Made by a program: the position numbers and the translations under genes. From positions 3,534,001 through 3,598,000 of the forward strand of contig NZ_PTRA01000001.1 in assembly GCF_002943425.1 (NCBI RefSeq): 64,000 nt of DNA. Direction: 5' to 3'. Under the pieces are notes generated by a model. That model was given only the letters and a program-made list of their open reading frames with translations. It made no database searches and was not told the origin of the DNA. Shown piece by piece: positions 1 through 64,000 of this stretch (position 1 is its first letter; each line of letters begins with the position of its first letter). Source of the stretch: Siphonobacter curvatus. GTDB lineage: Bacteria > Bacteroidota > Bacteroidia > Cytophagales > Spirosomataceae.

Positions 1-485
1 TCCCGGCGATAGGCCGTCAGGATAGTCTGACACCTTTCACCCAGTAGATTGAATAACTGTATGTAGCGTTCCTGTTCTTCCCGTTCTTCCATGATTCGCT
101 GAGCTGAAGCTTCCCACGAATCGTACCCTCCTCCCGTAGCTTCCATCTCTTGGACGTAATCACGCATGAATCCTCGCTGCTTGAGCGTATTCCGCCACCG
201 GTTTTTAGCCAGTACGAATAAAAACGCCTCGATCGTTGTTCCCTCCTGCAACTGAAAGCTGCCATTACGTACAGCCTGAACAAAGTTGAGAACGGTAGTC
301 TGAACCAAATCGTCAGCATCGTGGGCGTCTCCCCCATTTTGCAAAACGAAGTAGCGAACCGGACTAATGTGATGATCATATACGTCCCGAATGGCTTCAT
401 TCAATTCGCGACGATCTTTCGAACGGAGCCGAGCAATCAACTTTTCCTGGCTCTGAGTTCCTATCAATACCTTGAAATTTTGCAT
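1..485 (-). CDS. ECF-type RNA polymerase sigma-70 factor (partial, runs off left edge)
   Basis: Read from ATG at 485 leftwards, the open frame gives about 161 residues with no stop before the window edge. It contains a region-2-like stretch with DADDLVQTTVLNF near residues 56-68 and, at the edge, a region-4 start with LLGERCQTILTAY. Both are typical of extracytoplasmic-function sigma factors, which direct RNA polymerase core to special promoters. The C-terminal helix-turn-helix lies outside the window. The competing frame at 17-400 on the same strand has no family features and is a shadow. No anti-sigma gene is visible upstream. Family assignment is firm; the regulon is unknown. Confidence 0.85.
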   Translation of the reverse strand, partial: MQNFKVLIGTQSQEKLIARLRSKDRRELNEAIRDVYDHHISPVRYFVLQNGGDAHDADDLVQTTVLNFVQAVRNGSFQLQEGTTIEAFLFVLAKNRWRNTLKQRGFMRDYVQEMEATGGGYDSWEASAQRIMEEREEQERYIQLFNLLGERCQTILTAYRR

Positions 486-652
486 ATATCAATCGAGAGG
501 CCGAAATGTAACCTTAGCTTTCAAAAAAAAAATTTGTCAAGCCCATAAAACATTGATTATCAGATTATTATAAACTATGATTTTTTTGAGATTTTTCATC
601 AGCTTTCCCTAAATTTTATTAGTTTCCTGGCTGCTGTTTTTACAGTAATCAT

Positions 653-681
653 AAAAAAAGGCCATTCCCCAAGGAACGGCC
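653..681 (-). terminator. Intrinsic terminator after rlmB
   Basis: GGCCATTCC (660-668) pairs with GGAACGGCC (673-681) around a CCAA loop with one internal mismatch. A seven-base A run at 653-659 becomes the U tract on the minus strand. It starts about 20 bases past the rlmB stop. Confidence 0.85.
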
Positions 682-703
682 TCCGAAAAAATTATTAGTT
701 GCC

Positions 704-1516
704 TTATCCCAAACGCTGCCGAATAGCTTCGTAAAGCAGGATCCCGTTAGCGACAGAGACGTTAAGTGAAGCAACCCGACCACTCATCGGAATGCTTACC
801 AGTTCGTCGGCAATACGTAACAAAATCTCGGAAATACCGTCTTCTTCCGAGCCCATAATCACAGCCGTAGGAACCGTCAGATCGACCTCATATAGAGTCT
901 TTGAAACTTTTTCGGTACACGCTACTACCTGTATACCCGAGTTCTGTAGAAAACGGACCGTTTCGACCAGATCATTTTCCCGGCATACGGGCAAAAAGTT
1001 CAAGGCTCCCGACGACGTCTTCATCGCGTCTGAATTAATCTGAGCACCGCCTTTAGCAGGAATGACAATGGCTTGTACACCCGCACATTCAGCCGTCCGG
1101 GCAATCGCTCCGAAGTTACGAACGTCGGTTACCCGGTCCAGAATTAGAATCAAAGGCGTCTGGCCTTGCTCGAATACGTTCGCTACGACGTTCTCTAGTT
1201 TGGCGTAGTTAATCGCTGATACGAAGGCAATGACCCCTTGGTGATTTTTCCGCGTAATCTGATCCAGCTTTTGTTTGGGGACTTTCTGCGTAGGAATATT
1301 ACGCAACCGGGCAAACTCGAGCACCTCAATATTTCCCAGCTCCCGCTGAATGAGTAATTTATCAATTTCTTTTCCGGCCCGTATGGCTTCCAGTACGGGT
1401 TGTATACCAAACACAAACTCCGACTTCGACTCCGGGCGTGGCTGCCTGGGTCTGCTATAAAATGGCTTTTTTTCGCCGGGCTCACTGCCCTCTACTCGAT
1501 TTCCCCGTTTCTCCAT
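704..1516 (-). CDS. rlmB: 23S rRNA (guanosine-2'-O-)-methyltransferase RlmB, TrmH/SpoU family
   Basis: SPOUT-class enzyme expected to 2'-O-methylate a guanosine of 23S rRNA (G2251 in E. coli) using SAM. The 270-residue protein has a basic, probably disordered N-terminus (1-32), a substrate-binding domain (about 34-105) and a trefoil-knot catalytic domain (about 118-270). The three family motifs are visible: NFGAIARTAE at 134-143, IMGSEEDGIS at 220-229 and the knot segment from IPMSGR at 242. The start at 1516 lies inside the preceding lipoprotein gene (25-base overlap), so the two are probably co-transcribed and translationally coupled. A related TrmH paralogue modifying another G cannot be excluded. 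Confidence 0.93.
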   Translation of the reverse strand: MEKRGNRVEGSEPGEKKPFYSRPRQPRPESKSEFVFGIQPVLEAIRAGKEIDKLLIQRELGNIEVLEFARLRNIPTQKVPKQKLDQITRKNHQGVIAFVSAINYAKLENVVANVFEQGQTPLILILDRVTDVRNFGAIARTAECAGVQAIVIPAKGGAQINSDAMKTSSGALNFLPVCRENDLVETVRFLQNSGIQVVACTEKVSKTLYEVDLTVPTAVIMGSEEDGISEILLRIADELVSIPMSGRVASLNVSVANGILLYEAIRQRLG

Positions 1517-2766
1517 GCTTCGACAGCGGGATACCAGATGGGTTGAAACTCTACGAATCGTGATAACTCGTAGTGATCATCCACAAACTGATTATTCCGT
1601 TTATTGAACGTAAAATTTATTTCTGAAAATTGTGAATTACGTTTGGTATAGACCCATACTTCGCGGTCCTTGCTACGATTGACGCGGGTGGGCGGTCCCA
1701 TAATGATGTACACCATACCCCGGTCGGTTTTCCAGCCTTCTTTATAACTGGTAAAGAGATCATTCGCCCGTTCTACGCGTCGGTAGAACGAGGAAATGGT
1801 TCGTTTGGCCGTTTGCTGATTTCCGTTAGACATCGACAACCAGTAGCGATCGAGTGAACGCTTAGGTTCACCGCCGTTTCGTAAGTCGTTAATTTCCTGA
1901 TTGGTACTCATATAAACCAGTGGACGGGCCAGTTGCTGCGGGTACGTATAGCGGGGAAAACGATCCGCTACACCCATGAGGCCAATGCCAAAGGATTCCG
2001 TCGTATCCCGAACAAAATAATGCAATCCTTCGTGGTGAATGGTAAAAGGACGGTGCGTGGTTATCTGAGACGTGGAATCCACGTAGAGTTGCTTGGGCTG
2101 AGGCCGCAGGGTAGCCATTGGCGGTAAGGCCGCATCAAATTCGAACCCATAATGAAAAAAGCGGAACGTAGTATCGGGCCGTTGCAGAGCCATCAACTGA
2201 ACGGTATCGCCTTGATGAGCGAAGTTTTCGAGCAGCGGAATTTTGCCGGTACCATCAAAAACGGCATAATAGTCGCCAACCTTTCCGGACTGAAAACGAA
2301 CGAAGGTATCGTGGGTGGTCATCCCGCCTTTAGCGTCCGTAATTTCTGACATGACCACGCCCGTATAGACTTGCTTATCAGGCTTGGGAACATCAAACCA
2401 AACGGTAAAGACCGTACCGCCAGGCGTTACCTTGCGAATGAAGTTTTCGCCTTCACTCAATTTTAAAAGCTGGGTAGATAGCAACTGCTGACGACTACCA
2501 TAATCCGGCAACATCCAGTACCGAATGCGAAACTCCTGAGCAAAATCGGCCGAGGACAGGTTTCGGTCGGGTTGTAGCCGAACATAGGTCCGGATTTGCG
2601 AACCATTATCCAGAAAACGGCTCCGTACCGAAAACAAGAATGCATCGGTCGAACGATTAGTCGGGCTTGTAGCAGGAGTTGCCGTACGATTGGCTGTATT
2701 GACTTTAGACGAGGTACAACCCGCTAACAGACCTAGGGAAACTCCTAAATAAATCAGGTATTTCAT
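1492..2766 (-). CDS. GWxTD domain-containing lipoprotein
   Basis: A 424-residue protein. I chose ATG 2766 because it opens directly into a lipoprotein signal peptide (MKYLIYLGVSLGLLAGC); a longer frame from 2829 would put a basic stretch in front of it. The lipobox LLAGC gives an envelope lipoprotein. The family hallmark GWKTD lies at about 344-348 and is followed by a conserved RGMVYIIMGPP block; this GWxTD domain is common in Bacteroidota, with no established biochemical role. The gene overlaps rlmB by 25 bases. Function unknown; family assignment is good. Confidence 0.88.
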   Translation of the reverse strand: MKYLIYLGVSLGLLAGCTSSKVNTANRTATPATSPTNRSTDAFLFSVRSRFLDNGSQIRTYVRLQPDRNLSSADFAQEFRIRYWMLPDYGSRQQLLSTQLLKLSEGENFIRKVTPGGTVFTVWFDVPKPDKQVYTGVVMSEITDAKGGMTTHDTFVRFQSGKVGDYYAVFDGTGKIPLLENFAHQGDTVQLMALQRPDTTFRFFHYGFEFDAALPPMATLRPQPKQLYVDSTSQITTHRPFTIHHEGLHYFVRDTTESFGIGLMGVADRFPRYTYPQQLARPLVYMSTNQEINDLRNGGEPKRSLDRYWLSMSNGNQQTAKRTISSFYRRVERANDLFTSYKEGWKTDRGMVYIIMGPPTRVNRSKDREVWVYTKRNSQFSEINFTFNKRNNQFVDDHYELSRFVEFQPIWYPAVEAWRNGEIE

Positions 2767-2997
2767 GGATTCATGGACGAATGATACAAAGATGCGTTTT
2801 TTTCTTCGGAACAACCGGCAAAACGCCAAGTGCGTCGGTCACGAATAACGAAAAAGATAGCGATTCTCACCTGTGTACACCCATAAATTTTCTGGTTTTG
2901 CCGGGAAGGTGGTATTTTTGCTCCTTCGATACTCGTTACCATCGAAACAGGAGCCACGGATTCGTCCGCATTCCTCCACCCCGTTTTTCATACGATC

Positions 2998-3768
2998 ATG
3001 TACAAAACCACCGAAATAGCCTCTTCCGAACTGGTTTCTGATAACCCGGTTCACCAACGCCTGTTGTTTCCCTACATGGAAGCAGCCCGAATCGTGCACG
3101 GGAATGTGCTGGAAATCGGTTGCGGTACCGGACGGGGCGTGGGCGTACTGGCTCCTTCAGTCACACACTATACGGGCGTTGATAAAAACGAACCATTGAT
3201 GACCAAACTGAGTCAGGAATACCCTGATTTCAAGTTCATTGACATGTTCTTACCGCCCCTCAAAGATCTGCCAGACAATCATTTTGACTTCATTGTCACG
3301 TTTCAGGTCATTGAGCACATTGAAAACGATGACTTTTTTATTCGGGAAGCCCACCGCGTTTTGAAGCCCGGCGGAAAGCTGCTGCTGACGACCGTCAACA
3401 GGAAATATTCCCTGACCCGGAACCCCTGGCACGTGCGGGAATACCTGGCCTCGGAACTCAAAAACCTGATCTTAAAATACTTTCCGACGATCGATACGCA
3501 GGGTGTACACGGCAACCAGAAAGTGTGGGAGTACTACGAGCAGAATAAAAAATCGGTGGAGAAGATTACGCGGTTTGATATTTTCAATCTCCAGTACCGT
3601 CTCCCCCGCCGTTTGCTGCAAGTACCTTACGACGTAGCCAACCGCCTGAGCCGTAACCTGATTCAGAAGTCAGCCACCGGCCTGGTTTCCGACATTACGT
3701 ACAAGGATTATTTCCTCACCAACGACGCCGAGAATTGTTTCGACTTTTTTTACGTTGCAACGAAGTGA
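2998..3768 (+). CDS. Class I SAM-dependent methyltransferase
   Basis: A 256-residue Rossmann-fold methyltransferase. Motif I is VLEIGCGTG at 37-45, the acidic end of beta-2 is GVDKNEP at 60-66, motif IV is FDFIVTFQVIEHI around 96-108, and a LKPGGKLLL post-motif lies at 122-130. This is the UbiE/Methyltransf_11 pattern, seen in small-molecule, lipid and glycan methyltransferases. A C-terminal extension (about 150-256) with basic helices may contact the acceptor. The gene stands alone between the divergent GWxTD gene and hemW. Acceptor unknown. Confidence 0.85.
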   Translation: MYKTTEIASSELVSDNPVHQRLLFPYMEAARIVHGNVLEIGCGTGRGVGVLAPSVTHYTGVDKNEPLMTKLSQEYPDFKFIDMFLPPLKDLPDNHFDFIVTFQVIEHIENDDFFIREAHRVLKPGGKLLLTTVNRKYSLTRNPWHVREYLASELKNLILKYFPTIDTQGVHGNQKVWEYYEQNKKSVEKITRFDIFNLQYRLPRRLLQVPYDVANRLSRNLIQKSATGLVSDITYKDYFLTNDAENCFDFFYVATK

Positions 3769-3887
3769 GTTTTCAGTTGGCGGTTTTCTGTTTATCTCTT
3801 CAACGTTAGGCAGTCTGGGGCACAGAAACATGCTGTGTTCACGGACATGCGTTGGCTTCCTAGCTGAAAACTGACAACAGAAAACTG
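3768..3887. repeat. Degenerate GTTTTC-type inverted repeat (family A, copy 1)
   Basis: The arm at 3768-3794 (starting AGTTTTCAGTTG) is about 80% identical to the reverse complement of 3861-3887. The first arm begins in the stop codon of the methyltransferase and the second ends about 10 bases before hemW. Related sequence occurs at 43583-43707 and 56108-56143. It could fold as a long hairpin between the two genes. Confidence 0.55.
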
Positions 3888-3897
3888 CAAACGTTCC

Positions 3898-5037
3898 ATG
3901 CACTTATACATCCACGTTCCTTTTTGCCGGCAGGCGTGTTATTACTGCGACTTCCATTTCAGCACTTCCCTGCAAGGGCGTACGGAGATGGTAGAAGCTA
4001 TTTGCCTGGAAATCGAACTACGGAAAACCTATCTGCCGGATTCGTCGCTGGATACCATTTATTTCGGTGGAGGTACGCCTTCGCTGTTGGAAGAAGCGGA
4101 CTTCCAGCACATTTTCCAGACCATTCATCAGCATTTTCGGGTACATCCAGAAGCAGAAATTACGCTGGAAGCGAATCCGGACGATCTTTCGCGGGAGAAA
4201 TTAGCGTTGTTTCACCGCATGGGAATCAATCGGCTCAGTATTGGCATTCAGTCTTTCCATACGCCCCATTTACAACACCTGCACCGAATTCATTCAGCGG
4301 AGGACGCCCGTACTTGCGTGCGGATGGCCCAGGAAGTGGGCTTTGAAAATATTACGATTGATCTCATTTACGCCATTCCTTCTTCTGAGACCGATCCGCA
4401 TGCTATTTGGCGAAAGGATCTGGCGGAAGCGATGGCCCTAGGGGTACCGCACATTTCAGCCTACTGTCTGACCATCGAGCCCCAAACGGTTTTCGGTAAA
4501 TGGCTGAAAAATAAACGGATTGCTCCCATTGATGATGAATTTGCTGCCGAGCAGTTCCAAATCTTGCGAGATACCTTACGGGAACATGGGTACGAGCAAT
4601 ACGAAATCTCCAACTTTGCCCAGCCCGGACGGCATAGTCAGCACAACAGCAGCTACTGGCTTCAACATCCGTACCTGGGCGTGGGGCCTTCCGCTCACAG
4701 TTACGACGGACTTCGCACGCGTCAGTACAATCGCTCAAACAATCCGCAGTATGTAGCGTCCCTTCAGCAAGGCCTGATTCCGGCTGAAATCGAGAACCTG
4801 ACCGAACAGGATCTGGTGAATGAATACGTTTTAACCAGCCTGCGTACGCACTGGGGAACGGACGTCGAACGTATTCGCAAGCTTTCGGAAACTGGCCTGC
4901 ACGTGATTGAAGAAGTCCTTCCCGCACTCCAGCAGAACGGCTGGATTCGCCGGGAAGGCTCAATGCTATTTTTGACGGAAACGGGCAAATTATTCGCGGA
5001 TCGCGTGGCCGAAGAGCTTTTCTGGGTAGAGGCTTAG
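3898..5037 (+). CDS. hemW: Radical SAM heme chaperone HemW
   Basis: A 379-residue radical-SAM protein of the HemW/HemN-like family, known to bind heme and deliver it to respiratory proteins rather than oxidise coproporphyrinogen. The [4Fe-4S]-binding CxxxCxxC is C10, C14 and C17 in IHVPFCRQACYYCDFHF, with an aromatic after the third Cys. GGGTPS at 57-62 contributes to SAM binding, and the HemN C-terminal domain spans about 290-379. Length matches HemW and is shorter than HemN. It begins right after repeat copy A1 and has no close partner gene. Confidence 0.93.
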   Translation: MHLYIHVPFCRQACYYCDFHFSTSLQGRTEMVEAICLEIELRKTYLPDSSLDTIYFGGGTPSLLEEADFQHIFQTIHQHFRVHPEAEITLEANPDDLSREKLALFHRMGINRLSIGIQSFHTPHLQHLHRIHSAEDARTCVRMAQEVGFENITIDLIYAIPSSETDPHAIWRKDLAEAMALGVPHISAYCLTIEPQTVFGKWLKNKRIAPIDDEFAAEQFQILRDTLREHGYEQYEISNFAQPGRHSQHNSSYWLQHPYLGVGPSAHSYDGLRTRQYNRSNNPQYVASLQQGLIPAEIENLTEQDLVNEYVLTSLRTHWGTDVERIRKLSETGLHVIEEVLPALQQNGWIRREGSMLFLTETGKLFADRVAEELFWVEA

Positions 5038-5082
5038 AGGGCTTTTTTACGACGCATTACTCGAAAAACGTCACTCCACTAC

Positions 5083-5090
5083 TATTTTTG
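5083..5090 (+). promoter_or_regulatory. Candidate minus-7 box (TATTTTTG) for mtgA
   Basis: Matches the Bacteroidota TAnnTTTG minus-7 consensus about 73 bases before the mtgA start. No clear minus-33 TTTG lies at the expected distance, so support is moderate. Confidence 0.35.
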
Positions 5091-5162
5091 TTTCAATCCG
5101 TTGGTTGCTTTCCAAGAGAAATACCAGTACAACCCCGGGTTTGATCCACTAGCTATTGACGT

Positions 5163-5873
5163 ATGCCCGCCTCGAAAAGCCCTGACACCTATCGTTCCTG
5201 GCCCCAACAAGTCCTTCGATTTTTCGGCAAAATACTGTTCTATTTTATCGTCCTTTCGATCGGCGGTACGCTGGTCTTTCGCTTCGTTCCCATTCCCATT
5301 ACCTGGACTATGATTGACCGGAAGATTACCAACGGAGGAAAATTATACTACGACTGGACTTCTTACGACGAGATTTCTCCGGAAATGGCCCTGGCCGTCG
5401 TCGCTTCAGAGGATCAGCGATTCCCACAACATTTTGGCTTCGATTTTGAAATGATGGGCAGTGCGTTCAAGAATAACCTGAAAGGCCGCCGCATCAAAGG
5501 AGCCAGTACCATCAGCCAGCAGGTGGCGAAAAACGTGTTTTTGTGGCAGGGCCGCAGTTATTTCCGAAAAATGCTCGAAGCCTGGTTTACCCTGCTTATT
5601 GAAGTGATCTGGGGTAAACAGCGAATTCTGGAAGTGTACCTCAACGTAGCCGAAACCGGCCCCATGACCTTTGGGGTTGAAGCCGCCGCCCAGCGATACT
5701 ACGGTAAATCGGCGGCCCAACTCACGCGGACCGAAGCGGCCCGCATTGCCGCCGTATTACCCAGCCCCAATCGCTTTCTCATTGCCCGGCCGTCGAGTTA
5801 TGTGCAGCGACGTACTAACAGTATTTCCCGGCAAATGCGGGCACTGGGCGGTAAATCTTACCTGATCTTTTAA
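5163..5873 (+). CDS. mtgA: Monofunctional biosynthetic peptidoglycan transglycosylase MtgA
   Basis: A GT51 glycosyltransferase that polymerises lipid II into glycan strands at the outer face of the inner membrane. The 236-residue protein has one N-terminal membrane helix (about 21-44) and then the catalytic domain: SEDQRFPQHFGFD with catalytic Glu83, KGASTISQQ at 112-120, and RILEVYLNVAE at 154-164. No transpeptidase domain follows, so it is monofunctional. The stop codon overlaps that of maf on the other strand within TTTTAAA at 5870-5873. Confidence 0.94.
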   Translation: MPASKSPDTYRSWPQQVLRFFGKILFYFIVLSIGGTLVFRFVPIPITWTMIDRKITNGGKLYYDWTSYDEISPEMALAVVASEDQRFPQHFGFDFEMMGSAFKNNLKGRRIKGASTISQQVAKNVFLWQGRSYFRKMLEAWFTLLIEVIWGKQRILEVYLNVAETGPMTFGVEAAAQRYYGKSAAQLTRTEAARIAAVLPSPNRFLIARPSSYVQRRTNSISRQMRALGGKSYLIF

Positions 5874-6457
5874 AGCGTTTGCAGAAAGCCTGCTTGCACC
5901 AATTGGGTGTATACTCGGTGAATGGGCAGGCCCATTACGGTGAAATACGATCCCTCAATGCGATCAATGCCCACCATACCGATGAAATCCTGTACGCCAT
6001 AGGCCCCGGCTTTGTCGAAAGGACGGCAGGCTTCCAGGTAGTAGTCGATCTCCCATTCGGTCAGTTCGCGAAAGTGAACGCGGGCCGTATCGGCAAAGCT
6101 CCAGGCTTGCTCGGCACTCATCAGGCATACTCCCGTGGTTACTTCGTGCGTCTGGCCGGAAAGCAGGCGTAACATTCGCCGGGCATCGGCTGCATCTATA
6201 GGTTTATTTAATATTTTTTCGTTGATTCGGACTACGGTATCCGCCGTCAACACCAGATTATTCTCCAGAAGGGAACGAAAGGCTTCTGCCTTTTTGAGAG
6301 CCAGAAAAACGGGTACGTCCTGGCTGGGCATATCCTCCGGAAAATCTTCTTCAGTGGGCAACACCTGTACCTGAAATGAAAACCCCGCATCCCGTAAGAT
6401 TTGCTGACGACGCGGTGAATTAGACCCTAAAATCAATGGTTTGGAAAGAGAAAGCAT
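5870..6457 (-). CDS. maf: Maf-family nucleoside triphosphate pyrophosphatase
   Basis: Maf/YhdE-type house-cleaning enzyme that hydrolyses non-canonical or excess NTPs (dTTP, UTP or modified nucleotides, depending on subgroup). The start ATG 6457 (MLSLSKPLILGSNSPRR) puts the signature SNSPRR near residue 11; a longer frame from 6508 adds 17 unconserved residues. Other family features are EDFPEDMP, LTADTVV, the KP...A block around INKPIDAADA, and TGVCLM. The protein is 195 residues, normal for the family. The gene is convergent with mtgA and shares its stop region. Confidence 0.92.
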   Translation of the reverse strand: MLSLSKPLILGSNSPRRQQILRDAGFSFQVQVLPTEEDFPEDMPSQDVPVFLALKKAEAFRSLLENNLVLTADTVVRINEKILNKPIDAADARRMLRLLSGQTHEVTTGVCLMSAEQAWSFADTARVHFRELTEWEIDYYLEACRPFDKAGAYGVQDFIGMVGIDRIEGSYFTVMGLPIHRVYTQLVQAGFLQTL

Positions 6458-6577
6458 ACTTCGTGTTTTCTTGAGCTGTGTCATACCCAGGGATTGCTCG
6501 CTATGCATTTGCTGGTCGCACGCTAAACAACTTATTGGATAGAACCGTTGTACTACGGTTCAGAACTAAGCTTGGTT

Positions 6578-7117
6578 ATGATTGATATTGCAAAAGTACC
6601 GGTTCAGCTCCGACTGGGCACGAAAGAAGATACAAAGGTTTTAACAAAACTCGCCAGTGAGACCATGCGGGAAGCCTTTGGTGAACAGAACGAGTCTAAA
6701 CACATTGACGCCTACATCAGTCAGGCCTTTCACAAACTCAGCGTACAGGCCGAACTGGCTGATACCAAGCACAACACCTTCTGGCTGGCGTTTCAGAACG
6801 AAGAACTGGTGGGTTACTGTAAACTCAACCGTAAATCAGAAAAGCCCCGGAATCTAAAAGGATACAAGGCCGTAGAATTACAGCGAATCTACGTGTATGA
6901 TCAGTACAAAGGACAGGGTATCGGGAAGCAGCTACTCGAGGCCTGTCTGGAACAAGCTCGTCAGGAAAAATACCAAGCCGTGTTTTTAGGCGTTTGGGAA
7001 AAGAATGAGTCGGCCATTCATTTCTACGAACATATGGGTTTTGAAAAGATGGGATGGCACTACTTTCTGTTTGGCTTTGACCGCCAGCGAGACTATTGGA
7101 TGGTAAAACGTTTATAA
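6578..7117 (+). CDS. GNAT-family N-acetyltransferase
   Basis: A 179-residue acetyl-CoA-dependent acyltransferase. I use ATG 6578 (MIDIAKVPVQL); a TTG at 6548 is possible. The acetyl-CoA pyrophosphate loop is visible in VYDQYKGQGIGKQLL (Q/RxxGxG/A), followed by the beta-5/alpha-4 block FLGVWEKNESAIHFYEHMGF. Similar proteins acetylate small amines or polyamines, but nothing here fixes the substrate. The next gene begins three bases after the stop, so the two probably share a transcript. Confidence 0.88.
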   Translation: MIDIAKVPVQLRLGTKEDTKVLTKLASETMREAFGEQNESKHIDAYISQAFHKLSVQAELADTKHNTFWLAFQNEELVGYCKLNRKSEKPRNLKGYKAVELQRIYVYDQYKGQGIGKQLLEACLEQARQEKYQAVFLGVWEKNESAIHFYEHMGFEKMGWHYFLFGFDRQRDYWMVKRL

Positions 7118-7120
7118 ACC

Positions 7121-9028
7121 TTGATCACTACATTACGCATCGGATTGCTGACTCTGTTTCTGCTCGGAACTGTGGCAATTCCCTTTGCGTGTAGGGCTCA
7201 GAAACCCATTCCGTCCGTAGTCGATTCCACGAAGATCCTAACACCCACCCAGCGGGACAGCATTCGGTTTACCAAACTTCGGTATTCCATGAAAAAGCGA
7301 AACTGGACGGGGAGTATTTATGACTTTCTTTTTAAGTACCCGTATAATACCAACGCTCAAAGTCAGGCAGTTTCGAAGATTGAGGACAATCCCTTCAAAC
7401 CCTACGACGGGAAACGGATTCGTAAAATCGATATCAAGCAACTGGAAGTTTTCGGCCCTACCGTTTACGATACCGCACGCATAGCCACCAACTGGGTGGA
7501 ACGTTTGGGTAACCGCCTCCACCACGATACCCGGACCAATATCATTCAAAAATCCTTACTGTTCTTTAAAGTCGGCGATGAAGTCAATCCGAACGTACTG
7601 CGGGATAACGAACGGATTCTACGCCAAACACCCATTTTTCACGACGCCCGAATTTTTGTTATTCCCGTCAAAGGCGAACCCAATGTAGTGGATGTACTCG
7701 TCATTACGCAGGACGTCTGGTCATTGGTACCCGACGGCGGGGTTGGCGGGCCAACGAATTTCAACCTAGCCGTGGAACAGAAAAACGTACAGGGTCGGGC
7801 ACATGCCTGGAAGACCGGCATTGCTTACAACGGCGAAGCTCCGTACCAATCCTTCGAATTCTTTACCCGCTATACTCTGCCCTACATTGGTAGGTCACTC
7901 ACGACTACGCAGTTTTACGCCGACTATTTTCGCGACCGCAAGCAGTTTGGGGGCCGTATTCAAAAAGATTTCATTCGTCCGGAAATCAAGTACGCGGGGG
8001 CCTTTGAAGTATCGTATTACATTGAAAACAAATTCGTATTCATCGACCCCAATTCCGATACAACGGTTAAGGCTCACGTCAAGTACGGCTATCAGGATGC
8101 CTGGTTCGGTCGAGCGTTTCGGTTGGGTTTTAAAGACCAAAAACTGGATCAGCGGTCACGGCTGATTGTGGCGCTGCGAACCAGTGGATACGGCTACACC
8201 AATCGGGCTAATCTACCCGACGGTGCTAAGAATTTGTTTCCCGGTTCGCGGCAATACCTGGGTAGTATTGGTTATTCCAACCGAAATTATCAGCGGGATG
8301 TATTGATCTACGCCTTTGGCCGGACGGAAGACGTCCCGATTGGTTTTCTGGCCTCGCTCACATGGGGTAAGGAAAAATCCGATCTAGGCATCCGTACGTA
8401 TTCAGCCCTGCGAATGGCTCATGGTACGTATCTTCAAAACAAAAAGGCGGGATACATCTATCTGCTGGGTTCCTTGGGAGGCTACCTCGAAGATGGGCAA
8501 ATTCAGCAGGGAACGGTCAATGTAGAGGGCAATTACTTTAGTCCGCTCATGACGGTGAAGCGATCGTATTTTCGCCATTTTATCACCGTACGGTACACGG
8601 GCGGAATCAATCGATTTCAGTACGAATACCTGACGCTCAATAATCAGGAAGGGTTACGGGGCATTCGCAGTAATTTCTTGCGGGGTGATAAACGATTGGT
8701 CATCAATTTGGAAAGCGTCTTCTTTTCACCTTTTCAGGTATTCGGCTTTCGTACCGCCATGTTCCTTCAGGCGGATCTAGGCTTTCTTTCCTTTTCCAAC
8801 AAGGATTTGTTTGCCGATATGTACCAAGGCTATGGCATCGGCTTTCGCTTCCGAAACGAAAACCTGAACTTTAATACTTTTCAGATTCGGATGGGTTATT
8901 ATCCGAATATTCCCGGCAATCGCTCGCCCCTGCGAATTGAAGGTAGCGGGGAGTCGATTCTACGCATGCCTGATTTCCGGATTGAAGCACCGGATCGTAC
9001 GGATTTGTTCCGTACGTCCCGGCAATAA
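7121..9028 (+). CDS. BamA/TamA-like outer-membrane beta-barrel protein with POTRA region
   Basis: A 635-residue envelope protein. It starts at TTG 7121: this start is needed for the signal peptide (LLTLFLLGTVAIPFACRAQ), because the first in-frame ATG lies about 56 codons further in. A POTRA-like segment follows (about 95-200, with FKVGDEVNPNVLRDNERILRQ and VVDVLVITQDVWSL), then a C-terminal half rich in alternating aromatic strands ending in RMGYYPNIPG and a short tail. This matches the surface-antigen (Bac_surface_Ag) Omp85 superfamily. It is shorter than BamA, with fewer POTRA repeats. Probably membrane biogenesis or secretion; client unknown. Confidence 0.82.
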   Translation: MITTLRIGLLTLFLLGTVAIPFACRAQKPIPSVVDSTKILTPTQRDSIRFTKLRYSMKKRNWTGSIYDFLFKYPYNTNAQSQAVSKIEDNPFKPYDGKRIRKIDIKQLEVFGPTVYDTARIATNWVERLGNRLHHDTRTNIIQKSLLFFKVGDEVNPNVLRDNERILRQTPIFHDARIFVIPVKGEPNVVDVLVITQDVWSLVPDGGVGGPTNFNLAVEQKNVQGRAHAWKTGIAYNGEAPYQSFEFFTRYTLPYIGRSLTTTQFYADYFRDRKQFGGRIQKDFIRPEIKYAGAFEVSYYIENKFVFIDPNSDTTVKAHVKYGYQDAWFGRAFRLGFKDQKLDQRSRLIVALRTSGYGYTNRANLPDGAKNLFPGSRQYLGSIGYSNRNYQRDVLIYAFGRTEDVPIGFLASLTWGKEKSDLGIRTYSALRMAHGTYLQNKKAGYIYLLGSLGGYLEDGQIQQGTVNVEGNYFSPLMTVKRSYFRHFITVRYTGGINRFQYEYLTLNNQEGLRGIRSNFLRGDKRLVINLESVFFSPFQVFGFRTAMFLQADLGFLSFSNKDLFADMYQGYGIGFRFRNENLNFNTFQIRMGYYPNIPGNRSPLRIEGSGESILRMPDFRIEAPDRTDLFRTSRQ

Positions 9029-9037
9029 TTTCCTTAC

Positions 9038-9907
9038 TTAGTTGGCACGGGTATTCACGCTTTTTACCGTGTAGCCCTGCTCTTTAAGCAAAGCCAGTAC
9101 GCCTTTCGGTCCACCCAGGTGAGCCGCACCTACGGCAATGAAACTGGGCTTTTCGTGAATGGACTTCGTAATCACGGGAATCCAGTTACTGTTTCGCTGC
9201 CAGAGTAGATCCTGTAGCTGATCTTTAAAATCGGGGTCTTTTTCGCTGGCTTCGTACAAAGCTTCAATGTCTTGCTTACGATATAACTCCAGCATGGTAT
9301 TGAATTCTTCCTGCGAGTGACCGTACTCCCGAACGTATTTAACCAGTTGCTCTGCACCTTTTTTTGGCCCAGGTTTGTCAATAACCGCAAATTGATCGGC
9401 TGCTTTTTCCAGACCCAAAACTGGTTTTTTATCCGTCGTCGCTTTCTGCATGAAGACCATCTCCGGCGATCCGGGCGTACAGCCTAGCATTTTCGGATAG
9501 ATCATACTCATCAGCATAAAGGGTTTCATCTGCTTCACCATTTCCAGATTGGTCTTCAGTGAATCTTTGAAAAACTGATTGAGGTAGTCGTAGTCCGCTT
9601 CCGAAACAAGGTCTTTCAGCGTCTGGCCTTTCAGGTACATACTACTCATCATCGATGAGAGTTCCTTCGGATCATCCATGTCGATTTCGAGGTACAGCTG
9701 TTCGGTCCCCTTGAGTTTTTCCAAGGCTACTGGACTGATCTGTAAATCTTTCTGACAGAGTAAGTGAAAGGTCCCGTAGAGGTACGAGGGTTTCGTCAGG
9801 CCCTTCCCGGATACCTCATACAGTAATGAAGGCGTGTTTTTTTGACTGAAAGCGTGGGAAGAAAGCAGCAGGAGCAGGCCCGCTCCGAGTTGTTTGAAAT
9901 ACTTCAT
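9038..9907 (-). CDS. TraB/GumN family protein
   Basis: A 289-residue exported protein with signal peptide (MKYFKQLGAGLLLLLSSHAFSQ). Its two family blocks are YLYGTFHLL near residue 43 and VGAAHLGGPKGVLALLKEQGY near the C-terminus. TraB/GumN proteins carry paired GxxH motifs and have been proposed to be metal-dependent hydrolases of the Tiki superfamily; catalysis is not proven for this group. It follows the S9 peptidase on the same strand, separated by a hairpin. Family call is firm, role uncertain. Confidence 0.87.
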   Translation of the reverse strand: MKYFKQLGAGLLLLLSSHAFSQKNTPSLLYEVSGKGLTKPSYLYGTFHLLCQKDLQISPVALEKLKGTEQLYLEIDMDDPKELSSMMSSMYLKGQTLKDLVSEADYDYLNQFFKDSLKTNLEMVKQMKPFMLMSMIYPKMLGCTPGSPEMVFMQKATTDKKPVLGLEKAADQFAVIDKPGPKKGAEQLVKYVREYGHSQEEFNTMLELYRKQDIEALYEASEKDPDFKDQLQDLLWQRNSNWIPVITKSIHEKPSFIAVGAAHLGGPKGVLALLKEQGYTVKSVNTRAN

Positions 9908-9940
9908 GGTGGGATGTTTAGGCGGTACTAGTTCGAGCAG

Positions 9941-9983
9941 TTTAGCAGGAAAGATACGTCAGAAACGTTGCTCTCCTGCTAAA
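9941..9983 (-). terminator. Hairpin after the S9 peptidase gene
   Basis: TTTAGCAGGA (9941-9950) pairs perfectly with TCCTGCTAAA (9974-9983) around a 23-base loop. It lies 12 bases past the S9 peptidase stop and before the TraB gene. There is no U tract, so it may be an attenuator or RNA-end stabiliser rather than a true terminator. Confidence 0.5.
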
Positions 9984-9995
9984 TTCAAGATCATA

Positions 9996-12149
9996 TTATT
10001 GCAAAGGCCAGCCGATCCGATCCAGGATAAAAGCGTACTGAAAAGCCACTTCCTTGAGGTAATCAAATCGTCCGGTAGCCCCGCCGTGACCGGAACCCAT
10101 ATTGATTTTCAGTAGCGTCAGGTTCTGGTCCGTTTTGAGGGTACGCAGCTTGGCGACCCATTTGGCGGGTTCGTGGAAACCTACCTGCGAATCGTTCAAT
10201 CCGCCCGTAGCCAAAATATTCGGATAGGCCTGAGCTTTCAGGTTATCGTAAGGCGAATACTGCCGGATGTAATCATAATCCGCCTTGACGGTTGGGTTGC
10301 CCCACTGCTCGTATTCCTGGGTTGTCAGCGGCAGACTGGTATCCAGCATGGTATTGATGACATCCACAAACGGCACTTCGGCAATAACTACGCGGAATAG
10401 CTCGGGCCGCAGGTTCACGACGGCACCCATCAGCAGTCCTCCGGCACTACCGCCTTGAATGGCGAAACGATCGGAAGCCGTATATTTTTCCCGAATCAGG
10501 TACTCGGCACAGGCGATGAAATCCGTGAAGGAGTTCATCTTTTTCTGCAGTTTGCCGTCCTCGTACCACTGTTCGCCCAGGTCACTGCCCCCACGAATCT
10601 GAGCAATGGCGTACACGAATCCCCGATCAACCAGACTGAATACATCGGAATCGAAATACGCATCCGAAGAATACCCGTACGAGCCATAGCCGGTCATCAA
10701 TACCGGATTTTTGCCGTCTAGCTCCAATCCTTTTTTGTGGACAACGGCCATCGGCACCTTCACGCCATCGGGAGCCGTGGCCCAGAGACGTTTCACTTCG
10801 TAGGCCTCCGCATCGAAACCACCGGGTACTTCTTTTTGCTTGAGTTTCGTCGTAGCTCCAGTAGTCATGTCGTACTCAAACGTACTCATGGGCCGGTTGA
10901 GCGAAGTATACCCGTAGCGGATTTTAGTTGATTTGAAGTCGGGTAAACCCATCGAAAAGGCCGAATACACGGGCTCCGGAAACTGAATGGATTTCGTTGT
11001 ACCAGTAGTTAACTCCCGGATTCGCATTTCCAGCAAGCCTTCGTTGCGTACTTCAATCACCAGATAATTTTCGTACACATCCGTATCCTCAATTTTCACC
11101 TTCGGATCGTGCGGTACGATTTCCTTCCAGTTTTTCCGATCCGTATAGTCCTTGCGGGGCAATTCGTAAATTTTCTGGTTGAGATTCTGCTTGTCTTTGT
11201 ACGTCAGATAAAAGTGTTGCGGATGGACATCGACTCCGTACATTACGTCTTTCTGACGCGGTAGGAATACTTCAAACTTACCTTCGGGCTGACTGGTCGG
11301 CAACAGTTGTACCTCCGAAGTCGTATAGCTGCCCGAGGAAAGGATGATAAACTCTTTCGACTTTGAACGACCGACACCCAGTGTAAAAAGAGCATCTTTT
11401 TCTTCGTACAACAGCACATCCTTGGTTTTAGAACCCAGCGTATGCCGGTACAGCCGGTAGGGCCGCAGTGCTTCGTCGTACCTAAGATAATAGATGGTTT
11501 TGTTATCCGTACCCCACACAAAACCACTGATATCATCGATTTCATCCGGCAGGATCTGGCCCGTGCGGAGGTCTTTGATTTTGAGCGTAAACTCGGCGTA
11601 GGAACCCGTGGTATTACTTTGGAAAGCCAGTAGGTTTTGGTCTTCGCTCATCTGAATTCCCGCCAGAATGAAGGCTTCATGTCCTTCCGCTAGTTCATTT
11701 CCGTCGAGCGTCACTTCCTCAGGAGCCGACAAACTACCTTTCTTCCGGCAATTGATGGCGTACTGTTTGCCCGTTTCGGTGCGGGAGTAGTAATAGCATC
11801 CGTTAATGAATACGGGAACTGACTGATCATCTTCCTTGATCCGGCTCCGCATTTCTTTGTATAATTTTTCCTGAAAAGGCTTAGTGGGTGCCATCACCGT
11901 ATCGGCGTAGGCGTTTTCGGCTTTCAGGTACTGAATCACTTCTGGATTTTTCTTGTCCTTTAGCCAGAAAAAATCATCGACCCGCTCATACCCGTGTTCG
12001 GTAAACGTTTGGGGTTTCTTGGGGGCGATGGGTGGTTTAGGATAAGCGTCTTGATTGGCCACGGGATTTAATTCTTTGGTGGATGAAGAGGTACAGGAAA
12101 AAACAGCTGCACCCCAACTTAAAGACAGAGCAACGTAGAAAAGTTTCAT
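9996..12149 (-). CDS. S9 family prolyl oligopeptidase (oligopeptidase B-like), lipoprotein
   Basis: A 717-residue serine peptidase predicted to cleave short peptides in the periplasm. ATG 12149 opens a lipoprotein signal ending AAVFSC; a longer frame from 12167 adds six residues. The N-terminal half is a beta-propeller that filters substrates, and the C-terminal alpha/beta-hydrolase domain carries GGSAGG with nucleophile about Ser568, GGLNDSQV with Asp about 653 and GSGHGG with His about 688. The IRGGSDLG block is also typical of S9A. Whether it prefers Arg/Lys (oligopeptidase B) or Pro sites cannot be told. Confidence 0.92.
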   Translation of the reverse strand: MKLFYVALSLSWGAAVFSCTSSSTKELNPVANQDAYPKPPIAPKKPQTFTEHGYERVDDFFWLKDKKNPEVIQYLKAENAYADTVMAPTKPFQEKLYKEMRSRIKEDDQSVPVFINGCYYYSRTETGKQYAINCRKKGSLSAPEEVTLDGNELAEGHEAFILAGIQMSEDQNLLAFQSNTTGSYAEFTLKIKDLRTGQILPDEIDDISGFVWGTDNKTIYYLRYDEALRPYRLYRHTLGSKTKDVLLYEEKDALFTLGVGRSKSKEFIILSSGSYTTSEVQLLPTSQPEGKFEVFLPRQKDVMYGVDVHPQHFYLTYKDKQNLNQKIYELPRKDYTDRKNWKEIVPHDPKVKIEDTDVYENYLVIEVRNEGLLEMRIRELTTGTTKSIQFPEPVYSAFSMGLPDFKSTKIRYGYTSLNRPMSTFEYDMTTGATTKLKQKEVPGGFDAEAYEVKRLWATAPDGVKVPMAVVHKKGLELDGKNPVLMTGYGSYGYSSDAYFDSDVFSLVDRGFVYAIAQIRGGSDLGEQWYEDGKLQKKMNSFTDFIACAEYLIREKYTASDRFAIQGGSAGGLLMGAVVNLRPELFRVVIAEVPFVDVINTMLDTSLPLTTQEYEQWGNPTVKADYDYIRQYSPYDNLKAQAYPNILATGGLNDSQVGFHEPAKWVAKLRTLKTDQNLTLLKINMGSGHGGATGRFDYLKEVAFQYAFILDRIGWPLQ

Positions 12150-12241
12150 GGGGCTAAGGTTTGACAAGGAGCCATACGAATCAGTACGTTGAAAAGGTAC
12201 GTAGATTTTCCACTTCTGCTGATAACTTCCCCTATTTATAC

Positions 12242-12272
12242 AAAAAGGAGCCCTTTTACCGGGCTCCTTTTT
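12242..12272. terminator. Bidirectional intrinsic terminator
   Basis: AAAAAGGAGCCC pairs with GGGCTCCTTTTT around a short TTTTACC loop. A and T runs flank both sides, so it can stop transcription either way. It serves the minus-strand azurin-fusion gene that ends at 12296. Confidence 0.88.
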
Positions 12273-12295
12273 ATTGGTATCATTCTAGTCAGATG

Positions 12296-14305
12296 CTACT
12301 TCACGACCACTAGTTTTCCTTGCATCAACGTGTGGTGACCGGGATACGTACACACGTAAGTATACGTACCCGGCTGCGTGGGAGCCGTAAAGTACAGGCT
12401 TTCGGAGCTTTCTGGTTGTAACAGATTCGTGTGAAAAAGCACTTTGGGCGAGTTGGGTACGTACTGCATATCGGGACCTTTCAGACCTAAACCGATGGCC
12501 TTCTGCCCTACTTCATCTACCGAACCCGGAGCAACAATGACGCAGTTGTGCGTCATGTCATCATTGTTGTTGAAGACGAGTTTCACCTTTGCTCCCGCTT
12601 TTACCTGCAATTCCGTCACGTCAAATTTCAGTCCAGGTTTCGTACCGATCGTCAGTACCTGATCGGGTGCGGCCCAGTCAGCGGGCATTTCCGTTACGCG
12701 TTTTTTCGAAGTTACTTTTCCAGTCGAAGTCGTTTTGCCCGTACTGGCCTGCATGGCCCCGTGCTCGTGGTTCATCGGAGCAGCCGTAGCTTTAAAAGGC
12801 GTAAACTGCGAGGCAGCCACCTGATCGCCCGGAGCAACGGCATTCAGCGTATAATACCCCACCGGGTGCAGTACCGATTCCTGATCAGCCGATTTTACGC
12901 CTTCGGGCTTGATTTCGTAAATGTAGTGCTTGCGGAAACTACCGTCCAGTACCAACCGAGCCTTGCGACCGTCCGCCGATACGACAATGCCTTTGATACT
13001 ACTTTCTTCGGTATTAATGATCGGACTGCCGTACTGATGGTGGTACTTGTAGGTAAAGCTGGCTACCTTGTAGTTGGCCGGATTAGCGGCCGTTTCCTTA
13101 TCTACGGGTTTCGTAAATACAATCTCGAACCCATCGGGTTTGGAGTGAATCTCCTGCATTTCGAAGGGCGTTTTACCCGACCATACCAGTCGCTGAATGG
13201 CGTACGGAGCCTTTCCGGTGGAAGACCAGCCGCGGCTTGTCATTCCGCCTACTAGCGAACCATCCAGTCCCCATTCCAGTCGCAGCAGACCCGAAGCCCA
13301 GCCTTCCCGGAAGGGGAAACAGGCTCCCTGATACTCACCATTCACTTTTTCGAGTTGCATCCGCATCACTTTCGAGTGCCCCTGGTCACCCACGAAATAC
13401 TGACCTTTGAAATGCGGCCCCAGATATCCGTTCACATCTTCGACCATACCTGCGGTCGAAATTCCCATCAATACGTGTGGAAACCAGCAGGCCGGATACT
13501 GATAATGCGGAATTTTCTCACCCGCCGTTGCTACTGGCTCGCCCGTATCGGGAAGCTGGTCTTTGGTGAGTTTGAGCGGAGAGGCCGGATCAGAGGTCCA
13601 TTTCAAACTTTCCCCGTGACCGTTGAAACTGCCTTTTTTCAATTGCGAAACTTTTCCCGAAGCGACCCAGTCTCCCTGGTTTTCTGAGTAAAACAGATCG
13701 CCGGAAGAGTTGATCAGGTAACTCGAAGGTGAGCGAAGACCCGCCGAAATCGGCTCGATTTTACCCTCGGGTGAAATCTTGACCAGCCAACCCCGCCACT
13801 TGGTCAGGCTGGCTCCGTAGCCCACCCAGCCCACGTTCAGCGTCACGAGCATATTACCGTCCGCATCAAACACGGGACCGTAGCTATACTCGTGGTAATT
13901 TCCCACAATAGGCAATGACGTTACGGCTTCGTAAACGTCGGCCCGGCCATCGCCGTCTTCATCCGTAATTTTCGTGAGTTCGCCGCGGTTTGAGGTATAG
14001 AAGGAACCATTGCGATACGTTAGTCCCAGGGGTTCGTGCAGCCCCTGAGCAAAGCGTTTGTAATAGGGTTGCGTTCCGTCTTTCTGGTACGGGTTTTCGA
14101 TCATCCAGATTTCACCCCGCCGGGTGGCTACGGCCATGCGGCCGTCGGGCAGGATGGTCATCCCCCCCACTTCCAGAATGGCATCCTCGGGCAGGGGCAA
14201 CGTACGCAACTGGTAGAAATCGTTCTCAGTTAAGGGTTTCTGGGCAAACGAAGCGTTTACCGCAAGTAACGAAGCTATGGCTAGGGAGCAGAATATCTTT
14301 TTCAT
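12296..14305 (-). CDS. Beta-propeller (membrane-bound dehydrogenase-like) protein fused to an azurin-type cupredoxin
   Basis: A 669-residue exported protein with signal peptide (ending NASFAQ). Residues about 30-370 form NHL/sorbosone-dehydrogenase-like propeller repeats (GGMTILPDGRMAVATRRGEIW, GLTYRNGSFYTSNRGELTKITDEDGDG). A linker rich in Thr, Ser and Lys (about 505-535) leads to a C-terminal blue-copper domain. Copper ligands with azurin spacing are visible: His586 in MTHNCV, then Cys652, His657 and Met661 in CTYPGHHTLM. Inference: substrate oxidation or binding by the propeller coupled to one-electron transfer through copper. The propeller cofactor and substrate are unknown. It is the last gene of a minus-strand cluster with the DUF1080 gene and symporter. 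Confidence 0.85.
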   Translation of the reverse strand: MKKIFCSLAIASLLAVNASFAQKPLTENDFYQLRTLPLPEDAILEVGGMTILPDGRMAVATRRGEIWMIENPYQKDGTQPYYKRFAQGLHEPLGLTYRNGSFYTSNRGELTKITDEDGDGRADVYEAVTSLPIVGNYHEYSYGPVFDADGNMLVTLNVGWVGYGASLTKWRGWLVKISPEGKIEPISAGLRSPSSYLINSSGDLFYSENQGDWVASGKVSQLKKGSFNGHGESLKWTSDPASPLKLTKDQLPDTGEPVATAGEKIPHYQYPACWFPHVLMGISTAGMVEDVNGYLGPHFKGQYFVGDQGHSKVMRMQLEKVNGEYQGACFPFREGWASGLLRLEWGLDGSLVGGMTSRGWSSTGKAPYAIQRLVWSGKTPFEMQEIHSKPDGFEIVFTKPVDKETAANPANYKVASFTYKYHHQYGSPIINTEESSIKGIVVSADGRKARLVLDGSFRKHYIYEIKPEGVKSADQESVLHPVGYYTLNAVAPGDQVAASQFTPFKATAAPMNHEHGAMQASTGKTTSTGKVTSKKRVTEMPADWAAPDQVLTIGTKPGLKFDVTELQVKAGAKVKLVFNNNDDMTHNCVIVAPGSVDEVGQKAIGLGLKGPDMQYVPNSPKVLFHTNLLQPESSESLYFTAPTQPGTYTYVCTYPGHHTLMQGKLVVVK

Positions 14306-14354
14306 AGGAATGCGTAAGCGATTACTAATGATCCTTTTGTCGGGGTCCGATGTC

Positions 14355-16187
14355 TTACCAAATCAATTCGTATTGCACGGACGGACTGCCCGATACGCGT
14401 AATTCCTGCCCGCCGTTGTTTGTCACTACCTGAGCTTTCGCTCCCGTTTGAACGTAGTAGTCACCATCAATCAGGTACAGGCCTTTGCTGAGGGCGGTAA
14501 TCGTTTTTCCCTTCGCCAGTCGGTAAGCCAAATTCGATCCATCTTTGAGCGAAACGGTGCGGCTCAGGCCCCGTCCATTTTCATAGGGACGAATGAAATC
14601 CGTAAATTCTCCACCCGCCAGCTGGTACCGGAAGGTTGGATGGCCCACTTCGTCGAGGCGATAGCCTTTGTAAACCAGTCCTGCCGTTGAATCGGGCGTG
14701 GTACTGCCCGCCATTCCCAGCGGACTTGTTCCCCACAGAGCCAATACGGGTGATCCCAGCGGACTAGCCGTCTGGGCTTCGCCGCGTTCGTGCCAAGCGT
14801 CGCTCATGTTGATAAACGCACCCCGCCAGCTCATCAGTACCGTGGCCTGATCGAGATCATAGCTGTAGTGTACGCCCGAGGGATCCCCTAAATGCAACAC
14901 GCGAAGTTTCTTGTGACCGTCGCCTTCGTTGTAACCCGGCATGTACACAAACGAACGCACCTGCTCGACCTGGTCGCGGGGATGTACCGTAATGACGGGT
15001 ACGGGGTCCGTATCGGGTACGGAGCCAAAGCCGTGTAATTCCTGCAAATGAGACCCTTTCCGTTGCACATACAGCCCCAGTACTTTGGGCAGCCAGGATT
15101 TATTTTTGGCGTGGAGTAAGGTAAACTTATGTTCCCCGGCGGTTAGCGGTACATCGATAGTACGGGGCTTGTCGAAGGACAGTTCGCCATCGAACACCGT
15201 CCGGCCATCGATGATGAGTTGTCCCAGTTCCATCCATTGCAAAATAAACTGGTAATTATCCGCTTCGGGAGCCTGGATCGTTCCGTTGAATACAATGAGG
15301 AAATCAGACCTTCCGTCGGCCAGTACGCTGCTGAGTTTTTCGGCGGTACCCGTCCGTACGGGTTTCGCCTTCATCGTATCCAGCTTGGGAATGGTATTAA
15401 ATTTACCCGTATAAAATGTATACTGAACTGGACCCACCGTGACGGGGGCCTTGTCGAGTAACTCCATCGAAATATTTCGCAATGCTACCGGACCATGATC
15501 GCCCTGGAAGGCCAACGGTCCACGAGCTTTTTCATCCGTAAACAAAGCGGCCCGCGTGGGTCCGAATACTTCCAGATTCTGGTGAACAATCGTACCATTC
15601 AGTACTACTTTCACAAACCGGGCATTCGCGATTTTCTTGCCGGAACCATCAAACTTCGGAGCCTCGAACTCCACTTCCAGGTGTTGCCACAGGCCGGGAG
15701 CTTTGGCGGCATTCATGCGGGGCGGGTGGCCTTCGTAACCGTTGGGCTTCCGGTTTTCGTCCCAGCGTTCGTAGATACCCCCGCAGTCAGAAGCTTTCGG
15801 GTGTTGCACACCCCAACTATCGTACAACTGCACTTCGTAACGGCCCATCAGGTACACGCCTGAGTTGGCCCCCTGCGGTAACATGAAATCCAGACTCAGT
15901 TTCAGATCGCCGTGTTCGGTATTCGTCACCAGATAATCGGTCTGACTGCTTCCTTTGCCCGGTGTTGCCAGCAGTACGCCGGTTCCCTTTTGTCCTTTTA
16001 GAGCCGCGTCTTTGGGAGAACCCGTTACGCCTCCGACAATACTCCAGGTTTTGGTGGGATTTTTAAAAGCGGATACGTCCGTCAGCGGTAAAGGCGTCTG
16101 AGCAGAGAGGGCTGTCCAGCAACCCATACTTAAGCCCAACATCCACCGCCACTTGGTTTCATTTTTCGGTAACAAGTTGATTTTCAT
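14355..16187 (-). CDS. DUF1080 (3-keto-disaccharide hydrolase-like) protein with PA14-like domain
   Basis: A 610-residue exported protein with signal peptide ending ALSAQ. Residues about 35-240 are a concanavalin-like DUF1080 domain (LDFMLPQGANSGVYLMGRYEVQLYDSWG, CGGIYERWDENRKP), a family that includes 3-keto-glycoside hydrolases. Residues about 255-375 resemble a PA14 carbohydrate-binding domain (IIDGRTVFDGEL, GEHKFTLLHA). The C-terminal 220 residues look like those found with membrane-bound dehydrogenases. It lies between the symporter and the azurin-fusion gene on the same strand, 49 bases from the latter. Exact substrate unknown. Confidence 0.83.
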   Translation of the reverse strand: MKINLLPKNETKWRWMLGLSMGCWTALSAQTPLPLTDVSAFKNPTKTWSIVGGVTGSPKDAALKGQKGTGVLLATPGKGSSQTDYLVTNTEHGDLKLSLDFMLPQGANSGVYLMGRYEVQLYDSWGVQHPKASDCGGIYERWDENRKPNGYEGHPPRMNAAKAPGLWQHLEVEFEAPKFDGSGKKIANARFVKVVLNGTIVHQNLEVFGPTRAALFTDEKARGPLAFQGDHGPVALRNISMELLDKAPVTVGPVQYTFYTGKFNTIPKLDTMKAKPVRTGTAEKLSSVLADGRSDFLIVFNGTIQAPEADNYQFILQWMELGQLIIDGRTVFDGELSFDKPRTIDVPLTAGEHKFTLLHAKNKSWLPKVLGLYVQRKGSHLQELHGFGSVPDTDPVPVITVHPRDQVEQVRSFVYMPGYNEGDGHKKLRVLHLGDPSGVHYSYDLDQATVLMSWRGAFINMSDAWHERGEAQTASPLGSPVLALWGTSPLGMAGSTTPDSTAGLVYKGYRLDEVGHPTFRYQLAGGEFTDFIRPYENGRGLSRTVSLKDGSNLAYRLAKGKTITALSKGLYLIDGDYYVQTGAKAQVVTNNGGQELRVSGSPSVQYELIW

Positions 16188-16230
16188 TGTAACTAGGTTT
16201 TGAAAAAACGTATCTTACTGCATTTTACGC

Positions 16231-16261
16231 ACGAACACCCCAGATCATCCGGGGTGTTCGT
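16231..16261 (-). terminator. Hairpin between the symporter and DUF1080 genes
   Basis: ACGAACACCCC and GGGGTGTTCGT form an 11-bp perfect stem with a nine-base loop. It sits 26 bases past the symporter stop. No U run follows, so partial termination or 3'-end protection within the cluster is likelier than a full stop. Confidence 0.5.
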
Positions 16262-16286
16262 AACGTTCGATAAACGAATCGATTCT

Positions 16287-17957
16287 TTACCAGAAAATCG
16301 CGTACAGAATAACAACCAACAGCATAATAATGGTAGCTCCAACGGCAAAGGTCGAATTCACTTTGAACATCTTGGAGTCAATTTCCAGGCCTTTGTTGCT
16401 TGGTTTTTGCAGGCCTAGCAGAATCATTACCGCCACGCAAATCAGAAACACAAAGCCCATCGTATCCAGGAACGGAATCGTATACACGCCGTCGGCCCCT
16501 TTCACGGCGAAGCCCAGCGGAGCCAGGAACTCCAGGTTTACCAGATTCGGCAGCGAGTACTTAAAGAACAGCGAAAGCAGGAACCCGCCCACGATGGCGA
16601 ATAACGCCCCGGCTGAGTTCGTTTTCTTCCAGAAAAAGCCCAGAATGAAGGCGGCAAAAACGCCCGGAGACACCAGACCCGTCATTTCCTGAATAAACTG
16701 GAAGCCCCCCTTTTTATCAATACCCATGTAGGGCGAAACTAAGATGGCAATAACCATAGCGACCCAGATCGTTACGCGACCGATGCCTACCAGTTGCTTT
16801 TCACTAGCCTCAGGAGCAATGTATTTTTTGTAAATATCCAGCGTAAAGATCGTTGAAATCGAGTTGGCTTTACCGGCCAGCGAGGCTACTACTGCCGCCG
16901 TCAGAGCCGCAAAGGAAAGACCTTTCAAACCCGTAGGTAAGAGATTCAATAATACGGGATACGCGTGATCTTTATTGACCTCACCCGTGGCATCGAGCAT
17001 TTCCTGCTGGAATAATCCCTTCTGGTACAGCGTATACGCCGCAATACCGGGCAGTACTACAATAATCGGCATCAGTAACTTCAGGAACGCGGCAAACAGA
17101 ATACCTTCGCGAGCCGTCTTCAGATCGGCTCCCAAAGCCCGTTGCGTAATATATTGATTGCAACCCCAGTAGTTCAGGTTAACAATCCACATCCCACCGA
17201 TCAGTACCGTTAAACCGGGTAGTGAAGCGTAATGCGGGTGATCTTTCGGGAAGATCATGTGGAAGTGATCCGCCGATTGCGTCAGCATCAGATCGAAACC
17301 TTGTAATAGACCTTCCGTACCGTTTTCCGTCGATACCAGGTTGATGGCCAGGTACGTGGTGGCCAAACCACCCATGATGAGGAAGAACACCTGAATTACG
17401 TCGGTAAAGCCGATTACTTTCATCCCACCGATAGTGATGATGACGGCGAAAACGGCCAGCCCAATCATACAGGCTGTGAAATTCAGACCCGAGATCGTAG
17501 ATACGGCCAGAGCACCCAGGAATAAGATCGACGTCAGGTTTACTAGCACGTACAAGAACAGCCAGAAAATGGCCATAATCATGGATACCGTGTTGTTATA
17601 CCGCTGCGTCAGAAACTGCGGCATCGTGAAAATCCGGTTCTTCAAATAAATCGGCATGAAGAAGACGGCGACAACAATCAGCGTAGCGGCCGCCATCCAC
17701 TCGTAGGTGGCGATGGCCAGACCCATGGCAAATCCGTCTCCGGATGCTCCGATGAATTGTTCGGCTGAGATGTTGGAGGCGATGAGTGAAGAACCGATGG
17801 CCCACCAGGTGAGTGACCCCTCGGCCAGGAAGAAATCAGTAGTAGAAATGTTGGCGGATTGCTTCTTTTTGTAGATGTAATAACCATATCCGGCCACAAT
17901 CAAAAAGTACACCAGAAATACTATATAATCGAGGGCTTCCAGCTGTTTGTTGGGCAT
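16287..17957 (-). CDS. Sodium/sugar symporter, SSS family (vSGLT-like)
   Basis: A 556-residue inner-membrane protein with about 14 hydrophobic segments. It has strong vSGLT-type hallmarks: IASNISAEQFIGASGDGFAM near residue 58, YEWMAAATLI, and FWLFLYVLVNLTSILFLGALA near 135. These regions include the unwound TM1 and sugar-contact helices of the Vibrio transporter. Sodium-driven uptake of a hexose or related sugar is likely; myo-inositol or a keto-sugar is possible given the DUF1080 gene that follows. It is the first gene of the minus-strand cluster, and its promoter should lie in 17958-18050. Confidence 0.92.
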   Translation of the reverse strand: MPNKQLEALDYIVFLVYFLIVAGYGYYIYKKKQSANISTTDFFLAEGSLTWWAIGSSLIASNISAEQFIGASGDGFAMGLAIATYEWMAAATLIVVAVFFMPIYLKNRIFTMPQFLTQRYNNTVSMIMAIFWLFLYVLVNLTSILFLGALAVSTISGLNFTACMIGLAVFAVIITIGGMKVIGFTDVIQVFFLIMGGLATTYLAINLVSTENGTEGLLQGFDLMLTQSADHFHMIFPKDHPHYASLPGLTVLIGGMWIVNLNYWGCNQYITQRALGADLKTAREGILFAAFLKLLMPIIVVLPGIAAYTLYQKGLFQQEMLDATGEVNKDHAYPVLLNLLPTGLKGLSFAALTAAVVASLAGKANSISTIFTLDIYKKYIAPEASEKQLVGIGRVTIWVAMVIAILVSPYMGIDKKGGFQFIQEMTGLVSPGVFAAFILGFFWKKTNSAGALFAIVGGFLLSLFFKYSLPNLVNLEFLAPLGFAVKGADGVYTIPFLDTMGFVFLICVAVMILLGLQKPSNKGLEIDSKMFKVNSTFAVGATIIMLLVVILYAIFW

Positions 17958-18179
17958 TAGTAAAGAGCATTAAGAAGTACAGTAGCATAAAAAATCCTCG
18001 AAAATTACTCTTTTCTTGCTGTTTCGCTTAATAGTAATAGGGATTTCGCGGAATAAGTCAATTATCACCGCTATATAACTGTATTTCCCTGCGTTTTGTA
18101 CTATCATTTTTTTTGTGAACCTTGTACGGAGTTAAGGGAACATTATCATTTTTCAAGTCATTTTGTCCAACCCTATCCC

Positions 18180-18794
18180 ATGGAATTTATATCCATTGCC
18201 TTCATTGGTCTGCTCGGAGCTGCCGCTGGTTTTGGCGGAGCTGCCCTACTCGGCCGCTTTCGGAATGTTCGGGAAAAAGAAATCCGCTCGGAATCGACGG
18301 TACTGCTCGAACGAATTGAGAAGGTATTCAAAGTCGTGCTCGCCGAAGGTCATTTCTCCGAAATTCACGACTATACGGATCGGAAAGACCTGTTTATGGG
18401 CCTGAAAGCCGGTTCGAAAAAAGCCCTGATTGTTACCAAAGCCAAGGTACTGGTCGGGTACGATTTCAGCAAAGTGCTTATTCGTTGGGAAGATGGCGAA
18501 CGCCGAATGGTCATTGAATCACTACCCGAACCGGAGATTCTCAGTATCGACTCCGATTACAATATCTACGACATTGACCAGGGCATGTTTAATCGCTTTA
18601 ACAAAGAAGAATATACGAAGCTCCTTTCGGATGCCAAGCAGGTGATTCATAATAAAGCCGTCGCTTCGGAATTGCCGCAGGTAGCCCAGCGACAAATTCG
18701 GATTTTACTCAATCAACTGGCTGATACCTCGGGTTGGAAAATCGATTACCAGTTGCACGAAGCTCCGACTTTATTAACACAAAAGCCGCTCTGA
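18180..18794 (+). CDS. DUF4230 domain-containing protein
   Basis: A 204-residue protein with one N-terminal membrane helix (FISIAFIGLLGAAAGFGGAALLG) and a soluble domain of about 160 residues, exposed on the far side of the membrane. The block VFKVVLAEGHFSEIHDY followed by KKALIVTKAKVLVGYDFSKVLIRW is typical of DUF4230, an uncharacterised family widespread in Bacteroidota and Firmicutes. ATG 18180 is chosen because it opens directly into the helix; upstream codons to 18096 are not membrane-like. The stop codon is inside the terminator stem. No function can be assigned. Confidence 0.85.
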   Translation: MEFISIAFIGLLGAAAGFGGAALLGRFRNVREKEIRSESTVLLERIEKVFKVVLAEGHFSEIHDYTDRKDLFMGLKAGSKKALIVTKAKVLVGYDFSKVLIRWEDGERRMVIESLPEPEILSIDSDYNIYDIDQGMFNRFNKEEYTKLLSDAKQVIHNKAVASELPQVAQRQIRILLNQLADTSGWKIDYQLHEAPTLLTQKPL

Positions 18795-18811
18795 AACAGA
18801 ACGGCTTTTGT
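18779..18811 (+). terminator. Terminator overlapping the DUF4230 gene stop
   Basis: ACAAAAGCCG-C-TCTG pairs with CAGA-A-CGGCTTTTGT (15 bp with one mismatch) around AAA. The stop codon lies in the 5' arm or loop and a T-rich tail follows. Confidence 0.8.
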
Positions 18812-18900
18812 CTTCCCACTTGTTACGCGGAAAGCACTGCTCCAAACTTCCGGTACAGAGACCAGCACACCGGGAATCTATTGCTTCATAACGTAGCCAA

Positions 18901-18975
18901 TGTTACGAGTGAGCACTGCTTTCGCTGCAAAAGTCTCACTGAATCCCTGACTTTCTCATGAGATCACTCGTAACA
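18901..18975. repeat. 12-bp perfect inverted repeat with 51-base loop
   Basis: TGTTACGAGTGA (18901-18912) is repeated as TCACTCGTAACA (18964-18975) in the convergent gap between the DUF4230 gene and the glycine-zipper gene. There is no U tract. It may be a 3'-end RNA structure or a small unannotated RNA. Confidence 0.55.
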
Positions 18976-18999
18976 CGGACTGACTTTTATCATTGAAAG

Positions 19000-19545
19000 C
19001 TATTCGATGGTATTGGCTCGCTGCACGTACTGGCGGAGGGTTTCCCGCTGGGCCTGATAGGTTTCAACGCTTTTGTTGAGTACTATTTTTTTAGAACTGC
19101 TTCCGAGGATCGCCCCAATGATGGCCCCGGGAATGATGCATACCGTTCCCAGAACTGTCGATTTTGTATCAGCCGTCAGGCTAAGCAGTCCTCCTTTTCT
19201 ATCATCTCCCAACGCCTGGCCCCAAATGGCTCCAGTGGCTATTCCTCCTAACATTCCCAATAGAATTCCTCGGCCTATTTTACCCTTTCGACGAATGCGT
19301 ACGAATTCAAGCTGCTCGACGGGCATTCGAATCAGTACCTCAGACGACCTGCGTCTTTTTAAATTCAACGTCGAATCGCCCAGGCTTTGAAAAATGTAGG
19401 GAGCGTAGGGTCTGACGTCTGGTGATACCCTGGCATAAAACTGAACGATATACGGAATACGGCTCTTCGCCAGTGAATCGGTTTGCACCTGAGCCCAGGC
19501 CGTACTTCCTAAAAAAAATAATACTCCTGTAATGATCCCTCTCAT
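19000..19545 (-). CDS. Exported glycine-zipper protein of unknown function
   Basis: A 181-residue protein with a signal peptide ending AWAQ. The C-terminal half has two glycine-rich hydrophobic stretches (GRGILLGMLGGIATGAIWGQALG and VLGTVCIIPGAIIGAILGSSS), the small-xxx-small pattern of glycine-zipper membrane helices. Its start codon overlaps the stop of the upstream M17 aminopeptidase gene by four bases, so the two are translationally coupled. I do not recognise a named family. An envelope location is supported; nothing about mechanism is. Confidence 0.75.
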   Translation of the reverse strand: MRGIITGVLFFLGSTAWAQVQTDSLAKSRIPYIVQFYARVSPDVRPYAPYIFQSLGDSTLNLKRRRSSEVLIRMPVEQLEFVRIRRKGKIGRGILLGMLGGIATGAIWGQALGDDRKGGLLSLTADTKSTVLGTVCIIPGAIIGAILGSSSKKIVLNKSVETYQAQRETLRQYVQRANTIE

Positions 19546-21005
19546 ACGGTAGCTGACGCCTCCTCGCTAACCAGTTGCTCCAAAAATTCAACCAGTAGTC
19601 GTACGCCATAGGCCGTACCTGCCCGCTGTGGAGCAAAGTCCGTATCACCATAAGCGGTACCGGCAATATCGAGGTGAACCCAGGCGGGATGCTCATTCGT
19701 GAATACTTCCAGGAATTTGGCAGCAGCAATGGCCTGCGAATGCGGCAGTCCCGAGAAATTACGGATGTCCGCTACATCGGATTTCAGGTGATCGGCGTAC
19801 GCTTCCCACATCGGTAACCGCCAGAGCCGCTCGCCCGTATGCTCGCCCGCCCGCTTGAGCTGTTTGCCCAGCGAGTTATTTTCGGTAAACATACCCGCGG
19901 CGTGATACCCCAGCGTACGAATAATACTGCCCGTTAGCGTAGCCAAATCAATGACTACGTCCGGATTAAAGTTTTTGATGGCATAGGCCAGACCGTCCGC
20001 CAAAATCAGTCGCCCCTCGGCGTCGGTATCGGTTACTTCGATGGTCTTTCCGGCGTAGGAGGTAATCACGTCGCCGGGTTTCATGCTCTCGCCATCCACG
20101 CTGTTTTCGGTGGTGGGCACTATACCGATCAGTCGCACGGGTAGTTTCAGACGGGCAACGGCTTCCATCGTGCCCAACACGGCGGCCGCTCCGCCCATGT
20201 CCGATTTCATCAGGTGCATGTTTTCGGAGGGCTTGATGGAAATTCCGCCTGTATCGAAGGTAACGCCTTTCCCTACCAGAGCGACGGTTTGACTGGCTCC
20301 CGTCCCTTCATACTCCATGACAATGAATTCCGGCTCATTCCGACTCCCCTGCCCTACGGCCAGCAGTGCCATCAAGCCCAGCGACTGACATTCACCCGCA
20401 TCATAGACCCGCACTTTAAAACCGTGAGCATCGCCCGAGTGCATGGCCCAACTCGCCAGGGTTTGGGGCGTTTTAAAGTTCGCCGGGGCATTGAGCAAGG
20501 GAAATACCCGTAGCTGCGTTTTTGCCAGGATTTCTCCTTTCTGGATAAAATCCGAAAGGTCTTCCGAATGCCGTAATTCAAGCGTTCCCGAGAATAGCGG
20601 CGACGGTTTCACCTCATCTGTTTTATACAGCCCAAAGTTGTAGCTGGCCAGCCAGATGCCATTCACGACAAACTCCGCCCAGGCAGCGGGAAGCGTACTC
20701 AAATCCACGCCCAAAGTCTCGGGCAATTTGTCTTTGTTTTTAAATACCAGTGAGCGAAAAGCTTTAATGATCTCCCCTGAACCTGGATTCGTGCCCAGAC
20801 CCAATACGTAAATGCGAAGGCCAGTAGTCGTAAAGAAAGTCTGGATCTCTCCCTTTTTGCCCGTTACTTCGGCTTGCAGAAGGGCCAATGGTACGGCGGT
20901 TTGCTCGGTTAGAACGGCGAGCGTAGGTTCCAGCGTTTCGAGCTGTACGGGAATAATCAGAGCCTGAATAGTCGCTGAAAAGTCAGAAACGGTCTGTATC
21001 TTCAT
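19542..21005 (-). CDS. Leucyl aminopeptidase, M17 family
   Basis: A 487-residue cytosolic metalloaminopeptidase that removes N-terminal residues from peptides. ATG 21005 (MKIQTVSDFSATI) is preferred to a longer frame from 21068. The C-terminal catalytic domain shows the M17 metal and active-site blocks: VGKGVTFDTGGISIKP, MKSDMGGAAAV, and TDTDAEGRLILADGLAYA, which contains the two-metal Asp/Glu ligands and the conserved Arg. It overlaps the glycine-zipper gene downstream by four bases. Usually hexameric and Zn/Mn dependent. Confidence 0.94.
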   Translation of the reverse strand: MKIQTVSDFSATIQALIIPVQLETLEPTLAVLTEQTAVPLALLQAEVTGKKGEIQTFFTTTGLRIYVLGLGTNPGSGEIIKAFRSLVFKNKDKLPETLGVDLSTLPAAWAEFVVNGIWLASYNFGLYKTDEVKPSPLFSGTLELRHSEDLSDFIQKGEILAKTQLRVFPLLNAPANFKTPQTLASWAMHSGDAHGFKVRVYDAGECQSLGLMALLAVGQGSRNEPEFIVMEYEGTGASQTVALVGKGVTFDTGGISIKPSENMHLMKSDMGGAAAVLGTMEAVARLKLPVRLIGIVPTTENSVDGESMKPGDVITSYAGKTIEVTDTDAEGRLILADGLAYAIKNFNPDVVIDLATLTGSIIRTLGYHAAGMFTENNSLGKQLKRAGEHTGERLWRLPMWEAYADHLKSDVADIRNFSGLPHSQAIAAAKFLEVFTNEHPAWVHLDIAGTAYGDTDFAPQRAGTAYGVRLLVEFLEQLVSEEASATV

Positions 21006-21042
21006 AAATCGTTTATTGTCGTACAAAAAATCTGTATTTGCG

Positions 21043-21050
21043 TAGGTTTG
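21043..21050 (+). promoter_or_regulatory. Candidate minus-7 box (TAGGTTTG)
   Basis: TAnnTTTG match 42 bases before the 98-residue gene. No convincing minus-33 element. Confidence 0.3.
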
Positions 21051-21092
21051 CATCAAACTTGTTGCCATACGCCGACAAATCTAAGATACTTT

Positions 21093-21389
21093 ATGACATT
21101 CGAGGAATTTCAACGTTCACTGAAGGACGATACACCGCCTGCTTCCCTAAACCCTATTCTGGAAGGCCTCTGGTACGACGGGAAAGAGGATTGGGAAGCC
21201 GCCCACAACATTGCTCAGTCGGCCGAAGGTACGCCCGCCTATGACCGCCTCCACGCCTATCTGCACCGCAAGGAAGGCGACACCTGGAATGCCAATTATT
21301 GGTACCGACGGGCGGGAGCGGCTACGTACACCGGCAGTTTGTTGAGCGAATGGGAAACGCTGGTTCGGCAGTATCTTGAGCGGAGCTAA
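21093..21389 (+). CDS. Small conserved protein of unknown function (98 aa)
   Basis: Begins MTFEEFQRSLKDDTPP at ATG 21093; a longer frame from 21048 has no support. The core LWYDGKEDWEAAHNIAQ followed by DRLHAYLHRKEGDTWNANYWYRRAG is a pattern I recognise from many small uncharacterised bacterial proteins, with invariant-looking Trp, His and Tyr residues. There is no signal peptide and no membrane helix; it is probably cytosolic and helical. It diverges from the aminopeptidase gene. Function unknown. Confidence 0.8.
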   Translation: MTFEEFQRSLKDDTPPASLNPILEGLWYDGKEDWEAAHNIAQSAEGTPAYDRLHAYLHRKEGDTWNANYWYRRAGAATYTGSLLSEWETLVRQYLERS

Positions 21390-21442
21390 ACGAGCCGTTT
21401 GACTTTTTTAAATTTTGCAAAGTCCCTTCGTATCCCAAGGCG

Positions 21443-21450
21443 TAACTTTG
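21443..21450 (+). promoter_or_regulatory. Candidate minus-7 box (TAACTTTG) for the FAD/Fe-S oxidase gene
   Basis: TAnnTTTG match about 75 bases before the ATG at 21525. A short stem ACGCCGA/TCGGCGT (about 21481-21504) lies between it and the start. Confidence 0.35.
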
Positions 21451-21524
21451 TCTAAAACGGATGAATTTTATCAGCCACTTACGCCGAGAGCGATTCGATC
21501 GGCGTGGAGTTAAGTGAAGTAACC

Positions 21525-24503
21525 ATGTCTGAGACGATTGAAGCCTCCAGCTTCGGGGCGTTGCAACAAGCTTTTGAAGGGGAATTATATTATACCAAGT
21601 CAACGGTACACGAAGCCCAGCGAATCCTGTATTCCACTGACGCCTCGGTATACCGGGAAAAACCGCTGGCCGTCGCCATTCCCAAATCCGTTACAGATTT
21701 AAAAAATCTGCTGACGTTCGCCCGCAACCATCGAACGACGCTGATTCCACGTACGGCGGGTACTTCGCTGGCGGGGCAGGTCGTGGGTTCGGGGATTGTG
21801 GTGGATTTATCGAAATACTTTACGGAAATTCTGGAAATCAATACCGAAGAACGCTGGGCCCGCGTACAGCCCGGGGTCATTCGGGATGACCTGAATAAAG
21901 CACTGGCTCCGTACGGTCTGATGTTCGGACCGGAAACGTCTACGGCCAACCGGGCGATGATTGGAGGCATGGTGGGAAATAATTCCTGTGGCTTACATAG
22001 TATCGTCTGGGGCAACACCCGTGATCACTTGCTGGCGGCCAAAGTACTACTATCGGATGGATCGGAAACGGAATTCAAAGCCTTAACGCCCTGGCGGTAT
22101 GATCTGAAACGGGAGGCTACCGAAACTTCGCTGGAATCGGATATTTACCGGGGTATTCACGACCTCTTATCCAATCCCCAGCATCAGCAAAACATTGCCG
22201 AGCGTTTTCCTAAACGTTCGCTCAGCCGTCGCAATACGGGTTACGCCCTGGATGCTTTGCTGAATCAAGAGCCGTTTACAAGTGGGGCTTCCGACTTTAA
22301 CCTCTGTGCATTGCTGGCGGGCTCGGAAGGGACGCTGGCATTGGCGACGGAACTGAAGATCAATCTCCTTCCTCTACCTCCCTCGGAAGTAGCGGTGGCC
22401 TGCGTGCATTGTACGTCCATTCAGGAATCCCTTCAGGCGAACCTGGTAGCCCTCCAGCACCGACCCATGGCGTCGGAACTGGTGGATCAATACATTCTGG
22501 ATTTTACCAAAGACAATCCCGAACAGAGTAAAAATCGCTTTTTCATCGAAGGCGATCCCGCTGCCATTCTGATGGTGGAGTTCATGGCCAAAACGCCGGA
22601 ATCGCTTCAGCAGCAGGTCGACCAGTTTGTAAGCGATTTGCAAAACCGGGGACTAGGCTACGCAGTACCTGTCATCTACGGTGAAAAAACCAAGCAGGTC
22701 TGGGACGTTCGCAAAGGGGGTCTGGGACTAATCCGGAATTTACCCGGGGATACTCAACCCGTGAATTTGATTGAAGACTGTGCCGTAGCTCCCGAGGAAC
22801 TCCCCCAGTACATCGCCGAACTTGAAGCCATGCTACGGCGGCATAACATTCACGCCAGCTACTACGCCCACGCCGGAGCGGGGGAGCTGCACGTGGAGCC
22901 CATGATCAACCTGAAAACGTCAGAGGGACAGGCCTTATTCCGGCAAGTACTGGCCGAAACAGTCGAGCTGGTGAAGAAATACCGGGGTTCGCTTTCGGGA
23001 GAACACGGGGATGGACGCTTACGCGGCGAGTTTATTCCGCAGATGATGGGCGAAGAAGTATACGATCTTTTCCGCCAGATCAAACGCCTCTTCGATCCGC
23101 TGGGGGTATTGAACGCGGGGAAAATCGTCGATACGCCGCCCATGAATCAGTTTCTGCGGTACGAAGCTGATAAGCCCGTTCGCAAAATCAATACGTACTT
23201 CGATTTCAGTGCTCAGGAAAATATTCTACGGCTGACGGAAAAGTGTTCAGGTTCGGGCGACTGCCGGAAAACGGAGCTATCAGGTGGGACGATGTGTCCC
23301 AGCTTTATGGCTACCCGCAGCGAACGCGATACGACCCGGGGTCGGGCCAACGTCTTACGGGAATTCCTGACTAATTCAACCAAGAAAAATCCCTTCGATC
23401 ATCCGGAAATTAAGGATGTGATGGACTTGTGTCTGAGCTGTAAGGGCTGTAAATCCGAATGCCCGAGTAGTGTGGACGTTTCCAAGTTGAAAGCCGAATT
23501 TCTGCAGCATTATTACGATGCCCACGGTGTACCCTTTCGCTCAAAGATGGTGGGGAACTTTACGGCCCTGTCCCGCATGGGCAGTCGAATGCCACGCCTG
23601 TATAACTGGGCCATGCAAAGCAAATTACCCTCGCTGGCGATCAAGAAAGTGATGGGATTCGCCCCGGATCGTTCCATGCCGACCATCGCGGCTCAGACGC
23701 TGCGGCAATGGTTTGCCGAACACGAATTCCGACTCAATACGACGGGCCGCGTGAAGTTCAAGCGTATTCTGTTCTTCTGCGACGAGTTTACCAACTACAA
23801 TGATGTAGAGGTGGGCAAGAAAGCAATTCTGCTCCTGAGCGGATTAGGTTATAAAATCGAGATTCCGTACCACGTGGAATCCGGACGGACGTACCTCTCG
23901 AAAGGGATGGTAAAAGAAGCCCGTAAAATCGCGATTAAAAACGTAACGCTACTGGCTGAAGTCATCAAGGACGGAGCACCCATCGTAGGATTGGAACCCT
24001 CGGCGATTCTTACCTTGCGAGATGAGTACCTGGAGCTGGTCCCTGCCGAATTGAAAGCTCAAGCCGAGGAGGTAGCCAGTCGGGCGTTTATTTTCGATGA
24101 ATTTTTATCGCAGGAACTAGATAAGAAAAATATCAAGTCCGATCAGTTTACGTACGAAAAACGACTCATCAAGCTGCACGGGCACTGCCACCAGAAAGCC
24201 TTGTCGAGCCTGACGCATACCAAGAAAATCCTTTCCTTACCCAGTCAGTACGAAGTTCACCTGATTCCTTCTGGTTGCTGCGGCATGGCGGGCAGCTTTG
24301 GCTACGAAGCCAAACATTACGAGGTTTCGATGCAAATTGGAGAGCTGGTACTCTTCCCAACCGTTCGAAATCAACCCGAAGAAGTAACCATTGCTGCTCC
24401 CGGAACCAGCTGTCGCCACCAGATTAAGGATGGAACGGGCCGTATCGCCCTTCACCCCGCGGAGATTCTTTGGGAAGCCTTTGTACGCAATGAAATTCAA
24501 TAA
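21525..24503 (+). CDS. FAD-binding and (Fe-S)-binding oxidoreductase (GlcD-GlcF-type fusion; D-lactate/2-hydroxyacid dehydrogenase-like)
   Basis: A 992-residue fusion. The N-terminal half is an FAD-linked oxidase: the PCMH FAD-binding segment includes IPRTAGTSLAGQVVG and PETSTANRAMIGGMVGNNSCG, and the GlcD-like C-lobe ends with SGEHGDGRLRGEF. The second half has a ferredoxin-like domain, with a Cys cluster near 572 (CSGSGDC) and CLSCKGCKSECP near 635, followed by CCG-type heterodisulfide-reductase repeats (HGHCHQKAL; GCCGMAGSFGYE near 916). It probably oxidises a D-2-hydroxyacid and passes electrons to quinone. GTG 21504 is an alternative start. It stands alone, with a strong terminator after it. 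Confidence 0.9.
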   Translation: MSETIEASSFGALQQAFEGELYYTKSTVHEAQRILYSTDASVYREKPLAVAIPKSVTDLKNLLTFARNHRTTLIPRTAGTSLAGQVVGSGIVVDLSKYFTEILEINTEERWARVQPGVIRDDLNKALAPYGLMFGPETSTANRAMIGGMVGNNSCGLHSIVWGNTRDHLLAAKVLLSDGSETEFKALTPWRYDLKREATETSLESDIYRGIHDLLSNPQHQQNIAERFPKRSLSRRNTGYALDALLNQEPFTSGASDFNLCALLAGSEGTLALATELKINLLPLPPSEVAVACVHCTSIQESLQANLVALQHRPMASELVDQYILDFTKDNPEQSKNRFFIEGDPAAILMVEFMAKTPESLQQQVDQFVSDLQNRGLGYAVPVIYGEKTKQVWDVRKGGLGLIRNLPGDTQPVNLIEDCAVAPEELPQYIAELEAMLRRHNIHASYYAHAGAGELHVEPMINLKTSEGQALFRQVLAETVELVKKYRGSLSGEHGDGRLRGEFIPQMMGEEVYDLFRQIKRLFDPLGVLNAGKIVDTPPMNQFLRYEADKPVRKINTYFDFSAQENILRLTEKCSGSGDCRKTELSGGTMCPSFMATRSERDTTRGRANVLREFLTNSTKKNPFDHPEIKDVMDLCLSCKGCKSECPSSVDVSKLKAEFLQHYYDAHGVPFRSKMVGNFTALSRMGSRMPRLYNWAMQSKLPSLAIKKVMGFAPDRSMPTIAAQTLRQWFAEHEFRLNTTGRVKFKRILFFCDEFTNYNDVEVGKKAILLLSGLGYKIEIPYHVESGRTYLSKGMVKEARKIAIKNVTLLAEVIKDGAPIVGLEPSAILTLRDEYLELVPAELKAQAEEVASRAFIFDEFLSQELDKKNIKSDQFTYEKRLIKLHGHCHQKALSSLTHTKKILSLPSQYEVHLIPSGCCGMAGSFGYEAKHYEVSMQIGELVLFPTVRNQPEEVTIAAPGTSCRHQIKDGTGRIALHPAEILWEAFVRNEIQ

Positions 24504-24553
24504 AAGATTCAGACCCTGAACCTACAAGCCGGACTGAATTCCGAAGCTCTGAC

Positions 24554-24598
24554 TAGCCCCCTAAAAAACTCCTCACTTTGGGAATTTTTAGGGGGCTA
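24554..24598 (+). terminator. Terminator after the FAD/Fe-S oxidase gene
   Basis: TAGCCCCCTAAAAA (24554-24567) pairs perfectly with TTTTTAGGGGGCTA (24585-24598), a 14-bp stem with a 17-base loop, about 50 bases past the stop. Confidence 0.8.
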
Positions 24599-24675
24599 AC
24601 TGCCTTCATTCAACGCCTAACAAGCTTGATTAGAGGGTCTTTTACTTCGGATGAGCTAGCCGGTTTTGAATAGGA

Positions 24676-24768
24676 CCTCAACCTTTCGTAGTCACTGAAA
24701 CATTAGACCATTCAAACTGCCCAGGCTTCCAACCTTAAACTTTTTCAACCATTCCACCCTAAACTACA
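24676..24768. repeat. CAAAC/TTAAAC-rich tract (family B, copy 2)
   Basis: Part of the 315-base gene-free stretch 24504-24818. It carries repeated blocks such as CCTCAACCTTT, TTAGACC, ATTCAAACT, CCTTAAAC and TTTCAACC spaced about 10-12 bases apart. Closely similar blocks occur in the same order at 32439-32512. I see no gene in it. The rest of the gap holds the terminator and short unstructured sequence. Confidence 0.45.
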
Positions 24769-24818
24769 TCTGGCAATGTTTTTTAGCGGATATTTGGCCT
24801 GAACTTTCCGGCTCATCC

Positions 24819-26099
24819 ATGACCGAACTACTTATTTTATTTCTCCTGATTTTACTTAATGGTGTTTTTTCAATGGCAGAAATTGCTCTGGTTTCTGCCC
24901 GTAAAATACGCCTGAAAAACGACGCCGAACGCGGTGATAAACAAGCCCGGCATGCCCTTCAGCTCGCCGAAGCACCTGACACTTTTCTCTCTACCGTACA
25001 GATCGGCATTACGCTGATTGGTATCCTGACGGGTATCTATTCCGGCGAAAAGCTGGAAGGCGATCTATCGCTATGGCTTCAGCAGTTCGCGTTTGTGGCC
25101 CCGTACGCTAGTACCGTCGCCCGGGCGTTGTTGCTGCTGATGATCACGTACTTTACTTTAGTCATCGGAGAGTTAGTACCCAAACGGATTGGACTCACCC
25201 GAGCGGAAAGCATTTCTAAGACGCTGGCTTTACCGATGTCCGTCCTCTCCCGTATAACCTATCCGTTCATTTGGTTACTGTCTACGTCTACCAATCTGAT
25301 CGTCAAAGTACTGGGCATTCGCCGGGGTGATGACAGTATGGTAACTGAAGAAGAAATCAAGGCCATTGTGAATGAAGGGCTGGAGCAGGGTACCATCGAT
25401 GAAATTGAACAGGAAATTGTGGAGAACGTGTTTAATGTCAGCGACCGGCATATTGTATCACTGATGACCCACCGCAGCGATCTGGCCTGGATTGATCTGA
25501 ACGACAACGTCGAGCAGTTGCGAAAGAAAATTGAACTGGAACGGCACTCCGTCTACCCCGTTGGGGACAAATCGCTGGACCGGATGGTCGGCGTTATTAC
25601 AGTCAAAGATTTGTATCTGGCTACACCCGATACTCCGCTGAAAACGCTCATTCATAAACCCTTGTTCTTACCCGAAAATATTTCGGCGTATCAGGTACTG
25701 GATGAATTCCGTAAGTCTAAAGTACACCACGGCTTCATTGTGGATGAGTACGGCGTTCTCCAGGGGATGGTAACGGTGAATGATATATTCGAAGCCATCG
25801 TTGGTCACATGCCCGATGCCGAAGTGGTTGATTTCACTTTTGTGGAGCGGGAAGATGGTTCGTTTCTGGTAGAAGCACAGATGCCTTTTATTGACTTTCT
25901 CAGTCGCTTAGGCCGCCGGGATATTCGTGATTTTCTGGAAGAAGATTTCTCAACGGTCGCTGGTTTTATGCTTCATCACCTCCGCCGCATTCCCGTGGAG
26001 GGCGATCACATCAAATGGGATAACCTGACCTTCGAAGTAGTAGATATGGACGGTCAACGGATTGATAAGATCTTGGTTACAGAAGAAGATTCAGAGTAA
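24819..26099 (+). CDS. CNNM/CBS-domain membrane protein (CorC/HlyC-type hemolysin family)
   Basis: A 426-residue protein with the standard three-part layout. An N-terminal CNNM (DUF21) membrane domain of three to four helices (about 1-190, with GVFSMAEIALVSARKIRL and IGELVPKRIGL) is followed by a CBS pair (about 205-330, HGFIVDEYGVLQGMVTVNDIFEAIVG) and a C-terminal CorC_HlyC transporter-associated domain (about 345-426). Family members transport or regulate Mg2+ or other divalent cations; the old name hemolysin is historical. Monocistronic. Confidence 0.92.
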   Translation: MTELLILFLLILLNGVFSMAEIALVSARKIRLKNDAERGDKQARHALQLAEAPDTFLSTVQIGITLIGILTGIYSGEKLEGDLSLWLQQFAFVAPYASTVARALLLLMITYFTLVIGELVPKRIGLTRAESISKTLALPMSVLSRITYPFIWLLSTSTNLIVKVLGIRRGDDSMVTEEEIKAIVNEGLEQGTIDEIEQEIVENVFNVSDRHIVSLMTHRSDLAWIDLNDNVEQLRKKIELERHSVYPVGDKSLDRMVGVITVKDLYLATPDTPLKTLIHKPLFLPENISAYQVLDEFRKSKVHHGFIVDEYGVLQGMVTVNDIFEAIVGHMPDAEVVDFTFVEREDGSFLVEAQMPFIDFLSRLGRRDIRDFLEEDFSTVAGFMLHHLRRIPVEGDHIKWDNLTFEVVDMDGQRIDKILVTEEDSE

Positions 26100-26108
26100 A
26101 AAAACGAA

Positions 26109-26136
26109 AGGGGCTGAAATCTACGTTTCAGCCCCT
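26109..26136. terminator. Terminator between convergent CorC-type and 83-aa genes
   Basis: AGGGGCTGAAA pairs perfectly with TTTCAGCCCCT around TCTACG. The A-rich flank on the left gives a U tract for the minus-strand gene; plus-strand stopping is weaker. Confidence 0.8.
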
Positions 26137-26155
26137 AGGAAGTCTCTATGGTTGT

Positions 26156-26407
26156 TTAACGGGCGTCGGTAGCATTCAAAAAAGCCTCCAGCGACATCCC
26201 TTCTCCCTTAAATCCGAAACAGGGATAGGCCGTAATGCCTCCTCCCGAATACAGACGGGCCTGTAGGTATTTTTTAGTGGGATAATACGTTTCCAGTTCA
26301 GCTAATCGTTCCTGCGAATCCACTATACCGAACCATAGATTTCCATCAAAAAAGAAAGCATTCGCAGGAATGTCACTTCCTGGTGAAGTAAGTAAAGCAG
26401 AACTCAT
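26156..26407 (-). CDS. Hypothetical protein (83 aa)
   Basis: A small protein, MSSALLTSPG to FLNATDAR, with no signal peptide or membrane helix. Its middle has a conserved look (IVDSQERLAELETYYPTKKYL; GGGITAYPCFGFKGEGMSLEAF), and codon use resembles neighbouring genes. It ends right before a terminator in the correct orientation, which supports a real transcription unit. I do not recognise the family. Confidence 0.6.
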   Translation of the reverse strand: MSSALLTSPGSDIPANAFFFDGNLWFGIVDSQERLAELETYYPTKKYLQARLYSGGGITAYPCFGFKGEGMSLEAFLNATDAR

Positions 26408-26482
26408 TTCTTTAAGTGGTTGGATGTAAAAATAGGCTTCTCTAAAAAAGATACGTACGCTTAAGGAGTATACTTTTTCTAG

Positions 26483-26614
26483 CTAAAGGTGTGTAGGTCA
26501 ATTCTAATACGAATAACCATAAACGTCTCATCTTCAGCCGAGCCTTTTCTATTAACAACCTCTTTTACCCGTTATTCGGTAGAAATGTCTGCCTTTTTGG
26601 TTACGCACCTTTAG
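26483..26614. repeat. Nested inverted repeat at the 3' end of the ATP-grasp gene
   Basis: The outer arms CTAAAGGTGTGTA (26483-26495) and TACGCACCTTTAG (26602-26614) pair along 13 positions with one T-G wobble. The inner arms CGAATAAC (26510-26517) and GTTATTCG (26571-26578) pair perfectly. The outer right arm includes the ATP-grasp stop codon. It fills most of the gap 26408-26610, where I see no gene. Confidence 0.5.
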
Positions 26615-27819
26615 TGACTGGGCGTATCCCGAACCGGAGCTGAAGCGTGTACTTCCGCGTAGATTTTGGTAGTATACTCATCCAGCAATTCCAGGACCCG
26701 ATCGTGGTTTTCGCTCTGCACGATCAGACCTATATGGTATTCTTCCTGCATTCGCCACCAGATTTCGGGAGCTAGGTAACCATTCATATCCGGCCATTGC
26801 TCCCGGGCTAATGAAATAATAATCCCGGAATAGGTAGGCTTCAATTCAGGTAATTCGTACGTGGTACCCGCAGCCGTAGCCGTTTCAATGCGGGCCCATT
26901 CCCGCCACAGGTTAATGCCACTGGCGGCTTCCACCATTTCGGCCAGATGGGCACCTCCCACTCTGGACGCCGTTTCGAGAAAGTAAAATTCCCCGTCTTC
27001 GTGGCATTGAATGAATTCGGAATGACTGGCCGAGTATTCCAGGCCAAACGCCGTTAGTAGCTTTTCGTTGAAGGCTCGCAGGGCTTTCTCTTCGGCAGAA
27101 CCAAAGGGGGTTGTAACGGAGCGGAAGACCCCTCCCCCGTGAGCGACTTCCATCGGCGTACTCAGGTACTGGCTGACCCAGTTGAACTGTACTTTCCCCT
27201 TATACGTCAATGCATCGACGTGGTAGACGTGACCGGGCTTGAACTCTTCAACGAGAAACTCGTGTCGCCGGTCGCCCAAGCTATGAATGACCTGCCAGAG
27301 TTCATCCTTGTTCCAGACCTTTCGAATGCCCGCGGTGGAGGCTTCTCCCCGGGGTTTTATTACGACGGGAAAGGTGACGGAATCGGCAAAGGCATTGACT
27401 TCCGCATCGTTGAATAAGGCTGAAAACGCCGGTACCCGCAAGCCTGCTTCGGCGGCTTTCATTCGCATGGCCAGCTTATCCCGAAAGTACCGGGCGACGG
27501 TTTGCCCCATACCCGGCAGACGAAAAGTTTCCCGGAAAAAAGCTCCTTTTTCGACATCGAAATCATCGAGAGCTACGATCCGGTCAATCTTGCGACTTCG
27601 AAGGGCATACGCCAGCCCCTTCGCCGTATCGTTCAGATCCAATACCCCATGATCGGGTGTTTCGACAAAAAATAGTTCGTCGATGTGCGAGCGAAGCCAG
27701 GGTTTGTGTTCGAGTTTTTTCTCCGTCAGCAGATAGACCGTATTTCCGGCCTCCTTGCAGGACTTTAAAAATTCGTTTCCTTTAAAATACGTAGCAATAC
27801 ACAGAAAGGAGAAAGGCAT
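26611..27819 (-). CDS. ATP-grasp domain-containing ligase
   Basis: A 402-residue cytosolic ATP-grasp enzyme with the three-part fold. There is an N-terminal preATP-grasp domain (1-110, IATYFKGNEFLKSCKEAGNTVYLL; DRIVALDDFDVEKGAFFRE), an ATP-binding lobe (FPVVIKPRGEASTAGIRKV; HEFLVEEFKPGHVYHVDAL) and the catalytic end with FYFLETASRVGGAHLAEMVEAASGINL, which supplies the Mg-binding Glu and conserved Arg/Gly. The family makes acyl-phosphates and ligates amines (carboxylate-amine ligase). It diverges from an MFS transporter gene, an arrangement reminiscent of peptide ligase plus exporter. Substrate unknown. Confidence 0.88.
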   Translation of the reverse strand: MPFSFLCIATYFKGNEFLKSCKEAGNTVYLLTEKKLEHKPWLRSHIDELFFVETPDHGVLDLNDTAKGLAYALRSRKIDRIVALDDFDVEKGAFFRETFRLPGMGQTVARYFRDKLAMRMKAAEAGLRVPAFSALFNDAEVNAFADSVTFPVVIKPRGEASTAGIRKVWNKDELWQVIHSLGDRRHEFLVEEFKPGHVYHVDALTYKGKVQFNWVSQYLSTPMEVAHGGGVFRSVTTPFGSAEEKALRAFNEKLLTAFGLEYSASHSEFIQCHEDGEFYFLETASRVGGAHLAEMVEAASGINLWREWARIETATAAGTTYELPELKPTYSGIIISLAREQWPDMNGYLAPEIWWRMQEEYHIGLIVQSENHDRVLELLDEYTTKIYAEVHASAPVRDTPSH

Positions 27820-27940
27820 ACGGAATAAGGGATTGAGGTTTTGCTGAAACGCGGCTCCTTGAAGATACTGACTTTAGGTAAAAACCGTATCGATTCCCTA
27901 AAAAACCCAAGCCCGGCTTCTCGGCCCTTGGGATTTCAGT

Positions 27941-27948
27941 TACCTTTG
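27941..27948 (+). promoter_or_regulatory. Minus-7 box (TACCTTTG) abutting the MFS start codon
   Basis: A perfect TAnnTTTG box ends only four bases before ATG 27953, so the transcript would start at or very near the start codon and be leaderless. No minus-33 element is obvious. Confidence 0.45.
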
Positions 27949-27952
27949 CAGT

Positions 27953-29131
27953 ATGGATTCCAGCCCCGGTCAATCGAGTATCTATAGCTTCCAATTTTGG
28001 CTTCTGTGTGCCAGTAACTTCCTTTTCACCGCCAGCTTCAACATGATGATTCCCGAGCTGCCGGGTTACCTTTCTGCCTTAGGCGGCCGTGAATACGTAG
28101 GCCTGGTTATCAGTTTGTTTACGCTGACGGCCGGTATTTCAAGACCTTTTTCGGGAAAACTAACCGATACCGTAGGCCGCGTACCCATTATGGCCTTTGG
28201 GTCGCTGGTGTGCTTTGTCTGTGGGTTACTGTATCCCTTCATGAGTAGTGTATATGCCTTCTTGCTACTGCGGCTCTTTCACGGGTTTTCGACGGGTTTT
28301 AAGCCTACGGCTACTTCGGCTTACGTGGCGGATGTCATGCCCGAGGACCGGCGGGGTGAAGCCCTGAGTATGCTCGGTATTTCGGCCAGTATCGGCATGT
28401 CGGCGGGACCACCGCTGGGGAGCTGGCTAACGGCGGCGTTTTCGATTGATACCATGTTTTACGTTTCGTCGCTGTTTGCCTTTCTGTCGATTGGTATTCT
28501 GACGAATTTGAAAGAAACCCTCGAACGGCGGCAACGCTTTTCACCGCGACTGCTACTCATCAAGAAAAACGAAATCTTTGAACCCCGCGTACTGGCTCCC
28601 GCGGTGGTGATGTTGCTCAGTAGTTACGCGATTGGCTTAATTCTCACCATCGGTCCGGATCTATCGCTTTCGGTGGGCATTTACAATAAAGGTCTGTTTT
28701 TCATGACCTACACCATTTCGTCACTGCTGATTCGGCTGGTGGCGGGGAAAGCCTCCGACCGCTTCGGTCGCGTCAAAGTATTACGAATGTCGATTCTGGT
28801 GCAGGTTATCGCCATGTTAGGCCTAGCTTTTGCGGATAATTTGTACATGGTACTGGCTATGGCCTTTCTCTTTGGCGTTCCCTGGGGACTCAATACACCG
28901 GCTCTACAGGCTTGGACCGTCGATTTGGCGAATCCCTTGTACCGAGGCCGGGCCGTAGCCACCACGTATATCGCTCTGGAAGTAGGGATCGGAATCGGAG
29001 CTTTAACCTCGGGCTGGCTACACAATCATTTACGAAACAGTTATCAGATCAATTTCCTGATTTGCAGCGTGATTACCTCGGGAGCATTATTGTATCTTTC
29101 CCTCCGCAAATCACCCGCCCTGACGATGTAA
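27953..29131 (+). CDS. MFS transporter
   Basis: A 392-residue, 12-helix major facilitator. The A-like motif between TM2 and TM3 is GKLTDTVGRVPIM and its partner in the second half is GKASDRFGRVKVL. The drug/metabolite efflux type is suggested by size and by the LLRLFHGFSTGFKPTATSAYVAD segment around TM4. ATG 27953 is required for TM1 (SFQFWLLCASNFLFT), which begins about 12 residues in. It diverges from the ATP-grasp gene, with a 59-residue gene four bases downstream. An export role is plausible, cargo unknown. Confidence 0.92.
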   Translation: MDSSPGQSSIYSFQFWLLCASNFLFTASFNMMIPELPGYLSALGGREYVGLVISLFTLTAGISRPFSGKLTDTVGRVPIMAFGSLVCFVCGLLYPFMSSVYAFLLLRLFHGFSTGFKPTATSAYVADVMPEDRRGEALSMLGISASIGMSAGPPLGSWLTAAFSIDTMFYVSSLFAFLSIGILTNLKETLERRQRFSPRLLLIKKNEIFEPRVLAPAVVMLLSSYAIGLILTIGPDLSLSVGIYNKGLFFMTYTISSLLIRLVAGKASDRFGRVKVLRMSILVQVIAMLGLAFADNLYMVLAMAFLFGVPWGLNTPALQAWTVDLANPLYRGRAVATTYIALEVGIGIGALTSGWLHNHLRNSYQINFLICSVITSGALLYLSLRKSPALTM

Positions 29132-29135
29132 CCTT

Positions 29136-29315
29136 ATGACCTTTACGGAATATCTTACCCAGAAAAAAATAAACGCCCAGGCATTTCAGCAAGCTGAACC
29201 TGAGCGTTTTAAAGAGTGGGAGCAACTATTTGGACAAGTTCATCCCGATAGTTTTACGGCCCAAAAGAAATTCCTCATCAATCCGATCCGCCGCAAGTAC
29301 GGCCTTTCGGCTTAG
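29136..29315 (+). CDS. Conserved small protein (59 aa)
   Basis: ATG 29136 to TAG 29315 encodes MTFTEYLTQKKINAQAF to INPIRRKYGLSA. It is charged, probably all-helical, with no signal peptide. The blocks EPERFKEWEQLFGQVHPDSFTAQKKFL look conserved; I recall similar short proteins in other Bacteroidota but can name no function. It begins four bases after the MFS stop and ends three bases before the TerC stop on the other strand, so almost no DNA is left unused. Confidence 0.78.
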   Translation: MTFTEYLTQKKINAQAFQQAEPERFKEWEQLFGQVHPDSFTAQKKFLINPIRRKYGLSA

Positions 29316-29318
29316 GGC

Positions 29319-30119
29319 TTACTCTTTCTCACCCGTATCGGCATAATCCGGCATTTCCTGATCATTCAGCCGGACCATCTCCGTATTCTTCCGTAGTCGC
29401 ATGTTAATCAGCTCGACGGTCAGGGAGAAGGCCATTGCTACGTACAGATACGCTTTGTTGACTTCCTGGTGAAAGGCTTCGGCCACGAGCATGATTCCAA
29501 TGGCAATGAGAAAGGACAAAGCCAGAATCTGCAAGGTCGGATTTCGGTTGATGAAATCAGCAATGATGCCCGAAAAGGCCAGCATGATGCCCATTGAAAT
29601 CACTACGGCGATGATCATAATCCAGACATTCTCCACTAGGCCTACGGCCGTCAGGATACTGTCAATCGAAAATACGGCATCGACTAGTACGATCTGAATG
29701 ATCGTCGCCATCAGACTGGAATACTTGGCAGCTCCTAAAGAAGACTCGGCCGACGCTTGTAACTTATGGTGAATTTCGAGCGTACTTTTCCCCACCAGAA
29801 ATAATCCTCCACCCAGCAAAATCAAGTCTTTCCAGCTGATTCCCACGGGTTCGGTCGTGCCATGTTCAAGAATGAACGGTACTTCAAACAGTGGCGTCGT
29901 GAGTCGTAGTAGAGAAGTAATTCCAAAGAGGAGAATAATCCGAAATACCATCGCCAGTAACAGACCGATCGTCCGGGCCTGCTTTTGCTGAGCCCGTTGG
30001 AGTTTGTCGACAATGATGGAGATAAAGATGATATTATCTACCCCAAGTACGATTTCCAAAAACGATAAGGTCAGAAGACTAATCAATACGGCCGGTTCGG
30101 CCAGGTTCGGAAATTCCAT
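29319..30119 (-). CDS. TerC family integral membrane protein
   Basis: A 266-residue membrane protein with about seven to eight helices. The TerC signature is clear: SFLEIVLGVDNIIFISII near residues 19-36 and VLVDAVFSIDSILTAVGLV near 148-166, each with a conserved Asp in the membrane. TerC proteins are linked to tellurite resistance and, in better-studied cases (Alx, MeeF/MeeY), to manganese export during protein metalation. The hydrophilic C-terminal tail (about 240-266) is probably cytosolic. No other ter genes are present, so metal efflux is likelier than tellurite resistance. Confidence 0.92.
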   Translation of the reverse strand: MEFPNLAEPAVLISLLTLSFLEIVLGVDNIIFISIIVDKLQRAQQKQARTIGLLLAMVFRIILLFGITSLLRLTTPLFEVPFILEHGTTEPVGISWKDLILLGGGLFLVGKSTLEIHHKLQASAESSLGAAKYSSLMATIIQIVLVDAVFSIDSILTAVGLVENVWIMIIAVVISMGIMLAFSGIIADFINRNPTLQILALSFLIAIGIMLVAEAFHQEVNKAYLYVAMAFSLTVELINMRLRKNTEMVRLNDQEMPDYADTGEKE

Positions 30120-30208
30120 GATTCAGATGAATGTAATAGTATGATTGGGGACGAAGTTTCATTAAAAGCTTTATTCCAGCAGCAAGATATGGTACTGTCG
30201 GTACAATT

Positions 30209-30216
30209 TAGGTTTG
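30209..30216 (+). promoter_or_regulatory. Candidate minus-7 box (TAGGTTTG) for the SDR gene
   Basis: TAnnTTTG match 48 bases before ATG 30264. Its position argues for that start rather than the longer frame from 30141, which would begin upstream of the promoter. Confidence 0.35.
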
Positions 30217-30263
30217 GAATGGATTTTTCATTTAGGGAATGGACATCAACCTTGAATTTATAC

Positions 30264-31283
30264 ATGGCACGCAAATCTCGTTTCTTCTCTCTGGCCCTGG
30301 GCGTGGGTCTTGTATGGGCAGCCCGCCAGTTGGTACGCTATAGTCGACGTTTCGACGTTCGTAATAAAGTAGTACTCATTACGGGAGGGTCGCGGGGCCT
30401 CGGCTTGGTACTGGCACGTCAATTAGCCACCCAGCAGGCCAAATTAATTCTGGTCGCTCGTGATGCGGATGAACTTCAACAAGCCGAAGAATCGATTGCC
30501 GAACTGGGAGCAGAAGTCATCTCCATTGCCTGTGATATGACGAACCCTGCCGAAGTGGAGGATATGATTGAAGAAAGTCTCAATTACTACGGTCGCATCG
30601 ATGTACTCATCAACAACGCGGGTATTATTCAGATTGGCCCCGTAGACAATATGACGCTTCAGGAGTATGACGAAGCCATGGAAACCCATTTCTTCGGTCC
30701 ACTCCATGCGATTCGAGCCGTATTGCCACACATGAAGGCTCGTCAGGAAGGGCGTATCGTTAATATATCTTCCATTGCTGGAAAAGTAGCTGTACCGCAC
30801 CTGCTCCCCTACTCAGCCAGTAAGTTTGCTTTGAGTGGACTCTCCAAAGGATTGCGTACGGAACTTCTGCATCAGGGCATTCACGTCACGACCGTATATC
30901 CGGGATTGATGCGTACGGGTAGCCCACGGCACGCCATCGTGAAAGGAGAACATCAGAAAGAGTATGCCTGGTTTAAAATTGCGGATTCCCTCCCCTTACT
31001 GACGGTCAGTGCGGAACATGCCGCCCAACAGATTATTGAAGCCTTAAAGCAAGGAAGAGCGGAACTAACGGTGAGTGTACCCGCAAAACTGCTGGCTGCG
31101 TTGGATCATCTGTTCCCGGAGTTGGCAGCCGACATCTTTGGCATTACCAACCGATTTTTGCCTCAGCCCGTACCCGAAGCGGCCAATCCCCGCAAGCACG
31201 GGTACGAAGTGGAGTCAAAGATTACACACAATGGCATAACCCAGCCTAGCGATGAAGCTGCTGTGGAAAATAACGAGTTTTAG
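30264..31283 (+). CDS. SDR family oxidoreductase with N-terminal membrane segment
   Basis: A 339-residue short-chain dehydrogenase. The N-terminus (MARKSRFFSLALGVGLVWAARQL) looks like a membrane anchor. The Rossmann domain has TGGSRGLG for NAD(P) binding, an acidic CDM block, NNAG, the catalytic Ser in NISSIAG and YSASK for Tyr and Lys. The layout resembles long-chain 3-ketoacyl or sterol-type SDRs (DHRS7-like), consistent with a lipophilic substrate. A C-terminal tail of about 40 residues is low in conservation. The gene ends at a strong bidirectional terminator. Confidence 0.88.
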   Translation: MARKSRFFSLALGVGLVWAARQLVRYSRRFDVRNKVVLITGGSRGLGLVLARQLATQQAKLILVARDADELQQAEESIAELGAEVISIACDMTNPAEVEDMIEESLNYYGRIDVLINNAGIIQIGPVDNMTLQEYDEAMETHFFGPLHAIRAVLPHMKARQEGRIVNISSIAGKVAVPHLLPYSASKFALSGLSKGLRTELLHQGIHVTTVYPGLMRTGSPRHAIVKGEHQKEYAWFKIADSLPLLTVSAEHAAQQIIEALKQGRAELTVSVPAKLLAALDHLFPELAADIFGITNRFLPQPVPEAANPRKHGYEVESKITHNGITQPSDEAAVENNEF

Positions 31284-31295
31284 AAACGAGTTTTC

Positions 31296-31348
31296 AGTTA
31301 TACAAAAAAGGAGAAACAGGTCTGCCGTTTCTCCTTTTTTGTATAACT
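31296..31348. terminator. Strong bidirectional terminator (22-bp perfect stem)
   Basis: Arms at 31296-31317 and 31327-31348 are perfect reverse complements (AAAAAAGGAGAAAC / GTTTCTCCTTTTTT core) with a nine-base loop. It separates the convergent SDR and thrB genes. Confidence 0.92.
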
Positions 31349-31357
31349 ATAAATTCG

Positions 31358-32290
31358 TTAACCAATTACAACCGGGCCATTCTGATTGATGCTGGAAACG
31401 TAGATTTCACTTTCAATTTGTACGCTGGCAAAGGCCCGTTGCATCGCCTCTCCCACTTTTTTAGCCGTATCCCGATCTTTGCTCAGGGCAAACATGGATG
31501 GACCTGCTCCCGAGATACTACAACCCAGCGCCCCCGCTTCAATCGCCGCGTGTTTGACCTCGTCAAAACCTGGAATCAAGATGGAACGTACGGGTTCGAT
31601 AATCACATCAACCAAACTGCGGGAAATCAGTCCGTAATCACCCTTCATAAGGCCGGCTACCAGTCCAGCTACGTTACCCATTTGGGTAATGGTATTTTTC
31701 AGCGACGTTTCTTTCCGGAGGATATTGCGGGCGTCTCTGGTATTTACCTCAATTTGTGGGTGGACGATGGTCGCAAACAGCTCGGCGGGGGTATCAATCT
31801 TCACCACGTCGAGTTTGGGTTCGTAGCTGCGAATGGCAATAAAACCACCCAGCAAACTCGGAGCCACGTTATCGGCGTGGGGCGTACCGCTGGCAAATCG
31901 CTCGCCTTCCATGGCGAAAGGCAATAAATCAATTTGATCCATGGGTCGACCCATGAGTTCATTCAGAGCGAATACACCCGCTACGGAACTCGCAGCCGAA
32001 GAGCCGAGACCGCTACCCAGGGGCATTTTTTTCCGTAACTCGATACTAATCCCCTGGTTGGCATTGAGATGCTTGAGGTACGCCAGCATCGAAATACAGG
32101 CCGTATTTTTTTCCGGATCGAGTGACAATCGTCCCTGATCGCCTTCAATTTTTACGATTTCCAGGCCGGGCGTAACCTTTTTGCGGAGAATAATCTCATC
32201 GCCGGGATTATCGACGGCAAAACCGAAAATGTCAAATCCGCAGGCCACGTTGGCTACGGTCGCCGGAGCGAAGACTTTGATGGATTCCAT
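31358..32290 (-). CDS. thrB: Homoserine kinase
   Basis: A GHMP-superfamily kinase that phosphorylates L-homoserine, committing carbon to threonine. The 310-residue protein starts MESIKVFAPATVANVACGFDIFGFAV at ATG 32290; a longer frame adds five residues. The ATP-binding loop is KKMPLGSGLGSSAASSVAG and the C-terminal GHMP motif is ALGCSISGAGPSMFAL. The bifunctional thrA lies 6 kb away rather than adjacent, so the thr genes are dispersed here. Two candidate minus-7 boxes are upstream. Confidence 0.95.
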   Translation of the reverse strand: MESIKVFAPATVANVACGFDIFGFAVDNPGDEIILRKKVTPGLEIVKIEGDQGRLSLDPEKNTACISMLAYLKHLNANQGISIELRKKMPLGSGLGSSAASSVAGVFALNELMGRPMDQIDLLPFAMEGERFASGTPHADNVAPSLLGGFIAIRSYEPKLDVVKIDTPAELFATIVHPQIEVNTRDARNILRKETSLKNTITQMGNVAGLVAGLMKGDYGLISRSLVDVIIEPVRSILIPGFDEVKHAAIEAGALGCSISGAGPSMFALSKDRDTAKKVGEAMQRAFASVQIESEIYVSSINQNGPVVIG

Positions 32291-32331
32291 GAAGTAATTG
32301 AGCAAAACGGCCTTTTCAACGCGAGCCGTCC

Positions 32332-32366
32332 CAAAGATAGAGGGTGAGAAACTTCAAACAAAGGTA
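32332..32366 (-). promoter_or_regulatory. Two candidate minus-7 boxes for thrB
   Basis: On the minus strand TATCTTTG (32339-32332) and TACCTTTG (32366-32359) both fit TAnnTTTG, 42 and 69 bases upstream of the thrB ATG. Either or both could be used. Confidence 0.4.
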
Positions 32367-32370
32367 CAAG

Positions 32371-32512
32371 GAAGGTTTGGGGGAGTTTGATAGGGTTTGA
32401 GGGAGTTTAAGGTTTAAATCGATTTATCGTAGTACTAGCCTCAACCTTTAGACCTTTTTAAACCTATTCAAACTACTTTAAATCTCAAACTCTTTTCAAA
32501 CTTTAAACGGTA
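32371..32512. repeat. Inverted GTTTGA/TCAAAC-rich tract (family B, copy 1)
   Basis: The left part (32371-32420) has GGTTTGGGGG, GTTTGATAGG, GTTTGAGGGAG, GTTTAAGG, TTTAAA at about 10-base intervals. The right part (32439-32512) has the complementary pattern, CCTCAACC, TTTAAACC, TTCAAACT, CTCAAACT, TTCAAACT. Together they form a degenerate long inverted repeat upstream of thrB and at the end of the transglutaminase gene. I see no gene in it. Confidence 0.5.
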
Positions 32513-33382
32513 TCAAACCGGAATCACATCCACTCCTACTTTAAACGTCTGTTTTCCCGTACTGAAAACGATTCCCCTGAGCGGGGAGACGTCCCCGAAA
32601 TCGCGACCCCAGGCGGTGGTGATGTGTTTTTCCTGGGGTACCAAATCGTTGGTAGGATCAAAATCACACCAGCCTACACCCGGAGCGTATACCGAAACCC
32701 AGGCATGCGTAGCATCTGAACCCTGTAGTTTGGTCTTACCCGGCGGGGGCTGCGTTTCCAGATAACCGCTAATGTACCGGGCCGCAAAACCCAGACTGCG
32801 GAAACAGGCAATGGCCAAATGGGAAAAATCCTGACAAACCCCTTTCCGCTCTTTTAGCACGGTTTTGAGCGGCGTATGGATCGTCGTAAAGCCAGAGACG
32901 TATTTGAACTCCGTGTAAATTTTGTGGCAGAGCTGCCGGGCACTCTGGTAAAAGGACTGATTTTCAGAAAAACAATCGGCCCCAAAGTTGCGAATTTCTT
33001 CATCCCACTGCACAAACGAACTCGGAATCATGTATTCCAGCAACTGCGTTTTCAGGGCATGATTCGTGCGTAACTGCTCCTTCACTTCCCGATTGGTCAT
33101 GAATAAATCGGTAATGATCGACGAGCGGGTTTCAATCATACTCGTCGCCAGCACGGTCAGCTGCGTATGCGGCTGATGGATGGAAAAATGATGCAGGGTA
33201 TTACCAAAGTAATCCGTCCGCTGACTGATCTCATCGGGCATCGGCGTAATCTGTAAAGCGAAATTTGTACAATTCTGACGCGGTGAAATCTTTGGCATCA
33301 GGCAGGCAATGCCGTGATAGTTATTCACATTACCCGTATACGTATACTGCGTTTGATGAACCAGTTTATAATTCATTTTCAA
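32513..33382 (-). CDS. Transglutaminase-like cysteine protease family protein
   Basis: A 289-residue protein. The N-terminal beta domain (about 1-90, YKLVHQTQYTYTGNV) is the Bact_transglu_N type, followed by a transglutaminase core with the catalytic triad: Cys in RKGVCQDFSHLA, His in DATHAWVSVY and Asp in GWCDFDPTND. In COG1305 relatives this fold acts as a peptidase or amidase. It overlaps the ATP-grasp/alpha-E gene by 17 bases (or less if the ATG at 33376 is used), so both proteins come from one transcript. No signal peptide; cytosolic. Known as part of a conserved uncharacterised gene set with such ATP-grasps. Confidence 0.9.
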   Translation of the reverse strand: MKMNYKLVHQTQYTYTGNVNNYHGIACLMPKISPRQNCTNFALQITPMPDEISQRTDYFGNTLHHFSIHQPHTQLTVLATSMIETRSSIITDLFMTNREVKEQLRTNHALKTQLLEYMIPSSFVQWDEEIRNFGADCFSENQSFYQSARQLCHKIYTEFKYVSGFTTIHTPLKTVLKERKGVCQDFSHLAIACFRSLGFAARYISGYLETQPPPGKTKLQGSDATHAWVSVYAPGVGWCDFDPTNDLVPQEKHITTAWGRDFGDVSPLRGIVFSTGKQTFKVGVDVIPV

Positions 33383-35924
33383 GGTCCATTATCGTTTCCG
33401 TAATCGAATGCTGCGTAGCCGTATGGTTAAAGTACAGATTGGCCGTAAAATCCGATACCGACAAAATCAATCCGTATACTTCCGCTAGCAGTTGATCCAG
33501 TTTTTCGTAGGGCATGGCATCGCCACTTACGGTACTCAGCTCGGCTACATCGATGAGTTGAATCTGCGTGGAAGCTCGCAATACAGCTTTCTGAGCATCA
33601 TTCAACCGCTCGGAAGCGTGGGGCAACTGAGCAATGGTCTGTTCGAGTGCCTGTAATAAGTACGCCAGTGAGGAAGGTACCTGTTTATCCAGCAGAACCA
33701 TATCCAGCATGTATTCCATCTCGTAATTAGACTTGTAGGCCGAACGATAATTCACCAAAGCAAAGTGGTTCATCAACGTAGCTTCGATGAGTTCGTGCTC
33801 AATGAACCGTTCGGTTCGGGCACTGAAGATGGAACGCATGATCACAATCTTGGACAAAATGCGTTCAATCAGTTTGCCCGTTTCAAACAGTAAAAACCCG
33901 TTGTTACGCGGTAACGATTCACTCACAATTCCATAGAATGTAAACAGGCTGTATTGCAGCGTATTCAGTATATTCTGAATGTCGTTCGGATTTTGTTTAG
34001 GCTGAATCTGCTTAAGCTTCTGGGCAATATTTTCGATCACGTCGATGGTACGCCAGGTTACCTGATTCCAGCGTTCGCGTACGACAATCATGGCCTTCAG
34101 GAACGAGTCAATCGTGGAAGCGATCGTACCGCGTTTAGCGTCATTGGCGATGCTGTCGGTAATAATCGCAAACGGATGCTTGTATGATTCCGGGGTTTCA
34201 TTCGAGAAACCGGGCTCAATTCGAATCAGGCGGGATACGGTCTTGAGCAGGATTTCAATGTGCTCAGTCTTGGTGGTCGTACCGAAATTCCGCTGCAGAT
34301 TCAGGGAATTAAGCGTAATGATCAGAAACGTAGTTGCCGCCATGGTTCGCTCCCCGTAGCGAGCCGCCCAAAACAGGTTTTCGGCGCTACGACTGGGCAG
34401 GGACGTCTGGGATTTCTGGAATAACTGCCGGGGCAGCCTAATACGATCGGGTATGATTTCGGTTTCATCCGACACAATCCAGGTATCCTTGGCGATTCCA
34501 CCGTACTGATTGGAAAAGGTGAATTTGTCTTTCACGGGTGAACTTCGCGTCAACCCACCCTGCATGACCTGATACCCCGCCGGAGTGGCCGTCAGAAAGG
34601 CACGGATGGCGGCGTACCGGGGTTCAATTCGGTCATTGACGAAAGCAGGTGTCGTTGAAAAACTGATCTCTTCCTGAGCTACGTATTCGCTCGGGTGTTG
34701 GAGGATCTGAGTCCGTAACTCCTGTAACTGATCGAATGTAAGCTGTCGACCGTACACGGAACGGAATACCTGTTTGCGATTGGCTTTTTTAATGATGAGT
34801 CGGTGTAGATTCTCCAGCACATACTGCCGCTCTTTGGCTTGCCCACACCACCAGGTTGCTACGGATGGTAACAGCAGCTCTTCCTTCAAGAAGTACCGAC
34901 TGACCGAAGGTAAAAAGGAGTTGAGAGCCGTATTCTCGAGAATACTACTCCCCGGCGGGTTAATCACCATCACATTGCCATTCCGGATGACCTGAAGTAA
35001 ACCGGCTACGCCCAGTTTAGAGCCGCCACGTAGTTCCAAAGGGTCGCACCATTCATCGTCTACCCGGCGAATGATGATGTCCACCCGCTGCAAGCCTTCA
35101 ATGGATTTCACCCAGACGTAGCCATTCTTGACGGTAAGGTCATTGCCTTGGACCAACGTAAAACCCAGGTACGAAGCCAGATACGCCTGCTCGAAGTACG
35201 TCTCGTTATTAGGGCCCGCCGTGAGATACACCACATTGAGCTGATCCGTTTTTTCCCGGAACACCCGAAAGATGGCCTGCTGAATCTGCGTAAAAAAGGG
35301 TGAAAGTCGACTAACGTACTGTTTTTCGGCCAGCTCCGGCATGACCTTGCTAATGATCTGCCGGTTTTCCAGAGCGTAGCCCGAGCCTGAGGGAGCCTGC
35401 GTGCGATTATCGAGTACCCACATCCGACCGTCCGGGCCACGAGCCATATCAGCCGCGTACATCACCAGTTGGTGTTCCGTGGGCAGTTTTACATCCTGAC
35501 AGGGACGGAAGAAACCCGTATTTTCAAACACCAGCTCGGCGGGTAAAATCCCATCTTTCACCAGCTTGCGTTCGCCGTACATATCCCGGAAAATCAAATC
35601 CAGCAGGATCGCCCGTTGCTGCAATCCCTTCGAAATGGATTCCCATTCGGACTTCTGGATCAAAAAAGGAATGGGGTCGAGTTTCCAGGGACTGTTCATT
35701 CCTTTAGGGTCTTCGTATACATTATACGTTACCCCATTTTCCCGAATTTTATTCTTGATCTCCTGTAAGCGATTCTTCAGTTCCAGGTTCCCAATTTTTT
35801 CCAACGACTGAAATAATTTCTCCCAGTGCGGCTTAATGCTACCGTCGGCGTTCAATATTTCATCGTAAGAACTCAGCTGCGTTCGGTATGAATCCAGCAA
35901 GGAGTGAATCGTATCTGCTACCAT
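33366..35924 (-). CDS. Circularly permuted ATP-grasp and alpha-E domain fusion protein
   Basis: An 852-residue fusion. The N-terminal part (about 1-490) is a type-2 circularly permuted ATP-grasp: GMNSPWKLDPIPFLI, LIFRDMYGERKLVKDG, GPDGRMWVLDNRTQAPSGSGYALENR, and VINPPGSSILEN are its usual blocks. The C-terminal part (about 508-850, starting LPSRSAENLFWAARYGERT) is the all-helical alpha-E domain. In most genomes these are two genes (COG2308 and COG2307) next to a transglutaminase (COG1305); comparative genomics has proposed a peptide or amide ligase system, with no proven product. The start ATG 35924 is preferred over GTG 35933. Confidence 0.9.
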   Translation of the reverse strand: MVADTIHSLLDSYRTQLSSYDEILNADGSIKPHWEKLFQSLEKIGNLELKNRLQEIKNKIRENGVTYNVYEDPKGMNSPWKLDPIPFLIQKSEWESISKGLQQRAILLDLIFRDMYGERKLVKDGILPAELVFENTGFFRPCQDVKLPTEHQLVMYAADMARGPDGRMWVLDNRTQAPSGSGYALENRQIISKVMPELAEKQYVSRLSPFFTQIQQAIFRVFREKTDQLNVVYLTAGPNNETYFEQAYLASYLGFTLVQGNDLTVKNGYVWVKSIEGLQRVDIIIRRVDDEWCDPLELRGGSKLGVAGLLQVIRNGNVMVINPPGSSILENTALNSFLPSVSRYFLKEELLLPSVATWWCGQAKERQYVLENLHRLIIKKANRKQVFRSVYGRQLTFDQLQELRTQILQHPSEYVAQEEISFSTTPAFVNDRIEPRYAAIRAFLTATPAGYQVMQGGLTRSSPVKDKFTFSNQYGGIAKDTWIVSDETEIIPDRIRLPRQLFQKSQTSLPSRSAENLFWAARYGERTMAATTFLIITLNSLNLQRNFGTTTKTEHIEILLKTVSRLIRIEPGFSNETPESYKHPFAIITDSIANDAKRGTIASTIDSFLKAMIVVRERWNQVTWRTIDVIENIAQKLKQIQPKQNPNDIQNILNTLQYSLFTFYGIVSESLPRNNGFLLFETGKLIERILSKIVIMRSIFSARTERFIEHELIEATLMNHFALVNYRSAYKSNYEMEYMLDMVLLDKQVPSSLAYLLQALEQTIAQLPHASERLNDAQKAVLRASTQIQLIDVAELSTVSGDAMPYEKLDQLLAEVYGLILSVSDFTANLYFNHTATQHSITETIMDLENEL

Positions 35925-35990
35925 AATGTACACGGGCTTCTGGCCTTACTAACTGTCGATTCTAGCCCTCACCTCTGCCTTATGCCCGGC

Positions 35991-35998
35991 CAAAGGTA
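35991..35998 (-). promoter_or_regulatory. Minus-7 box (TACCTTTG) for the ATP-grasp/transglutaminase operon
   Basis: Minus-strand TACCTTTG 67 bases upstream of ATG 35924, a good TAnnTTTG match. The gap 35925-36399 also holds the sulP promoter region, a stem CCTAG/CTAGG and a GTTTCGAAAC palindrome near 36018-36045; the AT-rich middle shows no gene. Confidence 0.42.
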
Positions 35999-36244
35999 CG
36001 AGTTTCCAACTACATGGTTCTGTTTCGAAACCTAGTAGGAGGCTAGGTGTCAAAATTTTATTCTACAACCATACCATTTATTGATATATAATTTTGATTT
36101 ACAAGAATATACGGGCATTTACCACTAAATCACTAGTTTGATCTGTACGTATCTACCCTTCATTCATCAATAGAATTATACCAGGGATTACGTAAATACT
36201 TGGGCTGAACGGACCACCTAAGCCGGATCGGTTTCAATTTTGCT

Positions 36245-36252
36245 TACCTTTG
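36245..36252 (+). promoter_or_regulatory. Minus-7 box (TACCTTTG) for the sulP gene
   Basis: TAnnTTTG match about 148 bases upstream of the sulP start, implying a leader of roughly 140 bases. That leader contains a 17-codon ORF and a GAAGC/GCTTC stem near 36361-36377. Confidence 0.42.
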
Positions 36253-36258
36253 CCGCGA

Positions 36259-36312
36259 ATGAAATCGCACCTATTCTCTGCTTCCCCCATCATAGCCCTT
36301 ACTCCACCCTGA
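36259..36312 (+). CDS. Possible leader peptide upstream of sulP (17 aa)
   Basis: ATG 36259 to TGA 36312 encodes MKSHLFSASPIIALTPP, starting seven bases after the minus-7 box, so its ATG would be at or near the transcript 5' end. It may be a regulatory uORF or chance. There is no Cys or Met run that would suggest sulfur-dependent attenuation. Confidence 0.25.
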   Translation: MKSHLFSASPIIALTPP

Positions 36313-36399
36313 GGTAAGACCACTTCCCGTTCGTAATCTTTCCGGATCATCTATGCCGTCGAAGCTGCTTTGCTTCGTCCGGTTTACTATTCATTTCCC

Positions 36400-37941
36400 A
36401 TGACTACCCGATTAAACCTGTTCGACTTATCGCAAAAGGTCGACTACAAAACGGAATTGCTTTCGGGCCTTACCGTAGCCCTGGCCCTGATTCCCGAAGC
36501 CATTGCCTTTGCCCTCATTGCGGGCCTTTCACCCCTGACGGGCCTGTACGCGGCCTTTACCATGGGTTTGGTTACGTCGATTTTTGGGGGCCGCCCCGGT
36601 ATGATCTCAGGAGCCACCGGAGCCGTGGCCGTGGTAATCGTCAGTCTGGCGAAATCGCACGGGGTTGAATACATTTTTGCTACCGTCGTGCTGGCTGGAT
36701 TCATTCAGCTGGCGGCGGGGCTATTACGGCTGGGCAAGTTCATTCGGCTGGTACCGCACCCGGTCATGTTCGGGTTTGTGAACGGGCTGGCGATTGTGAT
36801 TTTTCTCGCTCAGCTCGATCAGTTCAAAGTAAACGATGCCAGCGGCACCCTACGCTGGATGAAGGGCCCGGCCTTGTGGCTCATGTTGGGACTGGTAGTA
36901 CTGACCATGCTCATCATCTGGGGACTACCCAAACTGACGAAAGCGATTCCCGCCTCACTCACGGCAATCGTAGTCGTGTCGGCGGCCGTCATTGGCTTAC
37001 AGATCGATACCAAAACCGTGGGCGATATTGCTTCGGTACAGGGAAGTTTGCCGCCCTTTCACCTTCCAGCAGTACCTTTTTCGCTGGAAACCCTGCAACT
37101 TATTCTCCCCTACTCGTTCATTGTGGCGGGCGTAGGACTCATCGAAAGCCTGCTAACGCTTAACCTGATTGATGAAATTACCGAAACCAAAGGTCGCAGC
37201 AATAAGGAATGTATGGCTCAGGGACTAGCCAATATTGTCACCGGATTATTCTCGGGCATGGGCGGCTGTGCGATGATCGGTCAAAGTCTGATTAATATTT
37301 CTTCGGGAGCACGGGCCCGACTGTCGGGAATTGTTGCGTCCGTGATGCTGCTTTTATTCATCATGTTCGGAGCCAGTCTGATTGAGCAGCTACCGATGGC
37401 GGCCTTAACCGGTGTACTGATCATGGTTTGTATCGGAACCTTTGAATGGGCCAGTTTCAAAACCATCGGCAAAATGCCCACTTCCGACGTATTCGTTATC
37501 GTAGTGGTAACGCTGGTGACGGTTTTCCTGCACAACCTGGCGTTGGCCGTCGGCGTAGGCGTCGTGATTTCGGCCCTGGTGTTTGCCTGGGAAAACGCCA
37601 AACGCATTCGGGCCCGGAAGTACGTGGACGAGCAGGGAACGAAGCATTACGAGATTTTCGGTCCGCTGTTTTTTGGTTCGATTCACGCCTTCAATGAAAA
37701 ATTCGACGTCAGCTCCGATCCGCAGGAAGTGGTGATTGATTTTGCGGAGAGTCGGGTGGCGGATATGTCAGCCATTGAAGCCCTGAATGCTCTGACGCGT
37801 CGCTACCGGGTGGCGGGTAAAATGGTACATCTACGCCATCTAAGTCCCGATTGTCGAAAGCTTTTACAAAATGCGGAATCGATGATTGAAGTGAATATTC
37901 TGGAAGATCCGACGTATCGGGTGGCTTCGGATTTAGAGTAA
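36400..37941 (+). CDS. SulP family inorganic anion transporter with STAS domain
   Basis: A 513-residue inner-membrane SLC26/SulP transporter. The N-terminal signature is present: TVALALIPEAIAFALIAGLSPLTGLYAAF, then IFGGRPGMISGATGAVAVV. About 12-14 membrane helices occupy 20-400, and a short STAS domain (about 415-513, VVIDFAESRVADMSAIEAL) follows. Substrates in the family are sulfate, bicarbonate or other anions; the sequence does not decide. ATG 36400 is used because the codons upstream, to 36370, lie in the leader. It diverges from the ATP-grasp operon. Confidence 0.92.
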   Translation: MTTRLNLFDLSQKVDYKTELLSGLTVALALIPEAIAFALIAGLSPLTGLYAAFTMGLVTSIFGGRPGMISGATGAVAVVIVSLAKSHGVEYIFATVVLAGFIQLAAGLLRLGKFIRLVPHPVMFGFVNGLAIVIFLAQLDQFKVNDASGTLRWMKGPALWLMLGLVVLTMLIIWGLPKLTKAIPASLTAIVVVSAAVIGLQIDTKTVGDIASVQGSLPPFHLPAVPFSLETLQLILPYSFIVAGVGLIESLLTLNLIDEITETKGRSNKECMAQGLANIVTGLFSGMGGCAMIGQSLINISSGARARLSGIVASVMLLLFIMFGASLIEQLPMAALTGVLIMVCIGTFEWASFKTIGKMPTSDVFVIVVVTLVTVFLHNLALAVGVGVVISALVFAWENAKRIRARKYVDEQGTKHYEIFGPLFFGSIHAFNEKFDVSSDPQEVVIDFAESRVADMSAIEALNALTRRYRVAGKMVHLRHLSPDCRKLLQNAESMIEVNILEDPTYRVASDLE

Positions 37942-38006
37942 AGTTGATGGTTGTTCGTAGGTTTCTGCTTTCGTGCTAGCCAATGAAAAGGACTAAGTAT
38001 ACTCCA

Positions 38007-38045
38007 TAAAAAAAGCGGGCTGATTTCTGATCAGCCCGCTTTTTA
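38007..38045. terminator. Bidirectional terminator between sulP and thrA
   Basis: AAAAAGCGGGCTGAT and ATCAGCCCGCTTTTT form a perfect 15-bp stem (38010-38024 with 38030-38044) around TTCTG, with A and T runs on both sides. The genes converge here. Confidence 0.92.
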
Positions 38046-38059
38046 TGATTCACTTTTTC

Positions 38060-40513
38060 TTACGAAAGGTAACTGCCGATGGAAACGATGTCGGCGAATA
38101 CGCCTGTGGCGGTTACTTCCGCACCGGCTCCGGGGCCTTTGATGACCAGCGGTCGATCGTGGTAACGCTTGGTCGTGAAAGAGATGATGTTATCGGCCCC
38201 TTCCAGCGAATACAGCGGATGCTGTGGCCCGACGGATTTAAGTCCAAGTTTGATTTTTCCGCCTTCCAATGTCGCGATAAACCGGAGCTTCTCGCCTTTG
38301 GCATCGGCGTCATCGACCCATTTTTCGAAAACCGGATTGCAGTTTTCCAGTTCAGCGAAGAAGTCGTCCACGGAGGGAGCCAGTCGGCAGCTTTCGGGCA
38401 ACAGCGGCGTAATTTCAATGTCTTCGAAATCCGCTTGCATCCCGATTTCCCGGGCCAGAATCAGAATTTTCCGGGCGACGTCCTGACCGCTCAAATCATC
38501 GCGGGGATCGGGTTCAGTATAGCCTTTGGCTTTCGCTTCGCGAACCACTTCGGCAAAGCGTAAACCCGGACGGAAATTATTAAAGATATAACTCAGCGTA
38601 CCCGAGAATACGCCTTCGATTTTCAGGAATCGGTCGCCCGAAGCAATGAGTCCCTGTAAGGTGTTGATGACGGGCAAGCCCGCTCCCACGTTGGTTTCAT
38701 ACAGGAATTTCACGCCTTTCTTCAGGGCCATGCGGTGACGACGGGCGTACTCCTCGTACGGAGCGGCATTGGCCGTTTTGTTCGGCGTAACGATGGATAC
38801 TGATGCTTCCAGCAGCCCTTCGTAATAATCGACAATGGCTTTATTGGCCGTACAATCCACGAAGATACTGTTGGGCAGGTTCAACGCTTTTATCCGTTCG
38901 ATGAATGCCGACATATCCGCCTTTTCACCGTCGATGTCCAAACGTTCTTCCCAGTGTTCCTTTGAAATCCCCCCTTCGTCAATAACCATTACCCGGCTGT
39001 TCGTTACGGCAATGAGGCGAAGTTTCAGATTCCGGTATTTTCGCAGGTAACTTTCCTGCTGCGAAAGCTGATGCAGGAGGGTTTTACCAATCAGTCCCGT
39101 ACCCATCAGGAAAAGGTTCAGGGTCTTGACCTGATCGGCGAAGAAGCTTTCGTGAATGACATTCAGAGCTTTCGATAGATCTTTCCGCTCGATTACTACG
39201 GAAATATTCAACTCCGAACTGCCCTGAGCCGTTGCCACAATGTTAATCCCGTTCTTTCCGAGTACCGAGAACAAGCGGCCCGACACGCCCGTATGCTGTC
39301 GCATGCCTTCACCTACTACGGCAATGACGGAAAGGTCTTCCTGAATGTCGATTCCTTCCACGTCACCAATACGGAGTTCACTGGCGAATTCCGTTTCCAT
39401 GATTTCCCGTACTTTACTGGTGAACTTGGGGTCGATGGCAAAGCAGATTGAGTGTTCGGAAGAGGCCTGCGAAATCAGAATCACCGAAATTTCGTGGCGG
39501 GCCAGTACCGTAAACAGCTTGGCCGATACCCCGGCTACGCCAATCATACCCGAGCCCTGCAGGTTGACCAGAGCCAGATTGTCGATGGAGCTGATTCCCG
39601 TGATGGTGTACTCGTGCGGGGGAGCCTGCCGGGTTACGATGGTTCCCGGATGAGACGGATCAAAGGTGTTGAGAACCTTGATGGGAATATTGGCTTTGAA
39701 CGCGGGCGTCAGGCTGGGCGGATAAATCACCTTGGCACCAAAGTGCGTCAGCTCCATCGCCTCAGCGTAACTGACCACCGGAATAGTAAAGGCATTGCGT
39801 ACCTTCCGGGGATCGGAGGTCATCATACCCGGTACGTCCGTCCAGATTTCAATGACACTGGCGTTGAGAGCTGAACCGAAAATACTACCCGTATAATCGG
39901 AGCCTCCGCGACCAAGCGTCGTCGTCACGCCATCTTCGGTTGATCCAATAAAGCCCGTAATGAGCTGGAGGTTTTTATTCTTGGTAAAATGATGCTGAAT
40001 CAGATGATTCGTCAACTCGAAGTTTACCTCAGCCTGCTGAAACGAAGCGTTCGTTTTAATCAGCTTGCGGGCATCGAGAAAATCGCAGTCGACCCCCTGA
40101 TCTTTTAGCACTTCAGTCACCAGCGTCGTCGACAGACGTTCACCGAAACTCACGAGCAGATCGGACGTACGCGGTGAAATTTCCCGAATCAAGGTAATTC
40201 CCCGCAATAAGTCTTCGAGTTCATTGAATAAACCCATGACATCGGCAATGACCCGACTCCGAAAACGCGGTCCGATGAAATGGTTAATGATTTCGAGGTG
40301 ACGATCGGACGCCTTTTTCAAAACGTCCCGGTATTCTTCATTACGGGCGGCCCGGTTGCCCATTTCCAGCAACTGGTTGGTAAACCCACCCATGGCCGAG
40401 AAAACCACGGCTATTTTTTCACCGCGTTGAAGATTATCATGAATAATGCCCAAAACCGATTCTATGGCTTTGATGCTTCCTACGGAGGTGCCGCCGAACT
40501 TTAGAACTTTCAT
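38060..40513 (-). CDS. thrA: Bifunctional aspartate kinase / homoserine dehydrogenase I
   Basis: An 817-residue fusion catalysing the first and third steps of the aspartate pathway. The kinase domain (1-290) begins MKVLKFGGTSVGS and has the GRGGSDYTGSIFG block. Two ACT domains (about 310-450) bind the feedback inhibitor, usually threonine. The homoserine dehydrogenase domain (about 460-817) has the NAD(P) loop MGTGLIGKTLL, ETNVGAGLPVINTLQ and EPDPRDDLSGQDVARK. Its ATG overlaps the stop of a 21-codon upstream ORF (ATGA). The minus-strand candidate promoter is near 40591. Confidence 0.96.
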   Translation of the reverse strand: MKVLKFGGTSVGSIKAIESVLGIIHDNLQRGEKIAVVFSAMGGFTNQLLEMGNRAARNEEYRDVLKKASDRHLEIINHFIGPRFRSRVIADVMGLFNELEDLLRGITLIREISPRTSDLLVSFGERLSTTLVTEVLKDQGVDCDFLDARKLIKTNASFQQAEVNFELTNHLIQHHFTKNKNLQLITGFIGSTEDGVTTTLGRGGSDYTGSIFGSALNASVIEIWTDVPGMMTSDPRKVRNAFTIPVVSYAEAMELTHFGAKVIYPPSLTPAFKANIPIKVLNTFDPSHPGTIVTRQAPPHEYTITGISSIDNLALVNLQGSGMIGVAGVSAKLFTVLARHEISVILISQASSEHSICFAIDPKFTSKVREIMETEFASELRIGDVEGIDIQEDLSVIAVVGEGMRQHTGVSGRLFSVLGKNGINIVATAQGSSELNISVVIERKDLSKALNVIHESFFADQVKTLNLFLMGTGLIGKTLLHQLSQQESYLRKYRNLKLRLIAVTNSRVMVIDEGGISKEHWEERLDIDGEKADMSAFIERIKALNLPNSIFVDCTANKAIVDYYEGLLEASVSIVTPNKTANAAPYEEYARRHRMALKKGVKFLYETNVGAGLPVINTLQGLIASGDRFLKIEGVFSGTLSYIFNNFRPGLRFAEVVREAKAKGYTEPDPRDDLSGQDVARKILILAREIGMQADFEDIEITPLLPESCRLAPSVDDFFAELENCNPVFEKWVDDADAKGEKLRFIATLEGGKIKLGLKSVGPQHPLYSLEGADNIISFTTKRYHDRPLVIKGPGAGAEVTATGVFADIVSIGSYLS

Positions 40514-40575
40514 ACGCTAATCAACGACTTTACAGCCGTGCCGGATAAGTAGAGGAGCCCTTGGGGGAGACTCAT
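40510..40575 (-). CDS. Short upstream ORF coupled to thrA (21 aa)
   Basis: ATG 40575 to TGA 40510 encodes MSLPQGLLYLSGTAVKSLISV. The TGA overlaps the thrA ATG as ATGA, a classic translational-coupling arrangement, and the ATG is about 16 bases past the candidate minus-7 box at 40598-40591. It has only one Thr and one Ile, so it is not an E. coli-like thrL attenuator. Either a coupling uORF or chance. Confidence 0.35.
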   Translation of the reverse strand: MSLPQGLLYLSGTAVKSLISV

Positions 40576-40590
40576 AAAATAAGAGAATCG

Positions 40591-40598
40591 CAAAGATA
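40591..40598 (-). promoter_or_regulatory. Candidate minus-7 box (TATCTTTG) for thrA
   Basis: Minus-strand TAnnTTTG match 78 bases upstream of the thrA ATG; no clear minus-33. The rest of the gap up to 40790 shows nothing gene-like. Confidence 0.4.
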
Positions 40599-40789
40599 AC
40601 CGAGACGATTGGTTCGCAGCTGAAGAATTCTAAAAACTACGCGTTTGCCGGTACTAAACGTAGGAGAATGCGGGAGTAAAGCAAATTTCTTAGGATAAGC
40701 CTAGTCTACGAATGGAAACATCTATAACAAATCCTACGGATAAGTCGGGAAGTCGGAGCGTTTTAAGGTAAGGTTATGGCTGCGATTAT

Positions 40790-40831
40790 AAAAAAACAAA
40801 AACTTCCCGGAAGCCATTACTCCCGGGAAGT
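40790..40831 (-). terminator. Terminator after the ABC transporter gene
   Basis: ACTTCCCGG (40802-40810) pairs perfectly with CCGGGAAGT (40823-40831). On the minus strand the stem is followed by an almost uninterrupted U run (A run at 40790-40801 on plus). Confidence 0.88.
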
Positions 40832-40854
40832 CCATACTCCTTATGAAACGGGGC

Positions 40855-42621
40855 TTACGCCACTTTCTCCATTTTTTCTTCCTGATGCCACCATAGTTCC
40901 ATAAAGCGGGGACCATTGTAGCGTAACCAGTCAAACGAACCCTCTTCAATGATTCGGCCCTTGTCCATGACGTAGACGTAATCGAAGTCGCGTAAGAGGT
41001 GCAGGCGGTGCAGCGAGGAGACGATCGCCTTGTCGGGGAAGGCCTCGAACATCCGTTGGTATATCAACGCTTCCGTTTTTGGATCGACGCTGGACGTCGG
41101 TTCGTCGAGCAATACTACGTGACTGTGCTGAGCGGCCAGAATTCCCCGGGCCAAGGCCAGCCGCTGTTTTTGTCCACCCGACAGGTTGACTCCTTTTTCC
41201 TGAATCTGCGAGTCGAATCCCTGCGGCAATTGCTTCACGATTTCGTGAAAATGAGCAATTTCACAGACTTCCCGTAGTTTCTCTTCCTCGAACGGCAGGC
41301 CCAGCGTAATGTTATAGGCAATCGTATTTTCGAAAATTTCCGGCTCCTGCGGGAAAAGCGTTACAGAGTCGTACAAGGCTCCCAAATCCGGATAAAGCTG
41401 GCCATCAATGGTCATTTCACAGCCGGGCTTGGGCTGGTACAACCCCCGTAACAGGGCGAGTAAGGTACTTTTCCCACTGCCACTTTCTCCGATCAGGGCA
41501 ATGCGTTGTCCCCGCTGAATTCGCAGGTTGAGGCCTTTCAGGCCCGTCACGCGTTCGTCAGACTGATGGGAGAAGTGAATATTTTTCAATTCAATCGCCT
41601 GCCACTCCTTCGGCATGGTTTCAATGGCTTCCGGACGGTGATTGTTTTCATAGGCGTCGGCAATGTCGTTGGCCGTTTGCAGGTCGGTATTGTAGCGGAC
41701 GATGTCCGTATACTGCCAGGCCACATCCTGAAATACGCTCGTAAACTGGTTCACGTAGCCGAGCAGCGTGACCAGTCCACCCACGTAAAAAGCCTGTGAC
41801 GGATCGCTGTTCTGATAAATGTAGCCTAACGTAATGACACCGTAAATTAGGCTGATCATCATTTCGGCCGTAAACCATTTCCATTCGTTGATGACTACGT
41901 TCTTCCGAAACGCCGGGAATAGCTTCGAAACCTTCTGCATCAGTCCGGTTTCCATACTATTTTCCAGCCGTAAGGTAATCACGGTAAGGATGTTGGAAAG
42001 GCTATCGAAAAGCGTGGCGGATACTTCGTGTTCGCCTTCGTTGACTTCATTCAGCGTCCGAACGAAAGGCTTATCGAACATAAAAATGATGCGTAGAGTC
42101 ACGATACCAATGCCTACCCCGATCATGCCAAATAGCGGAGAAAAGTACAGCATGGCTCCCAATGACAAGGCAAACTTCATCAGGGCGTGCAAGTACGTAA
42201 AGCCATTCTGGAAAAAGAGACGCAGGGCTTCGTAGGCCTTCCGAATCCGGTTGATTGTAGCTCCCGAGTGGTGATCTTTATGCCATTTGACGGGCAAATG
42301 CAGGGCCTGGTGGTACCGTTCCTGCAAAAAGTTACGGCTCAGGTTAAAAGCTAGTTCCCGTTCCACCACGCGGGCCGGACCGTGAAATGCCCAGAAAACC
42401 AGCCGCAGACCGATATACCCCAGGATGTACCACAGGGAATACCGCAAGGCATGAACACCGTCTTTTTGAAGCTGATTGACCAGCCAGCCCAGCATCAGGG
42501 GCAAACTGGCATTGACTAAATTGGAAAGAATAAACAGCGTATACACGCCGACATACCGACCTCTTTCATGTCGGGCATACTGCCACGCGGTACGCAGCAG
42601 CGAAACATAAGGATTACGCAT
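40855..42621 (-). CDS. ABC transporter, fused permease and ATPase (exporter type)
   Basis: A 588-residue half-transporter. The six-helix ABC_membrane domain occupies about 15-310. The ATPase domain (about 345-580) has Walker A GESGSGKST near 377, LSGGQKQR near 480 and Walker B VVLLDEPTS, followed by a normal H-loop (SSLHRLHLL). It probably works as a homodimer exporting lipid or another hydrophobic compound. It sits 40 bases downstream of tsaE on the same strand and may share its transcript. Confidence 0.9.
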   Translation of the reverse strand: MRNPYVSLLRTAWQYARHERGRYVGVYTLFILSNLVNASLPLMLGWLVNQLQKDGVHALRYSLWYILGYIGLRLVFWAFHGPARVVERELAFNLSRNFLQERYHQALHLPVKWHKDHHSGATINRIRKAYEALRLFFQNGFTYLHALMKFALSLGAMLYFSPLFGMIGVGIGIVTLRIIFMFDKPFVRTLNEVNEGEHEVSATLFDSLSNILTVITLRLENSMETGLMQKVSKLFPAFRKNVVINEWKWFTAEMMISLIYGVITLGYIYQNSDPSQAFYVGGLVTLLGYVNQFTSVFQDVAWQYTDIVRYNTDLQTANDIADAYENNHRPEAIETMPKEWQAIELKNIHFSHQSDERVTGLKGLNLRIQRGQRIALIGESGSGKSTLLALLRGLYQPKPGCEMTIDGQLYPDLGALYDSVTLFPQEPEIFENTIAYNITLGLPFEEEKLREVCEIAHFHEIVKQLPQGFDSQIQEKGVNLSGGQKQRLALARGILAAQHSHVVLLDEPTSSVDPKTEALIYQRMFEAFPDKAIVSSLHRLHLLRDFDYVYVMDKGRIIEEGSFDWLRYNGPRFMELWWHQEEKMEKVA

Positions 42622-42661
42622 GGGGGAAAAAAGGATACCTTAAAAACTGAACTTCCGCGTA

Positions 42662-43087
42662 TTAGCTCTGCACGCGAATCGTTCGGGAATCGTCGGGGTT
42701 AGGGATGATGGACACCAATAAAGCATCGGGGGGCCACAGGTTCGGAATCAACGAGGGCCATTCTACAAAACAGTACGCACCTGAATCAAAATACTCTTCT
42801 ACGCCCAAATCCAAGGCTTCAATTTCTGACTTAATCCGATAGAAATCAAAGTGGTACACCGTTTCACCCGCTTGGGTGACATATTCATTTACTAAGGCGA
42901 AGGTCGGGCTCTGTACGGTCTGGCTTACGCCCAGTACCCCGCACAACGCTTTGATAAAGGTGGTTTTGCCCGCTCCCATCTCGCCCTCAAATAGCCACAC
43001 GGTACGCTCCTTCCCATACGCCAGCACCTGACGGGCCGTTTCTGAAAGTTCTGAAAGCGAAGGACAATGAAATTCCTGGGTTTGCAT
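42662..43087 (-). CDS. tsaE: tRNA t6A synthesis ATPase TsaE
   Basis: A 141-residue P-loop protein that assists the TsaB/TsaD complex in adding threonylcarbamoyl to A37 of ANN-decoding tRNAs. Walker A is GEMGAGKTTFIK, the switch block is SPTFALVNEY, and the C-terminal family motif appears as HFDFYRIKSEIEALDLGVEEY followed by FVEWPS. Length is normal. tsaD is in the same window at 51132. It lies in a minus-strand run with the cysteine-cluster gene (upstream) and the ABC exporter (downstream). Confidence 0.95.
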   Translation of the reverse strand: MQTQEFHCPSLSELSETARQVLAYGKERTVWLFEGEMGAGKTTFIKALCGVLGVSQTVQSPTFALVNEYVTQAGETVYHFDFYRIKSEIEALDLGVEEYFDSGAYCFVEWPSLIPNLWPPDALLVSIIPNPDDSRTIRVQS

Positions 43088-43103
43088 GATGGGTAAAAGG
43101 GCC

Positions 43104-43565
43104 TCAGGCCGGTACTAGGTGCTGTAAACGATCAACGATGGTGGCTACGGCCGGACAAATCGTAGTATTTGCTAACGTCAGATCCAGAATCTGAACCATT
43201 CGCCGTCGGTCGGTATGGGGGTATTCCCGACAGGCTTTGGGGCGTACTTCGTAAATTGAACAGTAGTTATCGCTGCCTAGAAAGGTACAGGGCGAACTAT
43301 TGAGTACGTAATGCCGATCTTCATCCAGGTGTAAATACCGGTCAATCAAATCCGATGGGCGGATCCGCAGGTGTTTGGCGATGCGTTCAATATCCGTATC
43401 CGTAAAAATGGGACTGGTCGTCTTGCAGCAATTGGCACAGGCCAGACAATCGACTTCCTCAAAAACTTCTTCGTGCAATTGCTCAAAAGCTTCGTCTAAT
43501 TTTTTAGGTTTACGGGCCTTGAGCCGATTTAAATACCGCTTATGTTCCGCGTAACGCTCATTCAT
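43104..43565 (-). CDS. YkgJ-type cysteine-cluster protein
   Basis: A 153-residue protein of the CxxCxxCC zinc/iron-chelate-binding family (UPF0153/YkgJ). Metal ligands visible are CLACANCCKTTSPIF near residue 38 and CTFLGSDNYCSIYEVRPKACREYPH near 93. The basic N-terminus (HKRYLNRLKARKPKKLDEA) precedes the metal site. The 17-base gap to tsaE suggests an operon. The bound metal and role are unproven for the family. Confidence 0.87.
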   Translation of the reverse strand: MNERYAEHKRYLNRLKARKPKKLDEAFEQLHEEVFEEVDCLACANCCKTTSPIFTDTDIERIAKHLRIRPSDLIDRYLHLDEDRHYVLNSSPCTFLGSDNYCSIYEVRPKACREYPHTDRRRMVQILDLTLANTTICPAVATIVDRLQHLVPA

Positions 43566-43582
43566 TGTACAAAAATAATAGA

Positions 43583-43707
43583 TTAGTTTTCAGTTTATTG
43601 TTTTCGGTTTACAGTTATTCTTTGAAAATCAGTGGCTCCTTTTCCCCAGGCCCGGGGGTATGCTTTTACTAACTGAACACTGTAGACCGAAAACTGACCA
43701 CTTACTG
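43583..43707. repeat. Degenerate GTTTTC-type inverted repeat (family A, copy 2)
   Basis: The left arm 43583-43620 (TTAGTTTTCAGT, then GTTTTCGGTTTACAGT) mirrors the right arm 43668-43707, whose reverse complement reads GTCAGTTTTCGGTCTACAGT. A GC-rich centre (CCCCAGGCCCGGGGG, 43644-43658) forms the tip. It fills the divergent gap between the cysteine-cluster and Gfo/Idh genes. Confidence 0.55.
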
Positions 43708-43709
43708 CC

Positions 43710-44753
43710 ATGATTCGTACTGCTCTTGCTGGTTTCGGAGATTCTGCTCATTATCTCCATGCCCCCTTTATTCTGGCCAATCCCGCCTTTCAACTCACGC
43801 ACGTCTTCGAACGTTCCAAAAACCGGGCAGCGGAGGTCTATCCTTTTTTGCAGACGGTACGTACGTTTGAAGCTCTGCTGGAAAATCCGGAGATCGATCT
43901 GATCATCATCAATACGCCCAACGATACTCACGCGGATTATACCCGAAAAGCGTTGCAGGCGGGCAAACACGTCGTCGTAGAAAAGCCCTTCACCCCTACG
44001 GTAGAAGAAGCCGAGGAACTGATTGAGCTGGCTCAGCAGCAAAACCGGGTCTTGAGCGTATACCATAACCGTCGCTGGGACAGTGATTTCCGTACGGTCC
44101 AACAAGTACTGGAATCCGGCGAACTGGGCGAAGTGCATACTTACGAGGCTCACTTCGACCGGTACAAGCCCGTTTTAAATCCAAAAGCCTGGAAAGAAAC
44201 CGCTTCGGCTGGTAGTGGAACCTTGTATGACTTGGGCTCGCACATTCTCGATCAGGTTCTGCTACTGTTCGGTCGTCCGCAATCGGTATGGGCCAACATC
44301 TGGACCCAGCGGGAAGGCTCCCAAATTGATGATGCTTTTGATTTACACTTGAATTACGGTCGGTTACGGGTACGCTTACGTTCGAGTCTGCTCGTTCGCG
44401 AACCTGCCCCCCGCTATACCGTGCACGGCACCCTGGGTAGCTTTCTTAAACCCGGTATTGATATTCAGGAAGATCAATTGAAGGCGGGTGAAATCATGCC
44501 CGGCCATCCTAATTTTGGCGTAGAACCCGAATCGCTCTGGGGCGTGCTGCATACGGATGTGGATGGACAGAGTATTTCCCGTAAAATGGAAAGCTTACCC
44601 GGCGACTGGGGCATTTTCTACCAGAACGTAGCGGACGCCATTACCGATGATGCCGAATTATTTGTGAAACCCCAGCAAATGGTTACGCAGTTGAAAGTCA
44701 TCGAAGCGGCTTTTCAAAGTACGCAAACGGGCCAGACGATACACTTATCCTAA
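43710..44753 (+). CDS. Gfo/Idh/MocA family NAD(P)-dependent oxidoreductase
   Basis: A 347-residue dehydrogenase acting on a sugar, sugar acid or related polyol. The N-terminal Rossmann domain starts MIRTALAGFGDSAHYLHAPF (GxGxxx variant) and contains IINTPNDTHADYTRKAL and the EKPFTPT motif with catalytic Lys near residue 92. The C-terminal domain has GSGTLYDLGSHILDQ, whose Asp-x-x-x-His pair (DLGSH) is the usual active-site element. Resembles the YdgJ-like subgroup. Monocistronic, with a terminator following. Confidence 0.92.
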   Translation: MIRTALAGFGDSAHYLHAPFILANPAFQLTHVFERSKNRAAEVYPFLQTVRTFEALLENPEIDLIIINTPNDTHADYTRKALQAGKHVVVEKPFTPTVEEAEELIELAQQQNRVLSVYHNRRWDSDFRTVQQVLESGELGEVHTYEAHFDRYKPVLNPKAWKETASAGSGTLYDLGSHILDQVLLLFGRPQSVWANIWTQREGSQIDDAFDLHLNYGRLRVRLRSSLLVREPAPRYTVHGTLGSFLKPGIDIQEDQLKAGEIMPGHPNFGVEPESLWGVLHTDVDGQSISRKMESLPGDWGIFYQNVADAITDDAELFVKPQQMVTQLKVIEAAFQSTQTGQTIHLS

Positions 44754-44763
44754 ATTTTATTCC

Positions 44764-44797
44764 CTTCCCGAAAGTGCTGACTTTCGGGAAGTTACTT
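44764..44797 (+). terminator. Terminator after the Gfo/Idh gene
   Basis: CTTCCCGAAAGT and ACTTTCGGGAAG form a perfect 12-bp stem around GCTG, followed by TTACTTTT. Confidence 0.9.
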
Positions 44798-44908
44798 TTC
44801 TTTAGCGTAATCTTTACGCAGATTCATACATCAATTAATGACTTTTTAAGGAATTCCCAGCACCATTTCGCACTGCGAATAGTTATACTTATATCGTGAA
44901 ATGGAGTT

Positions 44909-46138
44909 ATGGAAACAGTTCATACTGAGAATATTTCAATTCGTACCCACTCATTATCCAATCTTTGGCGTACGGCTGAGCGTGGCGGTTATCCGGCAGC
45001 CTTGTGGCGATTACCGCGAGCTTCAGAAAAACAGCTGATTATTGATTTATCGAGCGAAGACCGTCGTCTGAAAGCCGATCTGGAAGAATTGCCTGCTGGT
45101 TTTGCCATCAGTCCTTTTCTAAATCCGGAAGGCGAGCAGACGCGTTTTTTGCGGGCTGATCTTTACTTTTCGTTTGATGCGGAAGAAACCCTGATTGCCG
45201 AAGAAATCACTGCATCGGCGGATTTCTGGCGTATTCAGGCGTTTGAAGATGATGCCGACGATGATTCCGAAGACGTACCCGAGTATCACCTGAAACCCAT
45301 TCCAATGGACGGAAATGCGGGTTCGGAACGGGAGAAATTTGAGGAAGCCGTTCGGCAGGCTGTTACGGAAATGAAGCTCGGAGCTTTTCAGAAGGTCGTC
45401 CTTTCCCGGCGTAAATGGGTGGAATTACCCGCCCGTTTTGATCACGTAGCTGCCTTTCATCGGCTTTGCGAAACCTATCCTAATGCGTTTATTTCGCTCG
45501 TTTCCTTACCGGAGTCGGGTTGCGTCTGGTTGGGAGCAACGCCCGAGGTACTCGTCAGTCAGGATCATCAAGGTATGTTTCGAACGATGTCGCTGGCGGG
45601 TACACAATCCGCAACGGATGCTCAGCAACAGCCTGTTTCCCTGGAACATGCCCGATGGTCGGACAAGGAGATTGAAGAACACGCGTTGGTGAGTCGGTAT
45701 ATCATCGAGTGTTTCAAGAAAATTCGCTTGCGGGAATACCAGGAAAGTGGCCCCAAAACGGTCAAAGCCGGAAACCTCCTGCACCTGCGTACGGATTTTC
45801 AGGTAGATACCCAGGCTGTTAATTTTCCGCAGCTGGGCACGGTCATGCTGGATCTGCTGCATCCCACTTCAGCGGTTTGTGGTACGCCGAAATCCTCGGC
45901 CCTTCGCTTCATCGAACATTACGAGAACTACGACCGAAGCTATTACAGTGGCTTCCTCGGTCCGATTAATATTCACAACGAATCCCATTTGTTCGTCAAC
46001 TTACGAACCATGCAGATGGAAGGAGATCAGGCCGTTTTGTACGCCGGAGCCGGTATTACGGAAAACTCAATTCCGGAACAGGAATGGCACGAAACCGAAA
46101 TGAAATGCCAGACCTTACTCGCCGCCCTGGCCTTGTAA
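44909..46138 (+). CDS. menF: Isochorismate synthase (chorismate-binding enzyme)
   Basis: A 409-residue member of the chorismate-utilising family; the first committed enzyme of menaquinone synthesis. The C-terminal catalytic domain (about 145-405) has KVVLSRRKWVELP, SLAGTQSA, HPTSAVCGTPKS, and ends LYAGAGITENSIPEQEWHETEMKCQTLL, matching MenF/EntC isochorismate synthases rather than TrpE/PabB. The N-terminal 140 residues are poorly conserved. No other men genes are within the window. Entirely cytosolic, Mg-dependent. Confidence 0.9.
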   Translation: METVHTENISIRTHSLSNLWRTAERGGYPAALWRLPRASEKQLIIDLSSEDRRLKADLEELPAGFAISPFLNPEGEQTRFLRADLYFSFDAEETLIAEEITASADFWRIQAFEDDADDDSEDVPEYHLKPIPMDGNAGSEREKFEEAVRQAVTEMKLGAFQKVVLSRRKWVELPARFDHVAAFHRLCETYPNAFISLVSLPESGCVWLGATPEVLVSQDHQGMFRTMSLAGTQSATDAQQQPVSLEHARWSDKEIEEHALVSRYIIECFKKIRLREYQESGPKTVKAGNLLHLRTDFQVDTQAVNFPQLGTVMLDLLHPTSAVCGTPKSSALRFIEHYENYDRSYYSGFLGPINIHNESHLFVNLRTMQMEGDQAVLYAGAGITENSIPEQEWHETEMKCQTLLAALAL

Positions 46139-46153
46139 GTACCTTACGATTTT

Positions 46154-46195
46154 AACGCAAAGCGGCCCGAACCAAAGTTCGGGCCGCTTTGCGTT
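46154..46195. terminator. Bidirectional terminator (19-bp perfect stem)
   Basis: AACGCAAAGCGGCCCGAAC (46154-46172) pairs perfectly with 46177-46195 around CAAA. It separates the convergent menF and tamB genes and abuts the tamB stop. Confidence 0.92.
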
Positions 46196-49100
46196 TCAGG
46201 GCTTATAGGCTTCCGTCGTACGGGCGGGTTGCCGAGTAGTATCGGGTCGGGTCGTATCCGTTGGAGTAACGGCGGACGGTGTTACTTTTTTCTTCGGGAA
46301 GAAATAGTTGAAGCTTTTCGTATACAATACACTTCCCCCTACCGTCGGCGTATTCTGGTTGATGGTGCTTTGCAGGAATGTGTTTTGCGGGAAACGGCTA
46401 AAGGCTTTCAGTCGCCAGCGGGCGTCGGGCGTTACGGTCCATTCGGCGGCCCAGTCACCAATCAGGTTCGCATTTTGTGTACTGTACACCGATGAAAAGC
46501 CCCCGTCCCGACTAATCGTCAATCCATTCCCGAAATTATACGATACGCGAGCCCGAAGCTGATCGGCCAGGTTTTGATTCGAGCCAATCACGTTCACGGT
46601 ATTGATATCCACTTCCACGCCATTAGCCACTTTGGAAAGGATGTCACTCAGCACGCTGGTACCCGTTTCCGCCAGCAAATTCAGTACATTAATATCGCGG
46701 AAGGCCTGCGAGTTTTGCGGGATCAGTCGCCCCGAAAACAGGATACTACTCACCTGATTGTTTAGCTCCTGCTCATCATTGGCAATGCGGGCTTCAAAAG
46801 CCTGTACTGAACCGGAGAACTGCGGTTCTAGGGGATACTCTTTAATTTTCAACCCAAAGCCTACATTTGGCTTCATGAGCCGATCTTTCAAACTAATCGT
46901 CACCTCCACCGGATATGCCCGCCGGGCCTGAGCCGAAGCGGTCTGATCATTGCTCAGGTTCATGATGGGCGTTAGTGAGGTGAGCTTCGTATACGAAGCT
47001 TTGACGTCCACGTATGCTTCATAGGGATCGCCGTACCAGCTAATGCGACTGTTGGGCTGAATGGCAAATTCCTTGGAAACCAAGGCTTCGTATTTGTAAT
47101 AGTACTTGCCTTTTTCCAGCTCATACGTCCCCCGCATGGCGAATTCGCCTTTCGTATCCACTTCCAGATTCAGGTTACTGTGTCCGTAAGCCTCCAGCCG
47201 GTCCCCCGTTCTACGATCAAGTAGCAGAATACATTTGGCATCGGGTGTAATGTTGAAATTGAAGTCCATTCGAATGCCCGAACGCATCCGACGCTTCAGG
47301 CTCAGATCCTCTTCGACTTTTTTCTTGATGGCCAGATTCACAAACTGAATGTAATCCGTATTGCTCACCTCCGAAGCATTATCAATCGGAATCGTAATTT
47401 CGGTACCGGGCCGGGTGGTTGCGTTAGATTTAACAATCAAATTATCCAGTGAACCCACACTTTCCACGCTCACATCACCCGTTACGTAGGCTTTGCCGTA
47501 GAAGAGTTTATTATCCTTGCTGGTCGTATTGAGTACCTTGAAGTTTTTCAGGCTTGCTTTCAAATCCAGGGCATAACTACCATTACCACCCGAATACATG
47601 CCCAGCCGGATCTTACCCGTATTGCCTTCTTCATCGCTTACGCCCATCTGGGCCTGAATTTCACCCCCCCGGAAACGAATCGTATCGGAGAACGCCAGTC
47701 GTACACCCAGATAATCAAAGCGAAGTTGCCCGCGTTTTACGTCTACCAGGCCCCCTAGCTTCGGATCACGGGGCGTACCGCGAATCAGTAATTTACCGCT
47801 GGCCTGCCCTTTGATTTCTGAGAAAAGGTCTTCCGTAAACGGTTCAAAAATCTGTAAATCGGTCCGGTTCAACGTTGCAACAAGGTCAAGCGAATTTTCA
47901 TCCTCTTCGGGAGCGTACGTTCCTTTTACGTTCAGAATCGGGTTATTCATCCGATCAACGCCCATGTTGATATTCACCCGCTGATTGGTACGGTCCCACT
48001 GCGACGAAGCCGTTACGTTGCCAATCAGAAAACCTTTGTAGACGAGTTCATCTACGTTCAGGTTACCGTCCAGATTAATGTTTTCGTAGGCATCCCGCAT
48101 GGATAATTCTCCATTGAGCGTCCCTTTCACGTTTACCTGTAAAATCGGTTGGAGCGTAGCCAGGTTAAAGTCCTGGGCCTTGAGGGAAAGGGTTTGTAGT
48201 GGATCCTTGGAAACCAGGCCGTTAATGGCAATTGACTGCTCCACATTGCGGAAGGTCAGATCATTGACCTGAATAGTTGAACCCGTCAGCCGAATCCGGT
48301 TCTCTGTATTCACGTTCCAGTCCTGATCCAGAATCCGGACCCGGGAGCGGCGAAAATGCAGGTCGGTCCCTTCCGGACGGAAAAAAATATCCCCGTTCAG
48401 GTTAAGCCGGTTGGTACTTTGCTGCTGCCGAAGGCGGCTGGTGAAGGCAATGTGATCTTTTTCCCAGGAAGCTTCGACCTGTAAATCTTCCGTTGGAGCC
48501 GCCGAGTAGATTTGCTGCTGTTGGGACGTAATGACCGCCGAAGCCAGTACGTCGTTCTGAGTGGCGTATTTGGACGTGTTGAGGTCTACTTCGGAGTGGT
48601 AGAACTTATATCTCTCCACGAGTAAGGTATCAACTTTGGCATTGAATGAGAATACCGACGTCGCTCCCATCGTAAAGGCTCCTTCTACCCGCGTATTTGG
48701 CGAAAGATAGCCGCCGGGATACAGAAAAGCCATCAGCGGCCGAGCGTCTTTAAAGTCAACGGAGTAATCCAGACTGTAGCGGTCGATGATGGACGACTTT
48801 TTGGCTTTGCGGCGGTAATAGTCCTGCCGGGTGGAGTCCAGTTCTGTGAAGTAAATTTTGTACTCTTCGACTAGATTGGGTAAGTCTTTCAGGGCTTGCG
48901 ACAGGGCAAAGGGGCCTTCGACGGTGGCATTCAGAATATCCGTTTGCAGGGAGATATACCGACTGCTTACGGGCTTGGGTACGAATAGATACAGCGTATC
49001 AATGAGCAGGTTGCGATCGCCTTCTTCGAGCATCCGAGTCAGATACGTATTTTTCAGGCGGGCGACGCCGTACATCTGATCCAGCTCAAGCCCCGTCCAG

Positions 49101-50989
49101 ACCACGTGTACTTCCGATTGTAACCGCATATCTTCTTCGGATACCCCCAGCGGATGCAACATGGCCCGGCTGATGGTTCCGTCAATATCGAAGTAGTTGC
49201 GTTTCTGACGCAGGTCGGCTTTCCCTTCCAGATCGAATACTAGATTAGTATCCTTCATGGCTACTTTTCCCTCAAACAACCCAAGTTGCAAGGCTCCGTC
49301 CACGCGGATATTTCGGTAGTTATACCCTTGAAATCCGAACTGTTTTACGTCCGTATTAAGCTTGACCGTGGCCGTTTCTTTGTCGAATCCGGCCCCTTCA
49401 ATCTGTCCCTTTAAATCAATTGTTTGTAGCAGTTTGGGATCTTTGATCAGATCTCCCAGAGCAAAATCAACGAGTTCGATATTTCCTTTGTACGTTGAAT
49501 TTTCGATGGCATCGGCAATCTTCATACTCAGATCCGGCACGACCGTACCGAGCCCGGTTTTCAGGGTTCCCTTCGCCCGAAAATCATTGTAGCGGCCCGC
49601 AAAAAGTCCCTGATAATCCAGCGTACCAAACTCTCTAATGGTTTCTTCGGCGGTTTTCCCCGTATACTGGGCCAAATCCTGAGCGTTCGTTACAAACTGA
49701 CTCAGGCGAAAATCCATATCTGACGTCTCAAAGTCGGGTAAGCCTTTAAAGGCAAACGTACCCGCCGCCCGACTTTGCTTGCCGTAACGCAGGTCAGTAG
49801 CGTTGAAAACAAAATCTCGAACGGTTCCATCGAAGTGTCCCGACGCCTGCCAACGGTCGTTAAACTGGTATAAGGAGGAGGCAAAGCGGGCCAGGTCATT
49901 GGCATAAACGACGCTTTGATTGAGATCGGCAATGATGCGTACCTTCTCGTTAAAGTCGCCTAAATCCCGGCTTCTTTTGTACCGGAATTCGATATGTTTA
50001 CGCAGCGTCGAACGATTGACGTGTACGAGCAGATTTTCAAACCGCATCTGCTGAGCGGAGAAAAAGAACTTCGTATCAAACTGGTGAATCCGCAACTGAG
50101 CGACGCGGTCAATCCCCCGTAAGTGCGTAATGTCGGCAGCAATGGTATCCGCAAAAACCAGAAAGTTTTTAACGTTACCGTTGAGTTCATGAATGACAAA
50201 GTGATTGTAATCAAAGGTGCCTTTTCGTTTAAAAGGCTCTTTGCGAGGGTCATCGTAGTGAAACTCCCCTGCTTCCACCAAACCTTCCCCAATGGTGAAC
50301 GGAATCACTTTGGGAGGGCCTTTCCGGGGCGTTTTAGGAGCCGTAAGCCGGTCAATGGCATTGATGAAGCCGTCGATATTCAAATCTCCGTTGGGTTGTA
50401 CAACCAATCGTACGTCGGGGCCAACCAGTTTGACCTGATCGAGGTGGATGTTGGTGCTAGCCGAATCAATGAGTTTAAATAAGGCCAGATTCACTTCCAA
50501 CCGCTTGACGTTAATCATGGGTTTACGAAGCGTATCTGGAATGGAAACCTGTTCCAGAATGAGATTATCGGGAAAACGATAATTCACGCGACCAATCCGA
50601 ACCGGATAATGCGTTTGCTCGTAAAACCAATCGGTAACGTATCGCGTCAGCTTGGTTTGAATGACCGGAATGCGTAAAAACGCCATCAGGCTAATCGTAA
50701 ACCCAAACATCAAGGTGATTAAAATGGTCGCGTTACGAACGATAAGCGGGGATTCCCGGGCGATATGAAACAAAACCCAGTCGCGTATCCGGGGAAAGAA
50801 GATCAGTACGAGTACCCCAATGACCAATAAGGGTAAGCCAAACAGGAGTAGTTTTTCTTCCAGACTTTCCTGCTGGGCATCCGTGAACGTCACCCAGGAA
50901 AATCGAACCGCTATCGCTAACCCGATGAAAGCTACCAACGCCAGGGTTAGCAGGGTTCGAAGGGTGAAACGTAGGAGCGATCGCATCAT
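46196..50989 (-). CDS. tamB: Translocation and assembly module protein TamB (DUF490/AsmA-like)
   Basis: A giant, 1597-residue inner-membrane-anchored protein that spans the periplasm. The N-terminus has a membrane helix (LLRFTLRTLLTLALVAFIGLAIA) and a second hydrophobic segment around 60-115. A long beta-rich body of AsmA/TamB-like repeats follows, then the DUF490 domain (about 1150-1560) with YSTQNANLIGDWAAEW and a Pro/Thr-rich tail. In E. coli TamB partners with the Omp85 protein TamA; wider work implicates it in phospholipid transport to the outer membrane. ATG 50989 is preferred; TTG 51004 is possible. The Omp85 gene at 7121 is a candidate partner class, but distant. Confidence 0.92.
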   Translation of the reverse strand: MMRSLLRFTLRTLLTLALVAFIGLAIAVRFSWVTFTDAQQESLEEKLLLFGLPLLVIGVLVLIFFPRIRDWVLFHIARESPLIVRNATILITLMFGFTISLMAFLRIPVIQTKLTRYVTDWFYEQTHYPVRIGRVNYRFPDNLILEQVSIPDTLRKPMINVKRLEVNLALFKLIDSASTNIHLDQVKLVGPDVRLVVQPNGDLNIDGFINAIDRLTAPKTPRKGPPKVIPFTIGEGLVEAGEFHYDDPRKEPFKRKGTFDYNHFVIHELNGNVKNFLVFADTIAADITHLRGIDRVAQLRIHQFDTKFFFSAQQMRFENLLVHVNRSTLRKHIEFRYKRSRDLGDFNEKVRIIADLNQSVVYANDLARFASSLYQFNDRWQASGHFDGTVRDFVFNATDLRYGKQSRAAGTFAFKGLPDFETSDMDFRLSQFVTNAQDLAQYTGKTAEETIREFGTLDYQGLFAGRYNDFRAKGTLKTGLGTVVPDLSMKIADAIENSTYKGNIELVDFALGDLIKDPKLLQTIDLKGQIEGAGFDKETATVKLNTDVKQFGFQGYNYRNIRVDGALQLGLFEGKVAMKDTNLVFDLEGKADLRQKRNYFDIDGTISRAMLHPLGVSEEDMRLQSEVHVVWTGLELDQMYGVARLKNTYLTRMLEEGDRNLLIDTLYLFVPKPVSSRYISLQTDILNATVEGPFALSQALKDLPNLVEEYKIYFTELDSTRQDYYRRKAKKSSIIDRYSLDYSVDFKDARPLMAFLYPGGYLSPNTRVEGAFTMGATSVFSFNAKVDTLLVERYKFYHSEVDLNTSKYATQNDVLASAVITSQQQQIYSAAPTEDLQVEASWEKDHIAFTSRLRQQQSTNRLNLNGDIFFRPEGTDLHFRRSRVRILDQDWNVNTENRIRLTGSTIQVNDLTFRNVEQSIAINGLVSKDPLQTLSLKAQDFNLATLQPILQVNVKGTLNGELSMRDAYENINLDGNLNVDELVYKGFLIGNVTASSQWDRTNQRVNINMGVDRMNNPILNVKGTYAPEEDENSLDLVATLNRTDLQIFEPFTEDLFSEIKGQASGKLLIRGTPRDPKLGGLVDVKRGQLRFDYLGVRLAFSDTIRFRGGEIQAQMGVSDEEGNTGKIRLGMYSGGNGSYALDLKASLKNFKVLNTTSKDNKLFYGKAYVTGDVSVESVGSLDNLIVKSNATTRPGTEITIPIDNASEVSNTDYIQFVNLAIKKKVEEDLSLKRRMRSGIRMDFNFNITPDAKCILLLDRRTGDRLEAYGHSNLNLEVDTKGEFAMRGTYELEKGKYYYKYEALVSKEFAIQPNSRISWYGDPYEAYVDVKASYTKLTSLTPIMNLSNDQTASAQARRAYPVEVTISLKDRLMKPNVGFGLKIKEYPLEPQFSGSVQAFEARIANDEQELNNQVSSILFSGRLIPQNSQAFRDINVLNLLAETGTSVLSDILSKVANGVEVDINTVNVIGSNQNLADQLRARVSYNFGNGLTISRDGGFSSVYSTQNANLIGDWAAEWTVTPDARWRLKAFSRFPQNTFLQSTINQNTPTVGGSVLYTKSFNYFFPKKKVTPSAVTPTDTTRPDTTRQPARTTEAYKP

Positions 50990-51062
50990 GAGAGAACGGT
51001 ACAAAAAACTATGGTTATTCAGGGATCACGTGACAAAACCTGTCATTTGAACGTTTCTCCCG

Positions 51063-51070
51063 TACTTTTG
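51063..51070 (+). promoter_or_regulatory. Minus-7 box (TACTTTTG) for tsaD
   Basis: TAnnTTTG match 61 bases before the tsaD ATG. A TTTG occurs 13 bases upstream, closer than the usual spacing, so minus-33 assignment is uncertain. Confidence 0.4.
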
Positions 51071-51131
51071 TTGACTAAATACTCATTTAAAATTACAAAC
51101 CAGCCCGCTCGTTTGGGTTGTTTCGCTAGCT

Positions 51132-52130
51132 ATGGTCTTACTCGCCATTGAATCTTCCTGCGATGAAAGTTCAGCTGCCGTACTGATTGATGGTCAGATT
51201 CGTTCGAACGTCGTTGCTACGCAATTAATTCATCAGCAATACGGCGGTGTAGTACCGGAGTTGGCTTCACGGGCTCACCAGCAACACATTGTCTCAGTCG
51301 TAGCCGAAGCCCTAACGCGGGCCGAAGTTACAAAAAATGACCTGAACGTCATTGCTTTTACCCGTGGTCCGGGATTACTGGGTGCCCTTTTAGTAGGCAC
51401 CTCCTTTGCCAAATCACTGGCTCTGGGGTTGAACATTCCGCTGGTCGACGTGCATCACATGCAGGCCCACGTACTGGCTCATTTCCTGCAGGACCCGCAC
51501 CCTTCGTTCCCCTTTTTGTGTCTAACCGTATCAGGTGGACATACGCAGATTGTACTGGTTCGGGACTACCTGGACATGGAAGTCATCGGCGAAACTCAGG
51601 ATGATGCCGTTGGTGAAGCCTTCGACAAAACGGCAAAATTGCTGAATCTGCCCTACCCCGGCGGCCCTTTGATTGACAAATACGCTCAAACGGGTAATCC
51701 TGACCGCTTTGCTTTACCCGACGTAGATACACCCGGCCTGAATTATTCTTTCTCGGGTATCAAAACGGCCATCCTGTATTTTCTTAGGAAAGAAACAGCT
51801 CAGAATCCGAACTTCATCGAAGAAAACCTGCCTGACATTTGTGCCTCCGTTCAAGCCACACTCATTCGAATCTTACTGACCAAACTGAAACGGGCCGCCC
51901 GCGAAACCGGCATTAAGGAAATTGCCATTGCCGGTGGCGTTTCGGCGAACTCGGGTTTACGCAGGGAATTGCAGCAAACGGGAGAGAAACTCGGCTGGAA
52001 CGTGTACATTCCTAATTTCGAGTACTGCACCGATAATGCGGCCATGATTGGAATGGCTGGGCATTATAAGGCATTACGGGGCGAGTTCTGCCCGCAGACC
52101 GTCTCACCGCTTCCCCGGATGGAATGGTAA
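51132..52130 (+). CDS. tsaD: tRNA N6-adenosine threonylcarbamoyltransferase TsaD
   Basis: The catalytic ASKHA-fold subunit that transfers threonylcarbamoyl from TC-AMP to tRNA A37. The 332-residue protein opens VLLAIESSCDESSAAVL (phosphate-1 loop). The metal-binding pair is in VDVHHMQAHVLAHF near 110, TRGPGLLGALLVG lies near 78, and VSGGHTQIVLV near 136. Later blocks are GEAFDKTAKLL, YPGGP and IAGGVSANSGLRREL, and CTDNAAMIGMAG lies near the C-terminus. It works with TsaE, encoded at 42662. Convergent with the ArsC-like gene, two bases apart. Confidence 0.97.
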   Translation: MVLLAIESSCDESSAAVLIDGQIRSNVVATQLIHQQYGGVVPELASRAHQQHIVSVVAEALTRAEVTKNDLNVIAFTRGPGLLGALLVGTSFAKSLALGLNIPLVDVHHMQAHVLAHFLQDPHPSFPFLCLTVSGGHTQIVLVRDYLDMEVIGETQDDAVGEAFDKTAKLLNLPYPGGPLIDKYAQTGNPDRFALPDVDTPGLNYSFSGIKTAILYFLRKETAQNPNFIEENLPDICASVQATLIRILLTKLKRAARETGIKEIAIAGGVSANSGLRRELQQTGEKLGWNVYIPNFEYCTDNAAMIGMAGHYKALRGEFCPQTVSPLPRMEW

Positions 52131-52132
52131 AC

Positions 52133-52471
52133 TTACGGGAAGGTAGTTTCGTAAAGGTCCGATTTGAAACCTAAAGCAACGATTTTCCCTTCGGCTTCAA
52201 TCAAGGGGCGACGAATCACGGATGGTTTTTCCAGCATCAGCGCAATCGCCGATTCCTGATCAGCTGGCTTTTCGGCGAGTTGTTTCCACGTGGTTCCGGC
52301 TTTATTGACCAGCTCCTCCCAGGACTTTTGCGTGAGCCAGCGTTCAATCGTTTCTCGCGTAATGCCCTGTTTCTTGTAATCGTGGAATTGATAGGCAATG
52401 GCATGATCGGCCAACCATACGCGGGCCTTTTTCACGGTATCACAATTGGGAATAGCGTATAAAGTATACAT
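52133..52471 (-). CDS. ArsC/Spx family protein (YffB-like)
   Basis: A 112-residue thioredoxin-fold protein of the ArsC superfamily. The N-terminal block YAIPNCDTVKKARVWL gives a single active-site Cys (residue 10) with no partner Cys in a CxxC, as in YffB and glutaredoxin-coupled ArsC. SVIRRPLIE near residue 87 contains the conserved Arg-Arg-Pro. Lack of other ars genes argues for a YffB-like thiol reductase, substrate unknown, rather than arsenate resistance. Transcribed after the 37-residue membrane gene, but a terminator lies between them. Confidence 0.87.
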   Translation of the reverse strand: MYTLYAIPNCDTVKKARVWLADHAIAYQFHDYKKQGITRETIERWLTQKSWEELVNKAGTTWKQLAEKPADQESAIALMLEKPSVIRRPLIEAEGKIVALGFKSDLYETTFP

Positions 52472-52503
52472 GGTATATTGAGTAGCAAGTTCGTGTTATA
52501 CAG

Positions 52504-52533
52504 AAAAGAGCGGCTTTAGGGGCCGCTCTTTTT
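52504..52533 (-). terminator. Terminator after the 37-residue membrane protein gene
   Basis: AAAGAGCGGC (52504-52513) pairs with GCCGCTCTTT (52522-52531) around a short loop. A/T runs on both sides. It starts 17 bases past the stop of the microprotein gene on the minus strand. Confidence 0.8.
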
Positions 52534-52549
52534 CTAAGGTTTGGTATTC

Positions 52550-52663
52550 CTATTTGCGAGGTTCCCGCTTCTCCAGGTATGCTCCAATGTAGAAAGACGT
52601 GGCCATCAACAATACAAAAAACGCGATGGGTACAAAAGTGGGCAGAGGAATATTCAGTAACAT
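52550..52663 (-). CDS. Single-pass membrane microprotein (37 aa)
   Basis: ATG 52663 to TAG 52550 encodes MLLNIPLPTFVPIAFFVLLMATSF followed by the basic tail YIGAYLEKREPRK (shown in two parts). One strongly hydrophobic helix with positively charged C-terminus, so the tail is probably cytosolic. The gene is bounded by its own intrinsic terminator, lies between hisB and the ArsC-like gene on the same strand, and has no competing long frame. Size and design resemble small subunits or regulators of membrane complexes. I do not recognise the family. Confidence 0.6.
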   Translation of the reverse strand: MLLNIPLPTFVPIAFFVLLMATSFYIGAYLEKREPRK

Positions 52664-52735
52664 ATGCGTATGTGTTATCTAGTGTTTCGAAAGCAATGAT
52701 CACAAAAGTAAGCCACAAAGCTTAAACTCTAAAGT

Positions 52736-53869
52736 TTACAGGACGCCTTTTGTACTGGGCAGATTATTAAGCTCCCGGATTTCCCGCCGTACGGCCATCT
52801 TGATCGCTTTGGCCCAGGCCTTGAAAATAGCCTCAATTTTATGGTGCTCGTTGTCGCCTTCAACCTTGATATTCAGATTAGTAAGTGAAGTATCGGTAAA
52901 GGACTTGAAGAAGTGATGGAAGAGTTCCGTGGGCATATCGCCAATTTTCTCCCGTTTGAAAGTAGCATCCCATACCAGCCAAGGGCGACCCGAAAAATCA
53001 ATCGCTACCTGAGCCAGTGCTTCGTCCATGGGTAACAGGAAACCGTAACGGGCAATGCCCCGTTTATCACCCAAGGCTTTGCGGAACGCTTCGCCCAGGG
53101 CCAGAGCCGTATCTTCGATGGTATGGTGTTCATCAATGTGCAGGTCGCCGTTGACTTTAATGGTCAGATCCAGACCGCCGTGTTTGGCCAGTTGATCGAG
53201 CATGTGATCAAAAAAGCCGAGTCCCGTCTGAATATTGGCCTTACCCGTACCATCCAGGTTGAGTTCAACAAAAATCTGGGTTTCTTTCGTATCCCGCTGT
53301 ACCTGTCCGATGCGGTCGGCCAGCCGTACTTTGCGGTAAATTTCATCCCAGTCGGGCGTAATCAGAGCGACGTAGGGCTCCAATTCCGGCGTAAGCAAGC
53401 CGCGTTCCGATTCTTTGTTAGCGGGTTCTACCAAAATGGCTTTCGCGTTCAGGTTTTTCGCCAGCCGTACGTCCGTGAGTCGGTCGCCAATCACGAAACT
53501 ATGGGCCAGATCGTAACTCCCGTCCAGGTACTGCGTAAGCAGGCCAGTACCCGGCTTACGCGTCGGCAGGTTTTGCTCCGGAAACGAGCGGTCAATGTGT
53601 ACGGCGGAAAAGACGATCCCTTCGTTTTCGAGCGTTTGCAGCATCTTATTCTGCGTCGGCCAGAACGTATCTTCGGGAAAGGAATCCGTACCTAATCCGT
53701 CCTGGTTGGTTACCATGACCAGTTCGTAATCGGTTTCTTCGGCTATTTTACGTAACGCAGAGATGGCTTTGGGCAAAAACTCCAGCTTTTCGAGGGAATC
53801 AATCTGAAAATCGGTCTGGGGTTCTACGATCAACGTCCCGTCCCGATCAATGAATAAGGCTTTTTTCAT
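52736..53869 (-). CDS. hisB: Bifunctional histidinol-phosphatase / imidazoleglycerol-phosphate dehydratase
   Basis: A 377-residue fusion catalysing two steps of histidine synthesis. The N-terminal HAD phosphatase domain (1-165) starts [17 protein letters not shown] with Asp8 and Asp10, and its other motif is [15 protein letters not shown]. The dehydratase domain (about 190-377) has [34 protein letters not shown] and [19 protein letters not shown], the metal-binding His clusters. The fusion is standard in Bacteroidota and Enterobacteria. It stands apart from other his genes in this window. Confidence 0.95.
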
Positions 53870-54070
53870 GCACGCGATTTTGCCACAAATTTGTAGCCGA
53901 ATCAGCTAATTACCCACACGTTCCCGCTAGTATTTCATTACTGGGCCTTGCAAGGCCTTTAGAATCCTCTGGGAGGAAGCCTAGATTTTGATCTAAATCA
54001 TGGAAAAAGTAAAATGAATAGTATATTTCTTTGATTATACTGAACATTTCCCCTACATAGTACAATTTAC

Positions 54071-54101
54071 TTGCAGACCTGAACTCTTTCTGCGTATTTT
54101 G
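54071..54101 (+). promoter_or_regulatory. Candidate promoter for the DEAD-box helicase leader
   Basis: TTG (54071-54073), 21 bases, then TATTTTG (54095-54101), close to the Bacteroidota TTG-N17-23-TAnnTTTG pattern though one T short. It would start a leader of roughly 260 bases. Confidence 0.35.
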
Positions 54102-54105
54102 CATT

Positions 54106-54366
54106 GTATTTCTAGCGGCAGGGAAACATCTGCTTGCTGAAAAGGCCTCCCGTCTGCCTTGCTCTGATTTGGTTCGCGTGCCGAACCCTCCTTTGTAGCT
54201 CACACTTTGGTCATCAGAAGCCCGACGGATGTGTAGGCATCGTTGTGGTTTATTTTACATCATTTAAAACCGACTGTACCGCAAACTTCTGTTTGTGAGG
54301 TCTTCGGAAACAGGCCCTGCCTGTGGATGACCGGAGCACAAGGAACTCTTGTGGTATCATTAATTC
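54106..54366 (+). ncRNA. Long structured 5' leader of the DEAD-box helicase gene
   Basis: The gap 53870-54366 has no plausible gene. From 54111 on, it is dense in complementary segments: GGCAGGG with CCC..CTGCC (54117-54158), GCTCTGAT with ATCAGAAGC (54161-54221) enclosing GGTTCG/CGAACC (54171-54187), GGTC/GACC (54299-54332) enclosing ACAGGC/GCCTGT (54310-54324), and CACAAG/CTTGTG (54337-54353) just before ATG 54367. This suggests a regulatory leader, perhaps cold- or helicase-responsive. A GGCCTTGCAAGGCC palindrome lies further upstream near 53945. Inference only; not matched to a named RNA family. Confidence 0.5.
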
Positions 54367-56103
54367 ATGGAGAATCAAATTTTATTTGCTGACCTCGGTC
54401 TTTCTGACGAGGTGATGCAAGCCGTCACGGAAATGGGTTTCGTGGCACCCTCGCCTATTCAGGCCGAGTCTATTCCTCATCTGCTGGAAGGCCGTGACGT
54501 CATTGGCCAAGCTCAAACCGGTACCGGTAAAACAGCTGCTTTCGGTATTCCTTTAATCGACATTATTGATCCGAACGAGAAAGTCGTTCAATCCCTGATT
54601 CTGTGCCCTACGCGTGAATTAGCCGTACAAGTTTCTGAAGAACTTCGTCGCTTGGCTAAATTCAAAAGAGGCGTTTGGATTACTGCCATTTACGGTGGCG
54701 ATAGCTACGAGCGTCAGAACCGCGATTTACGCAAAGGCTGCCAGATCGTAGTAGGTACGCCGGGTCGGGTAATGGACCACATCGAACGTGGTTCCCTGCG
54801 TCTGGATCATGTGAAATACATGGTACTGGATGAGGCTGACGAAATGCTGGACATGGGCTTCCGGGAAGACATTGAAAGTGTACTGGCCGACTGCCCCGAA
54901 GATCGCCAAACGGTATTCTTCTCGGCTACGATGCCGAAACCAATTATGGATCTGACCAAACGGTATCAGAAAAACCCACAATTGGTAAAAGTTACGAAAA
55001 ACGAAGTTACCAATGCCAATATCGAACAAAGCTGGTACGCGGTGCGTCCCGATGCGAAGTTCGAAGCCATGTGCCGTCTGATCGACTTCCACCAGATCAA
55101 ATTAATGCTGGTGTTTAGTAATCAGAAAGCTCGGGTCGATGAAATCGTTGAGCAATTCCAGATGCGTGGTTACGCAGCGGAAGGTCTGCACGGCGATATG
55201 CGTCAGGCCGCTCGTACGCAGGTAATGAGTAAATTCCGCGGAGGTACTACGCAAATTCTGGTTGCTACGGATGTAGCGGCTCGTGGTATCGACGTAGACG
55301 ACGTAGAAGCCGTTTTCAACTACGATGTACCGATGGATTCGGAATACTACGTACACCGGATTGGTCGTACGGGTCGTGCTGGTAAATCAGGTAAAGCATT
55401 TACACTGGCTGCTGGAGCGGAAAAATACCGTATTCGTGACATTCAGAACTATACGAAAGTAGAAATTACCCGGGGTAAGCTACCTACGTTTGCGGATGTT
55501 TTCGCGATCAAGAAAACTCGCTTCATTGAACGCGTACAGCAAACCATCGAAGAAGGTACGTCTGAATTTTACGCTGATGTACTGAGCACGCTGGAAGAAG
55601 CTGGCTACGAACCAAATGCTATCGTTTCTGCCTTAGCTCAACTCAACCTGGGTGGTGTAAAAACAACCGAGGATAACTTGGAAGAACAACCCCGTAACAA
55701 ATTCGAAGGCCGTGATGCTCGCGGTGGAGACCGGAATGGTCGCTTTGGAGATCGTCGCGGTAATGAACGTTTCGGAGATCGTAAAGGAAGCTTCGGCGAA
55801 CGTAATGGAAACACCCGTGACCGTGTGGATCGTGAAGGCAAACCCTTCCGCCGTGGTGCTGATGCCGGAATGGTTCGTCTGTTCATTAACATTGGTAAGA
55901 ATTTCAAAATTACGCCTAGCCACATTGTAGGAGCCATTACGGGCGAAACGGGTCTGCCGGGTAAAGTCATCGGTCAGATCGACTTGTTCGATAGCTACTC
56001 TTTTGTGGACGTTCCTAAAGAACACCAACAAACGATCCTGAGTGCACTCGATGGTAACACCATCAAAGGCAAGCGGGTGAATGTGGAAGTGGCAAAAGGA
56101 TAA
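54367..56103 (+). CDS. deaD: DEAD/DEAH-box ATP-dependent RNA helicase (DeaD/CsdA-like)
   Basis: A 578-residue helicase of the DeaD/CsdA/DbpA type, used in ribosome assembly and cold-adapted RNA remodelling. Motifs in order: Q-motif GFVAPSPIQAESIPHLL, AQTGTGKTAAFGIP near 48, PTRELA, GTPGR, VLDEADEMLDMGF near 156, FFSATMP near 184, ARGIDV, HRIGRTGRAG near 332. A flexible linker (about 445-500) repeats RFGDR/GERNG/NRGD elements, then a DbpA-type RNA-binding domain (about 505-578). Codon choice is strongly biased to CGT Arg, unlike neighbours, as in highly expressed genes. Preceded by a structured leader. Confidence 0.93.
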   Translation: MENQILFADLGLSDEVMQAVTEMGFVAPSPIQAESIPHLLEGRDVIGQAQTGTGKTAAFGIPLIDIIDPNEKVVQSLILCPTRELAVQVSEELRRLAKFKRGVWITAIYGGDSYERQNRDLRKGCQIVVGTPGRVMDHIERGSLRLDHVKYMVLDEADEMLDMGFREDIESVLADCPEDRQTVFFSATMPKPIMDLTKRYQKNPQLVKVTKNEVTNANIEQSWYAVRPDAKFEAMCRLIDFHQIKLMLVFSNQKARVDEIVEQFQMRGYAAEGLHGDMRQAARTQVMSKFRGGTTQILVATDVAARGIDVDDVEAVFNYDVPMDSEYYVHRIGRTGRAGKSGKAFTLAAGAEKYRIRDIQNYTKVEITRGKLPTFADVFAIKKTRFIERVQQTIEEGTSEFYADVLSTLEEAGYEPNAIVSALAQLNLGGVKTTEDNLEEQPRNKFEGRDARGGDRNGRFGDRRGNERFGDRKGSFGERNGNTRDRVDREGKPFRRGADAGMVRLFINIGKNFKITPSHIVGAITGETGLPGKVIGQIDLFDSYSFVDVPKEHQQTILSALDGNTIKGKRVNVEVAKG

Positions 56104-56107
56104 ATTT

Positions 56108-56143
56108 AGTGGTCAGTTTCTAGTGTACTGTTTTCAGTTTTAA
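56108..56143. repeat. Half-copy of repeat family A
   Basis: AGTGGTCAGTTTCTAGTGTA and the following CTGTTTTCAGTTTTAAC resemble the reverse complement of the right arm at 43668-43707. It lies between the helicase stop and its terminator. Confidence 0.4.
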
Positions 56144-56160
56144 CTTGACAACTTGAAATA

Positions 56161-56199
56161 AAAAAAGCCTCTGTGACGAATCGTTGCAGAGGCTTTTTT
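56161..56199 (+). terminator. Terminator after the helicase gene
   Basis: AAAAAAGCCTCTG pairs perfectly with CAGAGGCTTTTTT around a 13-base loop and ends in a T run. Confidence 0.92.
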
Positions 56200-56341
56200 C
56201 ATGTTTAAAAATTTCTTGCTTCTCGCTTAATTAGTCAATAAATATGATTTACAAAATATTAAAACACTGATTTTCAATACTATATAAGCTTAAAGGTTTA
56301 TAAAAACTATAAATAGCAAACCGAAAGCTTTACACTCCCCT

Positions 56342-56377
56342 GTTAAAGAAAGTTAAGGCTTTAAACGTGCGTTAAGG
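56342..56377 (+). promoter_or_regulatory. Three GTTAARG direct repeats upstream of a small secreted protein gene
   Basis: GTTAAAG (56342-56348), GTTAAGG (56352-56358) and GTTAAGG (56371-56377) start 10 and 19 bases apart, near-helical spacing, 46-81 bases before ATG 56423. Possible activator sites; the rest of 56200-56422 is AT-rich with no gene. Confidence 0.3.
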
Positions 56378-56422
56378 TTTCTGTTCTTAGTCTTGAATTT
56401 GAACAAAAAACGAAAAAACGCC

Positions 56423-56833
56423 ATGAAAACCTCCTTTTTCTCCAAAGCCCTTTTTGTCGCCGCTACGCTGATGATTGGTACTGCTGCCTGCACGCAGGCT
56501 CAGCCCTACGGACGGTACGATGATCGATATGATCGTCGGGATCGGTACGAAGATCGCCGCTATAACAACCGAGGCCGCTTTAATCCTGAATTTCGGCAAC
56601 AGCAACAAAATAGAAGAATCGAACAGGGTATCCGATCGGGTCAGTTATCTCGTCGGGAAGTACGGGACCTGAAACGGTTACAATCGCAAACCGATCGGGC
56701 CATTTATGCAGCTCGCTCCAATGGTTATACTTCACCCCGCGAACGAGCCCTCATTAGTGACTTACAAGATCGAATCGACCGGGCCATTACCTGGGAAAGA
56801 CGCGATGGACAGGGATACCCTAACCGCTGGTAA
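56423..56833 (+). CDS. Small exported Arg/Tyr/Asp-rich protein of unknown function
   Basis: A 136-residue protein. The start MKTSFFSKALFVAATLMIG gives a signal peptide, with TAAC suggesting lipoprotein or TQAQ a normal cleavage site. Residues about 28-50 are a low-complexity RYDDRYDRRDRYED stretch. The folded part (about 65-130, RIEQGIRSGQLSRREVRDLKRL, RALISDLQDRIDRAI) is helical, and recalls periplasmic proteins with paired SGxLTxxE-type helices. The longer frame from 56393 lacks support. Envelope stress or structural role possible. Confidence 0.7.
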   Translation: MKTSFFSKALFVAATLMIGTAACTQAQPYGRYDDRYDRRDRYEDRRYNNRGRFNPEFRQQQQNRRIEQGIRSGQLSRREVRDLKRLQSQTDRAIYAARSNGYTSPRERALISDLQDRIDRAITWERRDGQGYPNRW

Positions 56834-56916
56834 AGTACTGGAAGCCCTAGGTACGTGTGATGGGGAAGAGCAATAGGGCTTCCTTTTAAATCGAGTGATT
56901 GGTTTGACAGGTGAGC

Positions 56917-56949
56917 GGAGTGGTCGGTGAATTTTCGCCGACCACTTTT
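56917..56949 (+). terminator. Terminator with U tract between two envelope protein genes
   Basis: AGTGGTCGG (56919-56927) pairs with CCGACCACT (56938-56946), extended inward by GAA/TTC across a T-G pair, then a T run. Confidence 0.88.
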
Positions 56950-57132
56950 TTTGTAACCGATAGCCAAAATTCTGAGGTTATGCCTTGCCCCACCAGTGCT
57001 TCATTTGTTGATAAAACCCCAAACTGTAGATTTTCCTACCCGCCTTGTCAAAATCTACTAAGCCTACTAGGGGGCTTGGCACTTTTTTTTAGTAGTAGTA
57101 GCCGGATTAATTACCTAAACAACATTATCTCC

Positions 57133-57747
57133 ATGAAAGCAATTCGTTTATATGCAAGTTTGGCTCTGGTAGCTGTACTGGCTTCCTTCAGCTTTAATTC
57201 ATTCGCTCAAGTAGGTTTCACGTTACACGGTACGGCCGCAGCCCCCAATTTAGACAATGCTCAAGTTAAACCGGGTGTAGGTGCTGGCTTGAAAGTATTC
57301 TTAGGCCCCAACGTTGCTGTAGGTGCAGCCGCTAAATACATCGCTATTGCTTATGACTATAATCAGTCTGCCGGAGACAACCTGGAAAACAAAGGCTCGT
57401 TGGTTCCATTGACGGGTACCTTGGACATCTTCCTGACGAGTGGTGTCGTTCGTCCTTACATTGGAGCTGAAGCAGGGGTGTATCTGCGTACGACGAAAGT
57501 AAATCTGGCCGGTGCTGAAATTTACAAGTCTACGGATACGCGATTTGGAGCCGCTCCTAAAGTAGGTTTGGCTTTTGCTCTGGGTGGCGTAGGTCTGTTT
57601 GCTGAAGGTAGCTATAACTTCATTTTTGGCAACAAAGATGGCAGTACGACTGCGGGTAATGTAAACAACATTCGTTGGGAAAACCCCAGCAAACTATGGG
57701 CAGTTAACGTAGGTGTGACGTTCGGATTTCCCCGTACGAACAACTAA
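57133..57747 (+). CDS. Outer membrane beta-barrel protein (porin/OmpW-like)
   Basis: A 204-residue exported protein. ATG 57133 is chosen because it opens a signal peptide (LYASLALVAVLASFSFNSFAQ); the frame from 56911 includes the terminator region. The mature part is a series of amphipathic strands rich in Gly and aromatic residues (VGFTLHGTAAAPNL, GVGAGLKVFLGPNVAVGAAAKYIAIAY, VGLFAEGSYNFIFG) ending in NVGVTFGFPRTNN. Fits a small eight-strand barrel of the OmpA/OmpW-like type. A stem (CTACTAA...TTAGTAG with inner AAGCC/GGCTT, about 57055-57097) lies in its leader. Confidence 0.82.
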   Translation: MKAIRLYASLALVAVLASFSFNSFAQVGFTLHGTAAAPNLDNAQVKPGVGAGLKVFLGPNVAVGAAAKYIAIAYDYNQSAGDNLENKGSLVPLTGTLDIFLTSGVVRPYIGAEAGVYLRTTKVNLAGAEIYKSTDTRFGAAPKVGLAFALGGVGLFAEGSYNFIFGNKDGSTTAGNVNNIRWENPSKLWAVNVGVTFGFPRTNN

Positions 57748-57765
57748 GGAAACCTCCTAAACCCT

Positions 57766-58530
57766 TTAAAAACGAAGGACAAAATGCTGGGTTGGTTGTT
57801 TCTTTCGAAAGAATACTAGACCCACAAAAAATAAGTCGATCGTAACGGTGACACTTGGATGAGCCTGGATTTCGGTCCAGGCTTTTTCCATTTCCTTGGA
57901 CCAGTGAATATCATCGAAGACAAAAACGCTATCGGCATGAGCCTTACGCAGGCAGGTTTCAAAGTATCGAACGGTGGGCTCATACCGATGATTGGCGTCG
58001 AAGAAAGCAAAATCAATTTGGGAAACTTGTTCGACCTGAGCCTTCAGCGTTTCATCCAGATTACCCGTTACAATACTTACCTGCGGAGCAGAATGTAAAT
58101 TACTAGCAGCTACCCGGGCGGTTTCTGGGCAACCCTCAAAACTATAAATCTTGCTTTTCGGGGCGGCTTTAGCCTCGTATAAAGTCGTAATGCCCAATGA
58201 CGTTCCCAGATCAAAAATGATTTTGGGTTGAAAGTGAGCAATGAGGCGATACAGTAACTGAGAAAATTTGGGCGTTTTCTGAGCATTCTTGGCAATGGTC
58301 GAGATTTTACGCCTTGGAGCATTCGTGCGGCGGGAGCCAGCACCGTAGTCTACAATTTCAATTTCATCCGTACAAGCTTTCATGGCCGCACGAATGCGTT
58401 CAATCTCTTCAAAGACCGGCTGCTTTTCCCGGGAACGAATGACTTGGGTATATAAATCGAAAACGAACGGGGAATGTAATCCATGTTCGTTTCCGGCGGT
58501 AAACAGGTACCGAAGGTAAGAAGCAATCAA
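57766..58530 (-). CDS. Class I SAM-dependent methyltransferase (O-methyltransferase-like)
   Basis: A 254-residue protein with the fold of caffeoyl-CoA-type O-methyltransferases. Motif I is IIFDLGTSLGITTLYEA near 109, followed by KIYSFEGCPETARVA, IDFAFFDANHRYEPTVRYFE and VFDDIHWSKEM, which supply metal and SAM contacts. The N-terminus (SYLRYLFTAGNEHGLHSPFVFDLY) is a conserved extension I associate with Bacteroidota members. Substrate unknown. Convergent with the barrel gene, divergent from nothing nearby. Confidence 0.87.
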   Translation of the reverse strand: MIASYLRYLFTAGNEHGLHSPFVFDLYTQVIRSREKQPVFEEIERIRAAMKACTDEIEIVDYGAGSRRTNAPRRKISTIAKNAQKTPKFSQLLYRLIAHFQPKIIFDLGTSLGITTLYEAKAAPKSKIYSFEGCPETARVAASNLHSAPQVSIVTGNLDETLKAQVEQVSQIDFAFFDANHRYEPTVRYFETCLRKAHADSVFVFDDIHWSKEMEKAWTEIQAHPSVTVTIDLFFVGLVFFRKKQPTQHFVLRF

Positions 58531-58620
58531 AATGGTTCTTGCTTATCGCATCCAGATTTCCCTTCGCTCAAAGCTTCAATTAAAAGTGGATATAATCGTA
58601 AAACGAACTATTCGTAAAGA

Positions 58621-59007
58621 TTAGTTGAGCTTGTAGGGTACAATCAGCAAGAACTCTGGAATCTGAACCAGAAACTCGCGACCATCGTACATTCGTTCCA
58701 TCAAGTAACTACCCGCCATTTTGCCCATGGTGGTTTGCAGGTTACTACCGGATACGTACTCGTGCACCTGGCCGGGTTCGAGTATAGGTTGCTGGCCAAT
58801 AACGCCCTCCCCTTCTACTTCGCGGGTTACGCCATTGGAGTCGTAAATGAACCAATGGCGGCGACGCAACCGAATCGTATGATCCGACTGGTTTTCGATA
58901 CGCACGCGATACGTAAATACAAAATGCTGCAGGGAAGCATTGGAATGATCGGAAATGAATTCCGTAATCACACTAACTTTGATGCCTTCCGTGATGGCCG
59001 TTACCAT
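58621..59007 (-). CDS. apaG: ApaG protein (Co2+/Mg2+ efflux family)
   Basis: A 128-residue ApaG, with the immunoglobulin-like DUF525 fold. Family blocks are visible: HFVFTYRVRIENQSDHTIRLRRRHWFI, GVIGQQPILEPGQVHEYVSG, and a final MAGSYLMERMYDGREFLVQIPEF. Linked in enterobacteria to metal homeostasis and protein stability; the precise activity is not settled. Monocistronic. Confidence 0.94.
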   Translation of the reverse strand: MVTAITEGIKVSVITEFISDHSNASLQHFVFTYRVRIENQSDHTIRLRRRHWFIYDSNGVTREVEGEGVIGQQPILEPGQVHEYVSGSNLQTTMGKMAGSYLMERMYDGREFLVQIPEFLLIVPYKLN

Positions 59008-59173
59008 AATCGTGTCCTTGTTTGACGAAACTGCTAAAAGCTAATCAAATCGAAATTAACCGTCAGCAAGATACGGGGCAAATCCTGGAATTGATTTTTA
59101 TATTTTTTAATCCCGGGGTATTCTTGCTCATGCGTGGAATATCCTGGCTTCGACTTCTCTAATTAACTGCCGT

Positions 59174-59839
59174 ATGAACGTTCAAATTGCCGAATCGTGG
59201 AAACCGTATTTACAACCGGAATTCGAAAAACCGTATTTCGGTGACTTAGTATCCTTTATCAAAAATGAGTATGCCACCCAACGGGTTTATCCACCGGGCA
59301 AGCTGATGTTTAACGCGTTTAATCATTGTTCGTTCGAGGATACTAAAGTGGTCATTTTGGGTCAGGACCCTTACCACGGCCCTAATCAGGCGAATGGGAT
59401 GGCGTTTTCCGTTAATGAAGGAATTCGGACTCCGCCTTCGCTAGTTAATATATTCAAGGAAATCAAAGACGATTTAGGCAAGCCCATACCCAAGTCCGGT
59501 GATCTCACCCGCTGGGCCGATCAGGGCGTATTGCTGCTCAACTCGACCCTCACCGTACGTGAAGGACAGGCAGGTTCGCACCAGGGCAAAGGCTGGGAAA
59601 CTTTCACCGATGCGGTTATCCGGATTTTATCCGAAGAAAAAGAAAATCTGGTATTTCTACTTTGGGGAGCTTATGCTCAGAAAAAAGGAGCCGTTATTTC
59701 GCCCGATAAACATTTAATTCTGAAAGCGAAACACCCTTCGCCGATGTCGGCCAACTATGGAGGCTGGTTTGGCTGCAAACATTTCAGCCAAACCAATACC
59801 TACCTTCATAGTAAGGGATTACCGGAAATTGATTGGTAA
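59174..59839 (+). CDS. ung: Uracil-DNA glycosylase, family 1
   Basis: A 221-residue enzyme that removes uracil from DNA and starts base-excision repair. The water-activating loop is ILGQDPYHGPNQANGMAFSV (catalytic Asp in GQDPYH near 65), the uracil-recognition segment is LLLNSTLTV and the Leu-intercalation loop is HPSPMSANYGGW near 185. Met replaces the usual Leu in the HPSPLS motif; other family-1 enzymes also vary here. Length is standard. A terminator follows. Confidence 0.96.
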   Translation: MNVQIAESWKPYLQPEFEKPYFGDLVSFIKNEYATQRVYPPGKLMFNAFNHCSFEDTKVVILGQDPYHGPNQANGMAFSVNEGIRTPPSLVNIFKEIKDDLGKPIPKSGDLTRWADQGVLLLNSTLTVREGQAGSHQGKGWETFTDAVIRILSEEKENLVFLLWGAYAQKKGAVISPDKHLILKAKHPSPMSANYGGWFGCKHFSQTNTYLHSKGLPEIDW

Positions 59840-59878
59840 GGTGGGGATTAATACGTTGCTTTCTTAGGCTTTTACTGG

Positions 59879-59910
59879 GCCCGCTGGTACGCTGGTACGA
59901 GCGGGCTTTA
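59879..59910. terminator. Terminator after ung
   Basis: GCCCGCT (59879-59885) pairs with AGCGGGC (59900-59906), loop GGTACGCTGGTACG, then TTTATT. The rest of the gap 59911-60051 shows no gene. Confidence 0.75.
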
Positions 59911-60051
59911 TTCATGTGGGTATCCGCTTATCACGCCTATCAACCGATACGTTTTTTAGGCTGTATCAACGTTTGGTGTGAAGGGTTTGGATCGATTTAA
60001 CGCTACCTATCTTTACTGTGCGGGACGCCGCTCCTTCTTTCGCAAAGCTTT

Positions 60052-60420
60052 TTATTCATAGCTCTTCTGTAGTAAATCCATCTGATCGCATAGCTTGATC
60101 ATGAAGTAGCGACGGGCCATCCGATGTTCCTCCATAAAGTGCTCGATTTCCTGTTTGTCAAACACCAGCAAAATGGATTCGTCATTCACCTTTACGGAAG
60201 CCTGATGCTCCACATTCAGCAAAGCTTCGTGTAATCCTAAAAAACAGCGGCTCTGGAGGCGATGGTTTTCTTTCCCATTTTCGGGTAAAATTTCGACCGA
60301 TCCGTCCTTGAGATAAAAAACAAACTCAGCAAGCTGTTCTTTCCGGTACAGATATTCGCCTTTGTGGGCGTACAACTCCGTACCCCGAGCCAGTAATAAT
60401 TTCTCCGTATCTAGTAGCAT
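60052..60420 (-). CDS. Cyclic-nucleotide-binding-domain protein lacking a DNA-binding domain
   Basis: A 122-residue protein consisting only of a Crp-like sensor fold: EYLYRKEQLAEFVFYLKDGSVEILPE at the front and a C-helix (EHFMEEHRMARRYFMIKLCDQMDLL) at the end, with no helix-turn-helix. The usual cNMP-contact segment (GE...RxA) is not obvious, so ligand binding is uncertain. ATG 60420 is preferred to a frame from 60462. An FNR-like box identical to the one in front of the FNR/ccoI genes lies 80 bases upstream. Could form a mixed dimer with, or sequester, a Crp/Fnr relative. Confidence 0.72.
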   Translation of the reverse strand: MLLDTEKLLLARGTELYAHKGEYLYRKEQLAEFVFYLKDGSVEILPENGKENHRLQSRCFLGLHEALLNVEHQASVKVNDESILLVFDKQEIEHFMEEHRMARRYFMIKLCDQMDLLQKSYE

Positions 60421-60498
60421 GGTTCTTCGTCTGGCTTTTCCCAACCGGGAAGTTAAGCTCAATGGTAAGGCGAAGTTGCTGGAAATCAGCCTCGTTTG

Positions 60499-60515
60499 AA
60501 ATGATAAAAATCAGT
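60499..60515 (-). promoter_or_regulatory. FNR-like operator, copy 1
   Basis: AAATGATAAAAATCAGT contains TGAT-N4-ATCA (60502-60513), the core of the FNR box TTGAT-N4-ATCAA. It is identical over 17 bases to 61341-61357. It lies upstream of the cNMP-domain gene and downstream of the FNR gene. Confidence 0.6.
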
Positions 60516-60550
60516 GGTTTCAGTGATGTGATTTAGTGGCTTTCGCACTC

Positions 60551-61258
60551 CTAATCGTACAACTGACTGATTTTCAACAGACGATCGGGCTTTAAAATCG
60601 TAATGGTACTACCGTGTGAACTTACGATTCCTTCCTCCTTGAATTCAGACAAAAAGCGGATCACCGTTTCCTTGGCCGTACCCACAATCGCCGCCAGATC
60701 CTCCCGGGAAATGGCAATACTGAATAGATCCGCTAGCTCGGTTTTATGATACGTCGCTTTGAGTAGTAAGAGTGCTTCGGCCAGACGTTCGCGTACGGGC
60801 TTCATCGCCATGTGAATCATCCGTTCCTGCGACTCCCCCAGGGCTTTCGCCAGCATTTTCATCAGATCATTGGCCACTTTCACATTCGAATCGATCAGAG
60901 AATTAAAGTCCGTAGCGGGCAAAAAACAGGCCTGCGTATCGTCCAGAGCTACCGCCGAGGCCGTGTACTTGGTGTTTTCGATCAATGAACGGTAGCCCAG
61001 TGTATCACCCGACTTGGCCAGGCGAATGATCTGCTCCTTACCCTCCGAATTCAGTCGGCTGATTTTTACTTTTCCGTCGAATACACAAAACAGACCGAAC
61101 GGGCGATTGCCTTCGTGAAAAATAACCTGCCCTTTCTTATAGGTGTGAAAGCACTTATTCTCATTCATCTCCAGCAATTCGTCATGCTGACAATTTTTGA
61201 ACAGCGAATGTTCACGAAAAGCACAACGTTGGCACTCAGGAGCAGCTTGCGATTTCAT
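60551..61258 (-). CDS. FNR-like transcriptional regulator (Crp/Fnr family)
   Basis: A 235-residue regulator. The N-terminus carries Cys9, Cys12, Cys23 and Cys36 (ECQRCAFREHSLFKNC..NKC), consistent with an oxygen-labile [4Fe-4S] cluster as in FNR. The cNMP-like sensor domain (about 30-150) is followed by a dimer helix and a DNA-binding HTH with recognition helix AKETVIRFLSEFKEEG: the Glu and Arg match those FNR uses to read TGAT, while FNR Ser is Ile here. ATG 61258 is preferred to frames further up. It diverges from the ccoI-type gene with a shared FNR-like box between them. Confidence 0.88.
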   Translation of the reverse strand: MKSQAAPECQRCAFREHSLFKNCQHDELLEMNENKCFHTYKKGQVIFHEGNRPFGLFCVFDGKVKISRLNSEGKEQIIRLAKSGDTLGYRSLIENTKYTASAVALDDTQACFLPATDFNSLIDSNVKVANDLMKMLAKALGESQERMIHMAMKPVRERLAEALLLLKATYHKTELADLFSIAISREDLAAIVGTAKETVIRFLSEFKEEGIVSSHGSTITILKPDRLLKISQLYD

Positions 61259-61340
61259 CAGGATCTTGTTTAAATGCCAAAACATATAGGGTATCACTAC
61301 CGGTTGGCTTGACAAAGTTGCAAGGTCACATCAGTTAGAA

Positions 61341-61357
61341 AAATGATAAAAATCAGT
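61341..61357. promoter_or_regulatory. FNR-like operator, copy 2
   Basis: AAATGATAAAAATCAGT with TGAT-N4-ATCA at 61344-61355, identical to 60499-60515. It lies 86 bases from the FNR-gene start and about 120 bases before the P-type ATPase start, so it could serve both. Confidence 0.65.
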
Positions 61358-61477
61358 TTCCGGACTTAATTCCAATCATGGAAAAAGGAAATGGAAAAGC
61401 GGACTTTTGGGGCTGCAACGAGCGTAACATCCGCCGTTGTCATCCGGCTTTCCCATGTCTTGCCTGATTTACTTGCC

Positions 61478-63886
61478 ATGAACAGCTCCACTGCTTCCCT
61501 ATCCATTGCGGCCCCTACGCATTGCTACCATTGTGGCAATGACTGTGCAGAAGACGCCCTCCACCTAGACGATAAAACGTTTTGCTGTGAAGGCTGCAAG
61601 ACCGTTTACGAACTACTAGCCGATCATGAATTATGCGGATACTATTCGCTGGGAAAAAGTGGGATCGGCACCTCGCCCAGCCTGGCTCGATTCGAATTTC
61701 TGGATCACGCCGAAATCAGTGATTCCTTACTTGATTTCCAGAATGATACGCAGGCAAAAGTAACGTTTTACCTACCGGCCATTCACTGTTCTTCCTGCCT
61801 GTATCTACTCGAACACCTGCCACGTCTGCATCCGGCGGTACTAACCAGCCGGGTCGATTTTATGAAAAAACAGGTTAGCATTCTGTACCGAAAAACGGGC
61901 GAAAGTCCGATTTCACTGCGGGAGCTAGCCGAACTGCTGGCCTCGGTAGGTTACGAACCACTGATTAGTTTACAGGATGTTGTCAAAGAGCAGCAGAATC
62001 CTACGTATCGTAATCTGCTCACGCGTATTGGTGTTGCAGGATTTTGTGCGGGGAACATTATGCTCTTTAGTTTTCCGGAGTACCTAGGGCTGGAAGATGA
62101 TTCATATAAAGTACTTTTTGGCTGGCTTAGCCTGATTCTGTCGTTACCAGTCGTCTTTTATTCCGGTGGTGGGTACTTTGAATCGGTCTACAAAAGTCTG
62201 CGGGCCGGGCGGCTCAACCTGGATTTCCCAATTCTGCTGGGTATTCTCGTCGCCTGGGGACGGAGTGTCTACGAAGTGCTTTTTCTGCAACAGAACGGCT
62301 ACTTCGATTCGCTAACGGGCCTGACGTTCTTTTTATTGGCCGGACAATGGTTCCAACAGAAAAGTTACGCCTTCCTTTCCTTCGAACGGGATTACAAATC
62401 GTACTTCCCGTTGGCCGTTACGCGGATTAAAAATTTTCTGACGGCTGAGACGGAAAGCATTCCCGTTCAGCAACTTCGTCGGGGCGATCGCATCCGGATT
62501 CGGCACGGCGAGCTTATTCCTGCCGATAGTTTGCTGTACCGGGGAACGGGCCTGATTGATTACAGTTTTGTGACGGGAGAAGCCGCTCCCGAATCCAGAA
62601 CGGTGGGGGAACTAATCTACGCGGGTGGACGACAACTGGGCGATTCCGTGGAGCTGGAAGTACTGAAAGACGTTTCCCAAAGTTATCTAACCCAGCTTTG
62701 GAATCACACGGCTTTTGCCAAAGGTCAGGAAAGTCGGCTGAAATCCTTTGCGGATCAGGTCGGTAAATACTTCACCATTAGCGTACTCACGCTGGCTACG
62801 CTGACGGCCCTGTACTGGTACGTGTACGATCCTTCCAAAATCCTCAACGCTTTTACGGCGGTACTCATCATTGCCTGTCCCTGTGCCCTGGCTCTTTCGT
62901 ACCCCTTTGCGCTGGGTCACGGTATGCGGATGCTCGGCCAGAAAAAGCTGTATCTGAAAAACGCCGAAGTCATTGAGCACATCGCTCAGTGCGATACGCT
63001 GGTTTTTGACAAAACGGGTACGCTGAGTACGACCGAAGTCAGTCCGATCCAGTATCAGGGCGAACCGCTCACAGCAGCAGAACGCGTGGCTCTGGCTTCG
63101 CTGGTTGAGCATTCCACGCACCCGATTAGTGTAAAACTGCTGGAATATCTCCAGCAATCAACACGAAAACCCGTTACAGGATTCGAAGCCGTAACCGGAA
63201 TGGGGCTTTCCGGCGTCGTCGATACGCACGTATTGAAATTTGGCTCCGCGGCCTGGGTAGGTGCTTTAGACCGGGAAGGTTCCGCTAGCTTTTTCAGTAT
63301 TGATGGGCAGATGAAAGGGGCTTTCCAACTCGTGCACCAGTACCGCGATGGTCTTGATGAAACGCTAACGCAGCTGGCTCATTCCTACGAACTGTACGTT
63401 CTTTCCGGCGATTCTGATACGGAGAAGCGTACGCTCAGTCGCTGGTTTCCCAGTGATCACATGGCCTTCCGGATGAAACCCGAAGACAAACTAGCGTTCA
63501 TCCAAACACTTCAGCAACAGGGTAAAAAGGTCATGATGTTGGGCGACGGGCTCAACGATGCCGGAGCTCTGAAACAGGCTGATGTGGGGATTGCCCTGAC
63601 GGATAATACGCTGCATTTCAGTCCGGCCAGCGATGCCATTTTGGAGGCGTCTCAATTGAAAAACGTAGGACACTTCCTCAAATTCAGTCGTACGGGCCTG
63701 AAAGTCATCCAGTTCAGCTTCCTGATTTCACTGGTCTATAATTTCATCGGCTTAAGCTACGGACTCACGGGTAATCTGGCTCCAATTGTAGCAGCCATTC
63801 TCATGCCCGTCAGCTCAGCCTCCATGCTTTTCATTGCCATTACGGGCATGCACTGGGCAAGGCGGCGGGAATTAGCGAGGGTTTGA
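61478..63886 (+). CDS. ccoI: Heavy-metal translocating P-type ATPase (CcoI/FixI-like copper exporter)
   Basis: An 802-residue P1B-type ATPase, the class that supplies copper for cbb3-type cytochrome oxidase. From ATG 61478 the order is an N-terminal Cys cluster (CYHCGNDC and CCEGC), an HMA domain with IHCSSCLYLLEHL, six to eight membrane helices with the metal path CPC in IIACPCALALSYP, the actuator VTGEAAPE (TGE), the phosphorylation motif DKTGTLS, and GDGLNDAGALKQADVG near the end. The Cys-rich extension is specific to the CcoI/FixI group. An ATG at 61391 is possible. The gene diverges from the FNR-like regulator; cbb3 genes may follow beyond the window. Confidence 0.9.
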   Translation: MNSSTASLSIAAPTHCYHCGNDCAEDALHLDDKTFCCEGCKTVYELLADHELCGYYSLGKSGIGTSPSLARFEFLDHAEISDSLLDFQNDTQAKVTFYLPAIHCSSCLYLLEHLPRLHPAVLTSRVDFMKKQVSILYRKTGESPISLRELAELLASVGYEPLISLQDVVKEQQNPTYRNLLTRIGVAGFCAGNIMLFSFPEYLGLEDDSYKVLFGWLSLILSLPVVFYSGGGYFESVYKSLRAGRLNLDFPILLGILVAWGRSVYEVLFLQQNGYFDSLTGLTFFLLAGQWFQQKSYAFLSFERDYKSYFPLAVTRIKNFLTAETESIPVQQLRRGDRIRIRHGELIPADSLLYRGTGLIDYSFVTGEAAPESRTVGELIYAGGRQLGDSVELEVLKDVSQSYLTQLWNHTAFAKGQESRLKSFADQVGKYFTISVLTLATLTALYWYVYDPSKILNAFTAVLIIACPCALALSYPFALGHGMRMLGQKKLYLKNAEVIEHIAQCDTLVFDKTGTLSTTEVSPIQYQGEPLTAAERVALASLVEHSTHPISVKLLEYLQQSTRKPVTGFEAVTGMGLSGVVDTHVLKFGSAAWVGALDREGSASFFSIDGQMKGAFQLVHQYRDGLDETLTQLAHSYELYVLSGDSDTEKRTLSRWFPSDHMAFRMKPEDKLAFIQTLQQQGKKVMMLGDGLNDAGALKQADVGIALTDNTLHFSPASDAILEASQLKNVGHFLKFSRTGLKVIQFSFLISLVYNFIGLSYGLTGNLAPIVAAILMPVSSASMLFIAITGMHWARRRELARV

Positions 63887-63932
63887 GATTGGATCGTGGT
63901 TTTGAAGTTGGATAAAGGTTTAACGTAGGTTG
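63880..63932. repeat. Short GTTTGA/TTTGAAG-rich tract (family B, copy 3)
   Basis: GGGTTTGAGATTGG, GGTTTTGAAGTTGG and AAGGTTTAACG recur at about 20-base steps just past the ccoI stop, like the left part of 32371-32420. The final 110 bases of the window hold no gene. Confidence 0.35.
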
Positions 63933-64000
63933 ACTGTCTCTGGAAGCATTTGACAGGCTAAATCGATAAGGCTTAGGAGTTTCTACGTCTTCAAAGCTTC

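Follow-up and report, generated by a model that had tools for sequence, protein, structure and literature searches.

Two identical copies of a 17-mer, AAATGATAAAAATCAGT, lie at 60499-60515 and 61341-61357 of a 64,000-nucleotide stretch of DNA (the window; C1:3534001-3598000 of a 6.39-Mb Siphonobacter genome), one on each side of a gene for a regulator of the CRP/FNR type. They raise the question of whether they are operators and, if so, which protein binds them and in response to what signal. The reading preferred here, to which we give a probability of about 0.8, is that both are bound by the FNR-like regulator whose gene they flank and serve as its operators; this regulator would act at low oxygen as a class II activator of its own gene, a gene for a cNMP-binding-domain protein, ccoI, ccoS-ccoNO and a universal-stress (usp) gene.

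The repeated 17-mer, its neighbours and its conservation

The regulator, a protein of 235 aa encoded on the minus strand at 60551-61258, was defined by its matches to PF00027 and PF13545, by an orthologue alignment and by an alignment of 81 sequences. The gene at 60052-60420, also on the minus strand, had been described from the letters as a cNMP gene without an HTH, and PF00027 is indeed the sole domain found in it; its ORF is open from TTG 60462, with an ATG at 60420, and homologues are present in all 12 nearest loci. Divergent to the regulator gene (fnr) is ccoI (61478-63886, plus strand). Its proposed identity as a CcoI-type copper P-type ATPase is confirmed by the metal-binding domain PF12156, which scored 43.5 bits against a cut-off of 27, together with the P-type ATPase core (PF00122 and PF00702). 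ATG 61478 is the more likely start of ccoI and is favoured over 61391, because the putative -7 box lies downstream of 61391; most ccoI homologues align from approximately residue 33-45 of the longer ORF. Past the end of the window there is a ccoS-like ORF at C1:3602134, followed by a fused ccoNO at C1:3602303.

The 17-mer is identical at both places, as claimed in the sequence-only reading. Allowing up to three mismatches, four matches are found in the window against 0.23 expected, and none of the shuffles reached four. The exact 17-mer occurs three times in the 6.39 Mb of the genome; the remaining copy, at C1:3012144, falls within the ORF of a Na+/H+ exchanger, where promoter geometry was looked for and none was seen. 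The core conforms to the family consensus TGAY-N4-RTCA and, as was also proposed, differs in its outermost base from the E. coli FNR box, TTGAT-N4-ATCAA. The bare core TGAT-N4-ATCA occurs 182 times genome-wide compared to 54 for the reversed pattern, and the version with an all-A/T spacer occurs 26 times compared to 6, so many of the bare-core matches are background. The possibility that every TGATN4ATCA is a site was therefore rejected, given the 182 in the genome and the lack of promoter geometry at most of the A/T-spacer subset; the bare core alone is insufficient to define sites. The asymmetric variant TGACW4ATCA, to which the ccoS-ccoNO site belongs, is not enriched as a class in this genome (12 versus 14).

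A palindrome lies on either side of the regulator gene in each of the six genomes of the genus, and its spacer varies (TGATAAAAATCA, TGATATAAATCA, TGATTTTTATCA and TGACATATATCA). TGAY-N4-RTCA was then sought within 350 bp upstream of genes in 12 related loci from Siphonobacter, Pseudarcicella, Arcicella, Flectobacillus and neighbours. It was found upstream of fnr and of ccoI in 12/12 each, of the cNMP gene in 11/12, of uspA in 6/6 and of ccoNO in 6/8 loci, whereas permuted control palindromes gave means of 0.17-0.5 loci. The highest control palindrome, YGAT, was found in up to 11 loci and is probably not independent, since YGAT can also be satisfied by true sites whose flanking bases happen to match. 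Neither of the two outcomes named in the sequence-only reading as counting against it was thus obtained: the 17-mer is not common genome-wide, and the sites are conserved upstream of the orthologues of fnr, ccoI and the cNMP gene.

Sites extend to Pontibacter, at ccoI in 4/4 and at ccoNO in 4/4, and to more distant Bacteroidota, at ccoNO in 13/28. None was found in the upstream regions of group-III globins (0/10), nor was an autoregulatory site found upstream of the Chitinophaga regulators. A site at pdxH/DUF349 (C1:2223035) was considered as a conserved regulon member and rejected, being absent from relatives beyond the nearest strain. At the Flectobacillus, Arcicella and Pseudarcicella loci (L138-L142) a usp gene adjoins the cNMP gene and has its own operator; in Siphonobacter curvatus uspA is located elsewhere.

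Promoter geometry and target genes

The Bacteroidota sigma-A -7 box, TAnnTTTG, spans -12 to -5 (PMC9723704). The distance from the operator start to this box (the offset) was profiled for 566 site orientations at 80 loci, using a box match of at least 5/6. There were 85 such boxes at offset 35 and 80 at offset 57, against a mean of 4.8 (s.d. 3.0, maximum 18) at other offsets; the 80 loci include related species, so these counts are not independent. Perfect boxes numbered 39 and 41 at the two offsets, against 0.2 elsewhere, and no comparable peak was seen with two control palindromes. Given this span of the box, an operator at offset 35 is centred at -41.5, which is the canonical position for a class II activator, and one at offset 57 is centred at -63.5. 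In homologous loci 34 of the 37 operator pairs lying 12-60 bp apart were spaced by exactly 22 bp, these tandem pairs being found in Pontibacter, many Chitinophaga and several other lineages (L145-L148, many Chitinophaga of L157-L190, L191, L195, L198, L210, L211 and L213). In Spirosomaceae, weak partner sites at +/-22 gave the top mean score, and among the 75 pairs listed from a phylum scan of 118 genomes 22 bp was the commonest spacing (27 pairs), with 23 bp next (10 pairs). Two dimers probably bind cooperatively on one face of the DNA.

Within the window, the divergent fnr/ccoI region holds a putative strong operator at 61341-61357 (the exact 17-mer, conserved in 12/12; core TGATAAAAATCA at 61344-61355), with -7 boxes at offsets 35 and 58. 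A putative second operator, TAATTCCAATCA at 61367-61378, is found 23 bp away from the strong one at 61344 and is weaker, agreeing with 7/8 of TGAYN4RTCA. The putative fnr -7 box, CAACTTTG (61313-61320, minus strand), has a predicted +1 at 61308 when the box is placed at -12 to -5 (PMC9723704), and is 35 bp from the strong operator. The putative ccoI box, GACTTTTG (61402-61409, plus strand, predicted +1 at 61414), is at offset 35 from the weak operator and 58 from the strong one. Each promoter is therefore predicted to have operators centred at both -41.5 and -64.5, with the strong site taking the nearer position for fnr and the weak site for ccoI. The Siphonobacter loci examined all retain an offset of 58 for ccoI as well as RTCAT, the right half-site of the weak operator. 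The start of the regulator was set at ATG 61258 and not TTG 61315, because in three congeners the upstream extension is interrupted by an in-frame TAG and because the predicted transcription start at 61308 lies downstream of TTG 61315 on the minus strand.

Upstream of the cNMP gene, the other exact 17-mer (60499-60515, core 60502-60513) is a putative operator centred at -41.5, and a site is present here in 11/12 loci. The putative -7 box, CAACTTCG (60471-60478, minus strand, predicted +1 at 60466), has only a 4/6 match and is conserved in all five Siphonobacter loci. A possible weak distal partner, TGATGTGATTTA at 60524-60535, with a 6/8 match, lies exactly 22 bp from the operator core and is retained in the nearest strain only. 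Elsewhere in this genome, -7 boxes at offset 35 accompany the sites of ccoS-ccoNO (GACCTTTG) and of an EboA-family gene (TATTTTTG), and uspA has its box at offset 57. The Siphonobacter -7 boxes are non-consensus, with CA or GA where TA is expected. At the EboA-family gene (C1:2832849) a perfect operator is combined with a perfect -7 box at offset 35.

A pattern containing no target-gene information, TGAYN4RTCA-N23-TANNTTTG, gave 557 matches in 106 genomes, from the present one to class level, against 19 for the reversed pattern, a control which cannot separate joint placement from single-motif abundance, as the offset profile can. Scanned loci were returned from 30 genomes. The genes downstream included ccoNO (2), ccoI (1), hemN (1), usp (3) and a di-haem cytochrome c peroxidase (1). 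Such a set of ccoNO, ccoI, hemN, usp and peroxidase-type targets is the classic one of FNR, ANR and FixK. The small regulon envisaged in the sequence-only reading was an understatement, the same promoter design being found phylum-wide in the scan. Its suggestion of autoregulation and control of cbb3 assembly agrees with the operators upstream of fnr (12/12) and ccoI (12/12), and cbb3 control holds because an operator also precedes ccoS-ccoNO. The conservation of the sites, their promoter geometry, their tandem spacing and the identity of the target genes are all directly observed.

The regulator protein

The regulator has a cNMP-type beta-roll (PF00027, 80.4 bits) and a Crp HTH (PF13545, 61.7 bits). 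It scored 86.7 bits with the NCBIfam Fnr model and 89.2 bits with FnrL, below the respective cut-offs of 228 and 300, and is therefore filed under neither. The predicted structure (pLDDT 90.5) has a TM score of approximately 0.85 to A. fischeri FNR, similar to that for CRP-type structures, and for this protein neither the overall fold nor the HMM scores separate FNR from CRP.

The main contacts with the FNR box are made by Glu209, Ser212 and Arg213 (PMC4505428). The recognition helix of the Siphonobacter regulator reads E197-T-V-I200-R201, which bears out the Glu, Ile and Arg previously noted in it. E197 and R201 are invariant in the 81-sequence alignment, and I200, at the position of FNR Ser212, is Ile in 80/81 sequences. 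The altered outer base, which was suggested to result from Ile in place of Ser, is A in 30-78% and T in 8-17% of half-sites, depending on the group. This fits the suggestion throughout the family but amounts to a correlation. The sole homologue of the 81 with Ser at that position is from Hymenobacter pini (L168), and no operator-like site was seen in its 16.7-kb locus.

The cysteines of the regulator include C9, C12, C23, C36, C58 and C111. The four N-terminal Cys reported from the letters are present (C9, C12, C23 and C36), but the four best conserved across the 81 sequences are C9, C12, C58 and C111, each found in 80/81. The third N-terminal Cys follows as CX10 in the Siphonobacter regulator, lies mostly 8-10 residues past the CX2C elsewhere and is absent in some homologues. 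C9, C12 and C111 align with C20, C23 and C122 of FNR. A Chitinophaga costaii paralogue (L206:8001-8663) lacks C9, C12, C58 and C111 all together, while an intact copy (L190) is present in the same strain, which makes it a natural test of how the Cys group with one another.

Other relatives of the regulator occur within the genus. Two Siphonobacter genomes have a second Cys-bearing FNR-like paralogue (L092 and L093; C8, C13, C16 and C107), and palindromes, for instance GTATGATATAAATCATAT, occur no further than about 1.5 kb from it. In two Siphonobacter genomes a receiver domain of the response-regulator type is fused to a CRP-type regulator, giving proteins of 348-354 aa (L090 and L091), and one of these loci (L091) has an operator-like site nearby.

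Proposed mechanism and comparison with known systems

In the mechanism proposed, a dimer of the regulator would bind TGAY-N4-RTCA and, from an operator centred at -41.5 ahead of the Bacteroidota sigma-A -7 box, would activate transcription as a class II activator. At low oxygen it would drive its own gene, the cNMP-domain gene, ccoI, ccoS-ccoNO and the universal-stress gene, with ccoI serving in copper delivery to the oxidase and ccoS-ccoNO in providing the cbb3 oxidase itself. In the divergent fnr/ccoI region each promoter would be served by an operator at -41.5, assisted by a helper at about -64.

It is hardly credible that the repeats are chance A/T-rich palindromes. Bare cores are frequent, as the 182 TGATN4ATCA in the genome demonstrate, but both positions are kept across genera while the flanks and spacers change, and the promoter geometry is fixed. 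The neighbouring regulator is the probable binding protein. Sites flank it in every orthologous locus examined, and one of the 30 loci returned by the blind phylum scan (L297) is a promoter of the same Cys-bearing family, which makes it quite improbable that a different CRP/FNR paralogue of this genome, such as the receiver-domain/CRP fusion at C6, is the binding protein, even though paralogues L090, L092 and L093 have an E-x-x-x-R-type recognition helix and in L091 a site lies close to the fusion gene. FNR-type proteins can repress some promoters, and the regulator might do so from these sites. We consider this very improbable, and activation the probable outcome, since operators at -41.5/-63.5 with non-consensus -7 boxes (CA or GA for TA in Siphonobacter) are the layout expected for activation and oxygen limitation induces cbb3 in a flavobacterium (PMC9723704).

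The nature of the signal is a separate matter. The regulator probably carries a 4Fe-4S cluster, and oxygen is the probable controlling signal. Alternatively, the operators and activation could be real and the signal something other than an oxygen-labile Fe-S cluster, such as another metal, NO sensing or a thiol redox switch via the conserved Cys. The Cys spacing, usually CX2CX8-10C compared to CX2CX5C in FNR, and the extra invariant C58 could be taken in that sense; however, the targets are the classic low-oxygen set, C9, C12 and C111 align with FNR ligands, and the four Cys are missing together in the C. costaii paralogue (L206), so a signal of that kind seems unlikely. A further and tentative proposal is that the regulator represents a distinct FNR-like oxygen regulator of aerobic Bacteroidota. 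Its cluster might be held by the N-terminal CX2C together with C58 and C111 of the beta-roll, and not by three N-terminal Cys and one other, and it might control cbb3, heme and stress genes, at their sigma-A -7 promoters, from tandem -63.5/-41.5 operators with a rigid spacing of exactly 22 bp.

Compared to FNR of E. coli and A. fischeri, the system has in common the CRP/FNR fold, the TGAT-N4-ATCA core, the recognition Glu and Arg, the CX2C and beta-roll Cys aligned with C20, C23 and C122, the operator at -41.5, and targets of the cbb3, hemN and usp type. It differs in having Ile for Ser212, with Glu and Arg kept; in the absence of CX2CX5C, the third N-terminal Cys being displaced or absent and C58 being extra; and in the absence of TTGAT-N4-ATCAA, the outer base being mostly A and rarely T. 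The Bacteroidota -7 promoter, the 22-bp tandem operators and the failure to reach the NCBIfam Fnr cut-off are further differences. Judged by its sequence, the Siphonobacter regulator system would work like FNR, and fails several of the defining sequence tests of E. coli FNR. Proteobacterial regulators of the FnrL, ANR and FixK type use FNR-type boxes to control their own genes as well as cbb3 oxidase and heme synthesis. The present system is in a different phylum, has a different promoter type and Cys spacing, and matches the FnrL and FixK models weakly, below their cut-offs. With CRP it shares the fold and the TGA-N6-TCA core; unlike in CRP, the half-site TGTGA is not found, the sites reading AAATGAT, GACTGAT, AAGTGAT and similar, and the regulator has conserved Cys and respiratory targets. 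Bacteroidota CRP/FNR proteins have been assigned to MalR and to carbon sensing (PMC8510549). These belong to the same superfamily and phylum, whereas conserved respiratory targets and conserved Cys are found here.

In Flavobacterium psychrophilum, strong induction of the cbb3 oxidase and of heme genes at low oxygen has been described (PMC9723704), in a study which names no regulator and whose main text contains neither "Fnr" nor "Crp". For FNR boxes or an FNR regulon of Bacteroidetes, the open-licence literature gave nothing on point; earlier reports may exist. The present analysis offers a candidate regulator, operator, promoter geometry and target list for the low-oxygen response in Bacteroidota, which makes oxygen control in a major environmental phylum directly testable. 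TGAY-N4-RTCA followed by 23 bp and TAnnTTTG also provides an easy way to predict the regulon from sequence.

Two other sites of this design were observed in the genome. At C1:139318 a perfect operator and a perfect -7 box precede a 124-aa ORF of unknown function. At 18979-18995 of the window, CAATGATAAAAGTCAGT is accompanied on the minus strand by GACTTTTG at offset 57; it is directed into a short gap adjoining the 3' end of a 232-aa gene, and is possibly the promoter of a small RNA or a chance match.
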